From Acidobacteriaceae bacterium (lineage in GTDB: Bacteria; Acidobacteriota; Terriglobia; Terriglobales; Acidobacteriaceae): a stretch of 64,000 nucleotides of DNA. The notes beneath the pieces were generated by a model. That model saw nothing but the letters and a program-made list of their open reading frames with translations. It was not told the DNA's origin and searched no databases. Below are positions 1-64,000 of this stretch, one piece after another; position 1 is the stretch's first letter, and each line of letters begins with the position of its first letter. The stretch covers positions 1 through 64,000 of the forward strand of contig PKUV01000131.1 of NCBI GenBank assembly GCA_003131315.1, written 5' to 3'. Made by a program: the position numbers and the translations under genes.

Positions 1-22
1 GGACGGGCGAGGACGCCCGTCC
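1..22. repeat. Palindromic repeat inside ABC transporter gene
   Basis: Arms GGACGGGCG and CGCCCGTCC flank a 4-nt centre. The related half-motif gcgcccgtccccac occurs near 63562. It lies in frame within the start of the ATPase domain. Confidence 0.6.
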
Positions 23-1151
23 CTCCACCGGCGTTGTATGCGAACCACACATGGTCAAATTCAATCCGCCCCGGCCCCTGCGGTTGTTTCGCGATCGCCG
101 GCGACGTCACTTCAATCTTCGTATCCAGCAGCTTGAACACGCGCTCTCCCGCTGCCATCGCCGACTGCAGGATGTTGTACTTCTCGCTCAAGTCCTGAAT
201 CGGACGGAAAAACCGTTGCGCATACTGCATGAACGCGACCAGCACGCCGATCGTCGCCACGCCCCGGATCACGTCCCCCCCGCCAAACCAGATGATGCTG
301 GCGATGGCAATCGCCGACAGCACTTCGACCACCGGGTAATACACCGAGTACGCCATGATCGCGTCTTTGAACGCCTCCATGTGCGAGGCGTTGATGTCGG
401 AAAATTTATTGAAGGCGCGCTTCTCGCGATTGAAAAGCTGCAACACCAGCATCCCCGAGACCGCTTCCTGCAAAAAAGAGTTGATCCGGGCGATTGCCGT
501 GCGGATGCGCCGGTAGGAATCGCGCACCTTGTCGCGAAAAATCTTGGTTGCGTACACGATCAGCGGAAGCACGGCGAAGGTGATGAGCGCCAGCTTCCAG
601 TTCATCTTCATCATGATGCCGATAATGCCGGCAAGCACGAACACGTCTTCAAAAATCGAAACCACGCCCGCCGTGAACATTTCGTTCAGCGCGTCGACGT
701 CGGTGGTCACGCGCGTCACCAGCCGGCCCACCGGGTGCTTGTCGAAAAACCCGACGTGCATGTACTGCAGGTGGCGGAAAATCTGCCTGCGCAGATCGAA
801 CATCACCTTCTGCCCGGTCCACTGCATCAGGTAAGTCTGGACGAACTCAAGGGTGAAAGTGAAGATTAGAATCCCGACGTAAAGCCCGCCAATCTGTGCA
901 ATGCCGGTCAGCGGAGCGTCGCTCAGCCGGTCGCCAATCCAGGAATGCGAGTTCGGCGACTTCGCCAGGTATTTATCGATGGCGATCTTGGTGAGGAACG
1001 GCCCCAGCACGTCCGCCACCGACTTCAGGATGATCGCCGCCAGTGCCACCACCACGTGCCACTTGTACGGACGCAGATACGTAAGCAGCCGCCGCATCAG
1101 CCGGCCGTCGTACGCTTTCCCTAATACTTCTTCTTCCTGATTGGAGGCCAT
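1..1151 (-). CDS. ABC exporter, fused permease/ATPase (N-terminal part only)
   Basis: Partial gene that runs off the left edge; about 383 N-terminal residues are visible. The reverse strand starts at an ATG at 1151 (MASNQEEEVLGKAYDG). It encodes a type-I ABC exporter membrane domain with several hydrophobic helices and the conserved stretch HVGFFDKHPVGRLVTRVTTD. Near the edge the ATPase domain begins (GRIEFDHVWFAYN). Such half-transporters dimerise in the inner membrane and export lipids, peptides or drugs; the substrate cannot be told here. Directly after FAYN, a 22-bp palindrome (1-22) is read as coding sequence, giving GGGTGVLAR, which looks like an inserted repeat. Walker motifs lie outside the window. 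Confidence 0.85.
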   Translation of the reverse strand, partial: MASNQEEEVLGKAYDGRLMRRLLTYLRPYKWHVVVALAAIILKSVADVLGPFLTKIAIDKYLAKSPNSHSWIGDRLSDAPLTGIAQIGGLYVGILIFTFTLEFVQTYLMQWTGQKVMFDLRRQIFRHLQYMHVGFFDKHPVGRLVTRVTTDVDALNEMFTAGVVSIFEDVFVLAGIIGIMMKMNWKLALITFAVLPLIVYATKIFRDKVRDSYRRIRTAIARINSFLQEAVSGMLVLQLFNREKRAFNKFSDINASHMEAFKDAIMAYSVYYPVVEVLSAIAIASIIWFGGGDVIRGVATIGVLVAFMQYAQRFFRPIQDLSEKYNILQSAMAAGERVFKLLDTKIEVTSPAIAKQPQGPGRIEFDHVWFAYNAGGGTGVLAR

Positions 1152-1265
1152 CGGTGGCGCGAGAGATCAGCTTAACGAGAGATCTCTCCAATAGAGATTA
1201 TCCCAAAACCATTACGGTAAATAGATGGCCGAACCGGCGCGCAGGATGGAAAAAGTTCAGTCGAT

Positions 1266-1463
1266 CTAATTAATCTTTTTAATTGTTTTGACGGACCGTG
1301 CCCGCGCAACCGGCTTGGCAGCCTTCGGAGGTTTGAATTCGTGGATCTTGCCGCAATGCGGGCATGTTGCAACCTTGGCATTCTGGTCGGCCATTTCGTG
1401 CAGGAAGTCTGAAAGCGTCTGCCCACAGTGCTCGCATAAAAGATCAATCTTCTCATCGCTCAT
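1266..1463 (-). CDS. Small zinc-ribbon-like protein
   Basis: 65 residues from the ATG at 1463; an upstream GTG at 1478 would add five. Two CxxC pairs (CEHCG near residue 11 and CPHCG near residue 34) suggest one bound zinc ion in a rubredoxin or zinc-ribbon knuckle. The C-terminus is basic (Lys, Arg, Ala), which could bind nucleic acid. It lies alone between the ABC exporter and divergent hemW. The family is not recognised and the function is unknown. The paired cysteines make a real gene more likely than chance. Confidence 0.55.
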   Translation of the reverse strand: MSDEKIDLLCEHCGQTLSDFLHEMADQNAKVATCPHCGKIHEFKPPKAAKPVARARSVKTIKKIN

Positions 1464-1588
1464 ATTTGTTCTCGTCACAGTGCCACGTATGATTTGTTGA
1501 GCCCTTCGGTAGCGGGCTCCTATCCTTCTATTCTAAGCCACTGTCGGACAACCAGCCCCGCGGCGCGTCCCATACAATCGACAACAGT

Positions 1589-2962
1589 ATGCCCCTCGGC
1601 CTCTACATCTCGGTCCCTTTCTGCCGGAGCAAGTGCAGCTACTGCAACTTCGCCTCCGACGTTTTCTCGAAGTCGGCCTATGAAAACTACGTTGCCCGCC
1701 TGCTGGAAGATATCGCCAACTCGCACCGGCTTGCGTCGCAGCTGGGATGCGCATTCGACGAAACCGCCGACTCCATTTATCTCGGCGGAGGAACTCCGTC
1801 GATCCTCGATGCCCCGCAACTGCTGCGCATCTTCGCCGCCGTGCGCGATCATTTTACGGTTACGCCCGATGCCGAGATCACGGTCGAATGCGCTCCGGGC
1901 ACGCTTACGCCCGCTCTCATCGAAACCTTGCTGCAATGCGGCGTGAACCGGGTGAGCCTGGGCGTGCAGTCCTTCGTCGATCGGGAAGCGCAGTCCGTGG
2001 GACGGCTGCACAAACGCACCACCGTTCTCGAAGAGATCGGTCGCCTGCGGGAGGCCGGCCTCGCCAACATTAACATCGACCTGATTGCCGGGTTGCCGCA
2101 TCAGACGGCGGAAAGCTGGGCCTTCTCAGTGTCGGAGACGATTGCGACGGGGGTTCCGCACGCGAGCGTTTACATGCTCGAGGTAGACGAAGATTCTCGC
2201 CTGGGCAGGGAACTGATCGCCGGCGGCGCCCGCTACCACGCCCACTTTGTGCCCGATGACGACGCGACTGCGGATTTCTACCAGCAGGCATGTGAGATGC
2301 TAGCCTCCGCTGGTATTGCGGAGTACGAAATTTCCAACTTTGCCCGCACCGTACCGCATTCGCAAAACGGCGAGTTACAAAATAACGAGTCGCGCCATAA
2401 CTTGAAATATTGGACACGCCAGCCCTATCTCGGTTTCGGCGTCGATGCACACTCGATGCTTGCTGTCGATCATCACGACGCTGATCACCACCAGGCCGTC
2501 CGCTTCGCAACCCCCGACTCGCTCGACGCCTACATGAATCGCGCGCCTCATACGGTAACGCCGGTTTCCGCGCAAGCGGCAATCGAAGAAAGTTTCTTCC
2601 TCGGTCTGCGCCTAAATCGCGGCATCGATCTAGAAAGCCTGCGTACAGAATTCAGCTCGGAGTTCGGACCTGCGAGCTTCTTGAACATGAATTGTCATCC
2701 TGAGCGAAGCGAAGGACCTGCTGTTTGTCGGAAATCGGCGCAAACTGTGGATTCTTTGTCGCCCTCGCGACATACGGTCAGCCCAGACGCAGTCGCCGTT
2801 TGGGAATCGGCGATCAAGCAGTCCATACAAGAAGGCCTGCTCGAACAGCAAGACTCGACCTTGCGCCTCACCGCTCGCGGCCGTCTCTTATCCAATGAAG
2901 TCTTTGCCAGATTTCTTATCGAAGAAACAAAAGTGGGAACCGGTCACGTGAATCCACGTTAG
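1589..2962 (+). CDS. hemW: HemW-like radical SAM protein
   Basis: 457 residues. The N-terminus carries the radical SAM cluster motif CRSKCSYC (Cys12, 16, 19), followed by YLGGGTPS and GVQSFVD, typical of the coproporphyrinogen III oxidase-like HemW family. HemW proteins bind heme and an Fe4S4 cluster and are regarded as heme chaperones rather than true oxidases; the family assignment is firm, the exact role inferred. An oddity lies near residues 368-400: a stretch encoded by a copy of the common 'gtcatcctgagcgaagcg' repeat (about 2691-2770) is read in frame (CHPERSEGP), inserting about 30 residues within the C-terminal domain. Confidence 0.9.
   Translation: MPLGLYISVPFCRSKCSYCNFASDVFSKSAYENYVARLLEDIANSHRLASQLGCAFDETADSIYLGGGTPSILDAPQLLRIFAAVRDHFTVTPDAEITVECAPGTLTPALIETLLQCGVNRVSLGVQSFVDREAQSVGRLHKRTTVLEEIGRLREAGLANINIDLIAGLPHQTAESWAFSVSETIATGVPHASVYMLEVDEDSRLGRELIAGGARYHAHFVPDDDATADFYQQACEMLASAGIAEYEISNFARTVPHSQNGELQNNESRHNLKYWTRQPYLGFGVDAHSMLAVDHHDADHHQAVRFATPDSLDAYMNRAPHTVTPVSAQAAIEESFFLGLRLNRGIDLESLRTEFSSEFGPASFLNMNCHPERSEGPAVCRKSAQTVDSLSPSRHTVSPDAVAVWESAIKQSIQEGLLEQQDSTLRLTARGRLLSNEVFARFLIEETKVGTGHVNPR
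2691..2770. repeat. Dispersed repeat inserted in frame in hemW
   Basis: The sequence around tgtcatcctgagcgaagcg followed by aaggacctgctgtttgtcgg translates to CHPERSEGP and interrupts otherwise HemW-like sequence. The 'cctgagcgaagcgaagg' type of repeat is familiar from acidobacterial genomes (recollection, not searched). The right boundary is approximate. Confidence 0.55.
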
Positions 2963-2991
2963 TTGACCGATTAGTGCCGTTCGGCTTTGGC

Positions 2992-3306
2992 CTATCCGGT
3001 CCCCACCATCTCAAAAACTTTGGGGAGGCCGATGCCCAAGATGGGCGGCTCAAATGCCAGAGCCTGTATGCCGGCCTCTCCCGAAAGACTCATCCACACA
3101 ATGCGAAACTGCGCCCGCGACGCGCCATGTTGCACGTCCAGCACTTCTCCGGGCTGGACCTTCGAGCGCACGCCGATCAGAACTGCCCCATGATTGCTGA
3201 CGTTTCGCACGCGAACCAGCTCCGCGAAAGGCCGCGCCATCCTGTCCACTCCCCAGATGCGTACCGGCAACTCCAGGTTCAGTCTGCGCTCTTTTCGCCG
3301 ATCCAT
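2992..3306 (-). CDS. PilZ domain protein
   Basis: 104 residues from the ATG at 3306 (MDRRKERR); an in-frame start at 3330 would add eight. The N-terminal RRKERR followed by LPVRIWG, then VRNVSNHGAVL, is a single small PilZ beta-barrel arrangement. PilZ domains typically bind cyclic di-GMP through an RxxxR and a D/NxSxxG motif; RKERR and NVSNHG resemble these. It is convergent with hemW, the stop codons lying about 30 bp apart. Its target is unknown. Confidence 0.7.
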   Translation of the reverse strand: MDRRKERRLNLELPVRIWGVDRMARPFAELVRVRNVSNHGAVLIGVRSKVQPGEVLDVQHGASRAQFRIVWMSLSGEAGIQALAFEPPILGIGLPKVFEMVGTG

Positions 3307-3619
3307 TTCCGCTCCCGGATTTCGCTCCAACGATTCAAGCGGATCATAACCAGGAACGCCTCAAAGCGAAACGTCACGTCAGTTACACGCCAAACAGTTC
3401 CCGAAGTTACGTTGCATTTATGGAAACTCTGGTTAAGTTGGTTCCTGGATAGGTTTGAAGGGGCATGGCTTCAGCCATGCCGTTGGACCCCGTCACACAA
3501 ACGGCTTTTGGCCGCTGAGGGCGGCTGCGGCGCACATGACGAGTTCTTCAGCAACCGTTTAGGAGGCTGAGAGGCGAAATTGACTTTTCCCGCGGCTTGC
3601 TAGACCGAAGTGCGTGGCT
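3307..3619. other. Intergenic stretch with one hairpin repeat
   Basis: No gene is supported. It holds a hairpin of the CTTCAG-loop family at 3462-3481 (GGCATGG, loop CTTCAG, CCATGCC) and GC-rich flanks that look like more of the same repeat. Confidence 0.6.
3462..3481. repeat. CTTCAG-loop hairpin repeat, copy A
   Basis: Seven-base-pair stem GGCATGG/CCATGCC with loop CTTCAG, followed by GTTGGACC. Related copies lie at 32766-32786 and 60078-60097, where stem bases differ but pairing is kept. Confidence 0.7.
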
Positions 3620-4102
3620 CTATGCGTGGACGTTAAGGCTGTGGCTTCCATAGACCAGCTCTAACACGGAGTTCGTGATGTCAGAGGTGCTGGAGGAAGA
3701 ACTACTCGAATTCACCGTGCTAAGCAGTTCCTGGACCAACTGCTCCGATTGGGATGCGACGTTTGTCTCGAGTGTCTGCGATGGCGAAGCAGCGTTTTTC
3801 AAGTCGCTCTGGACGGTCGCAAAAGCAGACTGGGCGCTGGATATATTTCCCGAGCTCAGCGCGCCACCGAGCGCTGTCAGATCGGTAGAGAGTTGAGAAC
3901 TGCTCGGCTGACTGTTTCCACTGGCGGTCGCCGAGAGTTGGCTTATCCTCTGCACGGTCTGGAATGCCGAGTTGGCGCCATTCAGGTCACGCGACGCAAG
4001 ACTGTTTTGCAGAGACTGCAATGCCTGCTGCAGCTGAGTGGAGTTGCTTGACGCGAGAACGTACTCACTGAGGCTTGCGGCCGAAATCGAACCAGTTGTC
4101 AT
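3620..4102 (-). CDS. Ser/Gln-rich protein with two internal repeats
   Basis: 160 residues. The start is set by AGGTGA six bases upstream of the ATG. No known fold is recognised. Two copies of a helical unit are visible: SLASRDLNGANSAFQTVQ and ALSSGNISSAQSAFATVQ, each roughly 38 residues apart and matching L-x-S-(R/G)-(D/N)-(L/I)-x-(G/S)-A-x-SAF-x-TVQ. A run of eight serines lies near residue 132. There is no evident signal peptide or membrane helix. Small proteins with such repeats occur in Acidobacteriota and Burkholderia (from memory); the function is unknown. Confidence 0.6.
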   Translation of the reverse strand: MTTGSISAASLSEYVLASSNSTQLQQALQSLQNSLASRDLNGANSAFQTVQRISQLSATASGNSQPSSSQLSTDLTALGGALSSGNISSAQSAFATVQSDLKNAASPSQTLETNVASQSEQLVQELLSTVNSSSSSSSTSDITNSVLELVYGSHSLNVHA

Positions 4103-4336
4103 TGTTTCACCTGCACGGGGGCCGTAGCCTACTCCCGCTTGTCTATGCTATCGGCACCGTGCTCCAAAACTTTAGGACATATTCCTGCGCGCGATAAGAG
4201 CGGCCCGTCCATGGGAAACAAACGACTTATGGGCTTGTCTGCGCAGAGTACGATCCTTCGTGTAGGCAACGGATCACTGCGAACCAGGACAGCGCCAGCG
4301 ACAGTTCGGTTACAGTTGAGCCGGAACGGGTCGCGG

Positions 4337-4365
4337 TTGCAAACGCTCAAATCGTCAATTAAGCT
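4337..4365 (+). promoter_or_regulatory. Possible original tRNA-Leu promoter, now orphaned
   Basis: TTGCAA (4337-4342) and TAAGCT (4360-4365), 17 bases apart, lie about 28 bases before the tRNA 5' half at 4393. If real, this promoter now transcribes only the orphan half at attL. Confidence 0.3.
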
Positions 4366-4391
4366 AGTCCTCTCTTCACTTTTATGTACTG

Positions 4392-4434
4392 AGCCGGGAT
4401 GGCGGAACTGGCAGACGCAGCGGACTCAAAATCC
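4392..4434. repeat. attL core, 43-bp direct repeat
   Basis: Exactly matches 30192-30234. It marks the left boundary of the integrated element and lies 133 bp before the integrase gene. Confidence 0.93.
4393..4434 (+). pseudogene. Orphan 5' half of tRNA-Leu(CAA) at attL
   Basis: Identical for 42 bases to the start of the intact tRNA at 30193. It covers the acceptor 5' strand, the D arm and the anticodon arm up to ATCC, then diverges into element sequence (TACAAACT). It has no variable arm, T arm or 3' end, so it cannot fold into a tRNA. Confidence 0.95.
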
Positions 4435-4510
4435 TACAAACTACCTCGATTAATACTCTATCTCACTGATATAGATAAACTTATTGACATAGTGCCCAAG
4501 AGGGCATACC

Positions 4511-4529
4511 TTACACATCTATTACACAT
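4511..4529 (+). promoter_or_regulatory. Candidate integrase arm-type sites, left end
   Basis: Two direct copies of TTACACAT (4511-4518 and 4522-4529) lie between attL and the integrase start. Similar TTGCACAK octamers lie beside attR (30110-30125). Arm-binding is inferred from position and symmetry only. Confidence 0.35.
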
Positions 4530-4567
4530 TTCCGGGTTCTCGCGCCGCTTCAAACTGAGGAACGAAG

Positions 4568-5866
4568 ATGCCAGAACAACACGCCATCCTTGGCGGCAAG
4601 GTTCACGTCTACAAGCGTCCAAACAGCAGCCTTTGGCAGTGTTCAAGCTATTTCGCGGGCAAAAATCGGCGGACCAGCACGAAGGAAGAGAGCCTCTCTA
4701 AGGCCAAGGAAATCGCGGAGGACTGGTACCTACAGCTTCGCGGAAAACTCCGTGGTGGCGAGATCAAGAGCGAAAAGACCTTTCGCGAGGTATCTGAACG
4801 CTACCTGCACGAGTACGACATCATCACCCAGGGACAACGCAACAAGCGATATGTGGAGGGCCAGCATTGGCGATCAAGCGTTCACTTGGTCCCCTTCTTC
4901 GGGAACCTGGGCGTTTCAGAGATCACCGCAGGAAAGATCCAGGAATACCGAATTCACAGACACCAAGAAGCAATTACGAAACGTGGCAAGCCGCCTGGTC
5001 ATAGCACTCTGCATCAAGAAATTGTGACGCTTCGCCAGACCCTAAAAACGGCGCTGCGCCACGGATGGCTCGACCGGCTCCCCGATTTCTCTGAACCGTA
5101 CCGGTCTTCCCCAAAAATCTCCCACAGGGCGTGGTTCTCACCAGAGGAATACAAGAGACTGTACGAAGCCACACGAAAGCGCGCGCACGAGCCAAAAAAG
5201 AAGGGCTTCACATGGGAAGCCGAACAACTTCACGACTATGTGCTCCTTGCAGTCAACACCGGACTGCGTCCTGACGAGGCATGGCGCCTTGAGTTCCGGG
5301 ATGTCACGATCGTTGACGACGAGGATTTGGGTAAGACGATCTTAGAGATTGAAGTGCGCGGCAAGCGCGGCGTCGGATATTGCAAGAGTATGCCCGGTGC
5401 AGTGAGGCCTTTTGAGCGACTTCGAAGCCGGCTACGCCCGGCGCGCATTTATGGCGTGAACACGCCCATAAAAACGTCCGTGACCTCTGCTGAACTTGGG
5501 GATCAATGGCGCATTCCGGGACCGACGGACCTTATTTTTCCGAAGTGGCAGCGCGAGCTTTTCAAAACCATCCTCGACGAACAAAATCTTCGCTTTGACC
5601 GCGAAGGACGCCCCCGTACGGCCTACAGTCTGCGGCATACATACATCTGCCTACGCCTCATGGAAGGTGCTGACATCTATCAAATCGCTAAGAACTGCCG
5701 CACTAGCGTGGAGATGATTGAGAAATACTACGCGGCGCACATCAAGACCTCGCTCGATGCCGCTGCGATCAACGTCATGCGGCCCAAGAAAAACAAGAAA
5801 GGAAAGAAAGCCATCCAGCCCACTCAGGCTTTACCGCAACCCCCGCAGCAGGAAACCGATGTGTAA
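4568..5866 (+). CDS. int: Tyrosine site-specific integrase of the element
   Basis: 432 residues. The start at the ATG at 4568 is preceded by GAGGAACGAAG. The N-terminal half is an arm/core-binding region; the C-terminal half holds the catalytic domain: Arg in NTGLRPDEAW (near residue 233), Lys in VRGKRG, the SLRHTY box (Arg near 356, His near 357) and the tyrosine nucleophile in MIEKYYAAH (near 387). The C-terminal 40 residues are Lys/Pro/Gln-rich. It should catalyse integration and excision at the 43-bp tRNA-Leu core; adjacency to attL is the usual arrangement. No excisionase gene was recognised. Confidence 0.95.
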   Translation: MPEQHAILGGKVHVYKRPNSSLWQCSSYFAGKNRRTSTKEESLSKAKEIAEDWYLQLRGKLRGGEIKSEKTFREVSERYLHEYDIITQGQRNKRYVEGQHWRSSVHLVPFFGNLGVSEITAGKIQEYRIHRHQEAITKRGKPPGHSTLHQEIVTLRQTLKTALRHGWLDRLPDFSEPYRSSPKISHRAWFSPEEYKRLYEATRKRAHEPKKKGFTWEAEQLHDYVLLAVNTGLRPDEAWRLEFRDVTIVDDEDLGKTILEIEVRGKRGVGYCKSMPGAVRPFERLRSRLRPARIYGVNTPIKTSVTSAELGDQWRIPGPTDLIFPKWQRELFKTILDEQNLRFDREGRPRTAYSLRHTYICLRLMEGADIYQIAKNCRTSVEMIEKYYAAHIKTSLDAAAINVMRPKKNKKGKKAIQPTQALPQPPQQETDV

Positions 5867-6185
5867 AATCGGGCTGCGAGCGCGCGGCAATCTTGCAGAC
5901 GGTGTCTGCAAAATGTTGTCCTGAGGCCGTACATCATTGGTCCGTCTCATCATTGGCGCGATGGAGTGTCGAGGCGACCGCGATCCGGTTGCTTGAGTTG
6001 AGCGCTAAGGCGTAAGGAGAACGGGGAGCGTTACGCAACCTTGACAGCGACCAAGCCCGCGGAGTCCGTGGAGCGCCAGCCCTACCGATCAAAATCCACG
6101 CCCCGGCCAACCTAGCAGCGCTACAGTCACGAGCGCCGTTGGGCTAACGTACAATAAAGCATTACCAGAGACCCCAGGAGGCTCA
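5867..6185. other. Intergenic stretch, nothing recognised
   Basis: No open frame with coding character, no tRNA, no clear terminator. It ends with the CAGGAGG ribosome site of the next gene. Confidence 0.5.
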
Positions 6186-6839
6186 TTGAGCGTGCGCTCC
6201 CTGATTCCAGTGCTTGCTTTTGTGGCATTCTGTCTTGTTGTGTCGCTAGCAGCACCATTCGGTCGTTGGCCGTGGTCCCTTTTACCCGCCGACTTTAGAT
6301 TACCGTTCCTTGCGTTCGCTACGAATCTGGTTTTAGTAGCGGTCACTTGGATTTATGTGCTCATCACGCGGGAACAACTAAGAGAAATTCAGGCCGAACG
6401 AGAACCGCTCGCAGTGCTTCATCCACGAATTCCAAATGCTTGCGTCGAAGACATCAAGTATGGCAAAGGGCATGGGGAGTATCGGGAGGGGCCGCCCATC
6501 TTCCTTGACGTTTGGAATGTTAGCGGCCCCACGATCATGGTGCTTCGCGTGGCCTTGTCAGTGACGGATTGCGAAGACAGAGAGGTCTTGGAACCACAGG
6601 TTCTCGTGGAATCTGGCAAGGTTGCGTCCATTAACGTTGCCTACAAGCTGATGAACATACTATCCGCGAAAAATGCCGAGGATGTGATTAACTTTGCTGA
6701 TAAGACCAGAGCGATCACCACCTTCGTTGTCGAATATTTTTCACTGAAAGGCACACGGTCCGTTCAATCCAAGTATGAGTTTCTCTTCCGCGTCAGTGAT
6801 ACATACATCAACACAAAGATTGTGGATCACAAGGCCTAA
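6186..6839 (+). CDS. Two-helix membrane protein of unknown function
   Basis: 217 residues from a TTG start at 6186, chosen because CAGGAGG lies only four to five bases upstream; a GTG at 6192 is the alternative. Two hydrophobic helices (about residues 6-27 and 42-62) form an N-terminal hairpin. They are followed by a REQLREIQAERE linker and a cytoplasmic or periplasmic beta-rich domain of about 140 residues. No family is recognised. It is the first gene of a same-strand series with a J-domain protein, a Sel1-repeat protein and a lipoprotein. The architecture resembles small membrane-anchored sensors, but no function can be assigned. Confidence 0.65.
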   Translation: MSVRSLIPVLAFVAFCLVVSLAAPFGRWPWSLLPADFRLPFLAFATNLVLVAVTWIYVLITREQLREIQAEREPLAVLHPRIPNACVEDIKYGKGHGEYREGPPIFLDVWNVSGPTIMVLRVALSVTDCEDREVLEPQVLVESGKVASINVAYKLMNILSAKNAEDVINFADKTRAITTFVVEYFSLKGTRSVQSKYEFLFRVSDTYINTKIVDHKA

Positions 6840-6906
6840 ATCGCCGTACCACTCGACGATCATTACGAAGCCCGGTCCGCTGTATTAGTATCGGGTTTGA
6901 ATAGTT

Positions 6907-7683
6907 ATGAAATCGGAAATCGTTCGCCGACTATCGCCGGAAGAAGAAGAGCTTGCAAAGAAGCGCGAAGAACTAGCCCTGCTGCAAGCCGAATTGGCGG
7001 ACCGCGAGCTTCACTTGGCCAATCTGCGGGCGGAACTCTCAACCTTCGAGGGACGATATCTTCGAGAGGTAGGGGTGCTCTACGCGGAACTCGACGATTG
7101 GAAAGCCAAGATCGCGCTGTTGATCGCGGAAGAAGCAGGCACGGTCCAAGCTCGAACTGCCGCGACCGAAGCGCGTAGGCAGGCTGAGGAGTCTTATTCC
7201 GCCGCTCATGGTGAGGCCGCCAGGGCTGCCGACTTCGCTCCTTCGCCGGAGTTGAAGAAGCTTTACAGAGATGTAGCGAAACGGGTCCATCCAGACCTCG
7301 CGACGGATGATGCAGACCGTGCCCATCGCGAACGGTCGATGGCGGCGGCGAACCGTGCGTATCAGCAAGGCGACGTTGACGCTCTCAGAAGAATCCTGGA
7401 GGAGTACGAAAGCAGCCCGGAGGCTGTGCAAGGTACCGGCGTGGCTGCTGATCTGGTCCGCGTCATCCGGCAGATCAGGCAGATGCAGAAGAGGCTTCTT
7501 CAGATAGAGCTAGAGATCACGACCTTGGCCGATTCCGACACCGCCAAGCTAAAGGTCAAAGCGGAAGCGGTCAACAACCAAGGGCGTAACCTGCTTTCGG
7601 AAATGGCACAAGATGTTAAGAGGCGGATCGATATTGAGCGCCGCCAGTTCGAGACGCTTTCCGCAAAGAAGCGAAACCCATGA
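6907..7683 (+). CDS. Coiled-coil J-domain protein
   Basis: 258 residues. Residues 8-100 are a long Glu/Ala/Leu coiled coil. A short J-domain-like segment follows: LKKLYRDVAKRVHPD with the signature HPD at 128-130, then helix ANRAYQQGDVDALRRILEEYE. A second coiled coil occupies residues 185-255. J domains stimulate Hsp70 ATPase; the intact HPD suggests it can contact DnaK (inference). The 3' end overlaps the next gene by four bases (ATGA), so the two are co-translated. It is not canonical DnaJ: there is no Gly/Phe or zinc-finger region. Confidence 0.8.
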   Translation: MKSEIVRRLSPEEEELAKKREELALLQAELADRELHLANLRAELSTFEGRYLREVGVLYAELDDWKAKIALLIAEEAGTVQARTAATEARRQAEESYSAAHGEAARAADFAPSPELKKLYRDVAKRVHPDLATDDADRAHRERSMAAANRAYQQGDVDALRRILEEYESSPEAVQGTGVAADLVRVIRQIRQMQKRLLQIELEITTLADSDTAKLKVKAEAVNNQGRNLLSEMAQDVKRRIDIERRQFETLSAKKRNP

Positions 7684-8513
7684 ACAACGAAGACGAAGAG
7701 ACAACAGGTCTCGTGCCCTTACCGTCTTCTGCCCTTTCGCGCGTTGGATCGACATCCCTTGTTCAGCGCGGGATGCAAGACCGGCTTGCTGCGGAAGAAG
7801 CTGAGCAATGGGTCAAGAAGGGCTGGAGCCTTTCGGTTCAAGGGCAACATGAACAAGCAATTTTATGGTATCGCAAGGCTGTCGAGAAAGGCCTTGCATC
7901 AGCGCAATGCAGGCTCGCCTTTGCCTACGAGTGCGGGTGGGGCGTCCCCAAGGACGACAATCAGGCAGCAGAGTGGTATCGCAAAGCTGCCGAACAAGGT
8001 GACGCGGATGGACAGTTCATGTTGGCCGTGATGTACCAGGAGGGACGTGGAGTCCATCACGACCCGGAGCAGGCCATTTCTTGGTTTCGCAAGTCCGCCG
8101 AACAAGGGGACGAAGGTGCCCAAATGATACTGGGTACGCTCTACGAGGAGGGGAAAATTGTTCCGCAGGACTATCCTCAAGCTGCATTTTGGTATTTGAA
8201 AGTAGTTGCCGTTTTCGATTATTTTGAAGAAATTCAACGCCGCTTGGGCCATATGTATGAGAACGGCCTCGGCGTGCAAAAGGACCTTGAGCAAGCCGTC
8301 CACTGGTATCGGAAGGCCGCTGAACAGGGCAGCGAACTGGCAAAAGCTGCCCTAGCCACATTGCAGATGGCGAAAATACCGGAACCGTCGAAGTCAAAAC
8401 CTACCAGCGAGTCCGAGCCGCGGTATACCAAACTCTCGGGAGAACAGAAGGACCGGGTACTGGACGATCTGAAAGAGCACACGAGAATTCTCGACCAACG
8501 CCAGCTAGATTGA
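7680..8513 (+). CDS. Sel1-repeat (TPR-like) protein
   Basis: 277 residues with about five Sel1 repeats between residues 40 and 230, each of the form A-x-x-WYRKAAEQGDADGQFMLA followed by Y-x-x-GxGVxxD. No signal peptide is seen. The C-terminal 45 residues are polar. Sel1 repeats form solenoid scaffolds for protein-protein contacts. Translational coupling to the upstream J-domain gene by an ATGA overlap suggests that the two products act together, perhaps as an adaptor for chaperone clients; this is inference. Confidence 0.85.
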   Translation: MNNEDEETTGLVPLPSSALSRVGSTSLVQRGMQDRLAAEEAEQWVKKGWSLSVQGQHEQAILWYRKAVEKGLASAQCRLAFAYECGWGVPKDDNQAAEWYRKAAEQGDADGQFMLAVMYQEGRGVHHDPEQAISWFRKSAEQGDEGAQMILGTLYEEGKIVPQDYPQAAFWYLKVVAVFDYFEEIQRRLGHMYENGLGVQKDLEQAVHWYRKAAEQGSELAKAALATLQMAKIPEPSKSKPTSESEPRYTKLSGEQKDRVLDDLKEHTRILDQRQLD

Positions 8514-8577
8514 GCAGAAAATACTCTTCGGGGCAAAATCAATGGGCGGTCGAAGTGTACGAGGCTACGCATCCATT

Positions 8578-9174
8578 ATGAATACAAGAGCCGCTGCGGT
8601 ATTTGCATTTTCTCTTATGCTCGCTATGGCTTCTTGCGCGCAGAACAAGACCGTGACCGATAAGGAAACACGTGACCGTAAGGAAGCAAGCCTCCAACAA
8701 ACGTTCTTGGCCTTTGCCGCTGCTCACAACGCGGTGGCTGACTGGAAAACAGCGCTGCCTTACCAGTCGCTGGGAGGCGCGTACAGTATTCAATTGGGAG
8801 ATGTTCTAGTCCGACCAGACAAACGCCCAGTCGCGTTCAGAGCTTATTTGGACGATATAGTCCGACGCCGTGATCGAACTTATCTTGAATTGGAAGACGT
8901 AGACGAACCAGACGGCCTACATTTGACCTTGGAAGCTACTTCGGAAAACGTCCAACAGATTTTGAAGCAAGGGCCATCGAACTTCGATCAATACGCAGTG
9001 GTCGCGGAGATTTTGACGGTAGAGAGACCGGCCTTCCAGCTTTCAGCCGAAAATAATCCCGACGGCCCTGAAATACAGGTAAAAGCCTCGGACACATTCC
9101 ACGCCCAAGGACGTTGCCTCGACCTGGTATATCTTTCTGGACTCCGACACCCTCCTCAACCGGCCAGTCACTAG
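8578..9174 (+). CDS. Putative lipoprotein, unknown function
   Basis: 198 residues from the ATG at 8578; an upstream ATG at 8542 would add twelve polar residues ahead of the signal peptide and is less likely. The N-terminus MNTRAAAVFAFSLMLAMASC ends in a lipobox-like MASC, so the mature protein would begin with a lipidated Cys. The rest has no recognised domain. It follows the J-domain/Sel1 pair on the same strand with a gap of about 65 bases. Confidence 0.6.
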   Translation: MNTRAAAVFAFSLMLAMASCAQNKTVTDKETRDRKEASLQQTFLAFAAAHNAVADWKTALPYQSLGGAYSIQLGDVLVRPDKRPVAFRAYLDDIVRRRDRTYLELEDVDEPDGLHLTLEATSENVQQILKQGPSNFDQYAVVAEILTVERPAFQLSAENNPDGPEIQVKASDTFHAQGRCLDLVYLSGLRHPPQPASH

Positions 9175-9249
9175 AGTGGGCGTGAGATTCGGCTCGACAC
9201 GAATCAGAAAAAGATTTATCCCCACCAGTCACGCGACGCGGTTGCCGCG

Positions 9250-9654
9250 TCACCAAACCGTCTTCAGGCTGGCAGCGCGGATACGTCTGTCACGGCTGAT
9301 CACCGGCACACCGAAATAGACGCCAGTTGCCGCCACCATGCGGTCTGGCATGTCCGGTACTTCGGCGCGTGACACTTGCCGCATGGCTTGGACAATGGCG
9401 GCGCTAAGAACGGCTTCCGTAAAGACATGTTCCGGGTCGGCCAGGGCTTGCATCAGTTCATCATAAGCCGACGCGGGCAGGCGGTTTTTCTCGACCAAAT
9501 AAACCACCTCAGCCAAGCTTATCGTCGAAATGGCGGTCTTGCGTCTTGCCGTCGCCGCTTCGTTGATAAAGGCTTCGGCGGCTGTGGACAGTCTCTTGTC
9601 GTCGAATAAATGCCAAAGGGCGGTGTGGGTATCGGCAACGCCAGCGATCATCAA
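9250..9654 (-). CDS. vapC: VapC-type PIN domain toxin
   Basis: 134 residues, the usual PIN toxin length. The acidic metal-binding residues are visible: Asp8 (GVADTHTALW), Glu49 (SLAEVVYL), Asp104 (MPDRMVAA) and Asp122 (SRDRRI). PIN toxins are Mg-dependent ribonucleases that cut tRNA or rRNA. Its start overlaps the end of the antitoxin gene by four bases, the classical toxin-antitoxin arrangement. Likely role: stabilisation of the mobile element. Confidence 0.9.
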   Translation of the reverse strand: MMIAGVADTHTALWHLFDDKRLSTAAEAFINEAATARRKTAISTISLAEVVYLVEKNRLPASAYDELMQALADPEHVFTEAVLSAAIVQAMRQVSRAEVPDMPDRMVAATGVYFGVPVISRDRRIRAASLKTVW

Positions 9655-9902
9655 AAATGTTCACCGAAGTTCTGGAACATATCGACGCGGTTGGCGTCGA
9701 TTTCTTCTGCCGATGGAGCCTTTCCGTATTTCGCGAACATGCCGCGTCCCGTTTTGAACGGAGCACCCGATGGTTGGCCTTCGAGCGCGGACGCGAGATC
9801 ACGTTCAAGAACCTCGCAAACATAACCGGCGGGGGAAACGCCATGTGCGTTGGCCTGGACCTTCAGGGCCGCTTCAAGCTTCTCTGGAAGTTCGATCATC
9901 AT
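9651..9902 (-). CDS. vapB: VapB-type antitoxin
   Basis: 83 residues from the ATG at 9902 (MMIELPEKLEAALKVQA); AAAGGAAA lies nine bases upstream. An upstream in-frame start at 9959 lacks a ribosome site. The N-terminus is a short ribbon-helix-helix-like DNA-binding segment (IELPEKLEAAL...GYVCEVLERDL). The C-terminal half (PFKTGRGMFAKYGKAP) would wrap the PIN toxin. It probably represses its own operon with VapC, as is general for these pairs. Confidence 0.85.
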   Translation of the reverse strand: MMIELPEKLEAALKVQANAHGVSPAGYVCEVLERDLASALEGQPSGAPFKTGRGMFAKYGKAPSAEEIDANRVDMFQNFGEHF

Positions 9903-10255
9903 GGCTGATTTCCTTTCTCCATGACCAATTGTAGCGATTTCCACGGCGTGGTCAAACACTCATCACAGGCCCCTAATATTGACCTGTCCCCTCCGTTTTC
10001 CCAGCTTCTCCGTCTTCGCTCAACCTGAACCAAACACCCTCCCATTCGGTGTTCTTGGCCGAAGTCGTCTTCCTTTCATTTTTTTCTCCACTCAACCCGC
10101 GCCTAACAAGACCGGCGTTATTCCAGCGGTGCTCCCTGTCAAGGGTCTGCGATGAACGCGATGAGGCCGCGCCCTTGACATGTCCGCGCCGCTGAACGCC
10201 TTCAGAACCGTCGCGGGTTTCGCGAAGAAAAAAATTGTTTTTGAAGGAGAATACG

Positions 10256-11173
10256 ATGCAAGACACCACCGAAAGAAAAGACGTTTACAGCCGTATCACC
10301 GCGCAGATCGTCGAACATTTAGAAAAGGGCGTCCGCCCGTGGATACGCCCCTGGAATGCCGAACACGCCGCCGGAAGGATTACACGTCCACTGCGTCACA
10401 ACGGCCAGCCCTACTCCGGTATCAATATCCTGTCTCTCTGGATGTCCGCTCTAGGCCAGAGTTTCACAGCACCAATCTGGATGACCTTCCGCCAAGCCAG
10501 CGAGTTAAACGCCCATGTCAGAAAAGGCGAGAAAGGCTCGATTGTGGTCTATGCCAACGCCATCACCCGCACCGAGCATGACGACAAGACCGGCGAGGAT
10601 ACAGAGCGCGAAATCCCCTACATGAAAGGCTATACGGTTTTCAACGTCGAACAGATCGAAGGCTTGCCGGAAATCTACTACGCGAAAGCAACGCCGACGC
10701 GTGATCCCGTGGCGCGCATTGACCATGCCGAGAAGTTTTTCACCAGCATGGGAGCAACGATCAAACATGGCGGAAATCGCGCCTATTACGCGCAGGAGTT
10801 GGATTACGTGCAGATGCCGCCCTTTGAAGCCTTCCGCGATGCTGAGAGCTACTACGCCACTCTTGCTCACGAAGTCACACATTGGACGAAGCATCCGCAG
10901 CGCCTCGACCGCGACTTTGGCCGCAAGCAATGGGGCGATGAAGGTTACAGCCGCGAGGAGCTTGTTGCCGAGCTTGGCTCCGCTTTCCTGTGCGCCGACC
11001 TCGAATTGCATCAGGAGCCGCGCGAAGAGAACGCCGCCTATATTGCGATATGGCTGGAAGTCCTCAAGAACGACAACCGCGCCATTTTCACGGCAGCCGC
11101 CCATGCCCAACGAGCCGCCGATTACCTCAACCAGAAAGCCGCCGTGCAGGTCTCTGAGACCTGCGCGGCCTGA
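10256..11173 (+). CDS. ardC: ArdC-like antirestriction protein
   Basis: 305 residues from the ATG at 10256, with AAGGAG seven bases before it; a TTG at 10235 is less likely. The N-terminal domain (about 1-120, RPWIRPWNAEHAAG...PYSGINILSLW) is the ssDNA-binding DUF1738/ArdC domain. The C-terminal domain carries a zincin motif HEVTH (residues 205-209) with a downstream Glu in ELVAELGSAF. ArdC proteins carried by conjugative plasmids protect incoming DNA from restriction and bind single strands; this fits an element that moves as ssDNA. Confidence 0.92.
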   Translation: MQDTTERKDVYSRITAQIVEHLEKGVRPWIRPWNAEHAAGRITRPLRHNGQPYSGINILSLWMSALGQSFTAPIWMTFRQASELNAHVRKGEKGSIVVYANAITRTEHDDKTGEDTEREIPYMKGYTVFNVEQIEGLPEIYYAKATPTRDPVARIDHAEKFFTSMGATIKHGGNRAYYAQELDYVQMPPFEAFRDAESYYATLAHEVTHWTKHPQRLDRDFGRKQWGDEGYSREELVAELGSAFLCADLELHQEPREENAAYIAIWLEVLKNDNRAIFTAAAHAQRAADYLNQKAAVQVSETCAA

Positions 11174-11463
11174 TCCTACCTTAAGCCTTTAAGTTCTTGA
11201 GAATCAAAACTGGCGGAGAGGGAGGGATTAGCGGCCTCAGTCTGCGCCCGACAGCAGGTTGTGGTTTAGCGCAACCCACCTATTAATACGCGGCCTATAT
11301 GCAGCCGGTCTGCACACAACAGCAGGTTCAGGCGTCCTGAGTTTTCCGTAGCTCGGGCAATTGGAGAGAAGGCTTCAGTTTGGAGAGAAATCGGCAACGA
11401 GCAGCAGCTTGTTAATCTTGGCCGACCGTCCTAACATCAGTGGCAGAAACCGGAGGATGGGTC
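11174..11463. other. Intergenic region with two copies of a 20-bp motif
   Basis: No gene. It holds two copies of TCTGC-N5-ACAGCAGGTT at 11241-11260 and 11309-11328. A third, slightly longer copy lies at 23720-23740 in the suspected oriT region. Confidence 0.55.
11241..11328. repeat. TCTGC-N5-ACAGCAGGTT motif, two copies
   Basis: Copies at 11241-11260 and 11309-11328; within each, CTGC and GCAG form a short inverted repeat. See also 23720-23740. Confidence 0.55.
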
Positions 11464-12093
11464 ATGTCGCCAGATGAAGACGCACGACGATTAGTCCAAT
11501 ACATCCAATCGCTGACCGACTTTGTCTACCACAAAGTCGATCCCCCTTATGGCCACATGGGCGCGACAATTGCCGACACAGTTCTGCAAGCGAATAACAA
11601 ATATGACACACACGTTACGCCTCGGGTTCAGCGGATCCTGAGGCAATGGCCGAACGCCACGACTGTGACTGCGGTGCTCAGTGTCCTGAGGTCGGTTCCC
11701 ACCGTGACCTTCTTGAACTGGAGCGGCGTGGACCGAGCCGAGCGGTTTGACTGCATTCTCCGACTGCTGAAGAGCGAGCAGGTCGAAACTGAGGCCGATC
11801 TGCATACCTGGTTGATGAAGGACGCCAGTCTTCAAAAGGTTCGTGCGATCCATGGCGTCGGCCCGAAAACCGTCGACTACCTAAAAATTATGGCGGGTTT
11901 GCAAAGCATTGCTATTGATCGCCGTCTCATGACATTTCTCGGCAATGCTGGTATCGCCATCAACCCGAGCGACTACAGCACTGCGAGGGAAATCTTACGG
12001 CGAGCTGCGTTACTCCTCTCGGTCCCGGAAGCGGATTTTGATCACAGCATCTGGAGATACATGGGAGGCGATGCTGTCGCCCCTTGCGCGTAG
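11464..12093 (+). CDS. HhH-GPD-like DNA-binding protein
   Basis: 209 residues from the ATG at 11464, supported by GGAGG eight bases upstream; a GTG at 11440 would add eight. The hairpin-helix-hairpin IHGVGPKTVDYLKIMAG (from about residue 129) is followed by SIAIDRRLMTFL with Asp152 at the place of the catalytic Asp of endonuclease III-type glycosylases. The Lys typical of bifunctional glycosylases and the FeS-cluster cysteines are not evident, so activity is uncertain. It may be a divergent base-excision glycosylase or a non-catalytic relative. Confidence 0.7.
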   Translation: MSPDEDARRLVQYIQSLTDFVYHKVDPPYGHMGATIADTVLQANNKYDTHVTPRVQRILRQWPNATTVTAVLSVLRSVPTVTFLNWSGVDRAERFDCILRLLKSEQVETEADLHTWLMKDASLQKVRAIHGVGPKTVDYLKIMAGLQSIAIDRRLMTFLGNAGIAINPSDYSTAREILRRAALLLSVPEADFDHSIWRYMGGDAVAPCA

Positions 12094-12285
12094 AGGAACG
12101 CGCCGTTCGCGGACGCGCTGAAGCCGATGCGCCAGACCCACGAAGCGACGATCCAGTAGGCCGAAGAGAGGCGTGTACACTATCTGCCGGAATTCGAGTT
12201 ATTCTTTTTTGACGCGGGAACTCATCCGCTTGGTTCGCCGACGCTGCACATTCCAGAAACTTAGTACTGCACAGAATTGAAGAGG

Positions 12286-13356
12286 CTAAAACCTCACGGA
12301 AATATCGGAGCCTTCCACCTGGACACCCGAAAAACCGTTCTTGTCCAGCATTAGGGAGATCGCCATACCTGCCGTAGTCTTGTCGAGCGTTGGGCCGGAT
12401 CGAATGCAAGCAATGGGTAGTTTCTTGGCGGAGTCGAGCGGAATAAGCCGCAGATGCGGGACTAAGATTCCCCGAGAGACATGGAAGTGGATGGCTAAGG
12501 GTGTCGCGCCACCGTCGTCTGTGCCTTGCTTGTTCAATTCTCGTTCGCGAACAACAACGCGCCACTCCTTTTCAACCTTGAAGGCTTCATTCTTGAAACT
12601 CACGATTTCATCTAGAAGTATGTCCACTATTACTCTGAGAAATTTGGAGTATCCGCATAGCGGATTGTCGGTGATGGTTGCGATCGCTCGTTCCGTGTCT
12701 GGATTATCGAGGATCGCGAACAGCGGTTCCAAAATAGCGGTGCATTTCTTAGACTGCTCGCTCCGGTCGTACACCACTCTCACCCATTCACCCGTATACG
12801 TTTTCGGCTCTGGCTCGAATCCCTTGGGCGTAAACACGTTAGGTGGGACTTTGAAGCCAAGCGAGTAGCCTCCAGATTGGCCGTACGTCCTCCACTGGCT
12901 TAGCAGGTTGTCGTCTTCGCAGAAACACGCTAGGTAGATTGGCGGAATAACGTCTTTATTTAGGGGGTGTTCGCCAAACGCCTTGCGCAAATCTTGCGCC
13001 AGACGGACAGTTGTCGACTCTTTGGGACGACCTTTGGCTAGCCAATCATCCAGGACTTCCTTGAGAACGCCATAGCCGTAGGTGATCTCAGCCGAATCGT
13101 TGAGGAAATATGCAGAGGATGCCCAAAGCTCATTTTTCTCGATGATTCCCTTTAGTCCATCTGCCGTGGTGTAGTGATAGATGAGGCTCGTGGGAGGCAC
13201 TGACTTCGCTGCGGTAAGTTCTCGCGTGTGGTTAAACGCTAAAACCTGATTGAACGCCGAGAGTGCCAGCTTCACTGCGGGTTGGTCATATTCGCTCAGC
13301 AGCTTGGTGTGCATTTCCAGCACGCAACTCCGGCGTATGATCTGAGTGCTAGCCAC
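12286..13356 (-). CDS. DUF2971 family protein
   Basis: 356 residues from a GTG at 13356; the ATG at 13314 (MHTKLL) is an alternative. Family hallmarks are present: LIYHYTTADGLKGIIEKNEL with FLNDSAE (residues 58-90), the CFCEDDNLLSQWRTYGQ and GYSLGF block (about 144-168), and EKEWRVVVRE (about 260-270). Biochemical function of DUF2971 is unknown to me. The order of an HY motif, an S-x-W-x-x-Y-G block and a late Glu-Trp-Arg loosely recalls ADP-ribosyltransferase-like folds; that is speculation. It stands alone on the minus strand. Confidence 0.8.
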   Translation of the reverse strand: MASTQIIRRSCVLEMHTKLLSEYDQPAVKLALSAFNQVLAFNHTRELTAAKSVPPTSLIYHYTTADGLKGIIEKNELWASSAYFLNDSAEITYGYGVLKEVLDDWLAKGRPKESTTVRLAQDLRKAFGEHPLNKDVIPPIYLACFCEDDNLLSQWRTYGQSGGYSLGFKVPPNVFTPKGFEPEPKTYTGEWVRVVYDRSEQSKKCTAILEPLFAILDNPDTERAIATITDNPLCGYSKFLRVIVDILLDEIVSFKNEAFKVEKEWRVVVRERELNKQGTDDGGATPLAIHFHVSRGILVPHLRLIPLDSAKKLPIACIRSGPTLDKTTAGMAISLMLDKNGFSGVQVEGSDISVRF

Positions 13357-13686
13357 AGACCACTGAAAAAGCTCCGACAGGGCATCGGGCTTTCTATTTA
13401 GGCAGCCAGAAGGCCGCCGAGAAAATCATCGAGACCGTGCTCGATGAGGTGCTGTGCCACTGTGCGACATCCACGATTGCAACGTGGCCTGCTCAACAAA
13501 ATGCCAGCCACCATCAATAATCCGAGACCGGTCAACATCTGTTTTTCATTCATAAACTGCACCTTTCTTGCAGCAATTCTACGCCAACCGTCTCACGAAA
13601 TCCAAGATCATACTGGACGAACAAAAGACGAACAATGCACTGCCGTCAGCAATTTCCCAACCAACGTGGTGTCAAGAAAGCACGGT
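13357..13686. other. Intergenic region with possible gene scrap
   Basis: The plus strand at about 13393-13445 reads AAEKIIETVLDEV in one frame, which looks like the remains of a coding sequence, but no start or full frame is present. Nothing else recognised. Confidence 0.35.
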
Positions 13687-14124
13687 TTACGACAAGATTG
13701 CTGAAGCGGGACCGTGGTAACTGTCAGGATTCTCGGCCCGAAATTTCCAAACCGCTTCTCTGATGAGTTCGTGATCGCCTTCAATATGCTCCAAGTAGTA
13801 CCGCATCTCTGCCTCATTTGGAATCATAAGCGCGGCGCTAAGGGAAGTTCGTTGCTGTCTTATTAAGCCGACGTACTCATCAATCAGTAACAAGTGGTAT
13901 CGTTCCGCTCTCTCGTGCTCGCGGATCCAACTGCGCGCAAAAGCCCATCCCCACGTCCACGACCAAATTACGAGAAAGATCATCCACGGAATCCAGTGAT
14001 GAGTTGGTCCAATCGGAACGTATGAAATTACCGAGATCGCGACTGCCGCAAGTGTTCCCGTCACAACTCGAACCCATTCCTGCTTCAAAGACTTGAGGCA
14101 CAGCCACACATCGACTCTCGTCAT
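13687..14124 (-). CDS. Small membrane protein, unknown function
   Basis: 145 residues. Two hydrophobic helices (about 20-38 and 43-64, the second rich in Trp: MIFLVIWSWTWGWAFA) are followed by an amphipathic, charged C-terminal half. No family recognised. It is divergent from the exported-protein pair that begins at 14219. Confidence 0.55.
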   Translation of the reverse strand: MTRVDVWLCLKSLKQEWVRVVTGTLAAVAISVISYVPIGPTHHWIPWMIFLVIWSWTWGWAFARSWIREHERAERYHLLLIDEYVGLIRQQRTSLSAALMIPNEAEMRYYLEHIEGDHELIREAVWKFRAENPDSYHGPASAILS

Positions 14125-14218
14125 TTTGTCATCCTAAGTCTTGGGATGATTTTTCCGCCAGTATACGCTCGCTCCGTGAGACAATTCTGCGTTCCTTCGT
14201 TGAGACCGAAACGGCGCT

Positions 14219-14647
14219 ATGAAAACCACGTTCAAGATTGTGGTATTCCTCGCGATGGTATCCGTCTGCCAAGCCGGAAAGAAGCCAGCGATCTCAGCAG
14301 AGAATCTTGCCAAACTCCAAACAGTTAAAACTGTATTCGTGGATGGAAACAGTGAGTCCGCTGACAAGCTCCGCGAAAAGCTGGAGTCATGGACATGCCT
14401 GAAACTGACAAACAATAAAACCAACGCCCACGCGATCATGACGGTTGAAGAGAGAACGAAACCAAACGCTGACCTCAACAAAGTTGCGGCATCGGTGACC
14501 ATCACGATGCCAAATGGAGATCAGGTGTGGTCACGGACCAAGGCGGGCGAAGGTTTCGTACACTCCGGCGCGGGCATGGCCGCAGAAAATCTTCTGCATG
14601 ACCTGGCGAAAGATGCGTGTCCCGGTTGGTCACGGAGAAACCACTAA
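14219..14647 (+). CDS. Exported protein, unknown function
   Basis: 142 residues with a signal peptide (MKTTFKIVVFLAMVSVCQAG). The mature part has LQTVKTVFVDGNSESADKLREKLESW, then NAHAIMTVEE and VTITMPNGDQVWSRT. This is the pattern of small acidobacterial secreted proteins that look like lipoprotein LpqE/CsgG-type beta-alpha domains, but no firm family can be given. The stop is directly followed by the next gene's ATG, so the two form an operon. Confidence 0.6.
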   Translation: MKTTFKIVVFLAMVSVCQAGKKPAISAENLAKLQTVKTVFVDGNSESADKLREKLESWTCLKLTNNKTNAHAIMTVEERTKPNADLNKVAASVTITMPNGDQVWSRTKAGEGFVHSGAGMAAENLLHDLAKDACPGWSRRNH

Positions 14648-15178
14648 ATGAAAAACAGCGCCATTGCTTTGATTCTAGGGCTATGCATTGCAGGCTTCGC
14701 ACAGGATGCAGCCGAACCGCCCGACCACGGAGCCTACTACAGAACAAAAGACGGTTGGCAGAAGCTAGAGTTGCTGACCACGACAGGTTCAAATATTCAC
14801 GTCAATGCATTGACCATGCATGGTGGGGCGAAGCAGCTTTATCGCGGCGCAGAGGCTCCGGTTCAACTATCGGATCGTCGCCCGGTGTTCTACATCAAGA
14901 CTACGCCCGACAAAGAACAACAACTGGCGGTTGCGGCAAGAGATACCGTGATCGTTCTGCTTACCAAAAAGGAAGATCACCGCGAATTACAGACGGTCAA
15001 GAGTGGCTTGACTGGCGTGAAATCTGGTATGGACAAGAAACTACTGCCGGACGTGACATTGCATTCAATCAACAACCTGATGTTTACAGTTACTCCGAAT
15101 CAAGATCTCGCACCGGGGGAGTATTTATTGACTTGGAACTCGATGGGGAGCGTCGGCTACGACTTCGGAATTAAGTAG
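14648..15178 (+). CDS. Exported protein, unknown function
   Basis: 176 residues with signal peptide MKNSAIALILGLCIAGFAQD. The mature protein contains DHGAYYRTKDGWQKLELL near the N-terminus and ends with LAPGEYLLTWNSMGSVGYDFGIK, which suggests a beta-sandwich. It starts one base after the preceding stop codon. Similar 'GxYY..DGxWxxL' secreted proteins are frequent in Acidobacteriota (from memory), but no function is known. Confidence 0.6.
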   Translation: MKNSAIALILGLCIAGFAQDAAEPPDHGAYYRTKDGWQKLELLTTTGSNIHVNALTMHGGAKQLYRGAEAPVQLSDRRPVFYIKTTPDKEQQLAVAARDTVIVLLTKKEDHRELQTVKSGLTGVKSGMDKKLLPDVTLHSINNLMFTVTPNQDLAPGEYLLTWNSMGSVGYDFGIK

Positions 15179-15204
15179 AATGTCAGCCAACGGCTTTCTA
15201 CTTT

Positions 15205-15531
15205 CTACTTGCACTCCCAGATCGACTTCCCCGAATCCACATCCATTGATGCGACGCAATTCTTCACGAGCTGAGGCCGGACGAACCCCGAGGCCTTCCT
15301 GATCTTGACGTAGCCGGACAGGTGTCGGTCAGAGTCCTTGATCAAGTTGACCTGCTGTACCTCGAAACCCTGATCTTCATAGTGGGACTTGATGTCCGCC
15401 TGAGCGCGTGTCACATCGGCTTCACTGAAAACTTTCGGGACGGGTTGGGGCGCGGGCGCGGCGGCTTGGGTGTTGCTGTTGCAGCCGACACAGGCCATAA
15501 GAACTCCAACGCATAGAAACAATAACTTCAT
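15205..15531 (-). CDS. Small lipoprotein, unknown function
   Basis: 108 residues with a clear lipoprotein signal (MKLLFLCVGVLMACVGC; lipobox CVGC, Cys17). A Pro/Ala linker and a compact domain (FSEADVTRAQADIKSHYEDQ) follow, ending in a Cys pair (NCVASMD and WECK) that may form a disulfide. It is convergent with 14648-15178. No family recognised. Confidence 0.55.
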   Translation of the reverse strand: MKLLFLCVGVLMACVGCNSNTQAAAPAPQPVPKVFSEADVTRAQADIKSHYEDQGFEVQQVNLIKDSDRHLSGYVKIRKASGFVRPQLVKNCVASMDVDSGKSIWECK

Positions 15532-15955
15532 AGCATCCTCCCAGATTGACAGTTGACTATGCCCTTCGGTGACGTCGCAAGTTACGGATGTAATTTAGGA
15601 CTTTTTGTGAGCCTTTCTGCGCTGACCTTTGTTTTCGGCAGAGGATTTCTGATCTTCTTTGTTGGGGTAGCGATTGGGTACGTTCTTGGAAACATACCTC
15701 ATGCGTGGCGAAAGTGAGTTTCCTTGAGACGTGTGCTTTGCGGGAGGTTTTCCTGCTACAATTTTATACAGTTCTGCTAACCGCCTGCGTCCCGATGTGT
15801 CCGGTCTCGGCCATATTCGCGCTCCACACGGCTGTCTGCTTACACGCTCTCGAACGGCACTCGCATTTGGATTGTCACCGAAAGCGATCGCAGTGCGATC
15901 ACTATCCTGCTGCCGGACGAATACTGACCATCTATCGAGCGGGCTCACAAGGTGT
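15532..15955. other. Intergenic stretch without a convincing gene
   Basis: A minus-strand frame (15595-15948) ends in a basic tail but lacks a ribosome site and recognisable sequence. Plus-strand frames overlap it fully. Nothing firm can be said. Confidence 0.4.
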
Positions 15956-16858
15956 TCAAATGATCAGCTTTGGTGCTTCTTCCAGAACATCAGTCCTGAA
16001 TCCGCCTAACCATTCGCTGTTGGGCCGCGCCAGGAGCCGTGCGTGTCGATACGCCCAGTCGGTGTAGAGGACCGTTGCTGCACGGTACCAACCACCGTGT
16101 CGCTCTAAGGTAAGCGCGAGGTCGGGACGCTTAGGATCTCGTAAGTACAGCGGGAGCAGAAGCTGAATGCGACCATGATAGAACTGCGGAACAGCCATGC
16201 GATAGCTTCGTTGCGCAAGGCGAATGCTATGCTTCATGGCACCTTCCAAAGCGTTGCGAGTTGCAAGGGGAATTGGCTGCGCATCAACCGCACCCTCCGC
16301 AGCCTCATCTTCATCCTCATCATGTTCACCAAGATCGGTGGGCACGCCGTTCTTGTCAACCTTTCCACCTAATTCCTCCGGAAAGCGGTTTAGGTTATCT
16401 TTGACAATGTGATCGAGATTTAACTGCACCTGTAGTTTCGGATCGAAGATCAGTTCCTTGGGATCGTTCCAGTATTCGACGAGACGCGGAAATTCCATGA
16501 AGTCCGTGAGCATTTTATCGCCTGCACGAGCCCAGGATTTGAGCCACCACTTCTTGTTTGCAGGCGAGATCGGCTGTGCCCGATCATAGTCATCGGAGAT
16601 CGTAAAGAAGGCGAAAATTTCTTCTTGGCCAGGCGTCAAGAGGCCGGTGTTAAAGCACGCGAGCTGATCAGCTTCAACGATCTTTTGTTGATCGAAGCTT
16701 CGAACAAAGGTGTATTTGATGTAGCTGTCAAGCACCGGTAGCGGTGATCGTGCTGGTGCATGCAGGTAGATCCAGCGTTCCGGCTCAGCCATCTCGGCAA
16801 GCGTCTTCAGCCGGTCCTCCCAGTCAGCGACCTTAGCAAAATCGAATATACGAGGCAT
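15956..16858 (-). CDS. DUF3825 family protein
   Basis: 300 residues from the ATG at 16858 (MPRIFDFAKVADWEDRL). The core carries CFNTGLLTPGQEEIFAFF (about 68-85), an acidic run DEDEDEAAEG (about 180), and a C-terminal block LLLPLYLRDPKRPDLALTLE followed by YRAATVLYTDWAYRHARL. These are characteristic of DUF3825, a domain of unknown function found in bacterial stand-alone proteins and in some eukaryotic RNA-related proteins (from memory). No catalytic residues can be named. It is flanked by long gene-poor stretches. Confidence 0.7.
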   Translation of the reverse strand: MPRIFDFAKVADWEDRLKTLAEMAEPERWIYLHAPARSPLPVLDSYIKYTFVRSFDQQKIVEADQLACFNTGLLTPGQEEIFAFFTISDDYDRAQPISPANKKWWLKSWARAGDKMLTDFMEFPRLVEYWNDPKELIFDPKLQVQLNLDHIVKDNLNRFPEELGGKVDKNGVPTDLGEHDEDEDEAAEGAVDAQPIPLATRNALEGAMKHSIRLAQRSYRMAVPQFYHGRIQLLLPLYLRDPKRPDLALTLERHGGWYRAATVLYTDWAYRHARLLARPNSEWLGGFRTDVLEEAPKLII

Positions 16859-17238
16859 TTTAGTCTTGACAGTATAGCTTGATGACCACTCCGGTTTCCA
16901 TTGACATCAGGCCTGAGCCTCCACTCAACGCATAGGAGTCGTTTCTAGCGCGGCCCACCGCTCGGATTGAGGGTTGCCCTCCCTTGGCTACAGGCTTCCA
17001 GAGCCTCTAGGCTATTCCGGCATGTACTACCTGTCATCTCGATCCAGTTTCCGTGGTCAACGGTCTCTGGGAGTGCTTTGACGATGCCAAGGTGCAGAGC
17101 GGCACGGGCAGCAAAGCTGGGCTCCGACAGTTGGAACTGATCATCCTCCGCTCAGAGAAAACAGGCCGACGGTAGTGACTTTGGTTATTGGCTGTCTCTT
17201 TTGGTTCCGTGGTAGGAATCTAATAGGAGAGATGAATT
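16859..17238. other. Intergenic stretch, nothing recognised
   Basis: 380 bases between divergent genes. No gene, RNA or strong repeat was found; it should hold promoters for both neighbours. AGGAGAGATGAATT precedes the next start. Confidence 0.4.
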
Positions 17239-17685
17239 ATGAAGCGGATGTTTGCAAACTCGCTCGTTGTTCTCGTGATGTTCGTGTGTGCGGTCTCTGC
17301 GTTCGCTCAAGGCAAGTGGAATTTCAGTGAGACGACGAGTGGCATGGATGGGGTCAAAATATCGGTGGCTACGCTTCCAGCCAATAGCAGTGAGGAGACG
17401 CTCATCGTTCGCTGTACAGGGAAGAAGCTGGAGATATATATTCACGCGGGGAACGTGGTGGACGAAGAGTATGGTGAACGCGTCAAGTTCGATGACGGCA
17501 GACCACAGCACCAAATGTGGGGCCGCTCGTCTTCTTACGATTCGCTGTTTGCTCCAGGTGCTGGCAAACTGCTCCATGAACTCCAGAGCAGCCATACGTT
17601 CATGTTTGAGTACCACCCATATCAGAAAGTGGCGACCACGGCAACGTTCGATGTGGTTGGACTGCCGATCACCGGCTGCAACTGA
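17239..17685 (+). CDS. Secreted protein, VasI-like pattern
   Basis: 148 residues with a signal peptide (MKRMFANSLVVLVMFVCAVSAFAQ). The mature domain has W-x-F-x-E, ETLIVRCTGKKLEIYIHAG and KFDDGRP. The order of W, a central Cys in V-R-C and 'EIYI' recalls the small periplasmic VasI/T6SS-accessory-like domain, but the match is weak and no T6SS genes are nearby. It is followed by a good terminator at 17704-17735. Confidence 0.55.
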   Translation: MKRMFANSLVVLVMFVCAVSAFAQGKWNFSETTSGMDGVKISVATLPANSSEETLIVRCTGKKLEIYIHAGNVVDEEYGERVKFDDGRPQHQMWGRSSSYDSLFAPGAGKLLHELQSSHTFMFEYHPYQKVATTATFDVVGLPITGCN

Positions 17686-17703
17686 ACCACGCTCGTCTCC
17701 CTC

Positions 17704-17735
17704 AGGGCCACTCCTCTTCGGTGGCCCTTTTCTTT
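17704..17735 (+). terminator. Rho-independent terminator
   Basis: Stem AGGGCCAC / GTGGCCCT followed by TTTTCTTTT, 19 bases after the stop of the gene at 17239-17685. Confidence 0.85.
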
Positions 17736-17905
17736 TGCTGCCAGCGCGTGGCATTGAGCGCACACCCACCGCTTCGAGTCAAACTCTCCACGGATGAACC
17801 GAGTTGCTACGGCTCCACATGTGCATCGCCTGCCGTGTTCCACCTTCGGCTCGGGTGTTGTCCAGGTGATCGGCCCGTAAGTAAAGACCTACCCTGCCAG
17901 ATGCA

Positions 17906-19153
17906 TCACTTCACCGTGGCAGCGACCCGAAGAATCTGCTTGTCGATGGAGGCGCGCAGATCCTTGGGTAGCAGGTCCGCCTGTTCGAGGCCCTTCCACG
18001 CGGCGGCTGCGCGTTCTGCTGTCTCGACCGCAATCTTCCACAACGGGGTTGCCGGAATCCGGGCTGTGTCAGCAAAGCGCCGCATCTGGTCAGGCGTGAT
18101 TTCAGACAGGCTGCGGCTACCGCCGAAATTTAGGGCGAGGGTGTCGTTGGGAATATAAGGAAGCGTCGCCACGAAATCATATCCCGGCGACAGGACCGGG
18201 TTGCGCTGGTCGGGATAGAGGAGGGACCAGTTCTTGAGATGCATATCGGCGTTGCCGATTACAACGGAGAACACAAGGCGACGGACAAACTCCGCGACGG
18301 CATCCTCACCCGCCTCTGCCCATAGGACGGACGCGATGTTAGCGTAGCTGCGAAAGTGGTATTTGTCGTTCGGATACTGCCCGAACACTTGCGCGAAGTC
18401 CTCCATGTGGACGGTCGCTCCCCCTGCCGTGCGGTCGAAGCGCTGCACGGCAAAAGCCTTGCTTCCCGGAGCGCGCGCCTCTTCGGGGAGTCCCTTGATC
18501 TCCGACATTTCGACGAGACGGTTGTCCGGTACTACGATACCCGTGCGGCGCGCGAGTTCGAGCATGGCAAATTCATTCTCGGGGACGGCGGCGAAGCGGG
18601 CGGAGGGAAGCTTGACGATCCACGATCCTCCCATGCCCCCAGCCGGAACGGTCAGGCCTCCTGATGCTTCCATGACGGCGGAGAACTTCAGCTGGACGCC
18701 GGCAAGAGAGAACCGGAGCACGGCTTCACGCGGGCGATCATCATGCCGATCAGCGTCATCACTATCACGATGGGCATCATCTTCCTTTAGATCGCCGCCA
18801 AGGGGCTCGATGACGAGCGCGCCGGGAAGATCGGCGCCGAGAACAGCGAGGAGGAAGAATTCGCGTTCAGGGTTAACATCGGCAAGCTTCGCCAGATACT
18901 CGCGCAGGTGCCCTTCGGGAAGCAAGTTCGAAAAGAACGGTGGCACGCGGCGCGGCACGGGACGCAGGGCCGTGACGAGCCCGCCGGTGCGGCCCTTGAA
19001 CGAGAGGCTCAAAGTCGGGCGTTGCGGATCGTCGATATAGCTCTGCTCGAACGCAAAGATCTGGCGGTCGCCTGCGAGTCGGTTGATGACACCGATCTGG
19101 TCTCCGTGCAGGCGCACGGCGAGCGCGTTGAGCTTTTTCGGATCAAACTTCAT
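17906..19153 (-). CDS. hipA: HipA-type kinase toxin
   Basis: 415 residues from the ATG at 19153 (MKFDPKKLNALAVRL). Features: an N-terminal HipA domain (LSLSFKGRTGG, PPFFSNLLPEGHLREYLA), the phosphate loop region FSLAGVQLKFSA, the catalytic loop GNADMHLKNWSL and the metal-binding YDFVATLPY. HipA kinases phosphorylate tRNA synthetases or other translation proteins and cause growth arrest. The start lies 11 bases inside the end of hipB, so they form one operon. The length is normal and all key motifs are present. Confidence 0.93.
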   Translation of the reverse strand: MKFDPKKLNALAVRLHGDQIGVINRLAGDRQIFAFEQSYIDDPQRPTLSLSFKGRTGGLVTALRPVPRRVPPFFSNLLPEGHLREYLAKLADVNPEREFFLLAVLGADLPGALVIEPLGGDLKEDDAHRDSDDADRHDDRPREAVLRFSLAGVQLKFSAVMEASGGLTVPAGGMGGSWIVKLPSARFAAVPENEFAMLELARRTGIVVPDNRLVEMSEIKGLPEEARAPGSKAFAVQRFDRTAGGATVHMEDFAQVFGQYPNDKYHFRSYANIASVLWAEAGEDAVAEFVRRLVFSVVIGNADMHLKNWSLLYPDQRNPVLSPGYDFVATLPYIPNDTLALNFGGSRSLSEITPDQMRRFADTARIPATPLWKIAVETAERAAAAWKGLEQADLLPKDLRASIDKQILRVAATVK

Positions 19154-19517
19154 CGCGCGGCTCCTTGTTGCTCTCTTCGTCGGTGTCGTCGGCGTAGAGG
19201 GAGCGGTCGTCGCCTTCGCCCTGATCGGGCCGCGCATGATCGCGGATGAGCGACTGCACGACGGGGACGAGGGCGCGCGGGACCATGAGGAGGTCGCTGT
19301 CGAGGATACGAACCAGCTCAAGAAGGGTGTCGTAGCGCGGCACGATCTTGCCGGACTCGATGCCGGAAATGTGCGTCTGGGTGAGCCCGAGGCGGCTGGC
19401 CAGGCCTCTCTGGGTCCAACCGCGCTTCTCGCGGGCGTTCTTCAAGGCCAGGCGCATGTCCTCTGGAAGAGCCCCCAGTCGGAGCGGCTTGATATGCTTT
19501 GCTATATCGTTTTCCAT
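19143..19517 (-). CDS. hipB: HipB-type antitoxin (XRE helix-turn-helix)
   Basis: 124 residues. An XRE helix-turn-helix occupies about residues 25-75 (ALKNAREKRGWTQRGLASRLG, THISGIESGKIVP). The C-terminal tail is acidic (DQGEGDDRSLYADDTDEE), presumably the part that contacts HipA. The gene precedes and overlaps hipA. Two palindromes with TGATATA/TATATCA arms lie just upstream and are candidate HipB operators. Confidence 0.93.
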   Translation of the reverse strand: MENDIAKHIKPLRLGALPEDMRLALKNAREKRGWTQRGLASRLGLTQTHISGIESGKIVPRYDTLLELVRILDSDLLMVPRALVPVVQSLIRDHARPDQGEGDDRSLYADDTDEESNKEPRDEV

Positions 19518-19520
19518 GTC

Positions 19521-19605
19521 TGATATAAAATATCACATCAATAACCGTTGCAAACATATATTATGTTATATCAGCGTTAGGTGTTGATATAGTTTAGTAT
19601 ATCAA
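19521..19605 (-). promoter_or_regulatory. Candidate HipB operators upstream of hipBA
   Basis: Two palindromes: TGATA-TAAAA-TATCA at 19521-19535, four bases before the hipB ATG, and TTGATATA-GTTTAG-TATATCAA at 19584-19605. HipB in E. coli binds palindromes of a similar layout (TATCC-N8-GGATA). The AT-rich gap between them probably holds the promoter. Confidence 0.6.
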
Positions 19606-19948
19606 TTGGACTATAAAAACTACAGAAGGTAGCACAACGAAAACCCGCAGCAGCACTATCGGAGGCGCGGCCTCGACTTGACTCAACCTTGTGTGGTTTT
19701 TTTCGCTGTAGACAGCCACTTGTCCCAAATTCCGGCCACTGTCTGAAACGTTGCGCCACGTGCCTTTCCTGATAATCTCGGGCTGTTGTCTTAACGATTT
19801 CATTGGCTTGCAGGTAACAGATGCGGCTGGCTGGCCCGTATCCGGGCCGCGATACTTTAATTTTACCACTGGGTGCGCACCTCGAGGTAGGCTCCATCGA
19901 GCGTAACCCAAACGGCTATCGAGACGGGCCACATTAGGAGCGTCAGTC
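19606..19948. other. Intergenic stretch, nothing recognised
   Basis: About 340 bases between divergent genes. Frames on the minus strand show no coding character. No RNA or repeat found. Confidence 0.4.
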
Positions 19949-20272
19949 ATGGCAAAGCCGAAGACCGTCCGAGTGGGAAATGTCACGGTGACACAGATAA
20001 GCCCGAAAGAACGGGAACTCCTTGCGGAGAAGATAAAACAACGGCATGACCTGTTGCGCAACAGGTATCGGGAGATCCACGGAAAAATAGTGGATTGGGT
20101 TAGCTACTCGTTCGGGGACGGCAGCTTGTACGTGAGTATCCGGTTCATGGACAAGACCGATTTTTCATTCCAGTTCAGTCTCAAGATCCTTACAGATAGC
20201 ATCGACCTATCTGACATGAGCACCGGGAATTTCGAGATGATTCGCCGGTACCCCAAGAGGGCTGATGAATGA
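19949..20272 (+). CDS. Small protein, first of two paralogues
   Basis: 107 residues. An N-terminal basic helix (QISPKERELLAEKIKQRHDLLRNRYREI) precedes a beta-rich domain: HGKIVDWVSYSFGDGSLYVSIRFMDK, then FSFQFSL. The same strand order occurs in the next gene. No family recognised. It overlaps that gene by eight bases, so they are expressed together. Confidence 0.6.
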   Translation: MAKPKTVRVGNVTVTQISPKERELLAEKIKQRHDLLRNRYREIHGKIVDWVSYSFGDGSLYVSIRFMDKTDFSFQFSLKILTDSIDLSDMSTGNFEMIRRYPKRADE

Positions 20273-20618
20273 ACAGAAACAAGAAATAAGAAAAGACGCA
20301 GATACTGAATCCCGGCCTCCAACCAACCAAATTGTGTTAGGCGACGTAGAGGGCAGCGTGATGAAGAAGCCAGGAACAGTCGAGTACCCGGAACTCAAGG
20401 GCAAAGTTATTGAACAGGTCCGTTATAAGAGCGATTCGGATTTCACTGTACTCGTGATCGAATTCAACGACAACACGCGCGCGAGCTTCCGGTTGCGCGC
20501 AGATGTGTCGTTTGCCCTGGAACCTGAGATGTCTGGCAACGATGCGGCTGGTGATATTGCGAATTGGAAAATTCTCAAGACGCGATCCCTACCGCCGCGC
20601 TTCAAACAAAGAGAATAG
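20265..20618 (+). CDS. Small protein, second of two paralogues
   Basis: 117 residues. The domain LKGKVIEQVRYKSDSDFTVL, then VIEFNDNTRASFRL, aligns with the preceding protein: GK(I/V)(V/I)xxVxY, a loop, then (V/I)xF-x-D-(K/N)T-x-x-SF. The N-terminus is different and polar. No signal peptide. The gene begins eight bases before the previous stop codon. A tandem duplication followed by divergence is the simplest explanation; the function is unknown. Confidence 0.6.
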   Translation: MNEQKQEIRKDADTESRPPTNQIVLGDVEGSVMKKPGTVEYPELKGKVIEQVRYKSDSDFTVLVIEFNDNTRASFRLRADVSFALEPEMSGNDAAGDIANWKILKTRSLPPRFKQRE

Positions 20619-20703
20619 CAACGAACTGATAGGTGACTTCACGGGTGTTAAGAGTTGAAGGTGCGTTCCGTGGAGCGCTGGTTCAGTTGACAAGGAACAC
20701 TCA

Positions 20704-20976
20704 ATGACAATGAGTAGAAACCGCATTTACTCTAGCCGTCATCAGGGTTGTCGAGGCGGCCCAAAATGTCGCCACTGTACTTGGGACACTATGCATGTTG
20801 CCGTTGACGGTCCTCATGCGAAATATACCAAGGGACACCGAGGGAACTACAACCGTGACATCGACCGCGCAATTGATGACTTCTTGGCGACGCTGAAGCT
20901 CGAAGCCCGTCGGCTATTGCGCGACCGCGCGCAAGCAACCGCTGCCCTGCGACAGTTTCACTTGACATTCAGTTAA
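20704..20976 (+). CDS. Small Cys/His-containing protein
   Basis: 90 residues. AAGGAA lies about ten bases before the ATG. The N-terminus has CRGGPKCRHCTW (three Cys) and nearby His residues, which could form a small metal site; the C-terminus is a helix rich in Arg/Ala. No family recognised. It follows the paralogue pair on the same strand. Confidence 0.45.
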   Translation: MTMSRNRIYSSRHQGCRGGPKCRHCTWDTMHVAVDGPHAKYTKGHRGNYNRDIDRAIDDFLATLKLEARRLLRDRAQATAALRQFHLTFS

Positions 20977-21251
20977 ACCTGGGTCCGCCCCGCATTGGAC
21001 TTCCGAGAGCGGTCCACCGATCCCCAAGAGCCGCTCGCTGATCACTCGATTGGCTAAGTAAGGACTCGCAGCAGCCCCTCTTTATGCCAGAGCGGAGAAG
21101 CTGTTCTCAGAGCGCAGGGACGCGGCGAATAAACTCCATTCGAAGGTCGGGCGCGGAACCGATGTCATTTGTGGCCCTCTCAAGGCTCTTGAACGAACAA
21201 CTGCAGAATCCTATCGTGCACGCTCACCAAGTCTTTTGCGGGCAATAGATC

Positions 21252-22226
21252 TCATAGTTCTGTCAGGAACTTTATCAGAGCCGGATTGCGGCGCCATTTT
21301 CTGCTACCGCGCTCCGGGCTCAATTTGTTGAGCTGAGCACGGAAGCGTTCCGGGCTCAGCGTGAGATAACGATCACTTGATCCCAGTCCATGTCGTCCCA
21401 TGTACACAGAGAGAGCCGGGAGCATCCGGTTTAGGTCCGCGCCGTGCTTAATCCATCCGTCTATCCGGTGAACTGCAAATGTATGTCTGAGATCATGTAA
21501 ACGAGGACGGCTGGCTACACCGTCCCGGCGCGTAACGCCCGACACTTCTCGGAGGCGTCGAAATGTGGTCTCCGCGGCGTATTCGGTGAGAGCCTCCCCA
21601 TTCCTGTTAAGGAACAGGAACGGGGCTCTCGCGGAATCTTTCGGGTAATTCGTCGCATGGTATCTGCGTAGCACGTTGTATAGGTCCGAGCACATCGGAA
21701 TGGTTCTCGAACGGTACGGTCGCGAGTTGCGGATTGTTATGGTCCGTCTCCTGAAATCCAAATCGTCACGCCGCAACGTTAGGGCATCACTCAACAGTGC
21801 CCCGGTCCCATAGAGAAACAGGATGAGTACCCGCACGGTGCGAACATCGATCTTGCAATTCGAGTTCTTCTGGCTGATCCGAATCATCGACAACAGACGA
21901 CGGATCTCAGCGCGAGAGTAGATGTACGGCAGAAATGGAGATTCGACAGGCGGCCTTCGTAATGGCAACGGCAAGGCGGAAATTGCATTTCGTGCCAACC
22001 AAAAAAGGAAGAAGCTACGGAGATACTTGTATTTGTTTTGCCATGTGGTTTCTGATGTTGCCGGCCCATCGAGAAAGGCTGCCACTTGGCCCTCCCTTAT
22101 GGTGTCCAGCGGTATATCCCCAGTGTAGCGGCAGAAAGCGCTCAGTGTTTGAATGCCATTCGGGTAAACAGCCCCATAAGTTCTTCTTCCCTCAACATAG
22201 GCGTCGACCCCTTCGAGCAATTTCAT
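21252..22226 (-). CDS. Tyrosine recombinase lacking a catalytic Arg
   Basis: 324 residues. The fold is clearly phage-integrase type: a SAM-like N-terminal part, then a catalytic domain with LHDLRHTFAVHR (about 243-253) and a C-terminal MGRHGLGSSDRYLTL (Tyr287). However, the first catalytic Arg is missing: the usual GTGLR-x-SE reads GTGALLSDAL, with Leu144 at the Arg position, and no clear beta-strand Lys is seen. It may act only as a partner of the complete recombinase encoded immediately upstream, whose end it overlaps by four bases. Alternatively it is decaying. Confidence 0.85.
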   Translation of the reverse strand: MKLLEGVDAYVEGRRTYGAVYPNGIQTLSAFCRYTGDIPLDTIREGQVAAFLDGPATSETTWQNKYKYLRSFFLFWLARNAISALPLPLRRPPVESPFLPYIYSRAEIRRLLSMIRISQKNSNCKIDVRTVRVLILFLYGTGALLSDALTLRRDDLDFRRRTITIRNSRPYRSRTIPMCSDLYNVLRRYHATNYPKDSARAPFLFLNRNGEALTEYAAETTFRRLREVSGVTRRDGVASRPRLHDLRHTFAVHRIDGWIKHGADLNRMLPALSVYMGRHGLGSSDRYLTLSPERFRAQLNKLSPERGSRKWRRNPALIKFLTEL

Positions 22227-23467
22227 AGGACACCAGCCATGCTGAACGAAGCTACTTTCCGGAGACTCCTGGTGTCTAATCTTGCGTAAATACTCACTGT
22301 CTTAAGGTTCCGGTGCCCGAGAAAATCGGCAATCTCTCGAAGCGACGTTCCTTTCTTCAGCAAACGGGTTGCGCAGGCATGACGGAGGGAGTGAGGGCCG
22401 AGTTGCTCTGGCCTGATCCCCAATGCTGACATTCTTGTGCTGACGAGCTGGTGCATTGGGCCGGGGCGAATTCGTCCGTGCGGGACTGGCGCGGTAACGA
22501 AAACATAATCGGTTGCCGACCGCGGTCGACCGTGTTGTAGGTAACGGATGATCGCCTCCCCGACTTCATACTGGATTGGGAACTGCTGAATTCCGCCGCG
22601 CTTTGCGCGGTGCACGGTAAACGTCTCACCGTACCAGTCGAAATCACTGAATCGGAGTTGCGCTACCTCACTGCTTCGTAGACCGTAAACCGCAAATAGA
22701 AGGAGAATGGCTTTGGCGCGGAGGTCGCTAGGAGAAGATCCGCTGGCAGAAGCTATGAGTCTTCTCACCTCCGTCCACTTTGGCCCTTTTGGTCGATTGT
22801 CAGATCTACGATTTTTCGGGCTTTGAATGCCCAGTGCTATGCCCGGAGCACACCACCCTCGAAGCGCGGCATAGCTGAAGAAACTCCGCAATGTCTGGGA
22901 GTTCGAGGCGACAGTACTTACTGACCACCCCTCACGCCGCTTACTCGCGAAGAATTCGTCAATGTGGCGCAACGAAACCGAGTTGAGACTCTGGTATTGA
23001 TCGCCAAACCACCTCAGAAACCTGAGTGTCCTATAGCAGAGAGCGTCAACAGTGGGCGAGGATAGTCCCCGAATCCGCATCGCTTCAGCAAACTCTTCAA
23101 TTAGGGGCTGAAAAGGACTTGGAGGCAGAGTAGGCAGCTGGCCGTGAAATCGCAACCAACTTTGAGCAGTGCGAACGAACATGAAAGGTGCGCCTGGCCG
23201 TCTCAGTTTCTTTCGCAGCGGGCCCTCATATGCTGCCCACTCACGCCCTGCCGCTTCAATCTCGTTCAGTTCGATTCTGCGGAGCGCAGTCATTCTTAGA
23301 AGGCGGACTATGTGAATCAGGTACGCCGCGGTCGATCGTACAACGATTCGGCTGACGCCCCGTTTGAGCATCGTTGTGAGGTATTGCTCCCGCTCTCGAA
23401 GCAACGGAGCGGCTTCGTGTCGAGCGTGCACACTTGGCCATAACGATATTTCGTCGAAGAGATTCAT
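22223..23467 (-). CDS. Tyrosine recombinase (XerC/D-like), complete
   Basis: 414 residues with all catalytic residues visible: Arg264 (YGLRSSEVAQL), Lys289 (HRAKRGG), His359 and Arg362 (HSLRHACATRLL), His385 (LGHRNLKTV) and Tyr394 (VSIYARL). The N-terminal core-binding domain is longer than in XerC. It heads a two-gene operon with the degenerate recombinase 21252-22226. Tandem tyrosine recombinase genes are typical of recombinase-in-trio and related elements; here only two members are present. They may be an older insertion inside the IME. Confidence 0.92.
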   Translation of the reverse strand: MNLFDEISLWPSVHARHEAAPLLREREQYLTTMLKRGVSRIVVRSTAAYLIHIVRLLRMTALRRIELNEIEAAGREWAAYEGPLRKKLRRPGAPFMFVRTAQSWLRFHGQLPTLPPSPFQPLIEEFAEAMRIRGLSSPTVDALCYRTLRFLRWFGDQYQSLNSVSLRHIDEFFASKRREGWSVSTVASNSQTLRSFFSYAALRGWCAPGIALGIQSPKNRRSDNRPKGPKWTEVRRLIASASGSSPSDLRAKAILLLFAVYGLRSSEVAQLRFSDFDWYGETFTVHRAKRGGIQQFPIQYEVGEAIIRYLQHGRPRSATDYVFVTAPVPHGRIRPGPMHQLVSTRMSALGIRPEQLGPHSLRHACATRLLKKGTSLREIADFLGHRNLKTVSIYARLDTRSLRKVASFSMAGVL

Positions 23468-23855
23468 CAGCCCGCCTTTCTCTGAGCGACGGTATCTTAC
23501 GCTCCGGCTACAGGAAATGTCTGGCCGATGCTTATTGTCATTGGCCCTCGATACCTAGTAGCACGGCGTCTTTGTGGTTGAGCTCTGGGAAACGCTGCTT
23601 CGCAGCGGCTGAAGAATGACACGTCACCCCGGAACGGGAGCTGCACAGCAACCTGCGGTTGCTGTGCGTGAACCTGTTGAAAACAGGGCGACTAAGAGAA
23701 AATCCGTTTTGTGCCGGTTTCTGCCCGGCAACAGCAGGTTAACGATGGTGAACTTGTTGATTCCTTTAGCCGGATGGCTCACTATGGAGGAACTCCGGGC
23801 CGGAAAGCAGTGAGGTTAGCTTGGTGAAGTTCCTCCCCTCGTTGTCGGTTGTTTC
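23468..23855. other. Intergenic region with candidate oriT
   Basis: No gene. It contains the hairpin series at 23643-23740 described separately, upstream of the mobilization genes. Confidence 0.6.
23643..23740 (+). other. Candidate origin of transfer (oriT)
   Basis: Three consecutive hairpins lie ahead of the mobilization genes. The first has arms GCACAGCAACC (23643-23653) and GGTTGCTGTGC (23657-23667) with a 3-nt loop. The second has CCTGTT and AACAGG near 23673-23687. The third has GCCGG and CCGGC near 23713-23729. A copy of the TCTGC-N6-ACAGCAGGTT motif follows at 23720-23740. MOBF origins contain inverted repeats next to the nick site, so the location beside relaxase genes fits. The nick itself cannot be pinned down. 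Confidence 0.5.
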
Positions 23856-24251
23856 ATGCCTTGGCGGTGCTCTGTGGTGAAGCCGCCGCTCCGCACCAAA
23901 ACCGTGGGCACGAAGGTAAGCGAGGAGGAGTTCGCGCAACTGGAGGGAGCGGCCAGTGAGCGCGGGCTGACCCTGAGCGAGTGGTGCCGGGAAACTCTGC
24001 TGGCCAGCGTGAACGGCCAGGACGAGAAATCCGCCGATTCCGGCGGGACCGGCCAGGCGCTCATGGCCGAGCTGGTGGCGCTGCGGGCGATCCTGCTCAA
24101 CGTGCTCTTCAAGCTGGCGAACGGGGAGAAGCCGACGGCGGAGGAGATGCAACGGCTGATCGACCGGGCGGACGCGGACAAGCTGAAGAAGGCGCGGGAC
24201 CGGCTGGCGCAGGCGGCAGAGTCGGAAGGGCAGCCGGGAGAGAAATCCTGA
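23856..24251 (+). CDS. RHH mobilization (MobC-like relaxosome) protein
   Basis: 131 residues from the ATG at 23856; GTG codons at 23874 or 23877 are plausible alternatives, and no strong ribosome site decides. A ribbon-helix-helix-like segment (TVGTKVSEEEFAQLEGAA, LSEWCRETLL; about residues 16-50) is followed by an amphipathic C-terminal helix region (KKARDRLAQAAE). MobC-type proteins bind oriT and help the relaxase open DNA. Position directly ahead of the coupling ATPase and relaxase supports that role. Confidence 0.7.
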   Translation: MPWRCSVVKPPLRTKTVGTKVSEEEFAQLEGAASERGLTLSEWCRETLLASVNGQDEKSADSGGTGQALMAELVALRAILLNVLFKLANGEKPTAEEMQRLIDRADADKLKKARDRLAQAAESEGQPGEKS

Positions 24252-24314
24252 AAATAGTTTGATCGTTTTTCCGGTTTCCGGGTTCCTAGAGTAAGTAGGG
24301 GGGCGGTTTCAGTC

Positions 24315-26249
24315 ATGAGTGAGTTGCTGGGTCGTGGTGAGTCTCGGCCTTGGGCGACGAAGTGGCCGGTGTCGAGTCTGGGAGCTTTCCTGCTTGCGGT
24401 CGTGGCGGGCATAGGAATCTTCACGTACCGCAACGTCGAGAGGTGGACGCCGTTGCAGCAATGGTACTGGGTCGAATATCTGAACACGAAAAGCTTCCCG
24501 ACGGCGCGCGGCGACTACCGGATGCTGGCGAAAGTGGACGGGCACGGGAAGCAGCGCATGGCGGTCGATGCCGATGTGGTGCCCGGTCCGCAGCAGGGAT
24601 GGCCCCCGTTTCCGTTCGCGCTGACGCCACAGGCGCGGCAGGCGGGAGCGGTCGCGCTGAAGGTGGACACGGTGCATTACGGCAGCGCGCAAATGAACCA
24701 GATGCTCTCGGAGTGGATTTACGAGGGCCAGACGCCCGACGACCTGATCCGGCCCGCGTGGCTTGGCGCGCTGGCCATCTTCGTGCTCGGTCTGGTGCTG
24801 GCGATCCCGCGCGACCGTGCGCGGGTGCGGATGCTGCAACACGGGCGACGGTTGAAAGGCCCGCAGATGGTCACGGTGAAGGAATTTAACCAGTGGAGCG
24901 GTGGGAGCGGCATCGGCTTTGCGACCACGAAGCGAAAACAAACGCTCTCGATTCCGCGCGCGTTCGAGTCGAGCCATGTGATGATCATGGGCGACACGGG
25001 CACGGGAAAAAGCATCCTGCAGCGGCGGGTGCTCATGCAGATTGCCGAGCGCAATGAATCGGCCATCGTGTACGATCCGGCGCTCGAATACACGCCGCAG
25101 TTTTTTAATCCCGCGCGTGGCGATCTGATCCTGAATCCCCTGGACGTGCGCTGCCCCTACCGGTCGCCGTGCGATGAAGTGATCCATGAGGCCGAGGCGC
25201 TGACGATTGCAACGTCGCTCTTTCCCGACAAGCCGCACGAGAATACGTTTTTCGTCGAAGGTCCGCGAAAAATCTTCGCGCACTTGCTGACGCTGAGGCC
25301 GACACCGGAGCAGTTGGTTTGGTGGATGAGTCACGAGGACGAGTTAGACCACAAGCTGAAGGGTACGGAACTGGCGACGTTCATCTATCGCGGCGCAGGC
25401 CCGCAGCGCGGCGGCGTGCTGGGCGCGCTCAACATGGTTGCGGACAGCTTGAAACTCTTGCCGAAGGAGAGCGAGACGAAGCAGCGCTGGACGACCGAGG
25501 AATGGGCGCGGCAGAAGAGCGGCTGGTTGTTTCTGACTTCGATTCCGCGCTTTCGCGAGCGGCTGTTGCCGCTCATGAGCTTGTGGCTGGACACGCTGGT
25601 GCTGCGCTTGATGAACCAGGGCGATCCGGCGATGCGTCACGCGTGGTTCGTGCTGGACGAGTTGGCGAGTTTGCAAAAACTGCCGCAGTTGCACACGGCG
25701 CTGACGGAGAACCGCAAATCGGGAAATCCGGTGGTGATCGGCTTTCAGGGCCGCAGCCAGCTGGAGCTGATTTACGGGCATCAGGCGGAAGCGATGCTCT
25801 CGCAACCCGCAACGAAAATCTTTTTGCATACGAGCGAGCCGCGCGCGTCGAAGTGGATCTCGGACACGATCGGCGAAGTGGAAATGGAGCGGATGAAAGA
25901 GACGGTAAATACCGGGCGGTTCTTCCGCAGCGCGAGATCGAGGAGCTATCATGCGGACCGCCGCGTCGAGCCGCTGGTGCTGGCGTCGGAGATCAGTGGC
26001 CTTCCGCGTTTGAACGCCTTGCTCAAGGTGGACAATCTGGTCGTGCCGTTCAGCTTTCCGTATCTCGCACCGCAGAAACTACAACCGGGTTTCATCCCGC
26101 GCGAGACCACATCGCGCGTGGTCGATATCGGAAAACGGCCGTCAAAGCCGAGCGCGCCGCCAGCGCAAGAGATCAGGCCGGGCATTCCAGAGAAAGCAGC
26201 GGAGAAATCGAAAGACATCGCCGCCGGACAAGAACCGTACTTCCAGTGA
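24315..26249 (+). CDS. Type IV coupling ATPase (TraD/TrwB-like)
   Basis: 644 residues. Two membrane helices lie near residues 18-38 and 135-153. A cytoplasmic RecA-like ATPase follows, with Walker A GDTGTGKS (about 226-233) and Walker B HAWFVLDEL (about 437-445). The later stretch SQPATKIFLHTSEPRASKWI is typical of coupling proteins. It would dock the relaxase-DNA complex to a type IV secretion channel and pump ssDNA. It is 7 bases upstream of the relaxase gene. No channel genes occur in the element. Confidence 0.92.
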   Translation: MSELLGRGESRPWATKWPVSSLGAFLLAVVAGIGIFTYRNVERWTPLQQWYWVEYLNTKSFPTARGDYRMLAKVDGHGKQRMAVDADVVPGPQQGWPPFPFALTPQARQAGAVALKVDTVHYGSAQMNQMLSEWIYEGQTPDDLIRPAWLGALAIFVLGLVLAIPRDRARVRMLQHGRRLKGPQMVTVKEFNQWSGGSGIGFATTKRKQTLSIPRAFESSHVMIMGDTGTGKSILQRRVLMQIAERNESAIVYDPALEYTPQFFNPARGDLILNPLDVRCPYRSPCDEVIHEAEALTIATSLFPDKPHENTFFVEGPRKIFAHLLTLRPTPEQLVWWMSHEDELDHKLKGTELATFIYRGAGPQRGGVLGALNMVADSLKLLPKESETKQRWTTEEWARQKSGWLFLTSIPRFRERLLPLMSLWLDTLVLRLMNQGDPAMRHAWFVLDELASLQKLPQLHTALTENRKSGNPVVIGFQGRSQLELIYGHQAEAMLSQPATKIFLHTSEPRASKWISDTIGEVEMERMKETVNTGRFFRSARSRSYHADRRVEPLVLASEISGLPRLNALLKVDNLVVPFSFPYLAPQKLQPGFIPRETTSRVVDIGKRPSKPSAPPAQEIRPGIPEKAAEKSKDIAAGQEPYFQ

Positions 26250-26256
26250 GTGAATC

Positions 26257-29040
26257 ATGCTGACGATATCGAAACCGCTGAGTGCAGGCCAGGCGCAGGC
26301 GTATCACAAAGAGGAGTTCGCCAACGCGCAGGAGAATTATTACTCCGAAGGCGAGCGGATACGCGGCGAGTGGCACGGCAAACTTGCCGAGGAGTGGGGC
26401 TTGCGCGGTGACGTGCAAGAGGATCACTTTGTGCGTCTCGCTAACGGCCAGCATCCGATGACGGGCGAGCAACTGGTGCGCTATCAGGCCGCGCGGGAAT
26501 ACGTGAACGAGCGCGGCGAAACCGTGAGCACGATGGAGCATCGCGCGGGCTGGGATGCCACGTTCTCCGCGCCCAAGAGCGTGAGTTTAACCGCACTCGT
26601 TGGCGGTGACGAGCACGTGCGCGAGGCACACCGCGAGAGCGTGAAGGTTGCCCTTAATGAACTCGAAAAGTACGTGCAGGCGCGGATCGGCGGGAACCAT
26701 CCGGCAGAGACGACGGGCAAATGGGTTACAGCCAGCTTCGAGCACGACAGCGCGCGGCCCGTGGACGGCTACGCGGCGCCGCAACTGCACACGCATGTCG
26801 TGTTCTTCAATCTGACGGAAACCGAAAACGGCGAGACGCGCTCGCTGCAACCGCGCGAGCTGTACCGCTCGCAGCAGTACGCTACCGCGATCTATCGCTC
26901 GGAACTGGCACTGCGCTTGAAGGATCACGGTTACGAGATCGAGACGGGTAAGAGCGGGCAGCCGGAGATCAGAGGGTACACGCGGGAATATCTGGAGGCA
27001 TCGAGTCCGCGCCGTCAGCAAATCCAGGAACATCTCGCGGAGCAAGGCGTGAGAGGCGCAGGCGCGGCACAGATCGCGGCGCACCAGACGCGCGACGACA
27101 AGCTGCCTGCGATCACGCACGAAGAGATGCAGCAGAAGCACCGGGAAATGGCGGCGCAGTTCGACCAGCAACCGGAGCGCGTAATGCGCGAGGCCCAGGC
27201 CCGCCAGGTGGAACAACAAAACCCGGAGCACAAGCAGCAGAGCATCGAATCCGCGTTGACCTACGCGCGAGAGAAAAATCTGGAGCGCCACGCGGTGACC
27301 GATGAACGCGAACTCATGCGCGATGCACTGAAACGTTCAATGGGCGAGGCCAGCTTCGCCGAAGTTCGAAACAAGTTTGAAAATCGCGTGCAATCGGGAG
27401 ACTTGATCGAGGTAGAAAGCAGATCGCTGAGCCGCGCGTTCACGACGGAAGAAATGATCGGCTACGAGCGGAGCAACATCGCTGCGATGCGAGCGGGACA
27501 GAACCAACATGAACCGCTGGTGAGTACGGAAACATGGCGTGAGGTCCAAGAGAAATACGCACATCTCAGCACCAGCCAACGCGCGGCGGTTGAGCAGATC
27601 GTATCGACCCAGGACAAGATCATGGGGCTAGAGGGTGTGGCAGGCGCGGGTAAAACGACTTCGCTAGCTGCTGTCCACGAGGCCGCCGAACAGGAAGGCT
27701 ACGAAGTTCGTGGGCTTGCGCCTACGTCCCGCGCGGCGCACAAGCTGGCAGAATCGGGCATCGAGTCGGAGACTTTGCAGCGGCATCTTCGCCGCGAGGA
27801 GCAGTCCGACGAGGGACAGAAGCGGCTTTATGTGCTTGACGAATCGAGCTTGGCAAGCACAAAACAGATGAACGAGTTCTTGCATCGTTTGCACGGCGAG
27901 GACCGCGTGCTACTCGTGGGCGACAAGCGCCAGCATGAAGCCGTCGAAGCGGGCAGACCATACCATCAGCTACAACAGGCAGGGATGCAAACCGCGCGTC
28001 TGGATGAAATCGTGCGGCAGAGGGACCCGGCACTCAAGGAAGCCGTGGAACAGCTTGCCCGCGGTGACGTGTTCGGAGCGATTGACAATCTCGACCAACA
28101 GGGCCGCGTGCATGATATCGTGGGTCGCCAAGAACGACTTAGCGAAATTGCGCGCGAGTACGCGCGAGAACCGCAAGGCACACTCGTGATCTCGCCGGAC
28201 AACGAATCGCGCCGCGAGCTGAATGCGCTCATCCATCGCGAAATGCAGGAACACGGCGAGGTGAGCCAAAACGAGTACAAGCTACGCGTGCTCGACTCGC
28301 GCCAGGACATGACGGGAGCCGATCGGAAATGGGCCGCACAATATGAGGAAGGTGATGTAGTGCGCTACACGCGAGGCAGCAAGGTGCTGGGTATCGAACC
28401 CGGTGAATACGCCCGCGTGGAGCAGGTGAACGTGACGGAAAATCGCGTCACCATCGAGCGCGAAAACGGCGAGCATCAGACCTACGATCCGCGCCGACTG
28501 GCAGGCGTGGCGGTGTATCACGACACCGAGCGCGCGTTCTCGGAAGGCGACCGCGTGCAGTTCACAGCCCCGTCAAGGGACTTGCACGTTGCGAATCGCG
28601 AGCTGGGCACTGTCGAGAAAATCAACGGCGCTGGCGACGTGCAACTCCGCATGGACTCAGGCCGCGACGTGGCCTTCAATATCCGCGAGCATCCGCATCT
28701 CGATCACGGGTACGCAGTGACCAGCCACAGCAGCCAGGGCCAGACCGCCGAGCGCGTGCTGATCCACGTGGACACGGAGCTAGGCGAGCAACTGGTGAAT
28801 AGCCGCATGGCTTACGTGTCCGTCTCGCGCGGGCAATATGACGCCCAAATCTACACCAATAACAGAAGCGAATTGGCGAGCGATCTGAGCCGCGACGTGT
28901 CGCAGCGTACGGCGATTCAGACTCAGGAGCCGGAACCTATAGCGCAGAAGAGCGAGCCAGTGGCCACCAACCACGAGCAACAGCACGACCAGGCGCACGG
29001 CATCGGCCACGAGATTGGCATGCAAATGCCGTTACCTTAG
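26257..29040 (+). CDS. MOBF relaxase-helicase (TrwC/TraI-like)
   Basis: 927 residues. The N-terminal relaxase domain has adjacent tyrosines Tyr28-Tyr29 (ENYYSEGERIRGEWHGK), the FSAPKSVSL motif (about 103-111), and a histidine triad His163, His178, His180 (PQLHTHVVF) spaced as in TrwC. The C-terminal part is a RecD-like helicase: Walker A GVAGAGKTT (about 460) and LYVLDESSL (Walker B), ending with HSSQGQTAERVLIHVD. It nicks oriT and unwinds the strand for transfer. The protein appears complete and intact. Confidence 0.95.
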   Translation: MLTISKPLSAGQAQAYHKEEFANAQENYYSEGERIRGEWHGKLAEEWGLRGDVQEDHFVRLANGQHPMTGEQLVRYQAAREYVNERGETVSTMEHRAGWDATFSAPKSVSLTALVGGDEHVREAHRESVKVALNELEKYVQARIGGNHPAETTGKWVTASFEHDSARPVDGYAAPQLHTHVVFFNLTETENGETRSLQPRELYRSQQYATAIYRSELALRLKDHGYEIETGKSGQPEIRGYTREYLEASSPRRQQIQEHLAEQGVRGAGAAQIAAHQTRDDKLPAITHEEMQQKHREMAAQFDQQPERVMREAQARQVEQQNPEHKQQSIESALTYAREKNLERHAVTDERELMRDALKRSMGEASFAEVRNKFENRVQSGDLIEVESRSLSRAFTTEEMIGYERSNIAAMRAGQNQHEPLVSTETWREVQEKYAHLSTSQRAAVEQIVSTQDKIMGLEGVAGAGKTTSLAAVHEAAEQEGYEVRGLAPTSRAAHKLAESGIESETLQRHLRREEQSDEGQKRLYVLDESSLASTKQMNEFLHRLHGEDRVLLVGDKRQHEAVEAGRPYHQLQQAGMQTARLDEIVRQRDPALKEAVEQLARGDVFGAIDNLDQQGRVHDIVGRQERLSEIAREYAREPQGTLVISPDNESRRELNALIHREMQEHGEVSQNEYKLRVLDSRQDMTGADRKWAAQYEEGDVVRYTRGSKVLGIEPGEYARVEQVNVTENRVTIERENGEHQTYDPRRLAGVAVYHDTERAFSEGDRVQFTAPSRDLHVANRELGTVEKINGAGDVQLRMDSGRDVAFNIREHPHLDHGYAVTSHSSQGQTAERVLIHVDTELGEQLVNSRMAYVSVSRGQYDAQIYTNNRSELASDLSRDVSQRTAIQTQEPEPIAQKSEPVATNHEQQHDQAHGIGHEIGMQMPLP

Positions 29041-29088
29041 AACTGGTTTCATATATTCGCGCGTAACGGGGCATCCCAAACCAGTTCT
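29039..29088. repeat. Inverted repeat after the relaxase stop codon
   Basis: Arms AGAACTGGTTT (29039-29049) and AAACCAGTTCT (29078-29088), 28 bases apart. The left arm plus CATA is repeated at 61694-61709, again directly over a stop codon. It may form a terminator-like hairpin, though there is no T-run. Confidence 0.6.
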
Positions 29089-29110
29089 ACCGCTCTCAAT
29101 TCGCCGCTGG

Positions 29111-29830
29111 CTATTTCACCGCTCGCTTAACTTTTGGCTCTACAACAGGTGCCTTGGGGCGTATCGGACGGTCGGGATAACGCCGTACTCCACGACGCTC
29201 TCTTGGCAAAGCCATCTCAGGTGTGAATGGCATCGCCCACGGATTCGTTGCGAGAACCTGCCGCACCGAAGCATGATGCTCTTGCAAAAACCGCACATTC
29301 GGGAACAAGTCAATGAGTCGTTCTAAGGTTTCGATGTCGTTGTTCGCCGTCGCCGTCTTGGATAACTCGCTTAGTACCACAGCGAGACAATGCTTGAAGA
29401 AATCTTCGTAGGTAAGATCGCTCTTGATGCGGTTGTGTCCCCCACAGCAACTCGCTACGTTCCCCAAAACATAATCACCATTTGAATCCCGCCGATCCAG
29501 GCCATTGTACAGATATGGGTTCTTACGTCGTTTCCTTCCCCTTTGCAAAGGGGGCTTGGCGCAGACGATGCAGGGTTGACTCGTCAACTGCCAAAAATCT
29601 TTTTCGGAGATATTGAACTTTCGACCGCACTTTTTCGCCCTACGCACATAACTCCGATACAATTCATTGAAACTTGCCGAGTAGCCATCTTTTTTGCGAC
29701 GGCTCTCTTCCGATGTTGGGTCAGGGCACTGTGGTTTCGCACATCCGAATGGGTAATCGTCAATGGGGGTGAGAGCAGGATGTCCTTCCGACCAGCCTGT
29801 AATTTTCAAACTCAATGACGTTTCCTCCAC
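29111..29830 (-). CDS. HNH-type nuclease-like protein
   Basis: 239 residues from a GTG at 29830; a TTG at 29815 is also possible, since GGAGG lies eight bases before it. The HNH/zinc-knuckle core reads CIVC (Cys87, Cys90), YNGLDRRDSNGDY (from residue 108) and CCGGHNRIKSDLTYEDF (from 128). This matches compact HNH proteins of the 'GxDRxDN' type, with a His where the fourth Cys is more usual. Such proteins are metal-dependent endonucleases common on phages and mobile elements. It is the last gene before attR. Confidence 0.75.
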   Translation of the reverse strand: MEETSLSLKITGWSEGHPALTPIDDYPFGCAKPQCPDPTSEESRRKKDGYSASFNELYRSYVRRAKKCGRKFNISEKDFWQLTSQPCIVCAKPPLQRGRKRRKNPYLYNGLDRRDSNGDYVLGNVASCCGGHNRIKSDLTYEDFFKHCLAVVLSELSKTATANNDIETLERLIDLFPNVRFLQEHHASVRQVLATNPWAMPFTPEMALPRERRGVRRYPDRPIRPKAPVVEPKVKRAVK

Positions 29831-30075
29831 CGCATATAGGTGCGCTCAAACATTATCTCAACGGGGGTTTGTCGTAAGTATGCCAGATGAACTTTCGCCA
29901 TCAGGACTGGTCCCAAAACCGTCGAGTGCCGAACTGCCACGCCACAATTTAGGGATGAGGCTGCGGGTGCGATGGGTGGTACAATCTCATACCGGTGCCG
30001 CTTCTTAGGACTTGGCACGGGAGACATCTTGGCCCCGAAAACGGCTGCAAAGCACTACACTGGCAAATGACAAAA

Positions 30076-30125
30076 AACTGTGCAAATCCCCGAATACTTT
30101 CACACTTTCTTGCACAGTTGCACAT
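30076..30125. promoter_or_regulatory. Candidate integrase arm-type sites, right end
   Basis: AACTGTGCAA (30076-30085) and its exact inverted copy TTGCACAGTT (30110-30119), immediately followed by TTGCACAT (30118-30125). The octamer TTRCACAK recurs twice beside attL (4511-4529). Inferred from symmetry and position. Confidence 0.4.
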
Positions 30126-30168
30126 TCGTTGTGGTGAGCTACAAACGAACATAGTAGAGTATATATTG

Positions 30169-30174
30169 TATAAT
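30169..30174 (+). promoter_or_regulatory. -10 box for tRNA-Leu, supplied by the element
   Basis: Perfect TATAAT 18 bases before the tRNA 5' end. No convincing -35 hexamer is visible at the right distance. As everything left of 30192 belongs to the element, the intact tRNA is expressed from element DNA. Confidence 0.5.
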
Positions 30175-30191
30175 CAAGCACTTCCCACCTA

Positions 30192-30234
30192 AGCCGGGAT
30201 GGCGGAACTGGCAGACGCAGCGGACTCAAAATCC
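30192..30234. repeat. attR core, 43-bp direct repeat
   Basis: Identical to 4392-4434; sequence to its right (GCCGGGCTTCGG...) continues the tRNA into chromosomal DNA. Confidence 0.93.
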
Positions 30235-30279
30235 GCCGGGCTTCGGCCCTTGGGGGTTCGACTCCCCCTCCCGGCACCA
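30193..30279 (+). tRNA. tRNA-Leu(CAA), complete, CCA encoded
   Basis: 87 bases including an encoded CCA. The acceptor stem GCCGGGA pairs with TCCCGGC. The anticodon stem GCGGA/TCCGC closes a loop CTCAAAA with anticodon CAA (codon UUG). The long variable arm (GGGCTTCGGCCC) is typical of a class II leucine tRNA, and the T arm GGGGGTTCGACTCCCCC is normal. The 5' half comes from the element and the 3' half from the chromosome. Confidence 0.97.
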
Positions 30280-30710
30280 ACCCTTAAGTCTGTGTCGCGT
30301 GATGGTTTACGAATCCTCGTGGTCCCGCCGTGCAGACGGCCGGAAATCTCCACAGAATCCGCAACGTGATGTAAACGTGATGTGATGCCGGAGCTCTCGG
30401 AGGAACTCGCCGGCCTTTCGCGTTGATGCGCGCTGTGCTGTGAGCCAACGTTGCTGTCTACCCGGTCACGCATGCTCAACGCCACATAAGTTCGGAGACA
30501 ACATAATCTGCGTTATGTTCGGCCCAACATAACGCCGACTATATCCAGCTCTGGCATGGAGACGCCGGTCTTCCGCGCGAGAGTTTGGAAGCTGTCCGCT
30601 TAACCAACACAAAACCCTAACTCAAGAACAACGGTGCAGGTCGTCATGCCCGACGTGTGACGCCACACCCAACCACGACAAAGAACCACAAAATGAATAG
30701 GAGAATGGAC
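30280..30710. other. Scarred junction right of the tRNA
   Basis: No gene. It contains a palindrome with arms GCGTTATGTT (30510-30519) and AACATAACGC (30526-30535), and partial copies of the same motif nearby (ACATAAGTTCGG at about 30484, AACATAA at about 30500). It precedes a truncated ParB-like gene. Confidence 0.5.
30510..30535. repeat. 10-bp inverted repeat cluster
   Basis: Perfect arms GCGTTATGTT / AACATAACGC around CGGCCC. Possibly a recombination or protein-binding site of a lost element. Confidence 0.5.
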
Positions 30711-30848
30711 ATGCAAAACACTGCCATCAGTAACGAATATCGAAGCCTTCCCATCGGCGTATTGTTGGAGTCCGCCACCAACCCGCGCAAGCGATTCGAT
30801 GAAAAGAACCTCGAAGAACTTGCTGCCAGCATGAGAGCGCCAGTGTGA
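30711..30848 (+). pseudogene. Truncated ParB-like gene (N-terminal scrap)
   Basis: 45 codons from an ATG with AGGAG upstream. The product has the start of a ParB/Spo0J-type domain: SLPIGVLLESATNPRKRFDE, then LEELAASM. Full relatives continue with a GVLxPLxVRP block; here the frame reaches a stop (APV*) instead. The rest of the gene is absent, so this is a remnant, probably of a plasmid-like or integrated element. Confidence 0.7.
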
Positions 30849-30904
30849 CTTAAACCATAAACTTGACGGCGGCGTGAATAGCGGTCAGCCGTCCGGTTCA
30901 GTCC

Positions 30905-30930
30905 AGGGGCGGGCCGAGTGATCCGCCCCT
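30905..30930 (-). terminator. Possible hairpin terminator after GH13 gene
   Basis: Arms AGGGGCGG (30905-30912) and CCGCCCCT (30923-30930), just downstream of the GH13 stop on the minus strand. No T-run follows, so function is uncertain. Confidence 0.35.
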
Positions 30931-30941
30931 TAGAACGTCGA

Positions 30942-32639
30942 TTATTTCGTCACGTCGGCGATGAAGACTCCGAAGGGTTCCAACGTCACCTCGGTACCTT
31001 TTGCGGATGATTGCGGCGTCGCCACCAGGCTCTTCAGGTCGGCGGAGGCAAAGCCCTTTTCGGCGAGGTTGAAGGTTGCCTTCTGGGGCGAGGCCGACAT
31101 GTTCAGTGCCACCAGTACGGCCTTCCCCTTGTAGCTGCGGAGATAGGACATGATATTGGCGTCATTATCGTTGAGCGCGGTATAGCTTCCTTCGAGCAGT
31201 GCCTTATTGGTGTGTCGTAGCGCCAGGACTTTCTTGTACATGTTCAACACTGAATCGGGATCTTTCGATTCAGTGGCTACGTTGTGGGTTTTGTAGCTGA
31301 GTGGAACGGGCAGCCATGGATCCTTCTTGCTGAATCCGGCGTTCGTGTCAGTGTTCCACTGCATGGGGGTGCGTTCGCCGTCGCGGCCGATTTCCTGCGG
31401 CCATCCGGTACGGCCGATCGGGTCCTTTACATCTTCCTTGCGCTTGGGGTCGTTGTTCTCCATTCCGATTTCTTCGCCGTAATACATGATCGGAGTTCCG
31501 CGCAGAGTCAGGTAGAAGGCGCCCATCAGCTTCGCGATCGCGTCATTGTTCTTGCCGTCGCCGTAGCGGTTGTAAGAACGGACGATATCGTGATTGCCGA
31601 TCACGTAGACGGGCCAGCCGCCCGCCTCGTCGACGGCTGCAATCTGGCGGCGGAATTCCGGGGGAGAGAGCGTGTTGACCATCGTGAACATGAAGTCCAT
31701 CGGCATCTGCAGTTCGTTGCTATGTTCGCCGTAGTACTGGTTCAGTTCGTTTATGTCGGCGGTCCAGGTCTCGCCGATCAGCACGGCATCGGACTCGTCG
31801 GCGACTTTGCGCAACTTCTGCAAGACGTCATGCACCTCCGGGAACTTGGTGTTGTACTTGTTCTCCAAGTTTGGATCGCCCTGCTTGTTGGTGCCTGGCA
31901 GAACCGGATCGTCGGTCAGCTTGGGGTCTTCGAAGAGCGTGTCCACGGCATCCAGCCGAAAGCCGGAGACGCCGCGCTTGTACCACCAGCGATTGATGTC
32001 GAGCATAGCCTTCTCGACCGCGGGATTGCGCCAGTTCAGATCGGGCTGCTCGGCATAGAAGAAATGGTAGTAGTACTGACCCGTAGCGGGGTCGAGCTTC
32101 CACGCGGAGCCGCCAAAGATTGAAATCCAGTTGTTGGGCGGCTGGCCCGGTCCTTTGCCGTCGCGCCAGATGTACCAGTCACGGTGTGGCGTCGTGCGCG
32201 AAGATTTGGAGTCGATGAACCACTGGTGCTGGTCCGAGCTGTGGTTGACGACGAAATCCAGGATGATGCGGACACCGTGCTTCTTGCCCTCGGCGACCAT
32301 GCGGTCGAAGTCGGCGAGCGTTCCGTACATCGGGTCAATGTTCTCGTAGTCGGAGACGTCATAACCGAAATCCACCTGCGGCGAGGGAAAACATGGACTG
32401 ACCCAGATGGCGTCCACGCCCAGATCGTGCAGGTAAGCCATCTTGGAGGTGATGCCTTTCAGGTCGCCAATGCCGTCGTTGTTGCTGTCGGCGTAGCTGC
32501 GGGGATAGATCTCGTAGAAGACAGCGTGCTGCCACCACTGGTGGCCTTCCGCGTCGGTCGATTTGGTTTGGGCGACGATTGATAGTGAGCAACCGAGGAC
32601 CAGCAGGAACGAAAGAATCGGAGAGAATCGCTTTGCCAT
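30942..32639 (-). CDS. GH13 alpha-glucosidase-type enzyme, exported
   Basis: 565 residues from the ATG at 32639; GGAGGAG lies nine bases upstream. The longer frame to 32747 reads into a repeat and is not used. A signal peptide (MAKRFSPILSFLLVLGC...VAQ) precedes a full GH13 barrel: DGIGDLKGI, VNHSSDQH, nucleophile Asp230 (GFRLDAVD), acid/base Glu290 (IGETW) and Asp351 (IGNHD). The motif set resembles oligo-1,6-glucosidase/alpha-glucosidase, acting on maltodextrin or similar alpha-glucosides in the periplasm. It stands next to a debranching-enzyme fragment, so an alpha-glucan locus probably existed here. Confidence 0.93.
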   Translation of the reverse strand: MAKRFSPILSFLLVLGCSLSIVAQTKSTDAEGHQWWQHAVFYEIYPRSYADSNNDGIGDLKGITSKMAYLHDLGVDAIWVSPCFPSPQVDFGYDVSDYENIDPMYGTLADFDRMVAEGKKHGVRIILDFVVNHSSDQHQWFIDSKSSRTTPHRDWYIWRDGKGPGQPPNNWISIFGGSAWKLDPATGQYYYHFFYAEQPDLNWRNPAVEKAMLDINRWWYKRGVSGFRLDAVDTLFEDPKLTDDPVLPGTNKQGDPNLENKYNTKFPEVHDVLQKLRKVADESDAVLIGETWTADINELNQYYGEHSNELQMPMDFMFTMVNTLSPPEFRRQIAAVDEAGGWPVYVIGNHDIVRSYNRYGDGKNNDAIAKLMGAFYLTLRGTPIMYYGEEIGMENNDPKRKEDVKDPIGRTGWPQEIGRDGERTPMQWNTDTNAGFSKKDPWLPVPLSYKTHNVATESKDPDSVLNMYKKVLALRHTNKALLEGSYTALNDNDANIMSYLRSYKGKAVLVALNMSASPQKATFNLAEKGFASADLKSLVATPQSSAKGTEVTLEPFGVFIADVTK

Positions 32640-32698
32640 AAAGTTTGTCTCCTCCAAGAGACTACCAGTTTGCTGGATCAGCGGCTTTCCTCGACTAA

Positions 32699-32822
32699 CA
32701 GCCCGTGGTGAAACTCCAATCCCCGGCCCCAGCGCCTGAAGGCGCATTCATAACGTAGCACTTACGGCATGCCCTGAAGGCATGCCCTGATACGAACCAT
32801 ACTTGCACCACGGGCTGCTATG
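32699..32822. repeat. CTTCAG-loop repeat, copy B (two hairpins)
   Basis: Outer inverted arms CAGCCCGTGGTG (32699-32710) and CACCACGGGCTG (32806-32817). On the minus strand there are two inner hairpins: GGCATGC-CTTCAGG-GCATGCC (32766-32786) and GCGC-CTTCAG-GCGC (32732-32745). Order and connecting sequence (TTCGTATCAGGGCAT, ATGCCGTAAGT) match copy C at 60042-60135. Confidence 0.8.
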
Positions 32823-33316
32823 GTCGTAGAGCCCACGCGCAGGTTGTCCAGCGAGAACGATCTCCAATCGGCGGGGAGGTGCGGAGCCAGAGTTACATTG
32901 TGGCTGTGAGCATCGGTCTCAAGGCAGAGCATCCCGCGCAGAATTGGGCTGACGACCATGGCCGCCGACCAGATCTGGTGCGGAGAGCTAGTCGAGAGCG
33001 GCTGGTAGTAGTCGCCGGAGAGCACCTCCGTGAGGTGGCCGAGCGATCCATCGAGTGCAAGCAGGGCGTTGGACCGGAGATTAGTGTAGGCGGGGAGCGG
33101 TTGGTGGTAGCGATACTCGCCAACCGAAGCCCATCCGGTGAAGAGCGGCCACACCGAGCCGAAGTGGTATCCGTTGCCGTTGTAAGAGGGAGAAAGGTTG
33201 GAAATGATGCACATGCCCCAATCCGTCTGATGGTCGGCGTCCACCGGGCAAAACTTCGGCTCATCCTTACGTCCGATGGGCTTTCCGGGCAGCATCGACA
33301 GCATCGAAGTCGCCAC
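32762..33316 (-). pseudogene. C-terminal fragment of glycogen-debranching-type glucosidase
   Basis: The frame encodes NGYHFGSVWPLFTGWASVGEY, then PHQIWSAAMVVSPILRGMLC and APHLPADWRSFSLDNL: the C-terminal (alpha/alpha)6 end of an amylo-alpha-1,6-glucosidase-like protein. The N-terminal two thirds or more are missing, and the 3' end runs into repeat copy B (CLQGMP). No signal peptide or ribosome site is present. It is a decayed remnant, perhaps a former partner of the GH13 gene. Confidence 0.75.
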
Positions 33317-33512
33317 TCGTCATGGGTCCGGTTCTTTGGATGGTCCGGTCAGTGCCGGAGGGCGAGGCCGGTGGCTCACCGATGTCGGCAATGGGTCATG
33401 GTCGGCCTCGTCGGGCCGCCTTGGTCCTCTCGTGGCCAGCCTCGACCTTGCCAACACGCTCCCATTCGTCGTCCATGGCGTCTCCGCTGACTTGCACATT
33501 TCCCCGACCAGA
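33317..33512. other. Unassigned GC-rich insert
   Basis: About 190 bases of unusually GC-rich sequence with no known match. It sits where the truncated debranching gene loses similarity, so it probably marks a deletion or insertion scar. Confidence 0.4.
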
Positions 33513-34481
33513 TTACCTCGCTGGCGTAATCGTGATGTTCCGAAAAGCGACGTGTCCGGCCTCACTACCCTGCAGATAGATCGGTGCGGGTAGTGCTTCG
33601 TGACTATCCAAAGCGCCGCCCGTGATGCCCGGAATTTCCTGTTTGTCAATAATGGTCTGACCATTCTGCACAATGGTGACCACTCGTCCGACGAGTGTGA
33701 TGTCGTAGCTCTGCCATTCTCCTGGCCTGCGCGGCTGTTCCGGCGAGGGGGCCAGGAAGCCATACACGCCTCCGGTGCGCATACTCGGCCCTTCTGGCTC
33801 CGGATCGTCTTCGATCTGGACTTCGTACCGGCCGCGCAGGTAGACGCCGCTATTCGATTTCGGCGCGCAATTGAATTCTATGTGTAACTTGAAATCTTCA
33901 AACTTGGCATCGGTGATAAGTTCAGCGCCATGCCCGGGACTCACCAGCGTTCCGTTTTCGATCTTCCAGGTCGCCGTCGAGCTCCGATCGCTCGCCCTCC
34001 ACCCGCTCAGGTCCCTGCCGTTGAACAACTGGGTCGGCTTCCCCCACTTCGGAGCGCTCTTTCTCTTCAGCGACGGCGCTCTCTCGCCCGTCCATTGCCA
34101 CGGAGTTCCATCCTGCCCGGTCGTGGTCCCCACCAGCGTCTTCCCAGATAGTTTGCCTTCAAAGACCATGTCGTCTTTCCTGTCCTCCTCCTCCTTGGGA
34201 GAAACGAACGTGAGGCGGCCCTTCGAGAACTCAATTTTCGGGAGCGGCCGCGCGTGTCCCCAACGGCTCACCATCCGCGCTCTGAGCTGCCCATCTTCCT
34301 GGGTTATCTCCAACCACGAGGGATATTCCCGAAGCGGAGTCTTCAGCGTCAAATCCCAACGTCCCAGAAACGACTGAGCCGACGCATTTGTGTCCGCAGA
34401 GTTTTTCTGCTCGGAATACACCTGCATAGAAAACATCAGGATCAATGTTGTTAGCGCGAATACTCTTCGCCGAAGATTCAT
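33513..34481 (-). CDS. DUF1080 / 3-keto-disaccharide hydrolase-type protein
   Basis: 322 residues from the ATG at 34481, with AGGGAG about twelve bases upstream; a GTG at 34502 is the alternative. A signal peptide (MNLRRRVFALTTLILMFSMQVYS) is followed by a small N-terminal beta-domain and a concanavalin-like DUF1080 domain: TQLFNGRDLSGWRA, WKIENGTLVSPG, FKLHIEFNCAPKSNSGVYLRGRYEVQI and GEWQSYDI. Members hydrolyse 3-keto-glycosides made by Gfo/Idh/MocA oxidoreductases. The neighbouring gene is exactly such an oxidoreductase, which suggests joint sugar oxidation and cleavage. Confidence 0.88.
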   Translation of the reverse strand: MNLRRRVFALTTLILMFSMQVYSEQKNSADTNASAQSFLGRWDLTLKTPLREYPSWLEITQEDGQLRARMVSRWGHARPLPKIEFSKGRLTFVSPKEEEDRKDDMVFEGKLSGKTLVGTTTGQDGTPWQWTGERAPSLKRKSAPKWGKPTQLFNGRDLSGWRASDRSSTATWKIENGTLVSPGHGAELITDAKFEDFKLHIEFNCAPKSNSGVYLRGRYEVQIEDDPEPEGPSMRTGGVYGFLAPSPEQPRRPGEWQSYDITLVGRVVTIVQNGQTIIDKQEIPGITGGALDSHEALPAPIYLQGSEAGHVAFRNITITPAR

Positions 34482-34548
34482 AGGTCTACGACTCCCTTTC
34501 ACCGAGGTGGTTTACAGCCAAGCATTCCCCGCAGAAACCTGCCAGCTC

Positions 34549-35901
34549 TTACGACTTAATGCTTTGCGAAGTTAAATCCCAATACACCGATTTTTTCCTG
34601 TAGTAGGACTCATTGGCCATGTGGCAGCCGAGGGCCGCGTTGTGACCGAACACTGCGTCTTGCAGCACCGGCTTGCGCGAACGGACGGCCTCGAAGAATT
34701 TCCAGAGGTGGGGACGCAAATCGTCATAGTCGTTCCCTCTAAAGCTTAGGCTCTCGGGGGCGGGCTCCTGTCCGGGTTTAGGATCGTGTTCCTGATGCCA
34801 CTGGGCGAGATAGGCGGTCTTCAGACGATTTGGAAACGAGCCGGAGTAGTAACTGGGAGCGAGATCCACACCGGGTTGCGGAGAATAACTGACCCCAAAC
34901 TCCGTGAGTTCGATGATGCCCTTGGAACCCATAAAGCGAGTAACTTCGGCGGATTCCGTGTCCAGGCTCAAGCGCATGTAAACCGGAACATTGGCGTACT
35001 CGAACAGAACAGGATGCACATCGGGCATATTGCGTCCGTCCTTCCAGCGGTAAATACCCCCAAAGGCGGACACACGCTTGGGAATCTCGTTGATCCCGAG
35101 AACGAATTGCATTCCGCTAATCAGGTGCACGAGCAAGTCACCCGCAACCCCGGTTCCGTATTCCTTCCAGCAACGCCAGCGCGCAAAGACGAGAGGGTCG
35201 AAAGCTTTTTTCGGCGCTGTTCCGAGCCACGTGTCCCAATCCAGATTTTCCGGGGACAAGTCCGCGGGTGGCGGATATTCCCACGCGCCGGTGGGATCAT
35301 TCCGTCCCAAGGTCGCTTCCACCAGGCTCAGCGCGCCGATCGCGCCCTGGTCGTAGAGTTCTTTCGCCTTGGCGCATAGGACCGAACTCGTCCGCTGCGC
35401 GCCAACCATGACGATCCGGTCCGACTTCTTCGCCGCTTCGACCAGAGCCAAGCCATCCGCGGGAGTATGCGAAAACGGCTTCTCGCAGTACACATCCTTG
35501 CCCGCCGCCAACGCGTCGACAACGATCTGCTTGTGCCAGTGGTCCGGCACCGCTACGACGATCGCGTCAATCTCTTTGTTGTCGAGCAGTTCCTTGTACC
35601 GGCGCGTGGTCGGAATAGGCTTGCCGACTAGTTCCCGGGCCAGTTCGTGGCGGCCGTCGTAAAGATCGCAAGCGGCCGCGCACTCCACTCCCGGAAGCTG
35701 AATCGCCGTCGTGAGCAGGCCGCTACCTTCCATACCCACGCCCACGATTCCAAAACGAACGCGGTCACTCGCGGCCACGGGTGGAGGTGACGCAAACAGC
35801 GGCGCGGAATTCAGGAGTATGGCGTTTGCGGCGAGCGAAGCACCTGCCGCTCCGGCGGTTGTTTGTAAAAATTCACGGCGTGAGAACCGATACTTTTTCA
35901 T
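34549..35901 (-). CDS. Tat-exported Gfo/Idh/MocA oxidoreductase
   Basis: 450 residues. A twin-arginine signal (SRREFLQTTAGAAGASLA) directs folded export. The NAD(P)-binding motif GIVGVGMEGSG and the family marker CEKPF (in DVYCEKPFSHT) are intact; the C-terminal substrate domain is complete (HLISGMQFVLG, WHQEHDP). It probably oxidises a sugar or glycoside C3 hydroxyl in the periplasm, feeding the DUF1080 protein encoded 47 bases downstream. The substrate is not predictable from sequence. Confidence 0.9.
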   Translation of the reverse strand: MKKYRFSRREFLQTTAGAAGASLAANAILLNSAPLFASPPPVAASDRVRFGIVGVGMEGSGLLTTAIQLPGVECAAACDLYDGRHELARELVGKPIPTTRRYKELLDNKEIDAIVVAVPDHWHKQIVVDALAAGKDVYCEKPFSHTPADGLALVEAAKKSDRIVMVGAQRTSSVLCAKAKELYDQGAIGALSLVEATLGRNDPTGAWEYPPPADLSPENLDWDTWLGTAPKKAFDPLVFARWRCWKEYGTGVAGDLLVHLISGMQFVLGINEIPKRVSAFGGIYRWKDGRNMPDVHPVLFEYANVPVYMRLSLDTESAEVTRFMGSKGIIELTEFGVSYSPQPGVDLAPSYYSGSFPNRLKTAYLAQWHQEHDPKPGQEPAPESLSFRGNDYDDLRPHLWKFFEAVRSRKPVLQDAVFGHNAALGCHMANESYYRKKSVYWDLTSQSIKS

Positions 35902-36008
35902 GAGTGTATTCTCCAGGTACCGCTAACGGCCGATCTTAGCTTGCAACTCTGCCTTGGGTGCGTGCGGTTGCGAAACAAAATCGCGGTTCATTAAAAGCTC
36001 CACGGATT

Positions 36009-38504
36009 CTACCGCGTTATTTTATCCGTCAGCTCAATCCGCGCGGAGGAACTTCCGACATACACGTTGAACTCTCCAGCGTCCACCGTCCAGTCATGAT
36101 TCTTGATGTTGTAGTAAGCGAAGGCCCTGCGGTCGAGCGTGAGCGAAACGCGGCGGGTTTCGCCCGCATTCAGTCGAACCTTCATGAATCCCTTCAATTC
36201 TTTCACCGGCCGGGGGACACTGGGTTGCGGCTCACCTACGTACACTTCGGCAACTTCGGCGCCGGTACGATGGCCGGTGTTGGTCACGTCGAAGCTGACG
36301 GTAACGGGCTGATCTCCTGAAACATTTGCCGGAGTCACGGAGAGATTCTTGTAGGCAAATGTGGTGTAGGAAAGCCCGTAGCCGAAGGGGAACTGCGGCT
36401 GGACTGCGGCCTTGTCGAAGTGGCGGTATCCGATGAAAACGCCCTCTGGGTAAGGAGTCTTCTTGTCCCCAGCCTTCGGGTAGTAGACGTCGTGCGCGGG
36501 ATTGTCTTCCCAACGACGCTCGAACGTGACGGGCAACTTGCCCGACGGGCTGTACTCGCCGAACAACAACTGTGCCAACGCCGTGCCTTGCGCCTGACCC
36601 GCGTACCAGGATTCGAAAAGCGCGGGAACATGACCGAGCCATGCGTTCATATCGACTGCGCCGCCGGAGGTCACGACGACGATCGTGTTCTTGTTTGCGG
36701 CGGCGATCTGATTGATGAGTTCGTCCTGCGCGGGAGGAAGTTCGAAAGTGCGGTCTGCGCCTTCGCTCTCGCTGTCGGAATCGAAGCCCACCGCCAGCAC
36801 CACTGCATCAACTTTGGACGCCAGGGCTTTCGCGGCGGCGTTCACAATCGCTTCCGGACGCACGATGCCGAGTCTTATGCTCGGACCGCCCCAGCTCCAA
36901 TGCACGGAGTACTCGAAACGAATCTTGTGCGGCCCCGCCGTGAGCGGCATCCGGATCTGGCTGACGGAGGCGGTCGAGTTTTCCCAGGTGTCGATCGCGA
37001 GCTTGTCGTCAACGTAGAGCCGATAACCGCCGCCTTCTCCCGGCCCCTGGATAAAGAGAAGATGCTCGCCAGGGGTGGCGGGCGTGAAATATCCCGACCA
37101 GCGGACCGACACTTCGTTTTGATTGACGCCGTCGCCGAGCGAGCGATCGGCGTTGATGTGCTGATCGGTGCGATGGACCGCGGGCGTGCCACTGAGATTG
37201 GTATTGTTGAACGCCTCCAGGTTGACGCCCGGTTCTTTGCCTGCTAAATCGATAGAAAAGGCTGTTGTATCGGCCAGTTCACCGAGAGATGGGACTCCGC
37301 GATCGTAGTAGACCGTTGCGCCACTGCCGAGGTAGCCGGCGAGACCTTCCAGATAACTCACTGCGCCGAACGGACGCACGCCCGCGCTGCCTCCGCCAAC
37401 CACCGGAGCGGGATAGGCATCCGGTCCGATGACGGCGATCGATTTGCTTTTCGTTTTGTCGAGCGGAAGGAGGTTGCTGTCGTTCTTGAGGAGCACCATG
37501 CCGGAGCGCGCGCCTTCAAGCGCGACCTGTCCGCCCTTCCCGTTGTAGAGTGGCACGGACAAGTCCGTCTGGTCGCGATCGAGCCAGCCGAAACGAATCG
37601 CGGTGCGCAGGATGCGGCGGACCTTGTCGTCAATCGTGGCCTCGCTGACCTTGCCTGACTTCACAGCCGGGAGGAGGTTGGCGCGATTCATGAATTTGCC
37701 CGACGGCATTTCGAGATCGAGCCCGCCATTGGCCGCGGCCACGCCGTCGTAGGTCGCGTCCCAATCGGACATGATGATGCCCTCGAAGCCCCACTCTTTC
37801 TTGGCGACATCGTTGTTCAGAAAACCGTTCTGGGTTGCGTGCTCGCCATTGATGAGGTTGTAGGAATCCATGATGGCGCCGACATGCGCTTCTTTCACGG
37901 CTGCTTCGAAGGTGGGCAGATAGATCTCGCGCATGGTGCGCTCGTCGATGATGGAATCGGCGTCATGGCGCAGGAATTCCTGGTTGTTGCCCATGTAGTG
38001 CTTGACGGTGGCGCTCACGCCTTGACTCTGCATGCCTTGGATGTAGGCGACGGCGGTGCGCGAGGCGAGGAAGGGATCTTCGCCGTAATATTCAAAATTT
38101 CGTCCGCACAGGGGCGACCGCGAAATGTTGACGCCTGGCCCGAGCATGAAGTGCACGCCGCGGGCACGCGCGTCCTGACCGATGACGGCGCCCATGCGCG
38201 CGGCAAGTTCCGGGTCCCATGTGGCGGCGAGGCCCAGTCCGCCGAAGGTCGTCGAAGGCCCGTAATTGCGGACGCCAAACGGGCCGTCGGCCATCTTCAG
38301 CGCGGGCAGGCCAATGTGCTTGATGCCGCGAATGTAGAAATCGTCGACGCCGCCGATGAGATCGATTTTCTCTTCGAGCGAGAGTTGCTTCAGCATCGCG
38401 TCCGCGCGGGCTTCAATGGCGGGAGTAGAGGCGGAAGGCGCCTGCGCCCAGGCGAGGAAAGAAACGAGAAGAAGAAGGACGACAAATTTTAGCTTGCGTG
38501 TCAT
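36009..38504 (-). CDS. GH3 beta-glucosidase with PA14 domain, exported
   Basis: 831 residues. Signal peptide MTRKLKFVVLLLLVSFLAWAQA. The GH3 N-domain holds KHYMGNNQE and the nucleophile Asp247 (IIMSDWDATYDG). A PA14 insert (about 455-570, GEHLLFIQGPGEGGGYRLYVD) often shapes the pocket for oligosaccharides. The second GH3 domain and a C-terminal fibronectin-III-like domain (PVTVSFDVTNTGHRTGAEV) follow. It should release glucose from beta-linked oligosaccharides. It lies 80 bp downstream of the receptor gene, but a terminator separates them. Confidence 0.94.
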   Translation of the reverse strand: MTRKLKFVVLLLLVSFLAWAQAPSASTPAIEARADAMLKQLSLEEKIDLIGGVDDFYIRGIKHIGLPALKMADGPFGVRNYGPSTTFGGLGLAATWDPELAARMGAVIGQDARARGVHFMLGPGVNISRSPLCGRNFEYYGEDPFLASRTAVAYIQGMQSQGVSATVKHYMGNNQEFLRHDADSIIDERTMREIYLPTFEAAVKEAHVGAIMDSYNLINGEHATQNGFLNNDVAKKEWGFEGIIMSDWDATYDGVAAANGGLDLEMPSGKFMNRANLLPAVKSGKVSEATIDDKVRRILRTAIRFGWLDRDQTDLSVPLYNGKGGQVALEGARSGMVLLKNDSNLLPLDKTKSKSIAVIGPDAYPAPVVGGGSAGVRPFGAVSYLEGLAGYLGSGATVYYDRGVPSLGELADTTAFSIDLAGKEPGVNLEAFNNTNLSGTPAVHRTDQHINADRSLGDGVNQNEVSVRWSGYFTPATPGEHLLFIQGPGEGGGYRLYVDDKLAIDTWENSTASVSQIRMPLTAGPHKIRFEYSVHWSWGGPSIRLGIVRPEAIVNAAAKALASKVDAVVLAVGFDSDSESEGADRTFELPPAQDELINQIAAANKNTIVVVTSGGAVDMNAWLGHVPALFESWYAGQAQGTALAQLLFGEYSPSGKLPVTFERRWEDNPAHDVYYPKAGDKKTPYPEGVFIGYRHFDKAAVQPQFPFGYGLSYTTFAYKNLSVTPANVSGDQPVTVSFDVTNTGHRTGAEVAEVYVGEPQPSVPRPVKELKGFMKVRLNAGETRRVSLTLDRRAFAYYNIKNHDWTVDAGEFNVYVGSSSARIELTDKITR

Positions 38505-38538
38505 GACGGACCTCGGCAGAAATTGTAATTCACACTGG

Positions 38539-38566
38539 AAAAAAGCCCGCAGCCGAAGCCGCGGGC
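38539..38566 (-). terminator. Rho-independent terminator after receptor gene
   Basis: On the minus strand, stem GCCCGC(GGC) / (GCT)GCGGGC with loop TTCG, then six T. It lies 19 bases after the TonB receptor stop (38585) and before the GH3 start, so GH3 may be expressed at a lower level or from its own promoter. Confidence 0.85.
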
Positions 38567-38584
38567 GTTAGGGGGAAGCGCAGG

Positions 38585-41500
38585 TTAGAAGTAGAGTTTG
38601 ACGGCGAGCTGAACCACGCGGAAGCCTCCAGGGCCGCCGGAGGCGTTGTACGTATCCGCGTTCGTTCCCCAGTTGCCATTCTTTGCCATGCTCAACGGGG
38701 CAGCGGGATTACCGGTCCAGGGCCAGGGACCATTCGTACTAATGCCGTAGTTCCTGTCGTTGAAGTTGGGATGGTTGAACGCGTTGAACGCTTCCAGGCG
38801 AAGCTGTAGAGAGCGGGCTTCGTTTGCACCGAGTGGGATGTTCTTGAACAAGGACATGTCCCAGTTCTGCATCCCGCCGGTGCGAAGCATGTCACGCGTT
38901 CCGCGCGTCGGAGGGCCGATCGCCGGGAAAATGGGGTTTCCGCTCCGATCGAACGTGTAGTTGAAATTGACTTGACTCCACTGGTTGGAGCCGTTAAGGT
39001 AGCCTGACGGAAACGACCCGCCGTTGTTCGAGTCGACCGGCGTTCCGGTCATGAGCTGGGTTACTCCGCTCAACTGGTAGTGGTCGGTGAGGTAGGAAAG
39101 CCATTTCGACCCGCCAAAGTGCTTGCTTAGGCCGGGAAGGTCGTAGACATAGTTGGCGGCAAATACGTGGGTACGGTCCCATGACGCCGCACGGTAGTCG
39201 AGCAGAGGGTTGACCGGATCCTGCCAGTCCTGATCGGAAGTCGCTGTGGTCAGCGACTTCGACCAAGTGTAGACCGCGCCAAAAGTCAGGCCTTTGCTAA
39301 AGCGGTGCTGCAACGAGGCTTGCAGAGAATTGTAGTTGGACGTGCCTCCAAATCCGAGGTCCTGGATACCCTTGAAATAGCCCTTGTACGGCTCCAGATA
39401 ATTGTCGTTGTAACCGTTCCAGCCATATGCGCAGAAGCCGTTGAAGCTCAAGCTGGCCGCCACGTATTGCGGCTGAAGGCCCGACTGTGTCTGTGGTACG
39501 ACGCCGCCGGGGAAGACAAGGTTTCCATTACCATCCGTGCAGTTCGGATCCTGGCTGGCTCTGGCGAACGCCGTACCGTATGGCAGGGCGTTGAGATCGC
39601 GTACAGTTACGAGATGGCGCGATGCCGTTCCGACGTAGGCCAGGTCGAGCGTGGTGCCTCTGCCGATTTCATGCTGCACACCCAGGCTGAAGCTATAAAC
39701 CGTCGGCACTTTACCGTTCCTATCGGCAGCGAGAATATTGCTCAGCACCCCGTTTCCGAAGGAACCCGCCAAGGATGGAAGGTTGGCAACATTGTTGGCA
39801 GGCACCGATGCCGTCTGAACCAACGCCGGATTGTTAAAGACAGTGTTGAAGATAAGATTTCCCTGAGTGCGGTCGTGCATCATACCGATGCCACCACGCA
39901 AGATTGTCTTGTGGTCACCCAATAGGTCATAGGCGAAGCCCAAGCGGGGCTCAGGCATGATGCCACGGCTATTCCACCCGCCGTCCGGGATTTGACCGTT
40001 CTTGGTGTATTGCATGCCGTTCAGCGGATCCCCGCCCTTGCTGGGGTCTATGTTGCCACTGGGAGTAATCGTCACTGCATTGGCTGGGTTGTAAGCGGCC
40101 GGGTTGAATAGAGCAACTTGGTTGTTCGCGTCGTATTGTGGCGGGATCCACGCAAAACGCATGCCATAATCGAGCGTCAACCGCGACGTGATCTTCCATG
40201 TGTCCTGCACATAGAATTCGAGCTGGTTGTAACGGAACTTCCCCAGCGGCCGCGCCGTTGACTGGTCGAATCCGCTGAAAAATCCCAACAGTTCTGCCGC
40301 GATCGGATCGCCCAGGTTGTAGCCGCCGGTAGTTGTGGGGGAGAAGCTGAACTGGCCATTGATGTTGCCCCACGCCGGCTGATCCTTGCGGTTGCGTTGG
40401 TAGAACACGCCAGCCTTCAGCGTGTGGTTGTGCCGCACCCAGCTCAGGTTATCGTTGACATTGATGGTGGTGTTGGCCTGCTTCCAAGGGGTGCCGCCTA
40501 GGTAGGGGCCTTGAAAGTTGACGTTGTCAAGGCCGCTGAAGCCCATATCCGGAATAGCTTGGTCGGAAGAAAGTGGATAGAGCAGCGGTAGGGTGATGCC
40601 GTTCTTGCCGCGCGAGATGTTCCCGTTTGCGCCATCCGCGAGCGAAAGGGTGTGGCTGGGTCCCACCGAGAACTCATTCAACACGGTCGGCGTGATCGTG
40701 CTGACCAGGTTAGCGGAGAAGTTCCAGCCGGGATGCTTCTGCGTGCAGCCGCCAGGGAACTGGACCACTGACGAACAGGCAAAAATACCAAATGGTCCGG
40801 GAAAGGGCAGAAATGGCTTGGAATCAGTCTCGGAGTTGTGGATCCAGCGCCCGTAGAGCCGGTTCTTACCGTTGAGTTGGTAGTCCACACGGAGGATGTC
40901 TTCACGCCGCGGAGCGTTGCCTGAAAGTGCTTCCGAGAAGTTGTAGCTCTGACCTTTTATTACGCCGAACCCGCTCACGTTGGGCAAAGGGAAAAGGTCC
41001 AGGAGTTTCTGCATCTGAGGGTCGATCCCTGAGTTGATCACATTGTTCGTGATGCCCGGCCCGGTGATCACAAGCGGAACGAGGTTACCATCGGTGGATT
41101 GCGAAAAATCTCCTTTCCGCTCCAATGCGGTCGGCGTATAGAACTGCGCGGTCCCGCCGATAGGAACCAACTGCCGGTAGAATTCCTGGCTCCAGAAAAC
41201 GAAGACCTTGTCTTTCTTGATCGGGCCGCCGATTTGGTACCCGACGTCGTTGTACCTGTACAGCGCCGGTTGGTTGGGTTGATTGTTTGACACCTGAGCT
41301 GTTTTGTTGAAGTACTCGTTGGCGTTCAGTCCCTCGTGGCGATGGAAGAAGCGAACGTCGCCGTGCCACTGGTTGGTGCCGCCCCTGCTGACAAGCGCCA
41401 CCTGTCCACCCGCTGCCTTGCCAAACTCCGCTTGGTAGTTCGAGGTCAGAACCTTCACTTCCTCGATGGCATCCGGATTGAGGGTTACGTGGGTGCCACC

Positions 41501-42163
41501 GTTGTTGCCGGTGTCCACGTTGGAAGCGCCATCAATGGTGAACTCGTGCTGGTTGGCGCGCGTGCCGTTCACGTTGAACCCGTCGATACCGCCTGTCCCT
41601 GAGACGCTGCCGCTGAAGGTGCCGCTCACGCCGGGAATCAGCTTCATGTAATCCAGCACATTGCGCCCGTTCATGGCGACGTCGTTGAGCTGTTTTCCAG
41701 TGATCAGATCGGAGCGTTCGCCGGAGTATGTTTGCAGCTGGATCTGGCCGGCGTCGGCGGTGACGGTCACTGACTCGGTGGCCGCTCCCATCGCGAGCAC
41801 AATTTCGCCAGCATTCAGTTTGTCGGCGGCGCTGAGCACAATCCCGGTCGTCTCGGACTTCTTGAAGCCCTTCGCCTCGACGGTGATGGTGTAGGTTCCC
41901 GGGTACAGGTTGGGAGCGACGAAGGCGCCTTCACCGCTGGTCACGACGGTTCGCGTGATTCCGTTGGCGGGGTTTGCGATGGTGACGGTGGCGTCTTGGA
42001 TCATGGCGCCGGTGGAATCTTTCACGGCGCCGAAGATGGTGCCGGAGGTGACTTGCGCCAGCAGGGGCACGCACGCGAGGCATGCGATCGCGGCAGCGAT
42101 CAGAGCAATCATGAAGCTGCGGCGGGCAATCGAAACAACGCTGTTCTGGGACGAACGCAACAT
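38585..42163 (-). CDS. TonB-dependent receptor, Oar-like
   Basis: 1192 residues from the ATG at 42163; AGGAGG lies seven bases upstream. The frame further upstream to 42232 has no support. A signal peptide (SFMIALIAAAIACLACVPLLAQ) is followed by a carboxypeptidase-regulatory-like domain (VTSGTIFGAVKDSTGAMIQD), a plug (GKQLNDVAMNGRNVLDYMKLIPGV) and a long beta-barrel ending in VVQLAVKLYF with the C-terminal aromatic. Probably imports a polysaccharide-derived ligand for the surrounding glycosidases. A LacI-type regulator is transcribed divergently. Confidence 0.94.
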   Translation of the reverse strand: MLRSSQNSVVSIARRSFMIALIAAAIACLACVPLLAQVTSGTIFGAVKDSTGAMIQDATVTIANPANGITRTVVTSGEGAFVAPNLYPGTYTITVEAKGFKKSETTGIVLSAADKLNAGEIVLAMGAATESVTVTADAGQIQLQTYSGERSDLITGKQLNDVAMNGRNVLDYMKLIPGVSGTFSGSVSGTGGIDGFNVNGTRANQHEFTIDGASNVDTGNNGGTHVTLNPDAIEEVKVLTSNYQAEFGKAAGGQVALVSRGGTNQWHGDVRFFHRHEGLNANEYFNKTAQVSNNQPNQPALYRYNDVGYQIGGPIKKDKVFVFWSQEFYRQLVPIGGTAQFYTPTALERKGDFSQSTDGNLVPLVITGPGITNNVINSGIDPQMQKLLDLFPLPNVSGFGVIKGQSYNFSEALSGNAPRREDILRVDYQLNGKNRLYGRWIHNSETDSKPFLPFPGPFGIFACSSVVQFPGGCTQKHPGWNFSANLVSTITPTVLNEFSVGPSHTLSLADGANGNISRGKNGITLPLLYPLSSDQAIPDMGFSGLDNVNFQGPYLGGTPWKQANTTINVNDNLSWVRHNHTLKAGVFYQRNRKDQPAWGNINGQFSFSPTTTGGYNLGDPIAAELLGFFSGFDQSTARPLGKFRYNQLEFYVQDTWKITSRLTLDYGMRFAWIPPQYDANNQVALFNPAAYNPANAVTITPSGNIDPSKGGDPLNGMQYTKNGQIPDGGWNSRGIMPEPRLGFAYDLLGDHKTILRGGIGMMHDRTQGNLIFNTVFNNPALVQTASVPANNVANLPSLAGSFGNGVLSNILAADRNGKVPTVYSFSLGVQHEIGRGTTLDLAYVGTASRHLVTVRDLNALPYGTAFARASQDPNCTDGNGNLVFPGGVVPQTQSGLQPQYVAASLSFNGFCAYGWNGYNDNYLEPYKGYFKGIQDLGFGGTSNYNSLQASLQHRFSKGLTFGAVYTWSKSLTTATSDQDWQDPVNPLLDYRAASWDRTHVFAANYVYDLPGLSKHFGGSKWLSYLTDHYQLSGVTQLMTGTPVDSNNGGSFPSGYLNGSNQWSQVNFNYTFDRSGNPIFPAIGPPTRGTRDMLRTGGMQNWDMSLFKNIPLGANEARSLQLRLEAFNAFNHPNFNDRNYGISTNGPWPWTGNPAAPLSMAKNGNWGTNADTYNASGGPGGFRVVQLAVKLYF

Positions 42164-42267
42164 AGGTTCCCTCCTGGGCGAATTGCTGTCGGCTACGTGG
42201 GGCAGATTGATTGTTCCCGAGACGCTGAACACTCGTCTGTGACGTCAATCGCATCGCCTTTGAAAAT

Positions 42268-42296
42268 AACCGCTTTAGTTAAGCACAAAAGCGGTT
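42268..42296. promoter_or_regulatory. Inverted repeat, candidate LacI-type operator
   Basis: Arms AACCGCTTT (42268-42276) and AAAGCGGTT (42288-42296), 11 bases apart, in the gap between the divergent receptor and lacI-type genes. Two half-sites of a LacI-family operator or two overlapping sites. A related palindrome GAAAC-C-GTTTC occurs at about 44363-44373, in the first codons of GH16. Confidence 0.5.
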
Positions 42297-42403
42297 TAGT
42301 ATTGTTCGTCCGACATTAGGCATCCGGACCGTGCCCGCTGTCAAGAGGTTTCTGACCGGAGGCGGAATATGAAAAACTGGAAGCTGCTATTCTTGAACGC
42401 CCA

Positions 42404-43477
42404 ATGAAAAAAGCGCGCACCAACAACGGTTCAGGAGCGGCTCTGCCCGCAAAGCCGGTGAGTCTGCGGTCGCTGGCGGAATATCTGAAGCTGTCGCCAG
42501 CCACGGTTTCGGTGGTGATCAACGATTCGCCGGCGGCCAAGGCGATTCCGAAGCATACAAAAGACCGAGTGCTGCAGGCGGCGCGGAAGCTGGAGTATCG
42601 TCCGAACTTTTTTGCGCGCTCGTTGAGCCTGAAGCGCGGATTCATGGTGGGCGTGCTGGTGCCGGAGATCAGCGAAGGCTATGCGGCGTCGATCATGCGC
42701 GGGATCGAAGACCAGTTGCTGAGCGAGGGCTACTTCTATTTTGTGGCGAGCCATCGCGGCCAGCCGGATTTGATCCAGGAATATCCGCGCATGCTGATCG
42801 ACCGGGCGGTCGAAGGTTTGATTCTCCTGAATACTCCGGTGGTGCAGGCGCTGCCGGTGCCGGTGGTCGCAATCTCGGGACATCATCGGGTGCCGGGCGT
42901 GACCAACATCGCGGTCGATAACAAGAAGGCGACCTTTGCTGCGCTTGAACATCTGGTCAAGCTTGGCCACCGGCGCATCGCGTTCTTTAAAGGGCATCGC
43001 GGCAGCTCGGATACGGAGTACCGGTGGAGGGGCGTTCTGCGAGCGGCAGCGCAACTTGGCATTGATGTGCGTCCTGAGCTGACGATTCAATTGCAACGGG
43101 ACGCGAAAAATCCTGGGCCTTCGGTTCCGGAAGAAGGCTACGTAACCGCGCAGGAATTACTGGCGACCCGGGAGCGGTTTACCGCGTTGTTCGCCTTCAA
43201 CGATATTTCGGCGATCGGCGCGGTGCGCGCATTTCGCGATGCGGGATTGCGCGTTCCAGAAGATGTTTCGGTGGTGGGCTTTGACGATATCCAGGCGGCG
43301 GCGTATTTGACTCCACGACTCACCACGGTGCGGCAACCGCTGCGGCAGATGGGAGAGATGGCCGCCAAACAGCTGCTGATGCGGATTTCCAATGGCAAGG
43401 CAAAAGCGCCGCCGCTGATTTCGCTGGCGCCGGAGTTGGTCGTGCGCGAGTCGACGGGTCCGGCTCGCGTGTTGTAG
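42404..43477 (+). CDS. LacI-family transcription regulator
   Basis: 357 residues. The N-terminal helix-turn-helix (SLRSLAEYLKLSPATVSVVI) with hinge region YRPNFFARSLS is followed by a periplasmic-binding-like sensor (MVGVLVPEISEGY...TNIAVDNKKATFAALEHLV...VVGFDDIQAAAYLTPRLTTV). It is complete. It is divergent from the receptor and upstream of GH16/GH30 genes; it probably represses the glycan locus until an inducing sugar binds. The inverted repeat 42268-42296 is a candidate operator. Confidence 0.94.
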   Translation: MKKARTNNGSGAALPAKPVSLRSLAEYLKLSPATVSVVINDSPAAKAIPKHTKDRVLQAARKLEYRPNFFARSLSLKRGFMVGVLVPEISEGYAASIMRGIEDQLLSEGYFYFVASHRGQPDLIQEYPRMLIDRAVEGLILLNTPVVQALPVPVVAISGHHRVPGVTNIAVDNKKATFAALEHLVKLGHRRIAFFKGHRGSSDTEYRWRGVLRAAAQLGIDVRPELTIQLQRDAKNPGPSVPEEGYVTAQELLATRERFTALFAFNDISAIGAVRAFRDAGLRVPEDVSVVGFDDIQAAAYLTPRLTTVRQPLRQMGEMAAKQLLMRISNGKAKAPPLISLAPELVVRESTGPARVL

Positions 43478-43510
43478 GCGGAGTAAGACGTGGACCGTGG
43501 TCAGAGAACT

Positions 43511-44386
43511 TCAGGGCTTTACTGGTTCCTTTTTTGCGGGTTCGGACCGCTGGTAGGCGCGGACGTAATCGACCAGCATGGTTTGCGGAAACACGGTGGT
43601 GGAGTCCGGGTTTCCGGGCCAGTTGCCACCCACCGCCAGGTTGAGGATCAGAAAGAACGGTTTGTCGAAGACCCATTTCCATCCGGGCTGAAGATCGGCG
43701 CGGGTGCGGCGGGCGTAGCGGTACTGATCGACGAAGAAGCTGACTGAATCCGGATCCCACTCGATGGCGAAGACGTGGAAGTCGTCGGCGAAGCGCCGCT
43801 TGCCGGGGAGAGTGTAAGGCGCCTCGATGCCTGTGCCCCCAACGTATCCGGGTCCGTGAATCGAACCATGAATGATGGCGGGCTCCTTAGCGATGTTTTC
43901 CATGATGTCGATTTCGCCGCAGGCGGGCCAGCCAACTTTTTCGATGTCGTCGCCGAGCATCCAGAAGGCGGGCCACATGCCCTGACCGTAGGGAATTTTG
44001 ATGCGGGCTTCGAAGCGCCCGTAGGTTTGGGAGAATTTGCCGAGGGTCTTGAGACGCGCCGAGGTGTAGTTTCTGGCGACGCCGTCGGGGCCGGTGTATT
44101 TTTCGGAGATCGCTTTGATGACCAGGTTGCCGTCGCGCACCGAGACATTTTCGCTGCGATCGGTGTAGGACTCGAGTTCTTGATTGCCCCAGCCGGTTCC
44201 TCCGGTTTCGAGAACCCACTTGGAGCGATCGACGACAGAACCGTTGGGGCCGTCGAATTCGTCGCTCCAGACCAGCGTCCAGTCGTTGTTTTTTGTGGGA
44301 GCAGGAGTGGTTTGAGAGCCGCAGGTTATGGCAAGACCAGCGATGAGCGCGTACAGCAAAAGAAACCGTTTCCGTCCGGATGGCAT
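43511..44386 (-). CDS. GH16 endo-beta-1,3-glucanase-type enzyme
   Basis: 291 residues. A lipoprotein or signal peptide (RFLLLYALIAGLAITC) leads to a GH16 jelly-roll: WSDEFDG, GRFEARIKIPYGQGMWPAFWML and the catalytic signature GEIDIMEN with Glu158, Asp160 and Glu163. This subtype is close to laminarinases acting on beta-1,3-glucans. It is divergent from the GH30 gene. The last residues (PAKKEPVKP) are Lys/Pro-rich. Confidence 0.93.
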   Translation of the reverse strand: MPSGRKRFLLLYALIAGLAITCGSQTTPAPTKNNDWTLVWSDEFDGPNGSVVDRSKWVLETGGTGWGNQELESYTDRSENVSVRDGNLVIKAISEKYTGPDGVARNYTSARLKTLGKFSQTYGRFEARIKIPYGQGMWPAFWMLGDDIEKVGWPACGEIDIMENIAKEPAIIHGSIHGPGYVGGTGIEAPYTLPGKRRFADDFHVFAIEWDPDSVSFFVDQYRYARRTRADLQPGWKWVFDKPFFLILNLAVGGNWPGNPDSTTVFPQTMLVDYVRAYQRSEPAKKEPVKP

Positions 44387-44477
44387 AGAGAACTCCAGCT
44401 ACAAGCGCGTTCCGCTGCAACGCGGCATTCATGAATTATGAGCTGGCACATTATTGCAAACAAACCAGGAGAATGCG

Positions 44478-45917
44478 ATGTCGATGGAGAAAACGAGGCG
44501 AGAGTTTTTGAGGTCCTCGGCTGTGGGATTGGCAGCTACCGCGACGGCGCGGGCGTTGCCCGGGTTCGGCATAGACACCACCGGGCAAGGGGGAGAGATC
44601 GCCGCTTGGATTACGAGCGAGAAAAATCGCTTTGCCCGCATGAGTGGGCTTCGGTGGCGGACCGCGGCAGCCAAGCCTTCCGAGCAAACGATTGTTCTCA
44701 ACCCAGAGAAGGAGTACCAGACGATTCTTGGTTTCGGCGCGGCATTTACGGACGCCGCCTGCTACACGTTCAACCAGCTATCGCCGTCCGCACGCGAGCG
44801 GTTGTTTCATGAGTTGTTTCATCCCGCGGAGATGGGGCTCAACGTTTGCCGCACCTGCATTGGATCGAGCGACTACTCGACCAAGGTGTACAGCTATGAC
44901 GAAGGAGAAGCCGATCCGGAATTAAAGCGCTTTTCGATTGCGCAAGACCGCCAGTACATTTTGCCGATCTTGCGCGAGGCTCGAAAGGCGAATCCGGAGA
45001 TTTTTCTTTTTTCGTCACCGTGGAGTCCGCCGGGCTGGATGAAGGCCGGAGGCTCGATGCTGGGCGGTTCGATGCGACGCCGTTACATGCCGGCCTACGC
45101 ACATTACTTCCTGAAGTTTCTTCAGGCCTATGCTGAGGTGGGAGTTCCGATTCAGGCCGTCACGCCACAAAACGAAGTGGACACGGACCAGGACGCGCGG
45201 ATGCCGGCATGCATTTGGCCGCAAGAGTACGAAATTGAGTTCGTCCGCAAACACCTGGGGCCTTTGCTCGAAAAGCAGGGCCTCTCGACGAAGATATGGA
45301 TTCTCGATCACAACTACAACTTGTGGGGCCGCGCGGTTGCGGAACTCGATGACCCCGGCTTGCGGAAGTACTGCAATGCGATCGCCTGGCACGGTTACGT
45401 CGGAACTCCGGAGATGATGACCAGGGCGCATGAGGCTCATCCCGAGGCGGAGATGTATTGGACCGAAGGAGGGCCGGACTACAGGAGCCCTGACTATCTG
45501 ACGGACTGGGCAAAGTGGGGACAGACTTTCACCGCGGCTCTGCGCAACTGGTGCGGGTCGCTTACCGGCTGGAATCTGGCGCTGGACGAGCTCGGCCGGC
45601 CGAACATTGGGCCGTTCTCTTGTGGAGGCCTGGTGACCATCCATTCCCAGACCGGAGAAATCACTCGGAGCGGACAATATTGGGGTTTCGCGCATTTTTC
45701 ACGGGCCATTCGCCGGGGCGCGCGCCGCTTCGATTCCGAGAGCACGCTGGCGGGGATCAGCCACGCGGCCTTTGCAAATCCGGATGGAACGCGGGTGCTG
45801 GTGGTGACCAACGCCGGACCCGCCCAGACGGCAACGGTGCAAATGGGAGCGATGAAGGCGGACATTGCTCTGGACAAGGATTCCGTGACCACATGGGTGT
45901 GGTCGAAAGAAGTGTGA
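44478..45917 (+). CDS. GH30 glycosidase with Tat-like signal (first copy)
   Basis: 479 residues from the ATG at 44478 (MSMEKTRREFL), supported by CAGGAG seven bases before it. A Tat-like signal (TRREFLRSSAVGLAATA) precedes a GH30 barrel: YQTILGFGAAFTDAACY, WSPPGWMK, acid/base Glu233 (TPQNEVD) and nucleophile Glu330 (MYWTEGGPDY), with a side beta domain. GH30 subfamilies of this kind cleave beta-1,6-glucan or glucosylceramide. The paralogous gene follows 14 bases later. Confidence 0.92.
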   Translation: MSMEKTRREFLRSSAVGLAATATARALPGFGIDTTGQGGEIAAWITSEKNRFARMSGLRWRTAAAKPSEQTIVLNPEKEYQTILGFGAAFTDAACYTFNQLSPSARERLFHELFHPAEMGLNVCRTCIGSSDYSTKVYSYDEGEADPELKRFSIAQDRQYILPILREARKANPEIFLFSSPWSPPGWMKAGGSMLGGSMRRRYMPAYAHYFLKFLQAYAEVGVPIQAVTPQNEVDTDQDARMPACIWPQEYEIEFVRKHLGPLLEKQGLSTKIWILDHNYNLWGRAVAELDDPGLRKYCNAIAWHGYVGTPEMMTRAHEAHPEAEMYWTEGGPDYRSPDYLTDWAKWGQTFTAALRNWCGSLTGWNLALDELGRPNIGPFSCGGLVTIHSQTGEITRSGQYWGFAHFSRAIRRGARRFDSESTLAGISHAAFANPDGTRVLVVTNAGPAQTATVQMGAMKADIALDKDSVTTWVWSKEV

Positions 45918-45931
45918 GCTTAGTGAATTCC

Positions 45932-47398
45932 ATGTCAGGTGTTCAGTTCCCGCGCCGGGCCGTTGGGACGCCGTTGGTTTGCTTTCTGGTTCTCAGTCTT
46001 GCGGCCTGCGGCGGGGGCAACCAGCCGGCGCCTTTTACGCCGACGGGTCCGAATGCACAAGTTGTCGTGACCACGGGTGACCAGGCCATGCTGCTCCAGC
46101 CGGAAGCAACGGTTTCGTTCGGGACGGGCGGGAGCCAGAGCTCGCCGGTCATCACGGTGAATGAGGCCACGCGGTACCAGCCGATGGATGGTTTCGGCGC
46201 CTCGCTAACCGATTCCTCTGCCTGGGTCATCTGGAACGATCTGGATTTCTCGCAGCGAGCCGCGCTGATGCAGCAACTGTTCAGCCCGACGGCGGGGATC
46301 GGCCTGAGTTTCCTTCGCCAACCGATGGGGGCCACCGATTTCGCGGTGAATGGCAATTACAGTTATGACAATGTTCCGGCCGGGCAAACCGACCCGCAAC
46401 TCGTCCTCTTCTCTATTGCGCATGACACGCCTTACATCATTCCCTTGCTGCAGCAAGCGCTCGCGATCAACCCCGCAGCTAAAGTGGTGGCGCTCCCGTG
46501 GAGTCCGCCGGCATGGATGAAGACCAGCGGCACGATGAATGGCGGGGACATGAACACGGTTTACTTTCCCAGCCTGGCACAGTATTTCGTCCTCTATCTG
46601 CAGGCGTACCAGCAGGCGGGAATTCCGATTTATGCCATCTCGGTGCAGAACGAACCGCTGAATTCGACCAGCTCTTACCCGAGCGGGTACCTGGCTGCCA
46701 GCGACGAATCCAATTTCATCGCCGACTATCTTGGGCCAGCGCTGAACAATGCCGGGCTGGGCACGGTGAAGATTCTCGCCTATGAGCATAACTGGGACAA
46801 CACCGATTATCCGGAATCCGTTCTCGCCAGTTCTGCTTCTCCCTATGTAGCGGGCAGCTCCTTTCACTGTTACAACGGCGATGTGAGCGCGCAATCGACG
46901 GTGAAAACCGCCTATCCCGGCAAAGATATCTGGTTCACGGAATGTAGCGGGGCGGTGGGGTCGAACTTTGCCGGCGATCTGGTGTGGAATTCAGAAAACC
47001 TGCTGATTGGTGCGCCCCGCAACTGGGCGCGCAGCGTTTCGCTGTGGAATCTCGCCCTCGATCAGAACTCCGGACCGACAAATGGCGGCTGCTCGAGTTG
47101 CCGAGGGGTGGTGACCATTGACACCCGCACGTCTCCGGCGACCGTCACCTACAACGTTGAATATTACGTGCTCGGACATTTGGCTAAGTTTGTAGTTCCG
47201 GGGGCCCACCGCATCGATTCCAACACGTTCAACGCAGGCGGGATCGAGGATGTCGCTTTTCAGAATCCCGATGGCTCGGTCGTCCTGTTCGCGCTGAACT
47301 CGGGGAGCACGCCAGGGACCTTCTCCGTGAGTTGGAAGGGGACATACTTCAATTACACTCTGCTTTCCCAATCGGTAGTGACGTTTGAATGGAAATAA
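45932..47398 (+). CDS. GH30 glycosidase, lipoprotein (second copy)
   Basis: 488 residues from the ATG at 45932; GTG at 45923 is a possible start. A lipoprotein signal (GTPLVCFLVLSLAACGGG) anchors it. The GH30 barrel is complete: MDGFGASLTDSSAW, LPWSPPAWMK, acid/base Glu241 (SVQNEPLN) and nucleophile Glu337 (WFTECSG). It is clearly related to the preceding gene but diverged, so the pair may act at different sites (Tat-exported versus lipid-anchored) or on different linkages. The region between them carries no promoter-like sequence, which implies one transcript. Confidence 0.92.
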   Translation: MSGVQFPRRAVGTPLVCFLVLSLAACGGGNQPAPFTPTGPNAQVVVTTGDQAMLLQPEATVSFGTGGSQSSPVITVNEATRYQPMDGFGASLTDSSAWVIWNDLDFSQRAALMQQLFSPTAGIGLSFLRQPMGATDFAVNGNYSYDNVPAGQTDPQLVLFSIAHDTPYIIPLLQQALAINPAAKVVALPWSPPAWMKTSGTMNGGDMNTVYFPSLAQYFVLYLQAYQQAGIPIYAISVQNEPLNSTSSYPSGYLAASDESNFIADYLGPALNNAGLGTVKILAYEHNWDNTDYPESVLASSASPYVAGSSFHCYNGDVSAQSTVKTAYPGKDIWFTECSGAVGSNFAGDLVWNSENLLIGAPRNWARSVSLWNLALDQNSGPTNGGCSSCRGVVTIDTRTSPATVTYNVEYYVLGHLAKFVVPGAHRIDSNTFNAGGIEDVAFQNPDGSVVLFALNSGSTPGTFSVSWKGTYFNYTLLSQSVVTFEWK

Positions 47399-47507
47399 AC
47401 ACGAATCTCGTATCGAGGACTTCCAGATCGCCGGAATCTGGACTCGGCGATCGGTGAATTACACTGGATGGCTTCCTTCTGGAAGCCCTTGCACTCTTTT
47501 GAAAACC

Positions 47508-49553
47508 ATGCGAATTCTGCTGATCGCCAGTGCGGCTCTTCTACTTGCATCCCTTGCTGTGGCGCAACCCCAGCACGGGCTCAACCTCATGCCCATGCCG
47601 TCCTCTGTTCAACCTGGAGTTGGGCAGCTGCCGGTTGATCGATCTTTCTCCGTTGCGATCACGGGTTTTAGGGATGCAACGCTGGAGCGCGGAGTACACA
47701 GGTTTGTTGCCGAGCTTTCCCGCCAAACGGGAATGTTCCTCAAGCAGAAACCTGCCGACTCGGCCCATCCGGCTCTGCTGATCCACACCGTTCACGGCAG
47801 TGAGAGAGTGCAAAGACTCGGTGAGGATGAATCTTACGAGCTGGTAATCAACGAGTCAGGCGCGAAGCTCACAGCACCCAGTCCTCTGGGCATTCTGCAT
47901 GGCCTTCAGACGTTCCTTCAACTGGTGGGAACCACCGCAAACGGATTCGCCGTGCCGGTGGTGACGATTAAGGATCAGCCCCGGTTCGCCTGGCGCGGAC
48001 TGCTCATTGACGTTGGCCGCCACTTCATCCCGCTGGACGTGCTCAAGCGCAACCTCGATGGAATGGCAGCGGTGAAGATGAATGTCCTGCACTGGCACCT
48101 GTATGACAACGAAGGTTTCCGCGTCGAGAGCAAGCGCTTCCCCAAGCTGCAGGAAGCAGGGTCCGACGGGCTGTATTACACGCAAGACGAGATTCGCGAC
48201 TTCGTGGCCTACGCCCATGATCGCGGCATCCGCGTGGTCCCTGAGTTCGAGATGCCGGGCCACAGCCGTTCATTGTTTGCCGGATATCCGGAACTAGCGA
48301 GCGGGCCGGGGCCTTATACGGTCGAGCCCGGCGGCGCCGATGCTGTCATGGATCCAACGCGGGGAAAAACGTACAAGTTCATCGACAAGTTCATCGAGGA
48401 GATGGCCAAGCTTTTCCCGGACGACTATTTTCATATTGGCGGAGACGAGGTCAACGGCCATCAGTGGGACGCCAATCCGAAAATCCAGGCCTTCATCCAC
48501 GCTCATGGGATGAAAAACAACCAGGATCTGCAAGCCTACTTCAATCAACGTCTGCAGAAGATCTTGAGCAAGCATCACAAAATCATGATGGGATGGGATG
48601 AGGTGCTGCATCCTGATTTGCCCAAAACCGTCGTCGTGCAGTCCTGGCGCGGGCAACAGTCGTTGGCAACCGCGGCCCAGCAAGGCTACAGCAGCCTGCT
48701 CTCCTTCGGTTATTACCTCGACCTGATGTGGCCGGCCTCGCGGCACTATGCCGTGGACCCGATCAGCGGCGCGGCTGCTTCGCTGAATCCAGAGGAGAAG
48801 AGTCGCATCATTGGCGGCGAGGCTTGCATGTGGTCGGAGTGGATTACTCCCGAGAACATCGATTCTAGAATCTGGCCGCGTAATGCTGCGATTGCAGAAC
48901 GCCTGTGGTCTCCGCCCGAGGTGCAAGATCCGGGCTCGATGTACACCAGACTTGGTGAGTTAAGTTGGCGTCTCGAATGGCTTGGCCTGACGCACAGATC
49001 CTCCATGATTTCCGCGTTGCACCGCCTGGCGGGAACCGACGATATCATTGCGCTGCGCACTCTTGCGGAAGTTGTCGAGCCGGTAAAGGACTACGCACGC
49101 ATGAATAGTTTGAAAACTGCCTGGGACTTCCGAGGTCCTCTGAACCGACTGGTGGATACAGTTCGTCCGGAGAGCGATCAGGCGCGGCATTTTCGGGATT
49201 CCCTGCAGGCGTATATCGGAAGCGGCTATACAGACCGGGCCGCTGAAGGGGAGATTCGGACACTTCTCGCCGCTTGGCGCGACAACGATGCGAGACTACA
49301 TCCTCTTCTGGAGCAATCTTTTCTGCTGCATGAACTCGCGCCCCTTTCCGAAGACCTTTCCACCCTCGGAGTGGCCGGCTTACTTGCGCTCGACTATCTC
49401 GACAAATCCGCACCGTCCCCGGAGTCGTGGAGGGCGCAACAACTCGCATTACTCGAGCGAGCAAAAACTCCCAAAGCCGACCTACTGCTCATGGTGGTTG
49501 CACCGCTGCAGCAGTTGATTGAAGCCAGCGCAGGACAGAAACAAAAGCCGTGA
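47508..49553 (+). CDS. GH20 beta-N-acetylhexosaminidase
   Basis: 681 residues from the ATG at 47508; upstream in-frame codons lack a signal. Signal peptide MRILLIASAALLLASLAVAQ. A GH20b N-domain (LNLMPMPSSVQPG) precedes the barrel: FAWRGLLIDVGRHFIP, LHWHLYDNEGFRVES and the catalytic Asp313-Glu314 pair in HIGGDEVNGHQW. Substrate-assisted hydrolysis releases GlcNAc or GalNAc from chitin-type or glycoprotein glycans. It closes the GH30-GH30-GH20 series. Confidence 0.93.
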   Translation: MRILLIASAALLLASLAVAQPQHGLNLMPMPSSVQPGVGQLPVDRSFSVAITGFRDATLERGVHRFVAELSRQTGMFLKQKPADSAHPALLIHTVHGSERVQRLGEDESYELVINESGAKLTAPSPLGILHGLQTFLQLVGTTANGFAVPVVTIKDQPRFAWRGLLIDVGRHFIPLDVLKRNLDGMAAVKMNVLHWHLYDNEGFRVESKRFPKLQEAGSDGLYYTQDEIRDFVAYAHDRGIRVVPEFEMPGHSRSLFAGYPELASGPGPYTVEPGGADAVMDPTRGKTYKFIDKFIEEMAKLFPDDYFHIGGDEVNGHQWDANPKIQAFIHAHGMKNNQDLQAYFNQRLQKILSKHHKIMMGWDEVLHPDLPKTVVVQSWRGQQSLATAAQQGYSSLLSFGYYLDLMWPASRHYAVDPISGAAASLNPEEKSRIIGGEACMWSEWITPENIDSRIWPRNAAIAERLWSPPEVQDPGSMYTRLGELSWRLEWLGLTHRSSMISALHRLAGTDDIIALRTLAEVVEPVKDYARMNSLKTAWDFRGPLNRLVDTVRPESDQARHFRDSLQAYIGSGYTDRAAEGEIRTLLAAWRDNDARLHPLLEQSFLLHELAPLSEDLSTLGVAGLLALDYLDKSAPSPESWRAQQLALLERAKTPKADLLLMVVAPLQQLIEASAGQKQKP

Positions 49554-49765
49554 ATCTGCACCCTACTGCCTTTCAACGGTGTTCTTCGCCATAATTCTGG
49601 ACGGCTCTGAAATCAGGTTGCAAATATTCCTCAACCCGGGCTCTGGTAACTTTAAGGTCGCTTGTCACGTAGATACTTGGGTGCGGTGTTGTACTCCCAC
49701 CATGTTTGCATTGTTCCCAGTTGGGCAAATTGTGGCCTGGGCAACCCGAGGATCGAGGTCTTTTG

Positions 49766-49771
49766 TATAAT
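49766..49771 (+). promoter_or_regulatory. -10 box of the SDR gene; transcript probably leaderless
   Basis: TATAAT begins 15 bases before the ATG at 49781. A start site about seven bases downstream leaves almost no 5' leader and no ribosome site is present. No good -35 hexamer is seen. Confidence 0.5.
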
Positions 49772-49780
49772 TCCCGCTCT

Positions 49781-50569
49781 ATGGAAACCGGTCTTAGGAA
49801 TCGCGTTGCCATCGTTGCCGCCTCCAGCCAGGGAATTGGACGGGCGGCGGCGCAGGCGTTTGCCGCTGAGGGCTGCCAGGTCGCGATGTGCGCGCGCAAC
49901 AAGCCACCGCTCCAGCAGGCGGCGGAGACGATTAAGCAGCAGTACAACGTCCCGGTGCTAGCGGAAGCTTTCGACGTGACCGATGCGGGAGCGGTATGCG
50001 ATTTCGTGAAATCCGTCGTGGCCCGCTTCGGCTCGGTAGACATTTGTGTCACGAACGCCGGGGGACCTCCCGCAAAGGGATTTCTTGCCACGAATCATGA
50101 CGATTGGCGTAAAGCACTGGACCAAAACTTTCTCAGCACCGTCTATTTCGCTCACGAAGTGATTCCGCACATGCAGGCCAAACGCTGGGGGAGAATCATC
50201 ACCATCACATCCATAACCACCAAGCAACCAGTGCCGGACCTGGTCTTGTCGAATGCGGTGCGGGCCGCGGTGGTTGGCTTGGTCAAAAGTTTAGCCAACG
50301 AGTTCGGCAAGGACGGCATTCTGGTGAATAATGTGGCCCCTGGTTACACTGCGACCGATCGTTTGAAAGAGTTGGCGAAAAGCCGTTCCGCCGCCACACA
50401 CAAGAGTGAAAAGGATATCTACGACGCTTGGGCGATGGATTCCGCCCTAAAGCGCGTCGGCCAGCCTGAGGAAGTTGCCGATACTATCGTGTGGCTAGCG
50501 TCCGAAAGAGCTTCGTTCATCACCGGACAGACAATCCTGGTTGACGGCGGCGCGTACAAAGGTCTTTAA
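49781..50569 (+). CDS. SDR-fold oxidoreductase without the catalytic Tyr
   Basis: 262 residues from the ATG at 49781; an upstream in-frame start has no support. The Rossmann motif AASSQGIGRAAAQAFA, NAGG and DGGAYKG are typical SDR. The active-site region reads ITITSITTKQPVPDLVLSNA, then VRAAV: where classical SDRs have YxxxK there is S-N-A-V-R. Thus Tyr and Lys are replaced. A separate SDR group with this 'LSNxxRAxV' pattern exists (from memory), so it may be active by another route. It starts the cluster with the TonB receptor. Confidence 0.88.
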   Translation: METGLRNRVAIVAASSQGIGRAAAQAFAAEGCQVAMCARNKPPLQQAAETIKQQYNVPVLAEAFDVTDAGAVCDFVKSVVARFGSVDICVTNAGGPPAKGFLATNHDDWRKALDQNFLSTVYFAHEVIPHMQAKRWGRIITITSITTKQPVPDLVLSNAVRAAVVGLVKSLANEFGKDGILVNNVAPGYTATDRLKELAKSRSAATHKSEKDIYDAWAMDSALKRVGQPEEVADTIVWLASERASFITGQTILVDGGAYKGL

Positions 50570-50831
50570 GAAATGTTTCCCGCGAAGCCATAAACCCCAT
50601 TGCCAAAGTCGGGTTGGCTTTAGTACTCTTGGCGAACCCAATCTCATACGCGGGAGTCGTGTACCCAAAATGTAAAACGCTGCGAGTGGGCGCCCTCACA
50701 TCTGCACAGGCACGAACGGGCTATTTGGCCGTCGCAGCCCGATGATGGACGATCTTTTTTCATCCGCAGTTCGCTGTTAAGTCACGTCGGCAGTTATGAA
50801 GCAATTCAGGTTCACAAAACGGGAGAAGTGT
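50570..50831. other. Intergenic, promoter region of the receptor gene
   Basis: About 260 bases without a gene. GGGAGAAG seven bases before the receptor start is its ribosome site. Confidence 0.4.
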
Positions 50832-53800
50832 ATGCGGAAATTGGTAGCGAGTCTGGTTTTCTTCGGTGTTCTGCTGGGAGTATCGGTTATTCAAGTTCTC
50901 GCTCAAGGCGGCGCAACGGGCGCCATCTCTGGCATCGTGCAGGACGTCACAGGCGCCGTCGTCGCGGGCGCTCAGGTCCAGATCATCAACCAGGGCACCG
51001 GTGCCGCTGTCCGCACGGTGAAGACCGATGGGAACGGTGGCTTCAGTGCTCAACTCCTGCCCGTGGGCGTTTACACCATTAGCGTGAAAAGCAGCGGGTT
51101 TGCCGAAGAAACTTTTTCGGGCGTCGATGTCCGCATCACGGAAACTACCCGCGTCACAGCGAAGCTGCGTCCGCAGACTCAGCAACAAAAGATAGAAGTC
51201 CAGGCGGAAGTGCAGCAGGTGGAAACCTCGACTGCTACTACGGGTCAGGTAATTGAACCCGAAACGATTCGCAGCCTTCCCCTGGCAACGCAAAACTTCC
51301 AGCAACTGTTGACGCTCTCCGCCGGCGCGCAGGGCGAATTGAACTCGTCTACGCAGTTGGGCCGCGGGAACGTTCGAATCTTTGTGAACGGGCAGCGCGA
51401 AGACAACAATAACTACCTGATTGAAGGCATTAGCGCCACCGACTACAACGTCGCCGAGTTGACCACCACACCGCTTCCCAATCCTGACGTGATCGAGGAG
51501 TTCAAGGTCCAGACGTCTCTTTACGATGCCACACAAGGACGCAATGGCGGCGGCAACATCAACGCCATTCTCAAGTCGGGAACGAAAACCTTCCACGGCG
51601 ATGTGTACGAGTTTTTCCGCAACACCTCTCTGGATGCGAATGAATACTTCTTGAAACAGAATCAGCTTAGCAACGGACAGGCGAACCAACGTCCGGTCAT
51701 TCAACAGAACATCTTCGGCGGAAGCCTGGGAGGGCCGATCGGTCGCGATGCCAAGCTCGGATTCTTCTTTGCGAATTATCAGGGAACCAGGCAGCGTAGC
51801 GGCGATTCACCCGGAACCTTCATCAGCACGTCGATTCCAATTGTCCCAGCCAGTCTGCGTAGTCTGTCTGCAACGCAACTGGCAACAGCTCTCGGGGTTC
51901 CGAGCATCGATCCAGTCGCCTATGCTTTGCTCCAAGTAAAGAGCAACCAGTTTGGGGCTCCCGCCAATGGATACCTTTATCCCGCTTTGTCCGGAAATCC
52001 CCTGACCGCAAATGGACAGACCAATTTTGGATCGTTCGCCGTCAGCGAGCCCGGCAAATTCACCGACAACCAGTTCACCGCGAGTTGGGACCGCGAGTTC
52101 CGGAACGCCAACGACAAGATTTCGGCGCGTTTTTTCTACACAAATTTTGAGTCGGACCTGCCGTTCGGCGCCGGAGGTCTGCAGGCTTCACTCGGGGCCG
52201 CGGCGAGTTCCACGGATCTCAATTTTCCGTACCAACTTCCCGTGCATGACCGCGTCTTCACCGTTTCTGAGACGCACTTGTTTTCTCCGACGCTGGTGAA
52301 CGATTTCCGCTTCGGTTATGTGCATATCAACAACAGTGCCATCAACGTGGACCCGGTAACCGCGACCGATGTCGGCATTAACCGCCCGACAAATAATCTG
52401 ACCGGTAGCATCTACAAGTTCACTTTCGCGACTTCCGGGTTCCAGTTTGGCCCCACACCGCCGGCTAACCAGTACCAGGCACAGAACAACTTCGATTTTG
52501 TGGAAACCTTGAGCTGGGTTCACGGCAACCAGACCTGGCGTTTCGGGGGCGAGTTCACTCCGATCAATCTGAACAAGAAATTCCCACAAGTGTTCAACGG
52601 GCAGCTTTTCTTTACCAACACCAATCCCACCCCCACCACCACGCTGTCCGATTTTCAGAATTTTCTGCAGGGGGCCCCGGAATTCAGCTTTGGCGGAGGC
52701 GGGGTTTACAATCACGAATACCGGCAGAAGGACTACGCAGTTTTTGCGCAGGACGACTGGAGGTTATTCCCCAATTTGACCGTGAATCTTGGCTTGCGCG
52801 CGGAATTCCTGGGCGCATGGAAGGATAATGATTGCCATATCGGAAACATTGAATCAAGCCTGACCTTGTCCGGGGCCTTCCCGTTCGTTTACCCGAGCTG
52901 CGTAAATAAATTGGGTGTCGCGGGTCTCACAGGAAGCGCTGCCGGTTCGACTTTCGGCAATAGTGTGGCCAGCGGACTCGGCCCCCGGATTGGGTTCGCC
53001 TGGGACGTGGGCGGAAAACACAACACTACGCTGCGTGCCGGCTATGGAATCTACTACGTACGGGAAGATGTTGGTGCGGTGGATCAGTTGAGCTTCCAGG
53101 CCCCGTTCCTTCCGATTGCGTTTGCGGGAGGCGCTCCGGGGAGTCTCGCCAACTTCTTCTCCGGCACCCCTGCGACCAATCCCAATGCGTTGCCCCCTGC
53201 CGGTGTGCTGTCGGCGACCTACCTGCCATGCTTGGCGCAGCTTACCAGTTTCCCTGACACCAATGGCGCGGCCCAATATAACGGCTGCACCGGACCGGGC
53301 ACCGACTCCACACAAAATCTGTTCGTCCTCGAGGTTCCTCATCATTTTCAGGTTCCCAGCACGCAGCAATGGAATTTGACGCTGCAGCGGGAACTCCCAA
53401 GACAATGGATCGTTGAAATTGGGTACGTGGGAACGAAGGGCACTCATTTGCGCAACACCCGCGACGCGATTCAGTCGCTGAATGCCTCGCCCTCAAATCC
53501 GGTGGTCGTGAAAGACGTCAATGGCAACAGCTATTCCATCACGACGAACACCTTCGCCAACGCGATCGCCAGGACGCCCACTCCAGGATTGAACGGATAT
53601 TCCGGTTACCAAATATTCGCTAACGATGCGTACTCGACCTACCATTCCTTGCAGACTACCTTGTCACGCCGCTGGAGCCGCAATTACGTACAGGTTGCAT
53701 ACACTTTCTCCAAGAACATCGATGCGACTTCTTCGGGTAATACAGCTTTCAACACTGCTTACAACAGCGAAACCACAGTCGCTGCATCGCGGGGTCTCTC

Positions 53801-54434
53801 GGATTTCGACCGGCCGCATCGTCTAACTGCTACCTATGTTTACGATCTGCCGATCTTCACTCATAGCTCCGGCCTTCGCCGCGCAGCACTTGGAGGATGG
53901 AGTGTCAGCGGAGTGACCACACTTCAGTCCGGAATTCCATTCTCAATTATCGATTCGAGCGCGGGCACAGCTTTCCTGGGTGCGGGTAGCGCTCCGCTGG
54001 TCGGGGCCAGCCTGGCTCCGGGGTTCTCGATTTCGCAGGGGTACGCAACGGGCGACATCCACCAGCGAGTGAATGGCTATCTGAACCCGGCGGCCTTTAC
54101 TTCCGCGCCCCAGTTGTATCCGACTCAGTGTCAATCGGATTCAAATTTCTGCACCACGGGCTTCGGAAATCTTGGCCGGAACGTTTATCGCGGTCCTCAC
54201 CAGCAGAACTGGGACATTTCGTTCCTCAAGCACTTCAAGATCAACGAGCGCAATGATCTGCGGTTTACGGCTGACTTCTTCAACGCATGGAATCATACGA
54301 ACTTTGCCGGCCCGGCTGTGACCGATATCGAAACGTACATCGCAAACCCGACCAGCAGCAGCCCGTTTGGCAAGATCGAGGGTGCAGTCGGAAATCCGCG
54401 CCTAGTTCAATTCTCACTGCGGTGGGCGTTCTAA
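50832..54434 (+). CDS. TonB-dependent receptor, Oar-like (second)
   Basis: 1200 residues from the ATG at 50832 (GGGAGAAG upstream); an ATG at 50796 is less supported. Signal peptide MRKLVASLVFFGVLLGVSVI followed by LAQ, then a carboxypeptidase-regulatory-like domain (GATGAISGIVQDVTGAVVAG), a plug (RSLPLATQNFQQLLTLSAGA) and a barrel closing with RLVQFSLRWAF. It heads a tight set of catabolic genes, so it probably imports their substrate. It is not closely similar to the receptor at 38585-42163 beyond family features. Confidence 0.94.
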   Translation: MRKLVASLVFFGVLLGVSVIQVLAQGGATGAISGIVQDVTGAVVAGAQVQIINQGTGAAVRTVKTDGNGGFSAQLLPVGVYTISVKSSGFAEETFSGVDVRITETTRVTAKLRPQTQQQKIEVQAEVQQVETSTATTGQVIEPETIRSLPLATQNFQQLLTLSAGAQGELNSSTQLGRGNVRIFVNGQREDNNNYLIEGISATDYNVAELTTTPLPNPDVIEEFKVQTSLYDATQGRNGGGNINAILKSGTKTFHGDVYEFFRNTSLDANEYFLKQNQLSNGQANQRPVIQQNIFGGSLGGPIGRDAKLGFFFANYQGTRQRSGDSPGTFISTSIPIVPASLRSLSATQLATALGVPSIDPVAYALLQVKSNQFGAPANGYLYPALSGNPLTANGQTNFGSFAVSEPGKFTDNQFTASWDREFRNANDKISARFFYTNFESDLPFGAGGLQASLGAAASSTDLNFPYQLPVHDRVFTVSETHLFSPTLVNDFRFGYVHINNSAINVDPVTATDVGINRPTNNLTGSIYKFTFATSGFQFGPTPPANQYQAQNNFDFVETLSWVHGNQTWRFGGEFTPINLNKKFPQVFNGQLFFTNTNPTPTTTLSDFQNFLQGAPEFSFGGGGVYNHEYRQKDYAVFAQDDWRLFPNLTVNLGLRAEFLGAWKDNDCHIGNIESSLTLSGAFPFVYPSCVNKLGVAGLTGSAAGSTFGNSVASGLGPRIGFAWDVGGKHNTTLRAGYGIYYVREDVGAVDQLSFQAPFLPIAFAGGAPGSLANFFSGTPATNPNALPPAGVLSATYLPCLAQLTSFPDTNGAAQYNGCTGPGTDSTQNLFVLEVPHHFQVPSTQQWNLTLQRELPRQWIVEIGYVGTKGTHLRNTRDAIQSLNASPSNPVVVKDVNGNSYSITTNTFANAIARTPTPGLNGYSGYQIFANDAYSTYHSLQTTLSRRWSRNYVQVAYTFSKNIDATSSGNTAFNTAYNSETTVAASRGLSDFDRPHRLTATYVYDLPIFTHSSGLRRAALGGWSVSGVTTLQSGIPFSIIDSSAGTAFLGAGSAPLVGASLAPGFSISQGYATGDIHQRVNGYLNPAAFTSAPQLYPTQCQSDSNFCTTGFGNLGRNVYRGPHQQNWDISFLKHFKINERNDLRFTADFFNAWNHTNFAGPAVTDIETYIANPTSSSPFGKIEGAVGNPRLVQFSLRWAF

Positions 54435-54435
54435 A

Positions 54436-54996
54436 TTGACGGACCTCGCCCCGAAAACGCGGATTCCGTTGCTCGAACGGGACCAAGTTTCGCCCGAGCT
54501 TGCCGCTCTGTATGACGCCTTGCTTCAGCAGCGAGGCGTCGTCCCCAACATGTTCAAGACCATTGCTCACACTCCCGGCCTGGCTGCGGGTATCGCAGCG
54601 CTGCTTAAGCCGCTTTTGAGTGACGGCGCTCTTGCCGGCTGGTATAAGGAATTGATCGCGATCCGCATGTCTGTCTTGAACGGCTCCGAATACGCCGTCT
54701 CTGCCCATGCGCTGTCGGCAAGGCAGAAGGGCGCAAGCGAAGACCAGATCGCAGCCGTCAAGAGTGATTTTGAGCAAGGCCCATTCACTCAGACGGAAAA
54801 ACTTGGGCTGCGATGTGCCGAAAAGATTCATCGCTCGGGCCGCGATTTGGATGATGCCTCATTCGCCGAGTTGAAAAATGCGTACAACGACGCTCAAATT
54901 GTCGAACTTATCGCCACAGCCGCGGTCTTCGAATTTTTCTCCAGGTTTGTTGACGGTCTTCGCATCCCTGTCACACCAGTCCCGGCAGCGAGGTAG
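54436..54996 (+). CDS. AhpD/CMD-fold protein lacking the redox Cys pair
   Basis: 186 residues from a TTG start, one base after the receptor stop; no earlier start is available. The all-helical CMD fold is recognisable (ELAALYDALLQQRGVVPNMF, ELIAIRMSVLNGSEYAVSAH). In peroxidase-related AhpD proteins the last motif is NGCxYCxxxH; here both cysteines are replaced (Ser and Ala). It is therefore unlikely to be a thiol peroxidase reductase; a decarboxylase, lactonase or non-catalytic role is possible. Tight spacing suggests operon membership. Confidence 0.85.
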   Translation: MTDLAPKTRIPLLERDQVSPELAALYDALLQQRGVVPNMFKTIAHTPGLAAGIAALLKPLLSDGALAGWYKELIAIRMSVLNGSEYAVSAHALSARQKGASEDQIAAVKSDFEQGPFTQTEKLGLRCAEKIHRSGRDLDDASFAELKNAYNDAQIVELIATAAVFEFFSRFVDGLRIPVTPVPAAR

Positions 54997-55002
54997 AGTC
55001 GT

Positions 55003-56190
55003 ATGCGTCCGATAGCCTCGCGCATTTCCGTGATGAGCGGCGAGGGTGCGCTTTCAGTGTTTGCGCGCGCCAAGGATCTCGAACGCGAGGGCCGCTCGAT
55101 TATCCATCTGGAGTTGGGCGAACCCGATTTCCATCCCGCCGCTTCGGTGAACGATGCCGCAAAACGCGCTTTGGACGAGGGCAAGGACCGCTATTGCCCC
55201 ATCGCCGGAGTTCCTGCGCTGCGCGAGGAGATTGCCCGCTATTTGCGCGAAACCCGCGGCGTGACTGTTTCTCCCGGCAATGTTGTGATTGCGCCCGGCT
55301 GCAAAATCGGCCTTTTCATGGCGATGATGGCGCTGATCAATCCGGGGGACGAAGTCCTTTATCCTGAGCCCGGTTTCCCTGCTTACCGGTCGATCACCCA
55401 AGGTCTTGGCGGAGTTGCCGTCCCGTTTACCCTCACTGAACGCAACCACTTGCAGCCCGATCCCGATGAAATCGCCGCGAAAATTACCTCCCGCACAACC
55501 GTCATCATCACCAATTCGCCCGGCAATCCCACGGGCACCGTGTATACGGATGAAGTTCAGCGCCGCATTGCTGAACTCGCGGTGAAACACGATCTCTTTG
55601 TGCTGTCGGACGAAATTTATGCCCGCATCATCTACGGCCAGAACTATATTTCGATGATGAATTATCCAGGTATGGAAGAGCGAACCGTCATCATCGATGG
55701 CTTCTCGAAAAGCTTTGCCATGACGGGATGGCGGCTAGGCTACAACGTTGCTCCGGCGAGCGTTGTACCCGCCCTGGAAATGCTCGCGGTGAACAGCTAT
55801 ACCTGCGTCAACGAGTTCATCCAGTATGCAGCCATTGAAGCGCTGCGCGATCGCAATGGCAATACGCCACGGATGGTCGGTGAGTTCGAAAAGCGCCGAC
55901 AACAGTTCAGCCGTGAACTGAACAGCATCCCTGGATTCCGGTGCGCTCCGCCGCAAGGAGCTTTCTACGCCTGGGTCAACATCGCGGATACCGGAATCGC
56001 CGCCGAAGAAGTCTGCCGCATCATGCTCGAAGAAGCTGGGGTGGCTGCGATTCCGGGCGCCGCTTTCGGCGATTCCGGCAGGGATTTTGTTCGCTTCTCA
56101 TTTGCTTCTTCCATCGCGACTCTTCATGAGGCGGTGGAGCGAATCCGTCGTGTCTCCCCGGCGTGGGAACGAACTGCGGTCGTAAGATAG
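55003..56190 (+). CDS. PLP-dependent aminotransferase, class I/II
   Basis: 395 residues, complete. The PLP lysine is Lys236 (DGFSKSFAMTGWRLGY). Other class I markers are LELGEPDFH, NSPGNPTGTVY and FVRFSFASS with the terminal Arg. The AspC/AlaT-like group commonly transaminates aromatic, aspartate or alanine-type substrates; the exact one is not evident. It starts six bases after the AhpD-fold gene, 26 bases before the amidohydrolase. Confidence 0.92.
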   Translation: MRPIASRISVMSGEGALSVFARAKDLEREGRSIIHLELGEPDFHPAASVNDAAKRALDEGKDRYCPIAGVPALREEIARYLRETRGVTVSPGNVVIAPGCKIGLFMAMMALINPGDEVLYPEPGFPAYRSITQGLGGVAVPFTLTERNHLQPDPDEIAAKITSRTTVIITNSPGNPTGTVYTDEVQRRIAELAVKHDLFVLSDEIYARIIYGQNYISMMNYPGMEERTVIIDGFSKSFAMTGWRLGYNVAPASVVPALEMLAVNSYTCVNEFIQYAAIEALRDRNGNTPRMVGEFEKRRQQFSRELNSIPGFRCAPPQGAFYAWVNIADTGIAAEEVCRIMLEEAGVAAIPGAAFGDSGRDFVRFSFASSIATLHEAVERIRRVSPAWERTAVVR

Positions 56191-56216
56191 CTTATGCAAT
56201 TTGAGGACAACGTTTC

Positions 56217-57545
56217 ATGAGAATGCTTCTGGTGCGGTCTGTTTGCTGTTTTCTGATACTGGGTGGAATTGCCTTCGGCCAGGCCCGTCCATTTCCCGGC
56301 CCGGACGTTCAGCAGATTTATGAACGTCTTCTCCCGCAGATCGAGCAGATTCCGATTTTCGATCACCATGCGCACCCAGGATTCTTCGATGACCCGGATG
56401 TTGACGCCATGGCCGCGCCTCCGGGCAGTGCCGCTCTGCGCGAGCGTGACAACAATCCCGAACTGGTAGCCGCGGCCAAAGCGCTGTTTGGCTATCCTTA
56501 TGACGATTTCTCGCCCGAACACGCAAAGTGGCTGATCCAGAAAAAGGCCGAACTAAAGAAGAGTCGCGGGACTGCGTACTTTTCGGACATCCTCGACAAA
56601 TTAAATATCGAACAGGGCGTTGCCAATCGCGCCATGATGGCCGACTATCTGGATCCCAAGCGTTTCGTATGGGTATTTTTCGCGGACTCCTTCCTGTGGC
56701 CGTTTGACAACGCGAGTGAGCGCTCACGCAATCCCGATCAGCAGGTCTACATTCCTCTTCAGGAAAAAATGCTTCACCGCTGGATGCAGCAGGAGGGAGT
56801 CGCCAAGCTCCCGTCAAACTTCTCCGATTACCTGAATTTCGTGACTCGCACGTTGGAGGACAATCGGAAGAAAGGCGCGATTGCCGAAAAGTTTGAGGTA
56901 GCGTATTTTCGGCCCGCGAAGTTCAGCGATCCCTCCCGGGAAGAAGCCGAGGCGATTTACAAGAAATACGCCGCTGCCGGAGTGCCGACCGAGCCGGAGT
57001 ATCGCACTTTTCAGGATTACATTTTCCGTTATCTGGTGCGGGAAGGCGGCCGGCTTCATTTGCCGGTGCATATCCACAGTGCCGTCGGGATCGGTGACTA
57101 CTTCAACCTGAGCCAGGGCAACATCTTCAACCTCGAAAACGTTCTTCGCGATCCTCGCTACTCGGCAACCACCTTCGTCATGATCCACGGCGGATATCCC
57201 TATGAGCGGGAGGCCATCTGGCTGGCTGCTGTAAAAAACGTCTACATGGACTCATCGCTCATGGAAATCGCCATGTACCCTTCGGAGTTCAAGAAATCTC
57301 TGAAGATATGGCTGGAGACATTTCCAGATAAAATCACTTTCGGCACCGATTGCTTCCCTTATAACGAAATCCTTGGCGCAGAAGAAAGCTACTGGCTGGG
57401 GGTGCAGTCCTCGCGGACGGCCCTGGCTGCTGCGCTTGCCGAAATGATTTCAAGCGGCGAGGTAAGTGAGGCGCGGGCGCTCGAGTTGGCGCATGGTTAT
57501 CTGCACGACAACGCAGTGGCAATTTACCAGGGGAAGGTTCACTAG
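56217..57545 (+). CDS. Exported amidohydrolase-fold metal hydrolase
   Basis: 442 residues. Signal peptide MRMLLVRSVCCFLILGGIAF followed by GQA. The metal-binding motif IFDHHAHPG (from about residue 46), HIHSAVGIGDYF, VMIHGGYPYE and FGTDCFPYNE mark an amidohydrolase TIM barrel of the PF04909 type, used for decarboxylation or ring and ester hydrolysis. A periplasmic location is suggested by the signal peptide. The stop is followed at once by the cupin gene. Confidence 0.87.
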   Translation: MRMLLVRSVCCFLILGGIAFGQARPFPGPDVQQIYERLLPQIEQIPIFDHHAHPGFFDDPDVDAMAAPPGSAALRERDNNPELVAAAKALFGYPYDDFSPEHAKWLIQKKAELKKSRGTAYFSDILDKLNIEQGVANRAMMADYLDPKRFVWVFFADSFLWPFDNASERSRNPDQQVYIPLQEKMLHRWMQQEGVAKLPSNFSDYLNFVTRTLEDNRKKGAIAEKFEVAYFRPAKFSDPSREEAEAIYKKYAAAGVPTEPEYRTFQDYIFRYLVREGGRLHLPVHIHSAVGIGDYFNLSQGNIFNLENVLRDPRYSATTFVMIHGGYPYEREAIWLAAVKNVYMDSSLMEIAMYPSEFKKSLKIWLETFPDKITFGTDCFPYNEILGAEESYWLGVQSSRTALAAALAEMISSGEVSEARALELAHGYLHDNAVAIYQGKVH

Positions 57546-57995
57546 ATGGCAAAATCAAAGCTCAAGAAGAAGCCAGCAAAGAAGCGCATAGCGGCGCCCA
57601 AGAAAAAGACGGTCGCCAAAAAAGCGGTTGCGAAAGGTGAACTCAAGTACATCCCCTGGAATAGCGTGGAACTCGAAGACCTGAATCCGCTTTTGCAACG
57701 GCAAATGATCGTTGGCCAGGACATTATGGTGGCGCGCGTTCTGATGAAGCAGGGATGCATCGTGCCGGAACACAGCCATCATAACGAGCAGGTCACGTAC
57801 ATCCTGGAAGGCGCGCTGAAGTTTTGGATCGATGGCAAAGAGATCGTGGTGAATGCCGGAGAGGTGCTTACCATACCTCCTCACATGCCCCACAAGGCCG
57901 AGGCTCTTGTGGAAACGGTCGATCTCGATGTCTTCACTCCGCCTCGGGCTGACTGGCTCAATCGCACGGACAAGTATTTGCGTAGCGTGAAGTGA
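57546..57995 (+). CDS. Cupin with a Lys/Ala-rich histone-like tail
   Basis: 149 residues. Residues 1-31 are almost only Lys, Ala, Arg and Pro (KSKLKKKPAKKRIAAPKK, KAVAKG), like a histone H1 tail or bacterial AKK repeats. A single cupin domain follows, with metal ligands in PEHSHHNEQVTYILEG and IPPHMPHKAEA. The domain resembles small sugar- or ligand-binding cupins. The basic tail might bind DNA, RNA or anionic ligands; the combination is unusual. It is the last gene of the operon, starting on the base after the amidohydrolase stop. Confidence 0.85.
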   Translation: MAKSKLKKKPAKKRIAAPKKKTVAKKAVAKGELKYIPWNSVELEDLNPLLQRQMIVGQDIMVARVLMKQGCIVPEHSHHNEQVTYILEGALKFWIDGKEIVVNAGEVLTIPPHMPHKAEALVETVDLDVFTPPRADWLNRTDKYLRSVK

Positions 57996-58330
57996 ATTTC
58001 AGCGTAAACTGGCCTACCTTTGTGGCAGTGGCCGCACTCAACATCAGTGAACTCGCAGCGTTAACGCCACTCCGCAAGAGATTCAGAGTCTAACTCGGAA
58101 CTAATGCTCCCTCTATCGCTAGACTGAAACCGGGAAGTGTAAGCGACAAGCCTCGAAGACACGTTGGACCACCTAAATCCACATTGCAAACGTCGGGATG
58201 CGTCGAAGGCTGCACTGGAACCCGCATGGCGAGGGACGACGTCAATTCGGAGAAATTGTCCCAGGAGTGTTCACTCCCGTGCTCGCAAAACACTCGAAGT
58301 CGTTCTCGCTCGTGGACTGCCGTTCGCATC

Positions 58331-58388
58331 GGACCCAAAATCCGCCGGGCTTCGTCCCTTGGGGGTTCGACTCCCCCTCCCGGCGCCA
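58331..58388 (+). pseudogene. Relic 3' half of tRNA-Leu
   Basis: 58 bases match positions 30222-30279 of the intact tRNA-Leu at 55 places: the rest of the anticodon arm, variable arm, T arm, acceptor 3' strand and CCA. The 5' half is absent (upstream sequence is unrelated). Differences are one in the anticodon loop, one in the variable arm and one at the discriminator base. Confidence 0.9.
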
Positions 58389-58421
58389 GCAATCCAGCCA
58401 CAAACAAAAAAGCCTACAAAC

Positions 58422-58450
58422 AAAAAAAGGACACCGCCCACGCGGTGTCC
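58422..58450 (-). terminator. Rho-independent terminator of the AAA+ gene
   Basis: On the minus strand, stem GGACACCGC / GCGGTGTCC with a 4-nt loop, followed by seven T. It lies 20 bases after the stop at 58470. Confidence 0.85.
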
Positions 58451-58469
58451 CACCTACCAGCAACTTGAC

Positions 58470-59693
58470 TTACTTATTCTCGTTGAGCGATCCGGCTCCA
58501 AACTCCTTGCGTTGTATCACCGGACGCGCCGCTCTTGCTGCCGCTACTGCCGGCATGGCCGCCGCCGCTCCGTAACGCTCGAGCAGCACGGGCACCATCG
58601 CGCCTTCGGCTTCTTTCACAAAGGTGAGCTTGCTTTCGCCCAGCAGATCGACGCGGACGAAATCTCCCAGCTTCACCTGTCCAGTCGCCACCAGGTTCGC
58701 CAGCGGAAACACCAGATGCCGTTCAATCGCCCGCTTCAGGTGCCGCGCCCCGTACTTCGGATCGGTGCCCTCCGCCAGCAGGAAGCTCTTCACCTGCGGC
58801 GTACAGTTGAACACGAACTGGTGCGCGCCCGCCGCCATCAGGACCCGCTGCTGCACCATCCCCAGTTCGATTTCCAGAATCTGCCGCAGGTGCTCGGGAC
58901 GCAGCGTCTTGAACACCACGACTTTGTCGATGCGGTTCATGAACTCGGGCGCAAACTTGCGCCGCGCCGCATCCACTGCCGAGCGGTTAATCTTTTCGTC
59001 GAGCGAGTTATCCACCTGCACCGGTTTCGGCGCGAAGCCCAAACCGCCATCCACCAACCCGTTCATCTCGGCGGAGCCCAGGTTCGAGGTCATGATGATG
59101 ATGCAACTCGAAAGATCCACGCGCCGGTTATCGCCCAGCGTCAGCGTCGCCTTGTCCAGGATTCCGAGCAGCAGTTGCCACAGCGAGTCGGAAGCCTTTT
59201 CGATTTCGTCGAACAGCAGGATCGACAGCTTCAGCTTTTCCGTGTGCCACTGGTTGAGCGCTTCCTGTGTCAGCAGCGGGTGCGTCTCGCGGTGTCCCAG
59301 GTATCCCGGAGGCGAGCCGATCAACTTGGCAATCTCGTGCGAGTGCTGGAACTCGGCGCAATCGATCTTGATGCAGGCCCGCGCGTCGCCGAACAGCGAC
59401 TCGGCCACCGCTTCCACCACCCTCGTCTTGCCCGAGCCGGTCGGCCCCAGGAACAGTAGATTGCCCACGGGACGGCTCGGCGCATTCAGCCCGGCCAGAA
59501 ACATCTGATAGATTTCCGCGACCTTTTCGATCGCCTGGTCCTGGCCGACAATCTTCCGGCGCAGGGCGGTCTCAAAGTCACGAGCGTCGTTGCTGCGGCG
59601 GCTGGGATCAAGCACGGTTGCAAGGTTCGTTCTCATCGTTTCGGGCCCTTGTTTCCTTTCCGGGAACTGCATCTTTTCTGGGAAATTGCTCAT
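58470..59693 (-). CDS. ClpB-D2-like AAA+ ATPase, single module
   Basis: 407 residues from the ATG at 59693, or 388 from the ATG at 59636 (MRTNLATVL). One AAA_2 module: Walker A GPTGSGKT, Walker B LLFDEIEKA and arginine-finger region FAPEFMNRIDKVVVF, then a ClpB-type C-terminal small domain. The N-terminal domain, first AAA module and ClpP-binding loop of ClpA/ClpX are absent. It resembles the second half of ClpB/ClpA as a stand-alone protein; it might remodel a specific partner. The C-terminal 40 residues are Ala-rich. No evident partner lies nearby. Confidence 0.88.
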   Translation of the reverse strand: MSNFPEKMQFPERKQGPETMRTNLATVLDPSRRSNDARDFETALRRKIVGQDQAIEKVAEIYQMFLAGLNAPSRPVGNLLFLGPTGSGKTRVVEAVAESLFGDARACIKIDCAEFQHSHEIAKLIGSPPGYLGHRETHPLLTQEALNQWHTEKLKLSILLFDEIEKASDSLWQLLLGILDKATLTLGDNRRVDLSSCIIIMTSNLGSAEMNGLVDGGLGFAPKPVQVDNSLDEKINRSAVDAARRKFAPEFMNRIDKVVVFKTLRPEHLRQILEIELGMVQQRVLMAAGAHQFVFNCTPQVKSFLLAEGTDPKYGARHLKRAIERHLVFPLANLVATGQVKLGDFVRVDLLGESKLTFVKEAEGAMVPVLLERYGAAAAMPAVAAARAARPVIQRKEFGAGSLNENK

Positions 59694-60022
59694 TTTTGTT
59701 ACTCGGTTGTCACTCGGGAGGAAGGTCGCATTTCCTTACCCGCTCTCTCCTTGTGCAAGCCGCTAGCCATCCTCCGGAAGCGCCGTATTCCCCCGCTTCT
59801 CATCGTTTTAGATGCAGCTAGCCCGCCTCATGTCAGGCCGGTCACGTTACCCACAGTTTCCCCAAGAGCAATTGTTTGCAGACTGCGGGAACTTTACCTC
59901 AGCGCCCTAACCACCCCTACGCCCATGTCCGGCAACCCGTAGCCTGCTTGGCCGGACGTAACTGGCAGCCCAGGTTACCGCCGGTGCACAATAGAATCAG
60001 ATTTGCTCTCTGGAGAATATCC
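59694..60022. other. Intergenic stretch
   Basis: About 330 bases between divergent genes; no gene recognised. TGGAGAA precedes the TTG start of the next gene. Confidence 0.4.
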
Positions 60023-61696
60023 TTGTCCCAAATCTCGACGGCTAGCAGGCTGCTGCAAAACTCGGGCTTCGTATCAGGGCATCGCTTCAGCGATGCCGTA
60101 AGTTCTTCGAAATCAAATGCCCCTTCAGGGGCTGGCATCTCGAAATCCACGCTCTCGCTAGCGAGCGTTGCTGTCTTCCTGCTCCGACTGGCCCTGACCA
60201 GCTTCGGCTTCTTTTCTCCAACCGCGGCCGGAGTACAAAATCCGCACGGCGTGCAGTTGGTCCAGGTGAAAGCCAATGCCACCAAGAAGCTCGAGCCCCC
60301 GGTGCCCGTTATTGCGCCCCCCGGCTCCGATCTTTACCTCGCCCAGCGCGGAGACAGCATCCCGTCCGTCGCCCGCAAATATCTGAAGCGGACCAAATAC
60401 CTCACCTCATCGGAACTGGCCGAAGCCATCCGCGCAGCCAACCACAACCGCCAGGGGGTCTTCCTCAAATCCGGAGAGCAGATCGCCATCCCCGGAATTC
60501 TCGAATCCGCAATTGTAGAGAAATCGGTCCCAGTTGCAAGAGATTTCGAAGTCCGCGCCGTTTACCTGACCGGGGTGATGGCGGGCAGCGATCATGGAGA
60601 GCGCATCATCCGCCATTGGCGCGAAGTCGGCGGCAACGCGGTCGTCTTCGACATCAAGGATAGCGACGGCATCGTCAACATTGCCTTCGACCACCCGCTC
60701 GCCAGCGGACAGCGCCACTATATTTCCGACCTGCCCAAGTTGATTCACTTCCTGCATTCTGAAAACATGCACGCCATCGCTCGCATCGCCATCTTCCGCG
60801 ATGAGCATTTGGTCACCAGCCATCCGGAACTGGCCGTAAAGTCGCAACGCACCGGGCAGAGCTGGCGCGAAAACGGCAAGCTCGTCTGGACCGACCCCTC
60901 GAACCCCAAGGTCCAGGACTACGACATCGCCCTCGCCAAGTTCGTAGCCCAGGCCGGAGTCGATGAAGTGCAGTTCGACTACGTCCGCTTTCCCGCCGAA
61001 GGCGACCAGAAAGACACCGCTTTCGACTTCCAGACCGATCATCCCAAATGGCAGCGCTCGGAAGTGATCGCCGATTTCCTCCAGCGCGCCTATGCCCAGA
61101 TCCATCCCACCGGCGCCCTGTTCTCGCTCGACGTCTTCGGAGTCATGGCGTGGCAGCGCCCCGTCGATCTTTCGCACACCGGACAGGACATCGTAGCCAT
61201 GGCCAAGCACTGTGACGTGCTCTCGCCCATGATCTATCCCTCGCACTTCTTCGGCATGGACGGCATCGCGCACCCCGGCGATGCGCCCGAGCATTTCATC
61301 GGCGAGTCCATGGACCGCTTCAAGCTCATCACGAAAGACAGCGGCGTGGTGATTCGCCCCTGGCTGCAAGCCTTTGCCTGGCGCACCAGGACTTACTCAC
61401 CCAAGTATGTTGAGGTTCAGATCGAAGTAGCGAAACAAAAGGGCGGCATCGGATTTCTTTTCTGGAACGCCAATAACGACTACTCGAAGCCCTACACCGC
61501 CATGCCGGAAATGCGCGCCGCCAAAGGCCGCTACTTCCGCGGCGACGAAGTAGGCTCCAAGCCCGAACCCGCCACCGCCACGCCGATCGCCTCCACCGCC
61601 GCGCCCGTCACCGCACCCAACACAAATGTAGAGACGGGGCTTGCCCCGTCTCCCAGCGACAGCGCCCACCGCGCTCAGAAAATCTGGCGGCACTAG
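60023..61696 (+). CDS. LysM plus DUF4015 putative glycoside hydrolase
   Basis: 557 residues from a TTG at 60023, chosen because GGAGA lies six bases upstream; no ATG fits. The N-terminal 45 residues pass through repeat copy C in frame (LLQNSGFVSGHRFSDAVSSS) before a membrane or signal segment (TLSLASVAVFLLRLALTSFGFF). A LysM-like domain (YLAQRGDSIPSVARKYLKRT) follows, then the DUF4015 barrel: AVYLTG, VFDIKDSDGIVN, VDEVQFDYVRFP and SPMIYPSHFFGMD. DUF4015 proteins are putative carbohydrate-active enzymes, perhaps on cell-wall polymers. The C-terminus carries another repeat in frame (VETGLAPSPSD). Confidence 0.85.
   Translation: MSQISTASRLLQNSGFVSGHRFSDAVSSSKSNAPSGAGISKSTLSLASVAVFLLRLALTSFGFFSPTAAGVQNPHGVQLVQVKANATKKLEPPVPVIAPPGSDLYLAQRGDSIPSVARKYLKRTKYLTSSELAEAIRAANHNRQGVFLKSGEQIAIPGILESAIVEKSVPVARDFEVRAVYLTGVMAGSDHGERIIRHWREVGGNAVVFDIKDSDGIVNIAFDHPLASGQRHYISDLPKLIHFLHSENMHAIARIAIFRDEHLVTSHPELAVKSQRTGQSWRENGKLVWTDPSNPKVQDYDIALAKFVAQAGVDEVQFDYVRFPAEGDQKDTAFDFQTDHPKWQRSEVIADFLQRAYAQIHPTGALFSLDVFGVMAWQRPVDLSHTGQDIVAMAKHCDVLSPMIYPSHFFGMDGIAHPGDAPEHFIGESMDRFKLITKDSGVVIRPWLQAFAWRTRTYSPKYVEVQIEVAKQKGGIGFLFWNANNDYSKPYTAMPEMRAAKGRYFRGDEVGSKPEPATATPIASTAAPVTAPNTNVETGLAPSPSDSAHRAQKIWRH
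60042..60135. repeat. CTTCAG-loop repeat, copy C (two hairpins)
   Basis: Hairpins GGCATCG-CTTCAG-CGATGCC (60078-60097) and GCCC-CTTCAG-GGGC (60119-60132), joined by sequence similar to copy B. Starts with TAGCAGGCTGCTGCAAAA. Lies inside the coding region of the LysM/DUF4015 gene. Confidence 0.8.
61628..61654. repeat. Palindromic repeat in the 3' coding end
   Basis: The segment GAGACGGGGC-TT-GCCCCGTCTC (61630-61651) is palindromic and encodes part of VETGLAPSPSD near the C-terminus. Confidence 0.65.
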
Positions 61697-61709
61697 AACT
61701 GGTTTCATA
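61694..61709. repeat. TAGAACTGGTTTCATA repeat over a stop codon
   Basis: Same 16 bases as 29038-29053; in both places the first three form the stop codon of the upstream gene. Confidence 0.65.
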
Positions 61710-62034
61710 AATTGCGGCGTACAGCAAGCGTTGAGATTTGTGATGTTCTTTGCAAATTAAAATGTCCGCTTTTTGTAGCAAGTGAAATCTCCGGTTTAAG
61801 TTAGTCTCCCACGGCCTCTCGTGCCGCCAGTTTCGGGTTGAGGATGGGGCAGCCCCGCTCGTCGTAGCGACCGAGTGAGTGCGACCCATAGCTGAGACTC
61901 AAGGTTCCATCCAGGTGTTGGTGCACGGTCACGAAGCGACGGTGCCGGTGCTGACGGCACTGCAAGAAAAATCCTTACTTCACGCCTTGGTACATGCCTT
62001 CGTCGCCGAGCAGGGATCCATTTAGCATAGGGAT
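61697..62034. other. Intergenic stretch holding an IS scrap
   Basis: About 340 bases. It contains AAGCGGACATTTTAATTTGCA on the minus strand near 61755-61775, of a kind typical of an insertion-sequence end, and the transposase remnant at 61801-61980. Confidence 0.5.
61801..61980 (-). pseudogene. C-terminal remnant of a transposase
   Basis: The minus strand reads CRQHRHRRFVTVHQHLDGTL, then SLSYGSHSLGRYDERG, ending in LAAREAVGD and a stop. This is the C-terminal style of ISNCY/integrase-type transposases (V-x-V-x-x-x-L-D-G-T-L). An in-frame stop lies just upstream and no N-terminal part exists, so it is a remnant. Confidence 0.55.
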
Positions 62035-62796
62035 GTGAGCACACAGAAACGAATTGGCCTGGCGCGAGCGCTTTCCAAAATGGGGTATTGCTCGCGGTCT
62101 CAGGCGGCTGTCTTGATTCGTGCTGGGCGTGTCACTTTGAATGGGCGCATCTTCCGCGATCCGGAAAGGCCCGTGCGAATGCCTCAGGACCGGATTGAGG
62201 TCGACGGTTCTCCGCTCGACAAAATGCCGGCGCTCTGCATCATCATGAATAAACCGCGCGGCGTGGTGACGACCGCGTCCGATGAGAAAGGGCGCGCGAC
62301 GGTTTACGATCTGCTTGAGCCGGGGCTGCCATGGGTTGGTCCCGTGGGGCGGTTGGATAAGGCGAGCGAAGGGCTGCTTCTATTGACCAATGATTCGGAG
62401 TGGGCGGCGAAGATCGCCGAGCCATCCAGTGATTTGGACAAGAAATATCATGTGCAAGTGGACTGCGTTGCGGACGCCGATCTGCTCGCGAGAATCACTC
62501 GAGGGTGCGCGGTTGAGGGCGACTCGTTTGAAGGCGACCCCAGCGAACATTTACGTGCGAAGGGGGCGCGCCTTCTGCGGCACGGCGATAAGAATAGCTG
62601 GCTGGAGATTACGCTGGACGAAGGCAAGAACCGGCAAATTCGGCGTCTGCTCGAAGCGCTGGAGGTTCGAGTTTTGCGTCTGGTACGAGTGTCGATCGGG
62701 CCGCTCGAACTGGGCGATCTGAAGAAGGGATCGGCGCGACGGTTGACGCCGGAGGAAAAGAAGGCCATCGATCGGGCGCTGCGAGCGGTGACGTAG
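62035..62796 (+). CDS. rRNA pseudouridine synthase, RsuA/RluB family
   Basis: 253 residues from a GTG at 62035. The N-terminal S4 RNA-binding domain (IGLARALSKMGYCSRSQAAVL) is followed by the catalytic domain with Asp108 in GPVGRLDKASEGLLLLT and the late RQIRRLLEALEV motif. It isomerises uridine in 16S or 23S rRNA; which site cannot be told (RsuA, RluB, RluE and RluF are close). The last codons lie in a long inverted repeat. Confidence 0.92.
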   Translation: MSTQKRIGLARALSKMGYCSRSQAAVLIRAGRVTLNGRIFRDPERPVRMPQDRIEVDGSPLDKMPALCIIMNKPRGVVTTASDEKGRATVYDLLEPGLPWVGPVGRLDKASEGLLLLTNDSEWAAKIAEPSSDLDKKYHVQVDCVADADLLARITRGCAVEGDSFEGDPSEHLRAKGARLLRHGDKNSWLEITLDEGKNRQIRRLLEALEVRVLRLVRVSIGPLELGDLKKGSARRLTPEEKKAIDRALRAVT

Positions 62797-62928
62797 GGAC
62801 AGCCGCCCTCGGCTGTCCAGGCGAGCGCAGCTCGCTAGGGTTTCGTTTGTCCATCCTTGCACTCAAGAGCGTGGCGGGGCTTCGCCCGGGCGAAGCCCCG
62901 CGGACAGCCGAGGGCGGCTGTCCCTACG
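62792..62928. repeat. 27-bp inverted repeat flanking GC-rich palindromes
   Basis: Left arm 62792-62818 (starts CGTAGGGACAGCCG) and right arm 62902-62928 are exact reverse complements. Between them lies another palindrome around GGGGCTTCGCCC-GGGCGAAGCCCC (62877-62900). The left arm includes the stop codon of the pseudouridine synthase gene. Confidence 0.8.
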
Positions 62929-62958
62929 TGGGTTTCGCTCTAGATGACAGCGGATTTC

Positions 62959-63459
62959 CTAAGCAGAGAGGCCCTGTGTTTCCAGGTAGTCCTGTGCCTG
63001 GCGAAGCACCTTGCGCTCGTTGCTGTATGCAAGCTGGCTGGCTGCGTCGGCGAGGGGCACCCAGAGAGCACGCTTGACTTCGATCCGCATGTCGGAAGTG
63101 AGGTTGTCGATTTCTCCGGAGACATAGCGCATCAGATAGAAGCTCACGATTTTGAAAACCCGTTCGCCATCGCCCCAGGTGCGGACGTAGACATACTTGT
63201 TATCACAAAGTTTAGTGAGTGGTTCTGCCACGATGCCGGTCTCTTCCCGCACTTCCCGTACTGCGGCAGCCTCCGGTTTTTCGCCCGGATCCACCAAGCC
63301 TTTGGGGAGGGCCAACACGGAACGGCTGCGCTTGCGCGGCGTCTTCGCTGGTTTGGGGGCAGGTTTGGGGCTTTCTTTCTGCGGCTCAATCAGGGCGACC
63401 TGCCAGACTCCGGAAATCTGCCGAAGCACGACACCGCCTGCTGAAATTTCCCGTGCCAT
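62959..63459 (-). CDS. Nudix hydrolase
   Basis: 166 residues from the ATG at 63459 (MAREISAGGVVL). The Nudix box is complete: GLVDPGEKPEAAAVREVREE followed by TGI. A Lys/Pro-rich loop (ESPKPAPKPAKTPRKRSRS) sits before the box; it is common in acidobacterial members. It hydrolyses nucleoside-diphosphate-linked compounds; the substrate is unknown. The frame further upstream (to 63579) only reads through repeat DNA and is not coding. Confidence 0.9.
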   Translation of the reverse strand: MAREISAGGVVLRQISGVWQVALIEPQKESPKPAPKPAKTPRKRSRSVLALPKGLVDPGEKPEAAAVREVREETGIVAEPLTKLCDNKYVYVRTWGDGERVFKIVSFYLMRYVSGEIDNLTSDMRIEVKRALWVPLADAASQLAYSNERKVLRQAQDYLETQGLSA

Positions 63460-63528
63460 AGCGCTTACCTTATCGCGAGTCCAGAAGTTGCTGTGGCCAC
63501 TGCTCGTTGCCGAGCTGCGCTCGGCTTG

Positions 63529-63580
63529 GACCCTTCGACTTCGCTCAGGGCAGGCTCGCGAGGGCGCCCGTCCCCACACG
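63529..63580. repeat. Dispersed repeat between two genes
   Basis: CCCTTCGACTTCGCTCAGGG (63532-63551), a palindrome with a mismatch, then GGGCGCCCGTCCCCAC, related to the palindrome at 1-22. Such sequences occur often in this phylum (from memory). Confidence 0.55.
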
Positions 63581-63603
63581 AGCTGGGTCTAGAGGACACG
63601 GTA

Positions 63604-64000
63604 TCAGGAATTCCCGAGGTTCCCAGTCTCTTGCTGGATTCGCTGCCAGGCGCTTTCCACATGGCGGGCCTGAGTGTTGGTTTGTCCGACGCAGAATCGA
63701 AGTGTGAATTTGCCATCGAGCTTGGTATGCGTGAGGTAGAGATCGCCGCTGCCATTCAGCCGCTCCATCAGGAGTTGATTGGCATGATCTCCCGAGCGCA
63801 ACCGGAAGCAGACGAGGTTGAGCTGGGCGGGCGCGGCGAGTTCGAAGCGCGAATCGTTGCGTACCCAGGCGACGAATTGCTGGGCTAGGCGCACGTGCTC
63901 GCGAATGTGGTGCTGCAAGCCTTCGATCCCGTAATAGCGGATCACAAACCAAAGCTTGAGCGAGCGAAAACGGCGCCCGAGTTGGATGTGCCAGTCGCGA
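63604..64000 (-). CDS. PLP-dependent group II decarboxylase, C-terminal part
   Basis: Partial gene entering from the right edge; about 131 C-terminal residues are visible, beginning RDWHIQLGRRFRSLKLWFVI, then RYYGIEGLQHHIREHVRLAQ, and ending with TLRFCVGQTNTQARHVESAW. This is typical of the C-terminal domain of aromatic amino acid or tyrosine decarboxylases (DDC family). The PLP lysine lies outside the window. The substrate cannot be told. Confidence 0.85.
   Translation of the reverse strand, partial: RDWHIQLGRRFRSLKLWFVIRYYGIEGLQHHIREHVRLAQQFVAWVRNDSRFELAAPAQLNLVCFRLRSGDHANQLLMERLNGSGDLYLTHTKLDGKFTLRFCVGQTNTQARHVESAWQRIQQETGNLGNS

Follow-up and report, generated by a model that had tools for sequence, protein, structure and literature searches.

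Where do the promoter and the two halves of an intact tRNA gene come from, when part of that gene lies duplicated some 26 kb away beside an integrase gene?

The split tRNA-Leu(CAA) gene and its native promoter

We analysed a stretch of 64,000 nucleotides (the window), part of a 70.6-kb contig in a 6.0-Mb draft genome of an Acidobacteriaceae bacterium (194 contigs, 99.7% complete). Its only tRNA gene, according to ARAGORN and Rfam, is an intact tRNA-Leu(CAA) at 30193-30279 on the plus strand, 100% identical to the native tRNA-Leu genes of two relatives, G003 and G007. In a whole-genome search, nucleotides 1-42 of this gene recurred without mismatch at 4393-4434 on the plus strand (42/42, E 3.5e-15), with the match ending directly after nt 42. 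The first-pass annotation had described this duplication, the intact copy and a perfect TATAAT 18 bases ahead of it, all of which we could confirm, and had missed a third piece, nt 24-87 with 94% identity, at 58325-58388. It had also named a second identical tRNA-Leu(CAA) elsewhere as an observation that would speak against its reading; our search of the 99.7%-complete draft returned only one intact copy, a count in which a collapsed repeat is possible given the 194 contigs.

The DNA to the left of the 5′ fragment has kept the surroundings of a native tRNA gene. The motif TTGCAA-17-TAAGCT, at 4337-4365 on the plus strand, now stands ahead of the fragment only, and alignments place it before the intact tRNA-Leu(CAA) in G003, G004, G007, G015, G017 and G020, and before a tRNA 5′ fragment in G022. 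The comparison with relatives that the first-pass annotation had proposed thus recovered the native promoter motif at their intact genes; a strict sigma-70 consensus scan called no full promoter at the native site. Moreover, G020 keeps the order ABC transporter, hemW, intact tRNA-Leu(CAA), and a homolog of the small gene at 3620-4102 immediately precedes the intact tRNA in G007 and G017. Because neighbours and promoter motif are shared with the intact genes of relatives, the 4393 fragment is the native 5′ half with its native promoter, and we take it as attL. The intact gene at 30193 lies 25.8 kb away from that promoter. As a separate observation, hemW (1589-2962) contains, at residues ~367-394, an in-frame segment (CHPERSEGP...) also present on other contigs of this genome and in G004; it resembles a dispersed repeat that has entered the coding sequence.

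Element B and the candidate promoter at its right end

The interval between the two copies is occupied by a 25.8-kb integrase/TraD/TrwC element, which we call element B (4435-30192, or to about 30226). Its tyrosine integrase of 432 aa (int432; 4568-5866, plus strand; PHROG integrase, E 1.6e-29) is an intact reading frame that starts 175 bp beyond the start of the tRNA fragment, preceded by a likely promoter, TTGACA-17 bp-TACCTT (4484-4512, plus strand), whose layout is the same in the G004 and G020 homologs. Further along the plus strand are an ArdC-like antirestriction gene (10235-11173; Pfam ArdcN and MPTase-PolyVal), a TrwB/TraD coupling protein gene (24315-26249; Pfam TrwB_AAD_bind, E 7e-73) and a TrwC relaxase-helicase gene (26257-29040; Pfam TrwC, E 3e-86), so that the element looks mobilizable. 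It also holds, on the minus strand at 21252-23467, two adjacent tyrosine recombinase genes (Pfam Phage_integrase), apparently unrelated to the island's own integrase.

The right end of element B can be placed with the help of its integrase family. In family elements with both ends known, the motif TTACACATTTTCTTGCACAG lies shortly before the tRNA junction, and the family right-end motif TTTCACACTTTCTTGCACAG has a single match in the window, at 30098-30117 on the plus strand (2 mismatches, 0 expected by chance). Since this match stands just before the intact tRNA, position 30193 is the attR of int432's element, with nt 1-42 of the intact gene as its core. The same right end is homologous to the sequences that precede tRNA-Leu in G011 and G012. 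Across these three diverged right ends a −10 element keeps its place 18 nt before the tRNA, reading TATAAT in the window (30169-30174), TAGAAT in G011 and TAAAAT in G012. The resulting candidate promoter, CGAACA-17 bp-TATAAT (30146-30174, plus strand), thus pairs a −10 of conserved position with a weak −35, as the hexamer at the best spacing, CGAACA (30146-30151), is a poor one; the strict sigma-70 consensus scan found no full promoter ahead of the intact tRNA gene. Taken together, the native half left at 4393, the right-end motif and the conserved −10 indicate that both the promoter candidate and the 5′ half of the intact gene were supplied by the element, in agreement with what the first-pass annotation had claimed for the 5′ half and the upstream DNA. 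That the element must provide a promoter would follow from the anatomy of the intact gene. In G011, only ~200 bp of the right end are left, beside a TonB-receptor gene, as if the promoter had remained as the scar of a lost island.

A probable older island to the right of the tRNA

The right flank of the intact gene belongs to another integrase. Directly beside the tRNA, on the minus strand at 30189-30485, we found the remnant C-terminus of a tyrosine integrase, whose reading direction is toward the tRNA and through it. This remnant matches (74% identity over 90 aa, E 5e-26) a complete 461-aa tyrosine integrase of G011, which likewise runs toward and through the tRNA gene and of which the window retains the C-terminus only; at the DNA level, 30280-30461 is 81% identical to the C-terminal end of that G011 gene. 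The third tRNA piece (58325-58388, plus strand) lies ~28 kb to the right of the tRNA, where it adjoins a conserved terminator and a Clp-type AAA+ ATPase gene (58470-59693, minus strand; Pfam AAA_2 and ClpB_D2-small), which makes up the native right flank. Among relatives, the region of the ATPase gene is conserved up to its terminator and variable beyond, and the gene is found ~33, 45 and 64 kb downstream of tRNA-Leu(CAA) in G012, G006 and G015, respectively.

From these two ends we infer that 30280-58324 is an older, decayed island of the 3′-restoring kind (island A), whose Pfam-annotated cargo is mostly concerned with carbohydrate metabolism and which fits the classical class by its integrase remnant and its displaced 3′ half. 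The first-pass annotation had assigned the 3′ half of the intact gene to the chromosome. This is probably wrong, as the island A remnant abuts the tRNA and a native 3′ half has been displaced to 58325; the 3′ half in use more probably came from island A. If A replaced the 3′ half earlier and B supplied the promoter and the 5′ half, the working gene would probably be an assembly of two islands. Within island A, a truncated ParB-like reading frame (30533-30848, weak ParB_N match) carries a dispersed repeat; further copies occur in four relatives and, on contig 89 of G000 (the genome that contains the window), ahead of an intact ParB-like gene.

A model for the locus and its alternatives

We consider it likely that element B recombined within the anticodon loop of the tRNA-Leu(CAA) gene and rebuilt that gene with its own promoter and 5′ half, probably after an earlier arrival of island A. 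According to this model, the 3′ half had probably been exchanged beforehand by A, an island of the usual 3′-restoring type, with the native one displaced to 58325. The attP of B would have carried a promoter together with the complete 5′ half of the tRNA just inside what is now the right end. Crossover, presumably in the anticodon loop, would then have left the native gene's promoter and 5′ half stranded at attL, where they precede int432, and given rise at attR to a complete gene with a promoter and 5′ half from the element; excision would yield an intact gene behind the native promoter. The sequence itself gives the positions, the identities, the native flanks and promoter, the right-end motif, the homologous right ends and the integrase remnant of A; the exact crossover, the order of events, the role of A as donor of the 3′ half and transcription from the element's −10 are what we infer. 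Since both tRNA flanks in G011 are shared with the window, islands A and B may not be independent events.

Three other accounts of the locus have to be weighed against this model. A single element of 54 kb (4435-58324) could have split the native gene, leaving its halves at 4393 and 58325 and carrying the intact tRNA at 30193 as an internal spare, and relatives of int432 do carry intact spare tRNA-Leu genes. However, the family right-end motif is found before 30193 and not before 58325, which led us to reject this account; moreover, the intact copy matches the native genes of G003 and G007 at 100% identity, whereas the spares of relatives differ from the native gene, and a remnant from another integrase family begins directly after the tRNA. 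We regard this arrangement as very improbable. A tandem second element of the int432 family starting at 30280 was also considered and rejected, as that position holds the A-type remnant and no such integrase. Doubtful, yet with more in its favour, is the proposal that the intact tRNA has kept its native 3′ half, with the piece at 58325 left over from an older, unrelated insertion. In this tRNA, nt 43-87 do not differ from the native gene of G003 and G007. The proposal has to contend with an A-type integrase remnant that abuts the 3′ half, and with a piece at 58325 that adjoins a gene syntenic with tRNA-Leu in three relatives.

The last alternative concerns transcription. The TATAAT could be a chance AT-rich match in an arm region bound by the integrase, with the tRNA transcribed by read-through from within the element. 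This would account for the weak −35 and the negative consensus scan, and co-transcription is suggested by a second integrase family (see below) whose gene, on the same strand as tRNA-Leu, stops 28-70 bp short of it. Nevertheless, we think it unlikely, considering that the −10 keeps its position in the three diverged right ends, and that the nearest well-supported gene on the plus strand, the relaxase gene, ends at 29040, 1.15 kb before the tRNA.

The int432 family in other genomes

To place element B among its relatives, we scanned one genome per species for int432 homologs and obtained 80 homologous loci, with L175, which is the same contig as G004:C97, counted once. The counts that follow rest on a 20-base D-arm pattern with up to 5 mismatches, in genomes that are mostly drafts. 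The named relatives reached through int432 are mostly Acidobacteriota, and the loci span several phyla. Upstream of the int432 homolog, 62 of the 80 loci have the 5′ half of a tRNA-Leu that breaks off near nt 40, within the anticodon arm. Its distance from the integrase start is 153-198 bp in most of them and 243 and 264 bp in two; the 175 bp seen in the window fall within the typical range. Three family members depart from this pattern and lie, as classical islands do, behind an intact tRNA-Arg, -Met or -Phe.

What compensates for the split gene varies within the family. An intact replacement tRNA-Leu directly follows the integrase gene in 44 of the 80 loci, and others lie near the right end; L184 is an entire 5-kb example with the split native gene and a spare. 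Right ends rebuild nt 30-87 only in G044, G047, G048, G049 and G050, nt 15-87 or 17-87 in G041, G042, G043 and G046, and nt 10-89 in G057, so that no intact native copy is left at these sites. These relatives possess instead a whole tRNA-Leu that differs from the native one; it immediately follows the integrase or sits just within the right end. Spares that follow the integrase often contain a group I intron (Rfam RF00028 in L105, L182 and L205). The three introns, at 1234-1437 in L105 (G004), 11255-11473 in L182 and 11293-11508 in L205, lie in the anticodon loop of tRNA-Leu(UAA); intron-bearing tRNA-Leu(UAA) genes after the integrase occur in Acidobacteriota and Pseudomonadota, and similar sequences are present in many loci.

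An intact spare tRNA-Leu, a trait that is common in the family and not universal, is absent from the window's element: a search for a lost spare or a group I intron after its integrase gave nothing. The element instead rebuilds nt 1-87 and brings a promoter candidate. The nearest relative of int432, L189 in G057 (82% identity), has an intron-bearing spare and the right end that rebuilds nt 10-89. Plausibly, the right ends took up progressively longer parts of the tRNA, until a spare was no longer needed. Rebuilding of nt 1-87 was not seen among family members outside this genus, which counts against our preferred model. In the literature we could search, which leaves out most subscription journals, we found no paper on islands that split tRNA-Leu and carry a spare or a group I intron-bearing tRNA-Leu.

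A second integrase family at tRNA-Leu genes

A different integrase family is also associated with tRNA-Leu in these genomes. Contig 41 of G057 bears a CAA 5′ fragment and, 11.6 kb away, a complete tRNA-Leu(CAA) gene, with an integrase gene on the same strand terminating 31 bp ahead of the latter. The same layout, integrase gene and then tRNA-Leu, is present in G022 (CAA), in G014 (UAA) and in the genome that contains the window, whose intact tRNA-Leu(UAA) on contig 50 (3597-3685, L276) follows an integrase gene by 27 bp on the same strand. A 39-base 5′ fragment of tRNA-Leu(UAA) lies on contig 65 of this same genome, G000 (8993-9031, L275), 300 bp before a XerD-like integrase gene. With the UAA gene just after an integrase gene and the CAA gene behind element B, both tRNA-Leu(CAA) and tRNA-Leu(UAA) of this genome thus sit behind island DNA. 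In G001, G002, G009 and G013, short TGCGATACT stretches before tRNA-Leu(CAA) resemble the last codons of the second-family integrase of G022 and may be scars of lost islands.

Comparison with known systems

The closest parallel to element B comes from archaea. The archaeal element pTN3 shares 41 bp with its target, corresponding to the 5′ half of tRNA-Leu, and integration reconstitutes the full gene away from its promoter (PMC5495485). Like pTN3-like elements, element B uses the 5′ half of tRNA-Leu as its attachment site (42 bp common to attL and attR) and separates the rebuilt tRNA from its original promoter, here the one at 4337-4365. Unlike pTN3, whose integration splits the integrase gene, element B keeps its 432-aa frame intact, and it also differs in its bacterial host, its integrase sequence and its conjugation-type genes. 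Given the unsplit integrase gene, element B appears to work like pTN3 without being a member of that group. A 2021 review describes integration into the 5′ half of tRNA genes as unique in archaea and as rarely encountered among bacteria (PMC8371274).

In classical tRNA islands the 3′ part is restored and the native promoter is left in place (PMC8371274), as is generally known. With such islands, for example PAI II-536 at leuX (PMC3202238), element B shares a tRNA-Leu target, a site-specific integrase and a duplicated tRNA segment at its ends; in contrast to them, it restores the 5′ half together with a promoter. Element B also has its crossover region in the anticodon stem-loop in common with tRNA integrases of the anticodon-loop class (Williams 2002, cited in PMC8371274), although that class nearly always retains the original promoter.

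Consequences for the host

When attL and attR were joined in silico, a full tRNA-Leu was regenerated behind the native promoter, and the corresponding circle of B carried the promoter candidate, the 5′ half and the integrase. The first-pass annotation had suggested that the host would depend on the element for this leucine tRNA, unless excision restores the original gene. The proviso holds in the in silico join, and dependence is thus possible but weak: precise excision rebuilds the gene, and a separate tRNA-Leu(UAA) is present in the same genome. tRNA-Leu(UAA) may read UUG by wobble. As in silico excision restores an intact gene, precise loss of B would be harmless, and only imprecise loss would break the gene.

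For the lineage as a whole, we see roughly even chances that tRNA-Leu has been repeatedly rebuilt by mobile elements from both sides, with the int432 family supplying either a spare tRNA-Leu, with or without an intron, or a promoter and a 5′ half, and with the new promoter at times persisting as a scar. Islands that target tRNA genes are usually regarded as harmless, since the 3′ end is restored and the native promoter is spared. Annotation tools that look for 3′ fragments only would miss islands of the kind described here. In this locus, and in a wide integrase family, the island appears to take over the promoter and the 5′ half or to replace the whole tRNA gene, and such islands would thereby provide the cell with a leucine tRNA, which would bear on the expression of the tRNA and on what happens when an island is lost imprecisely.
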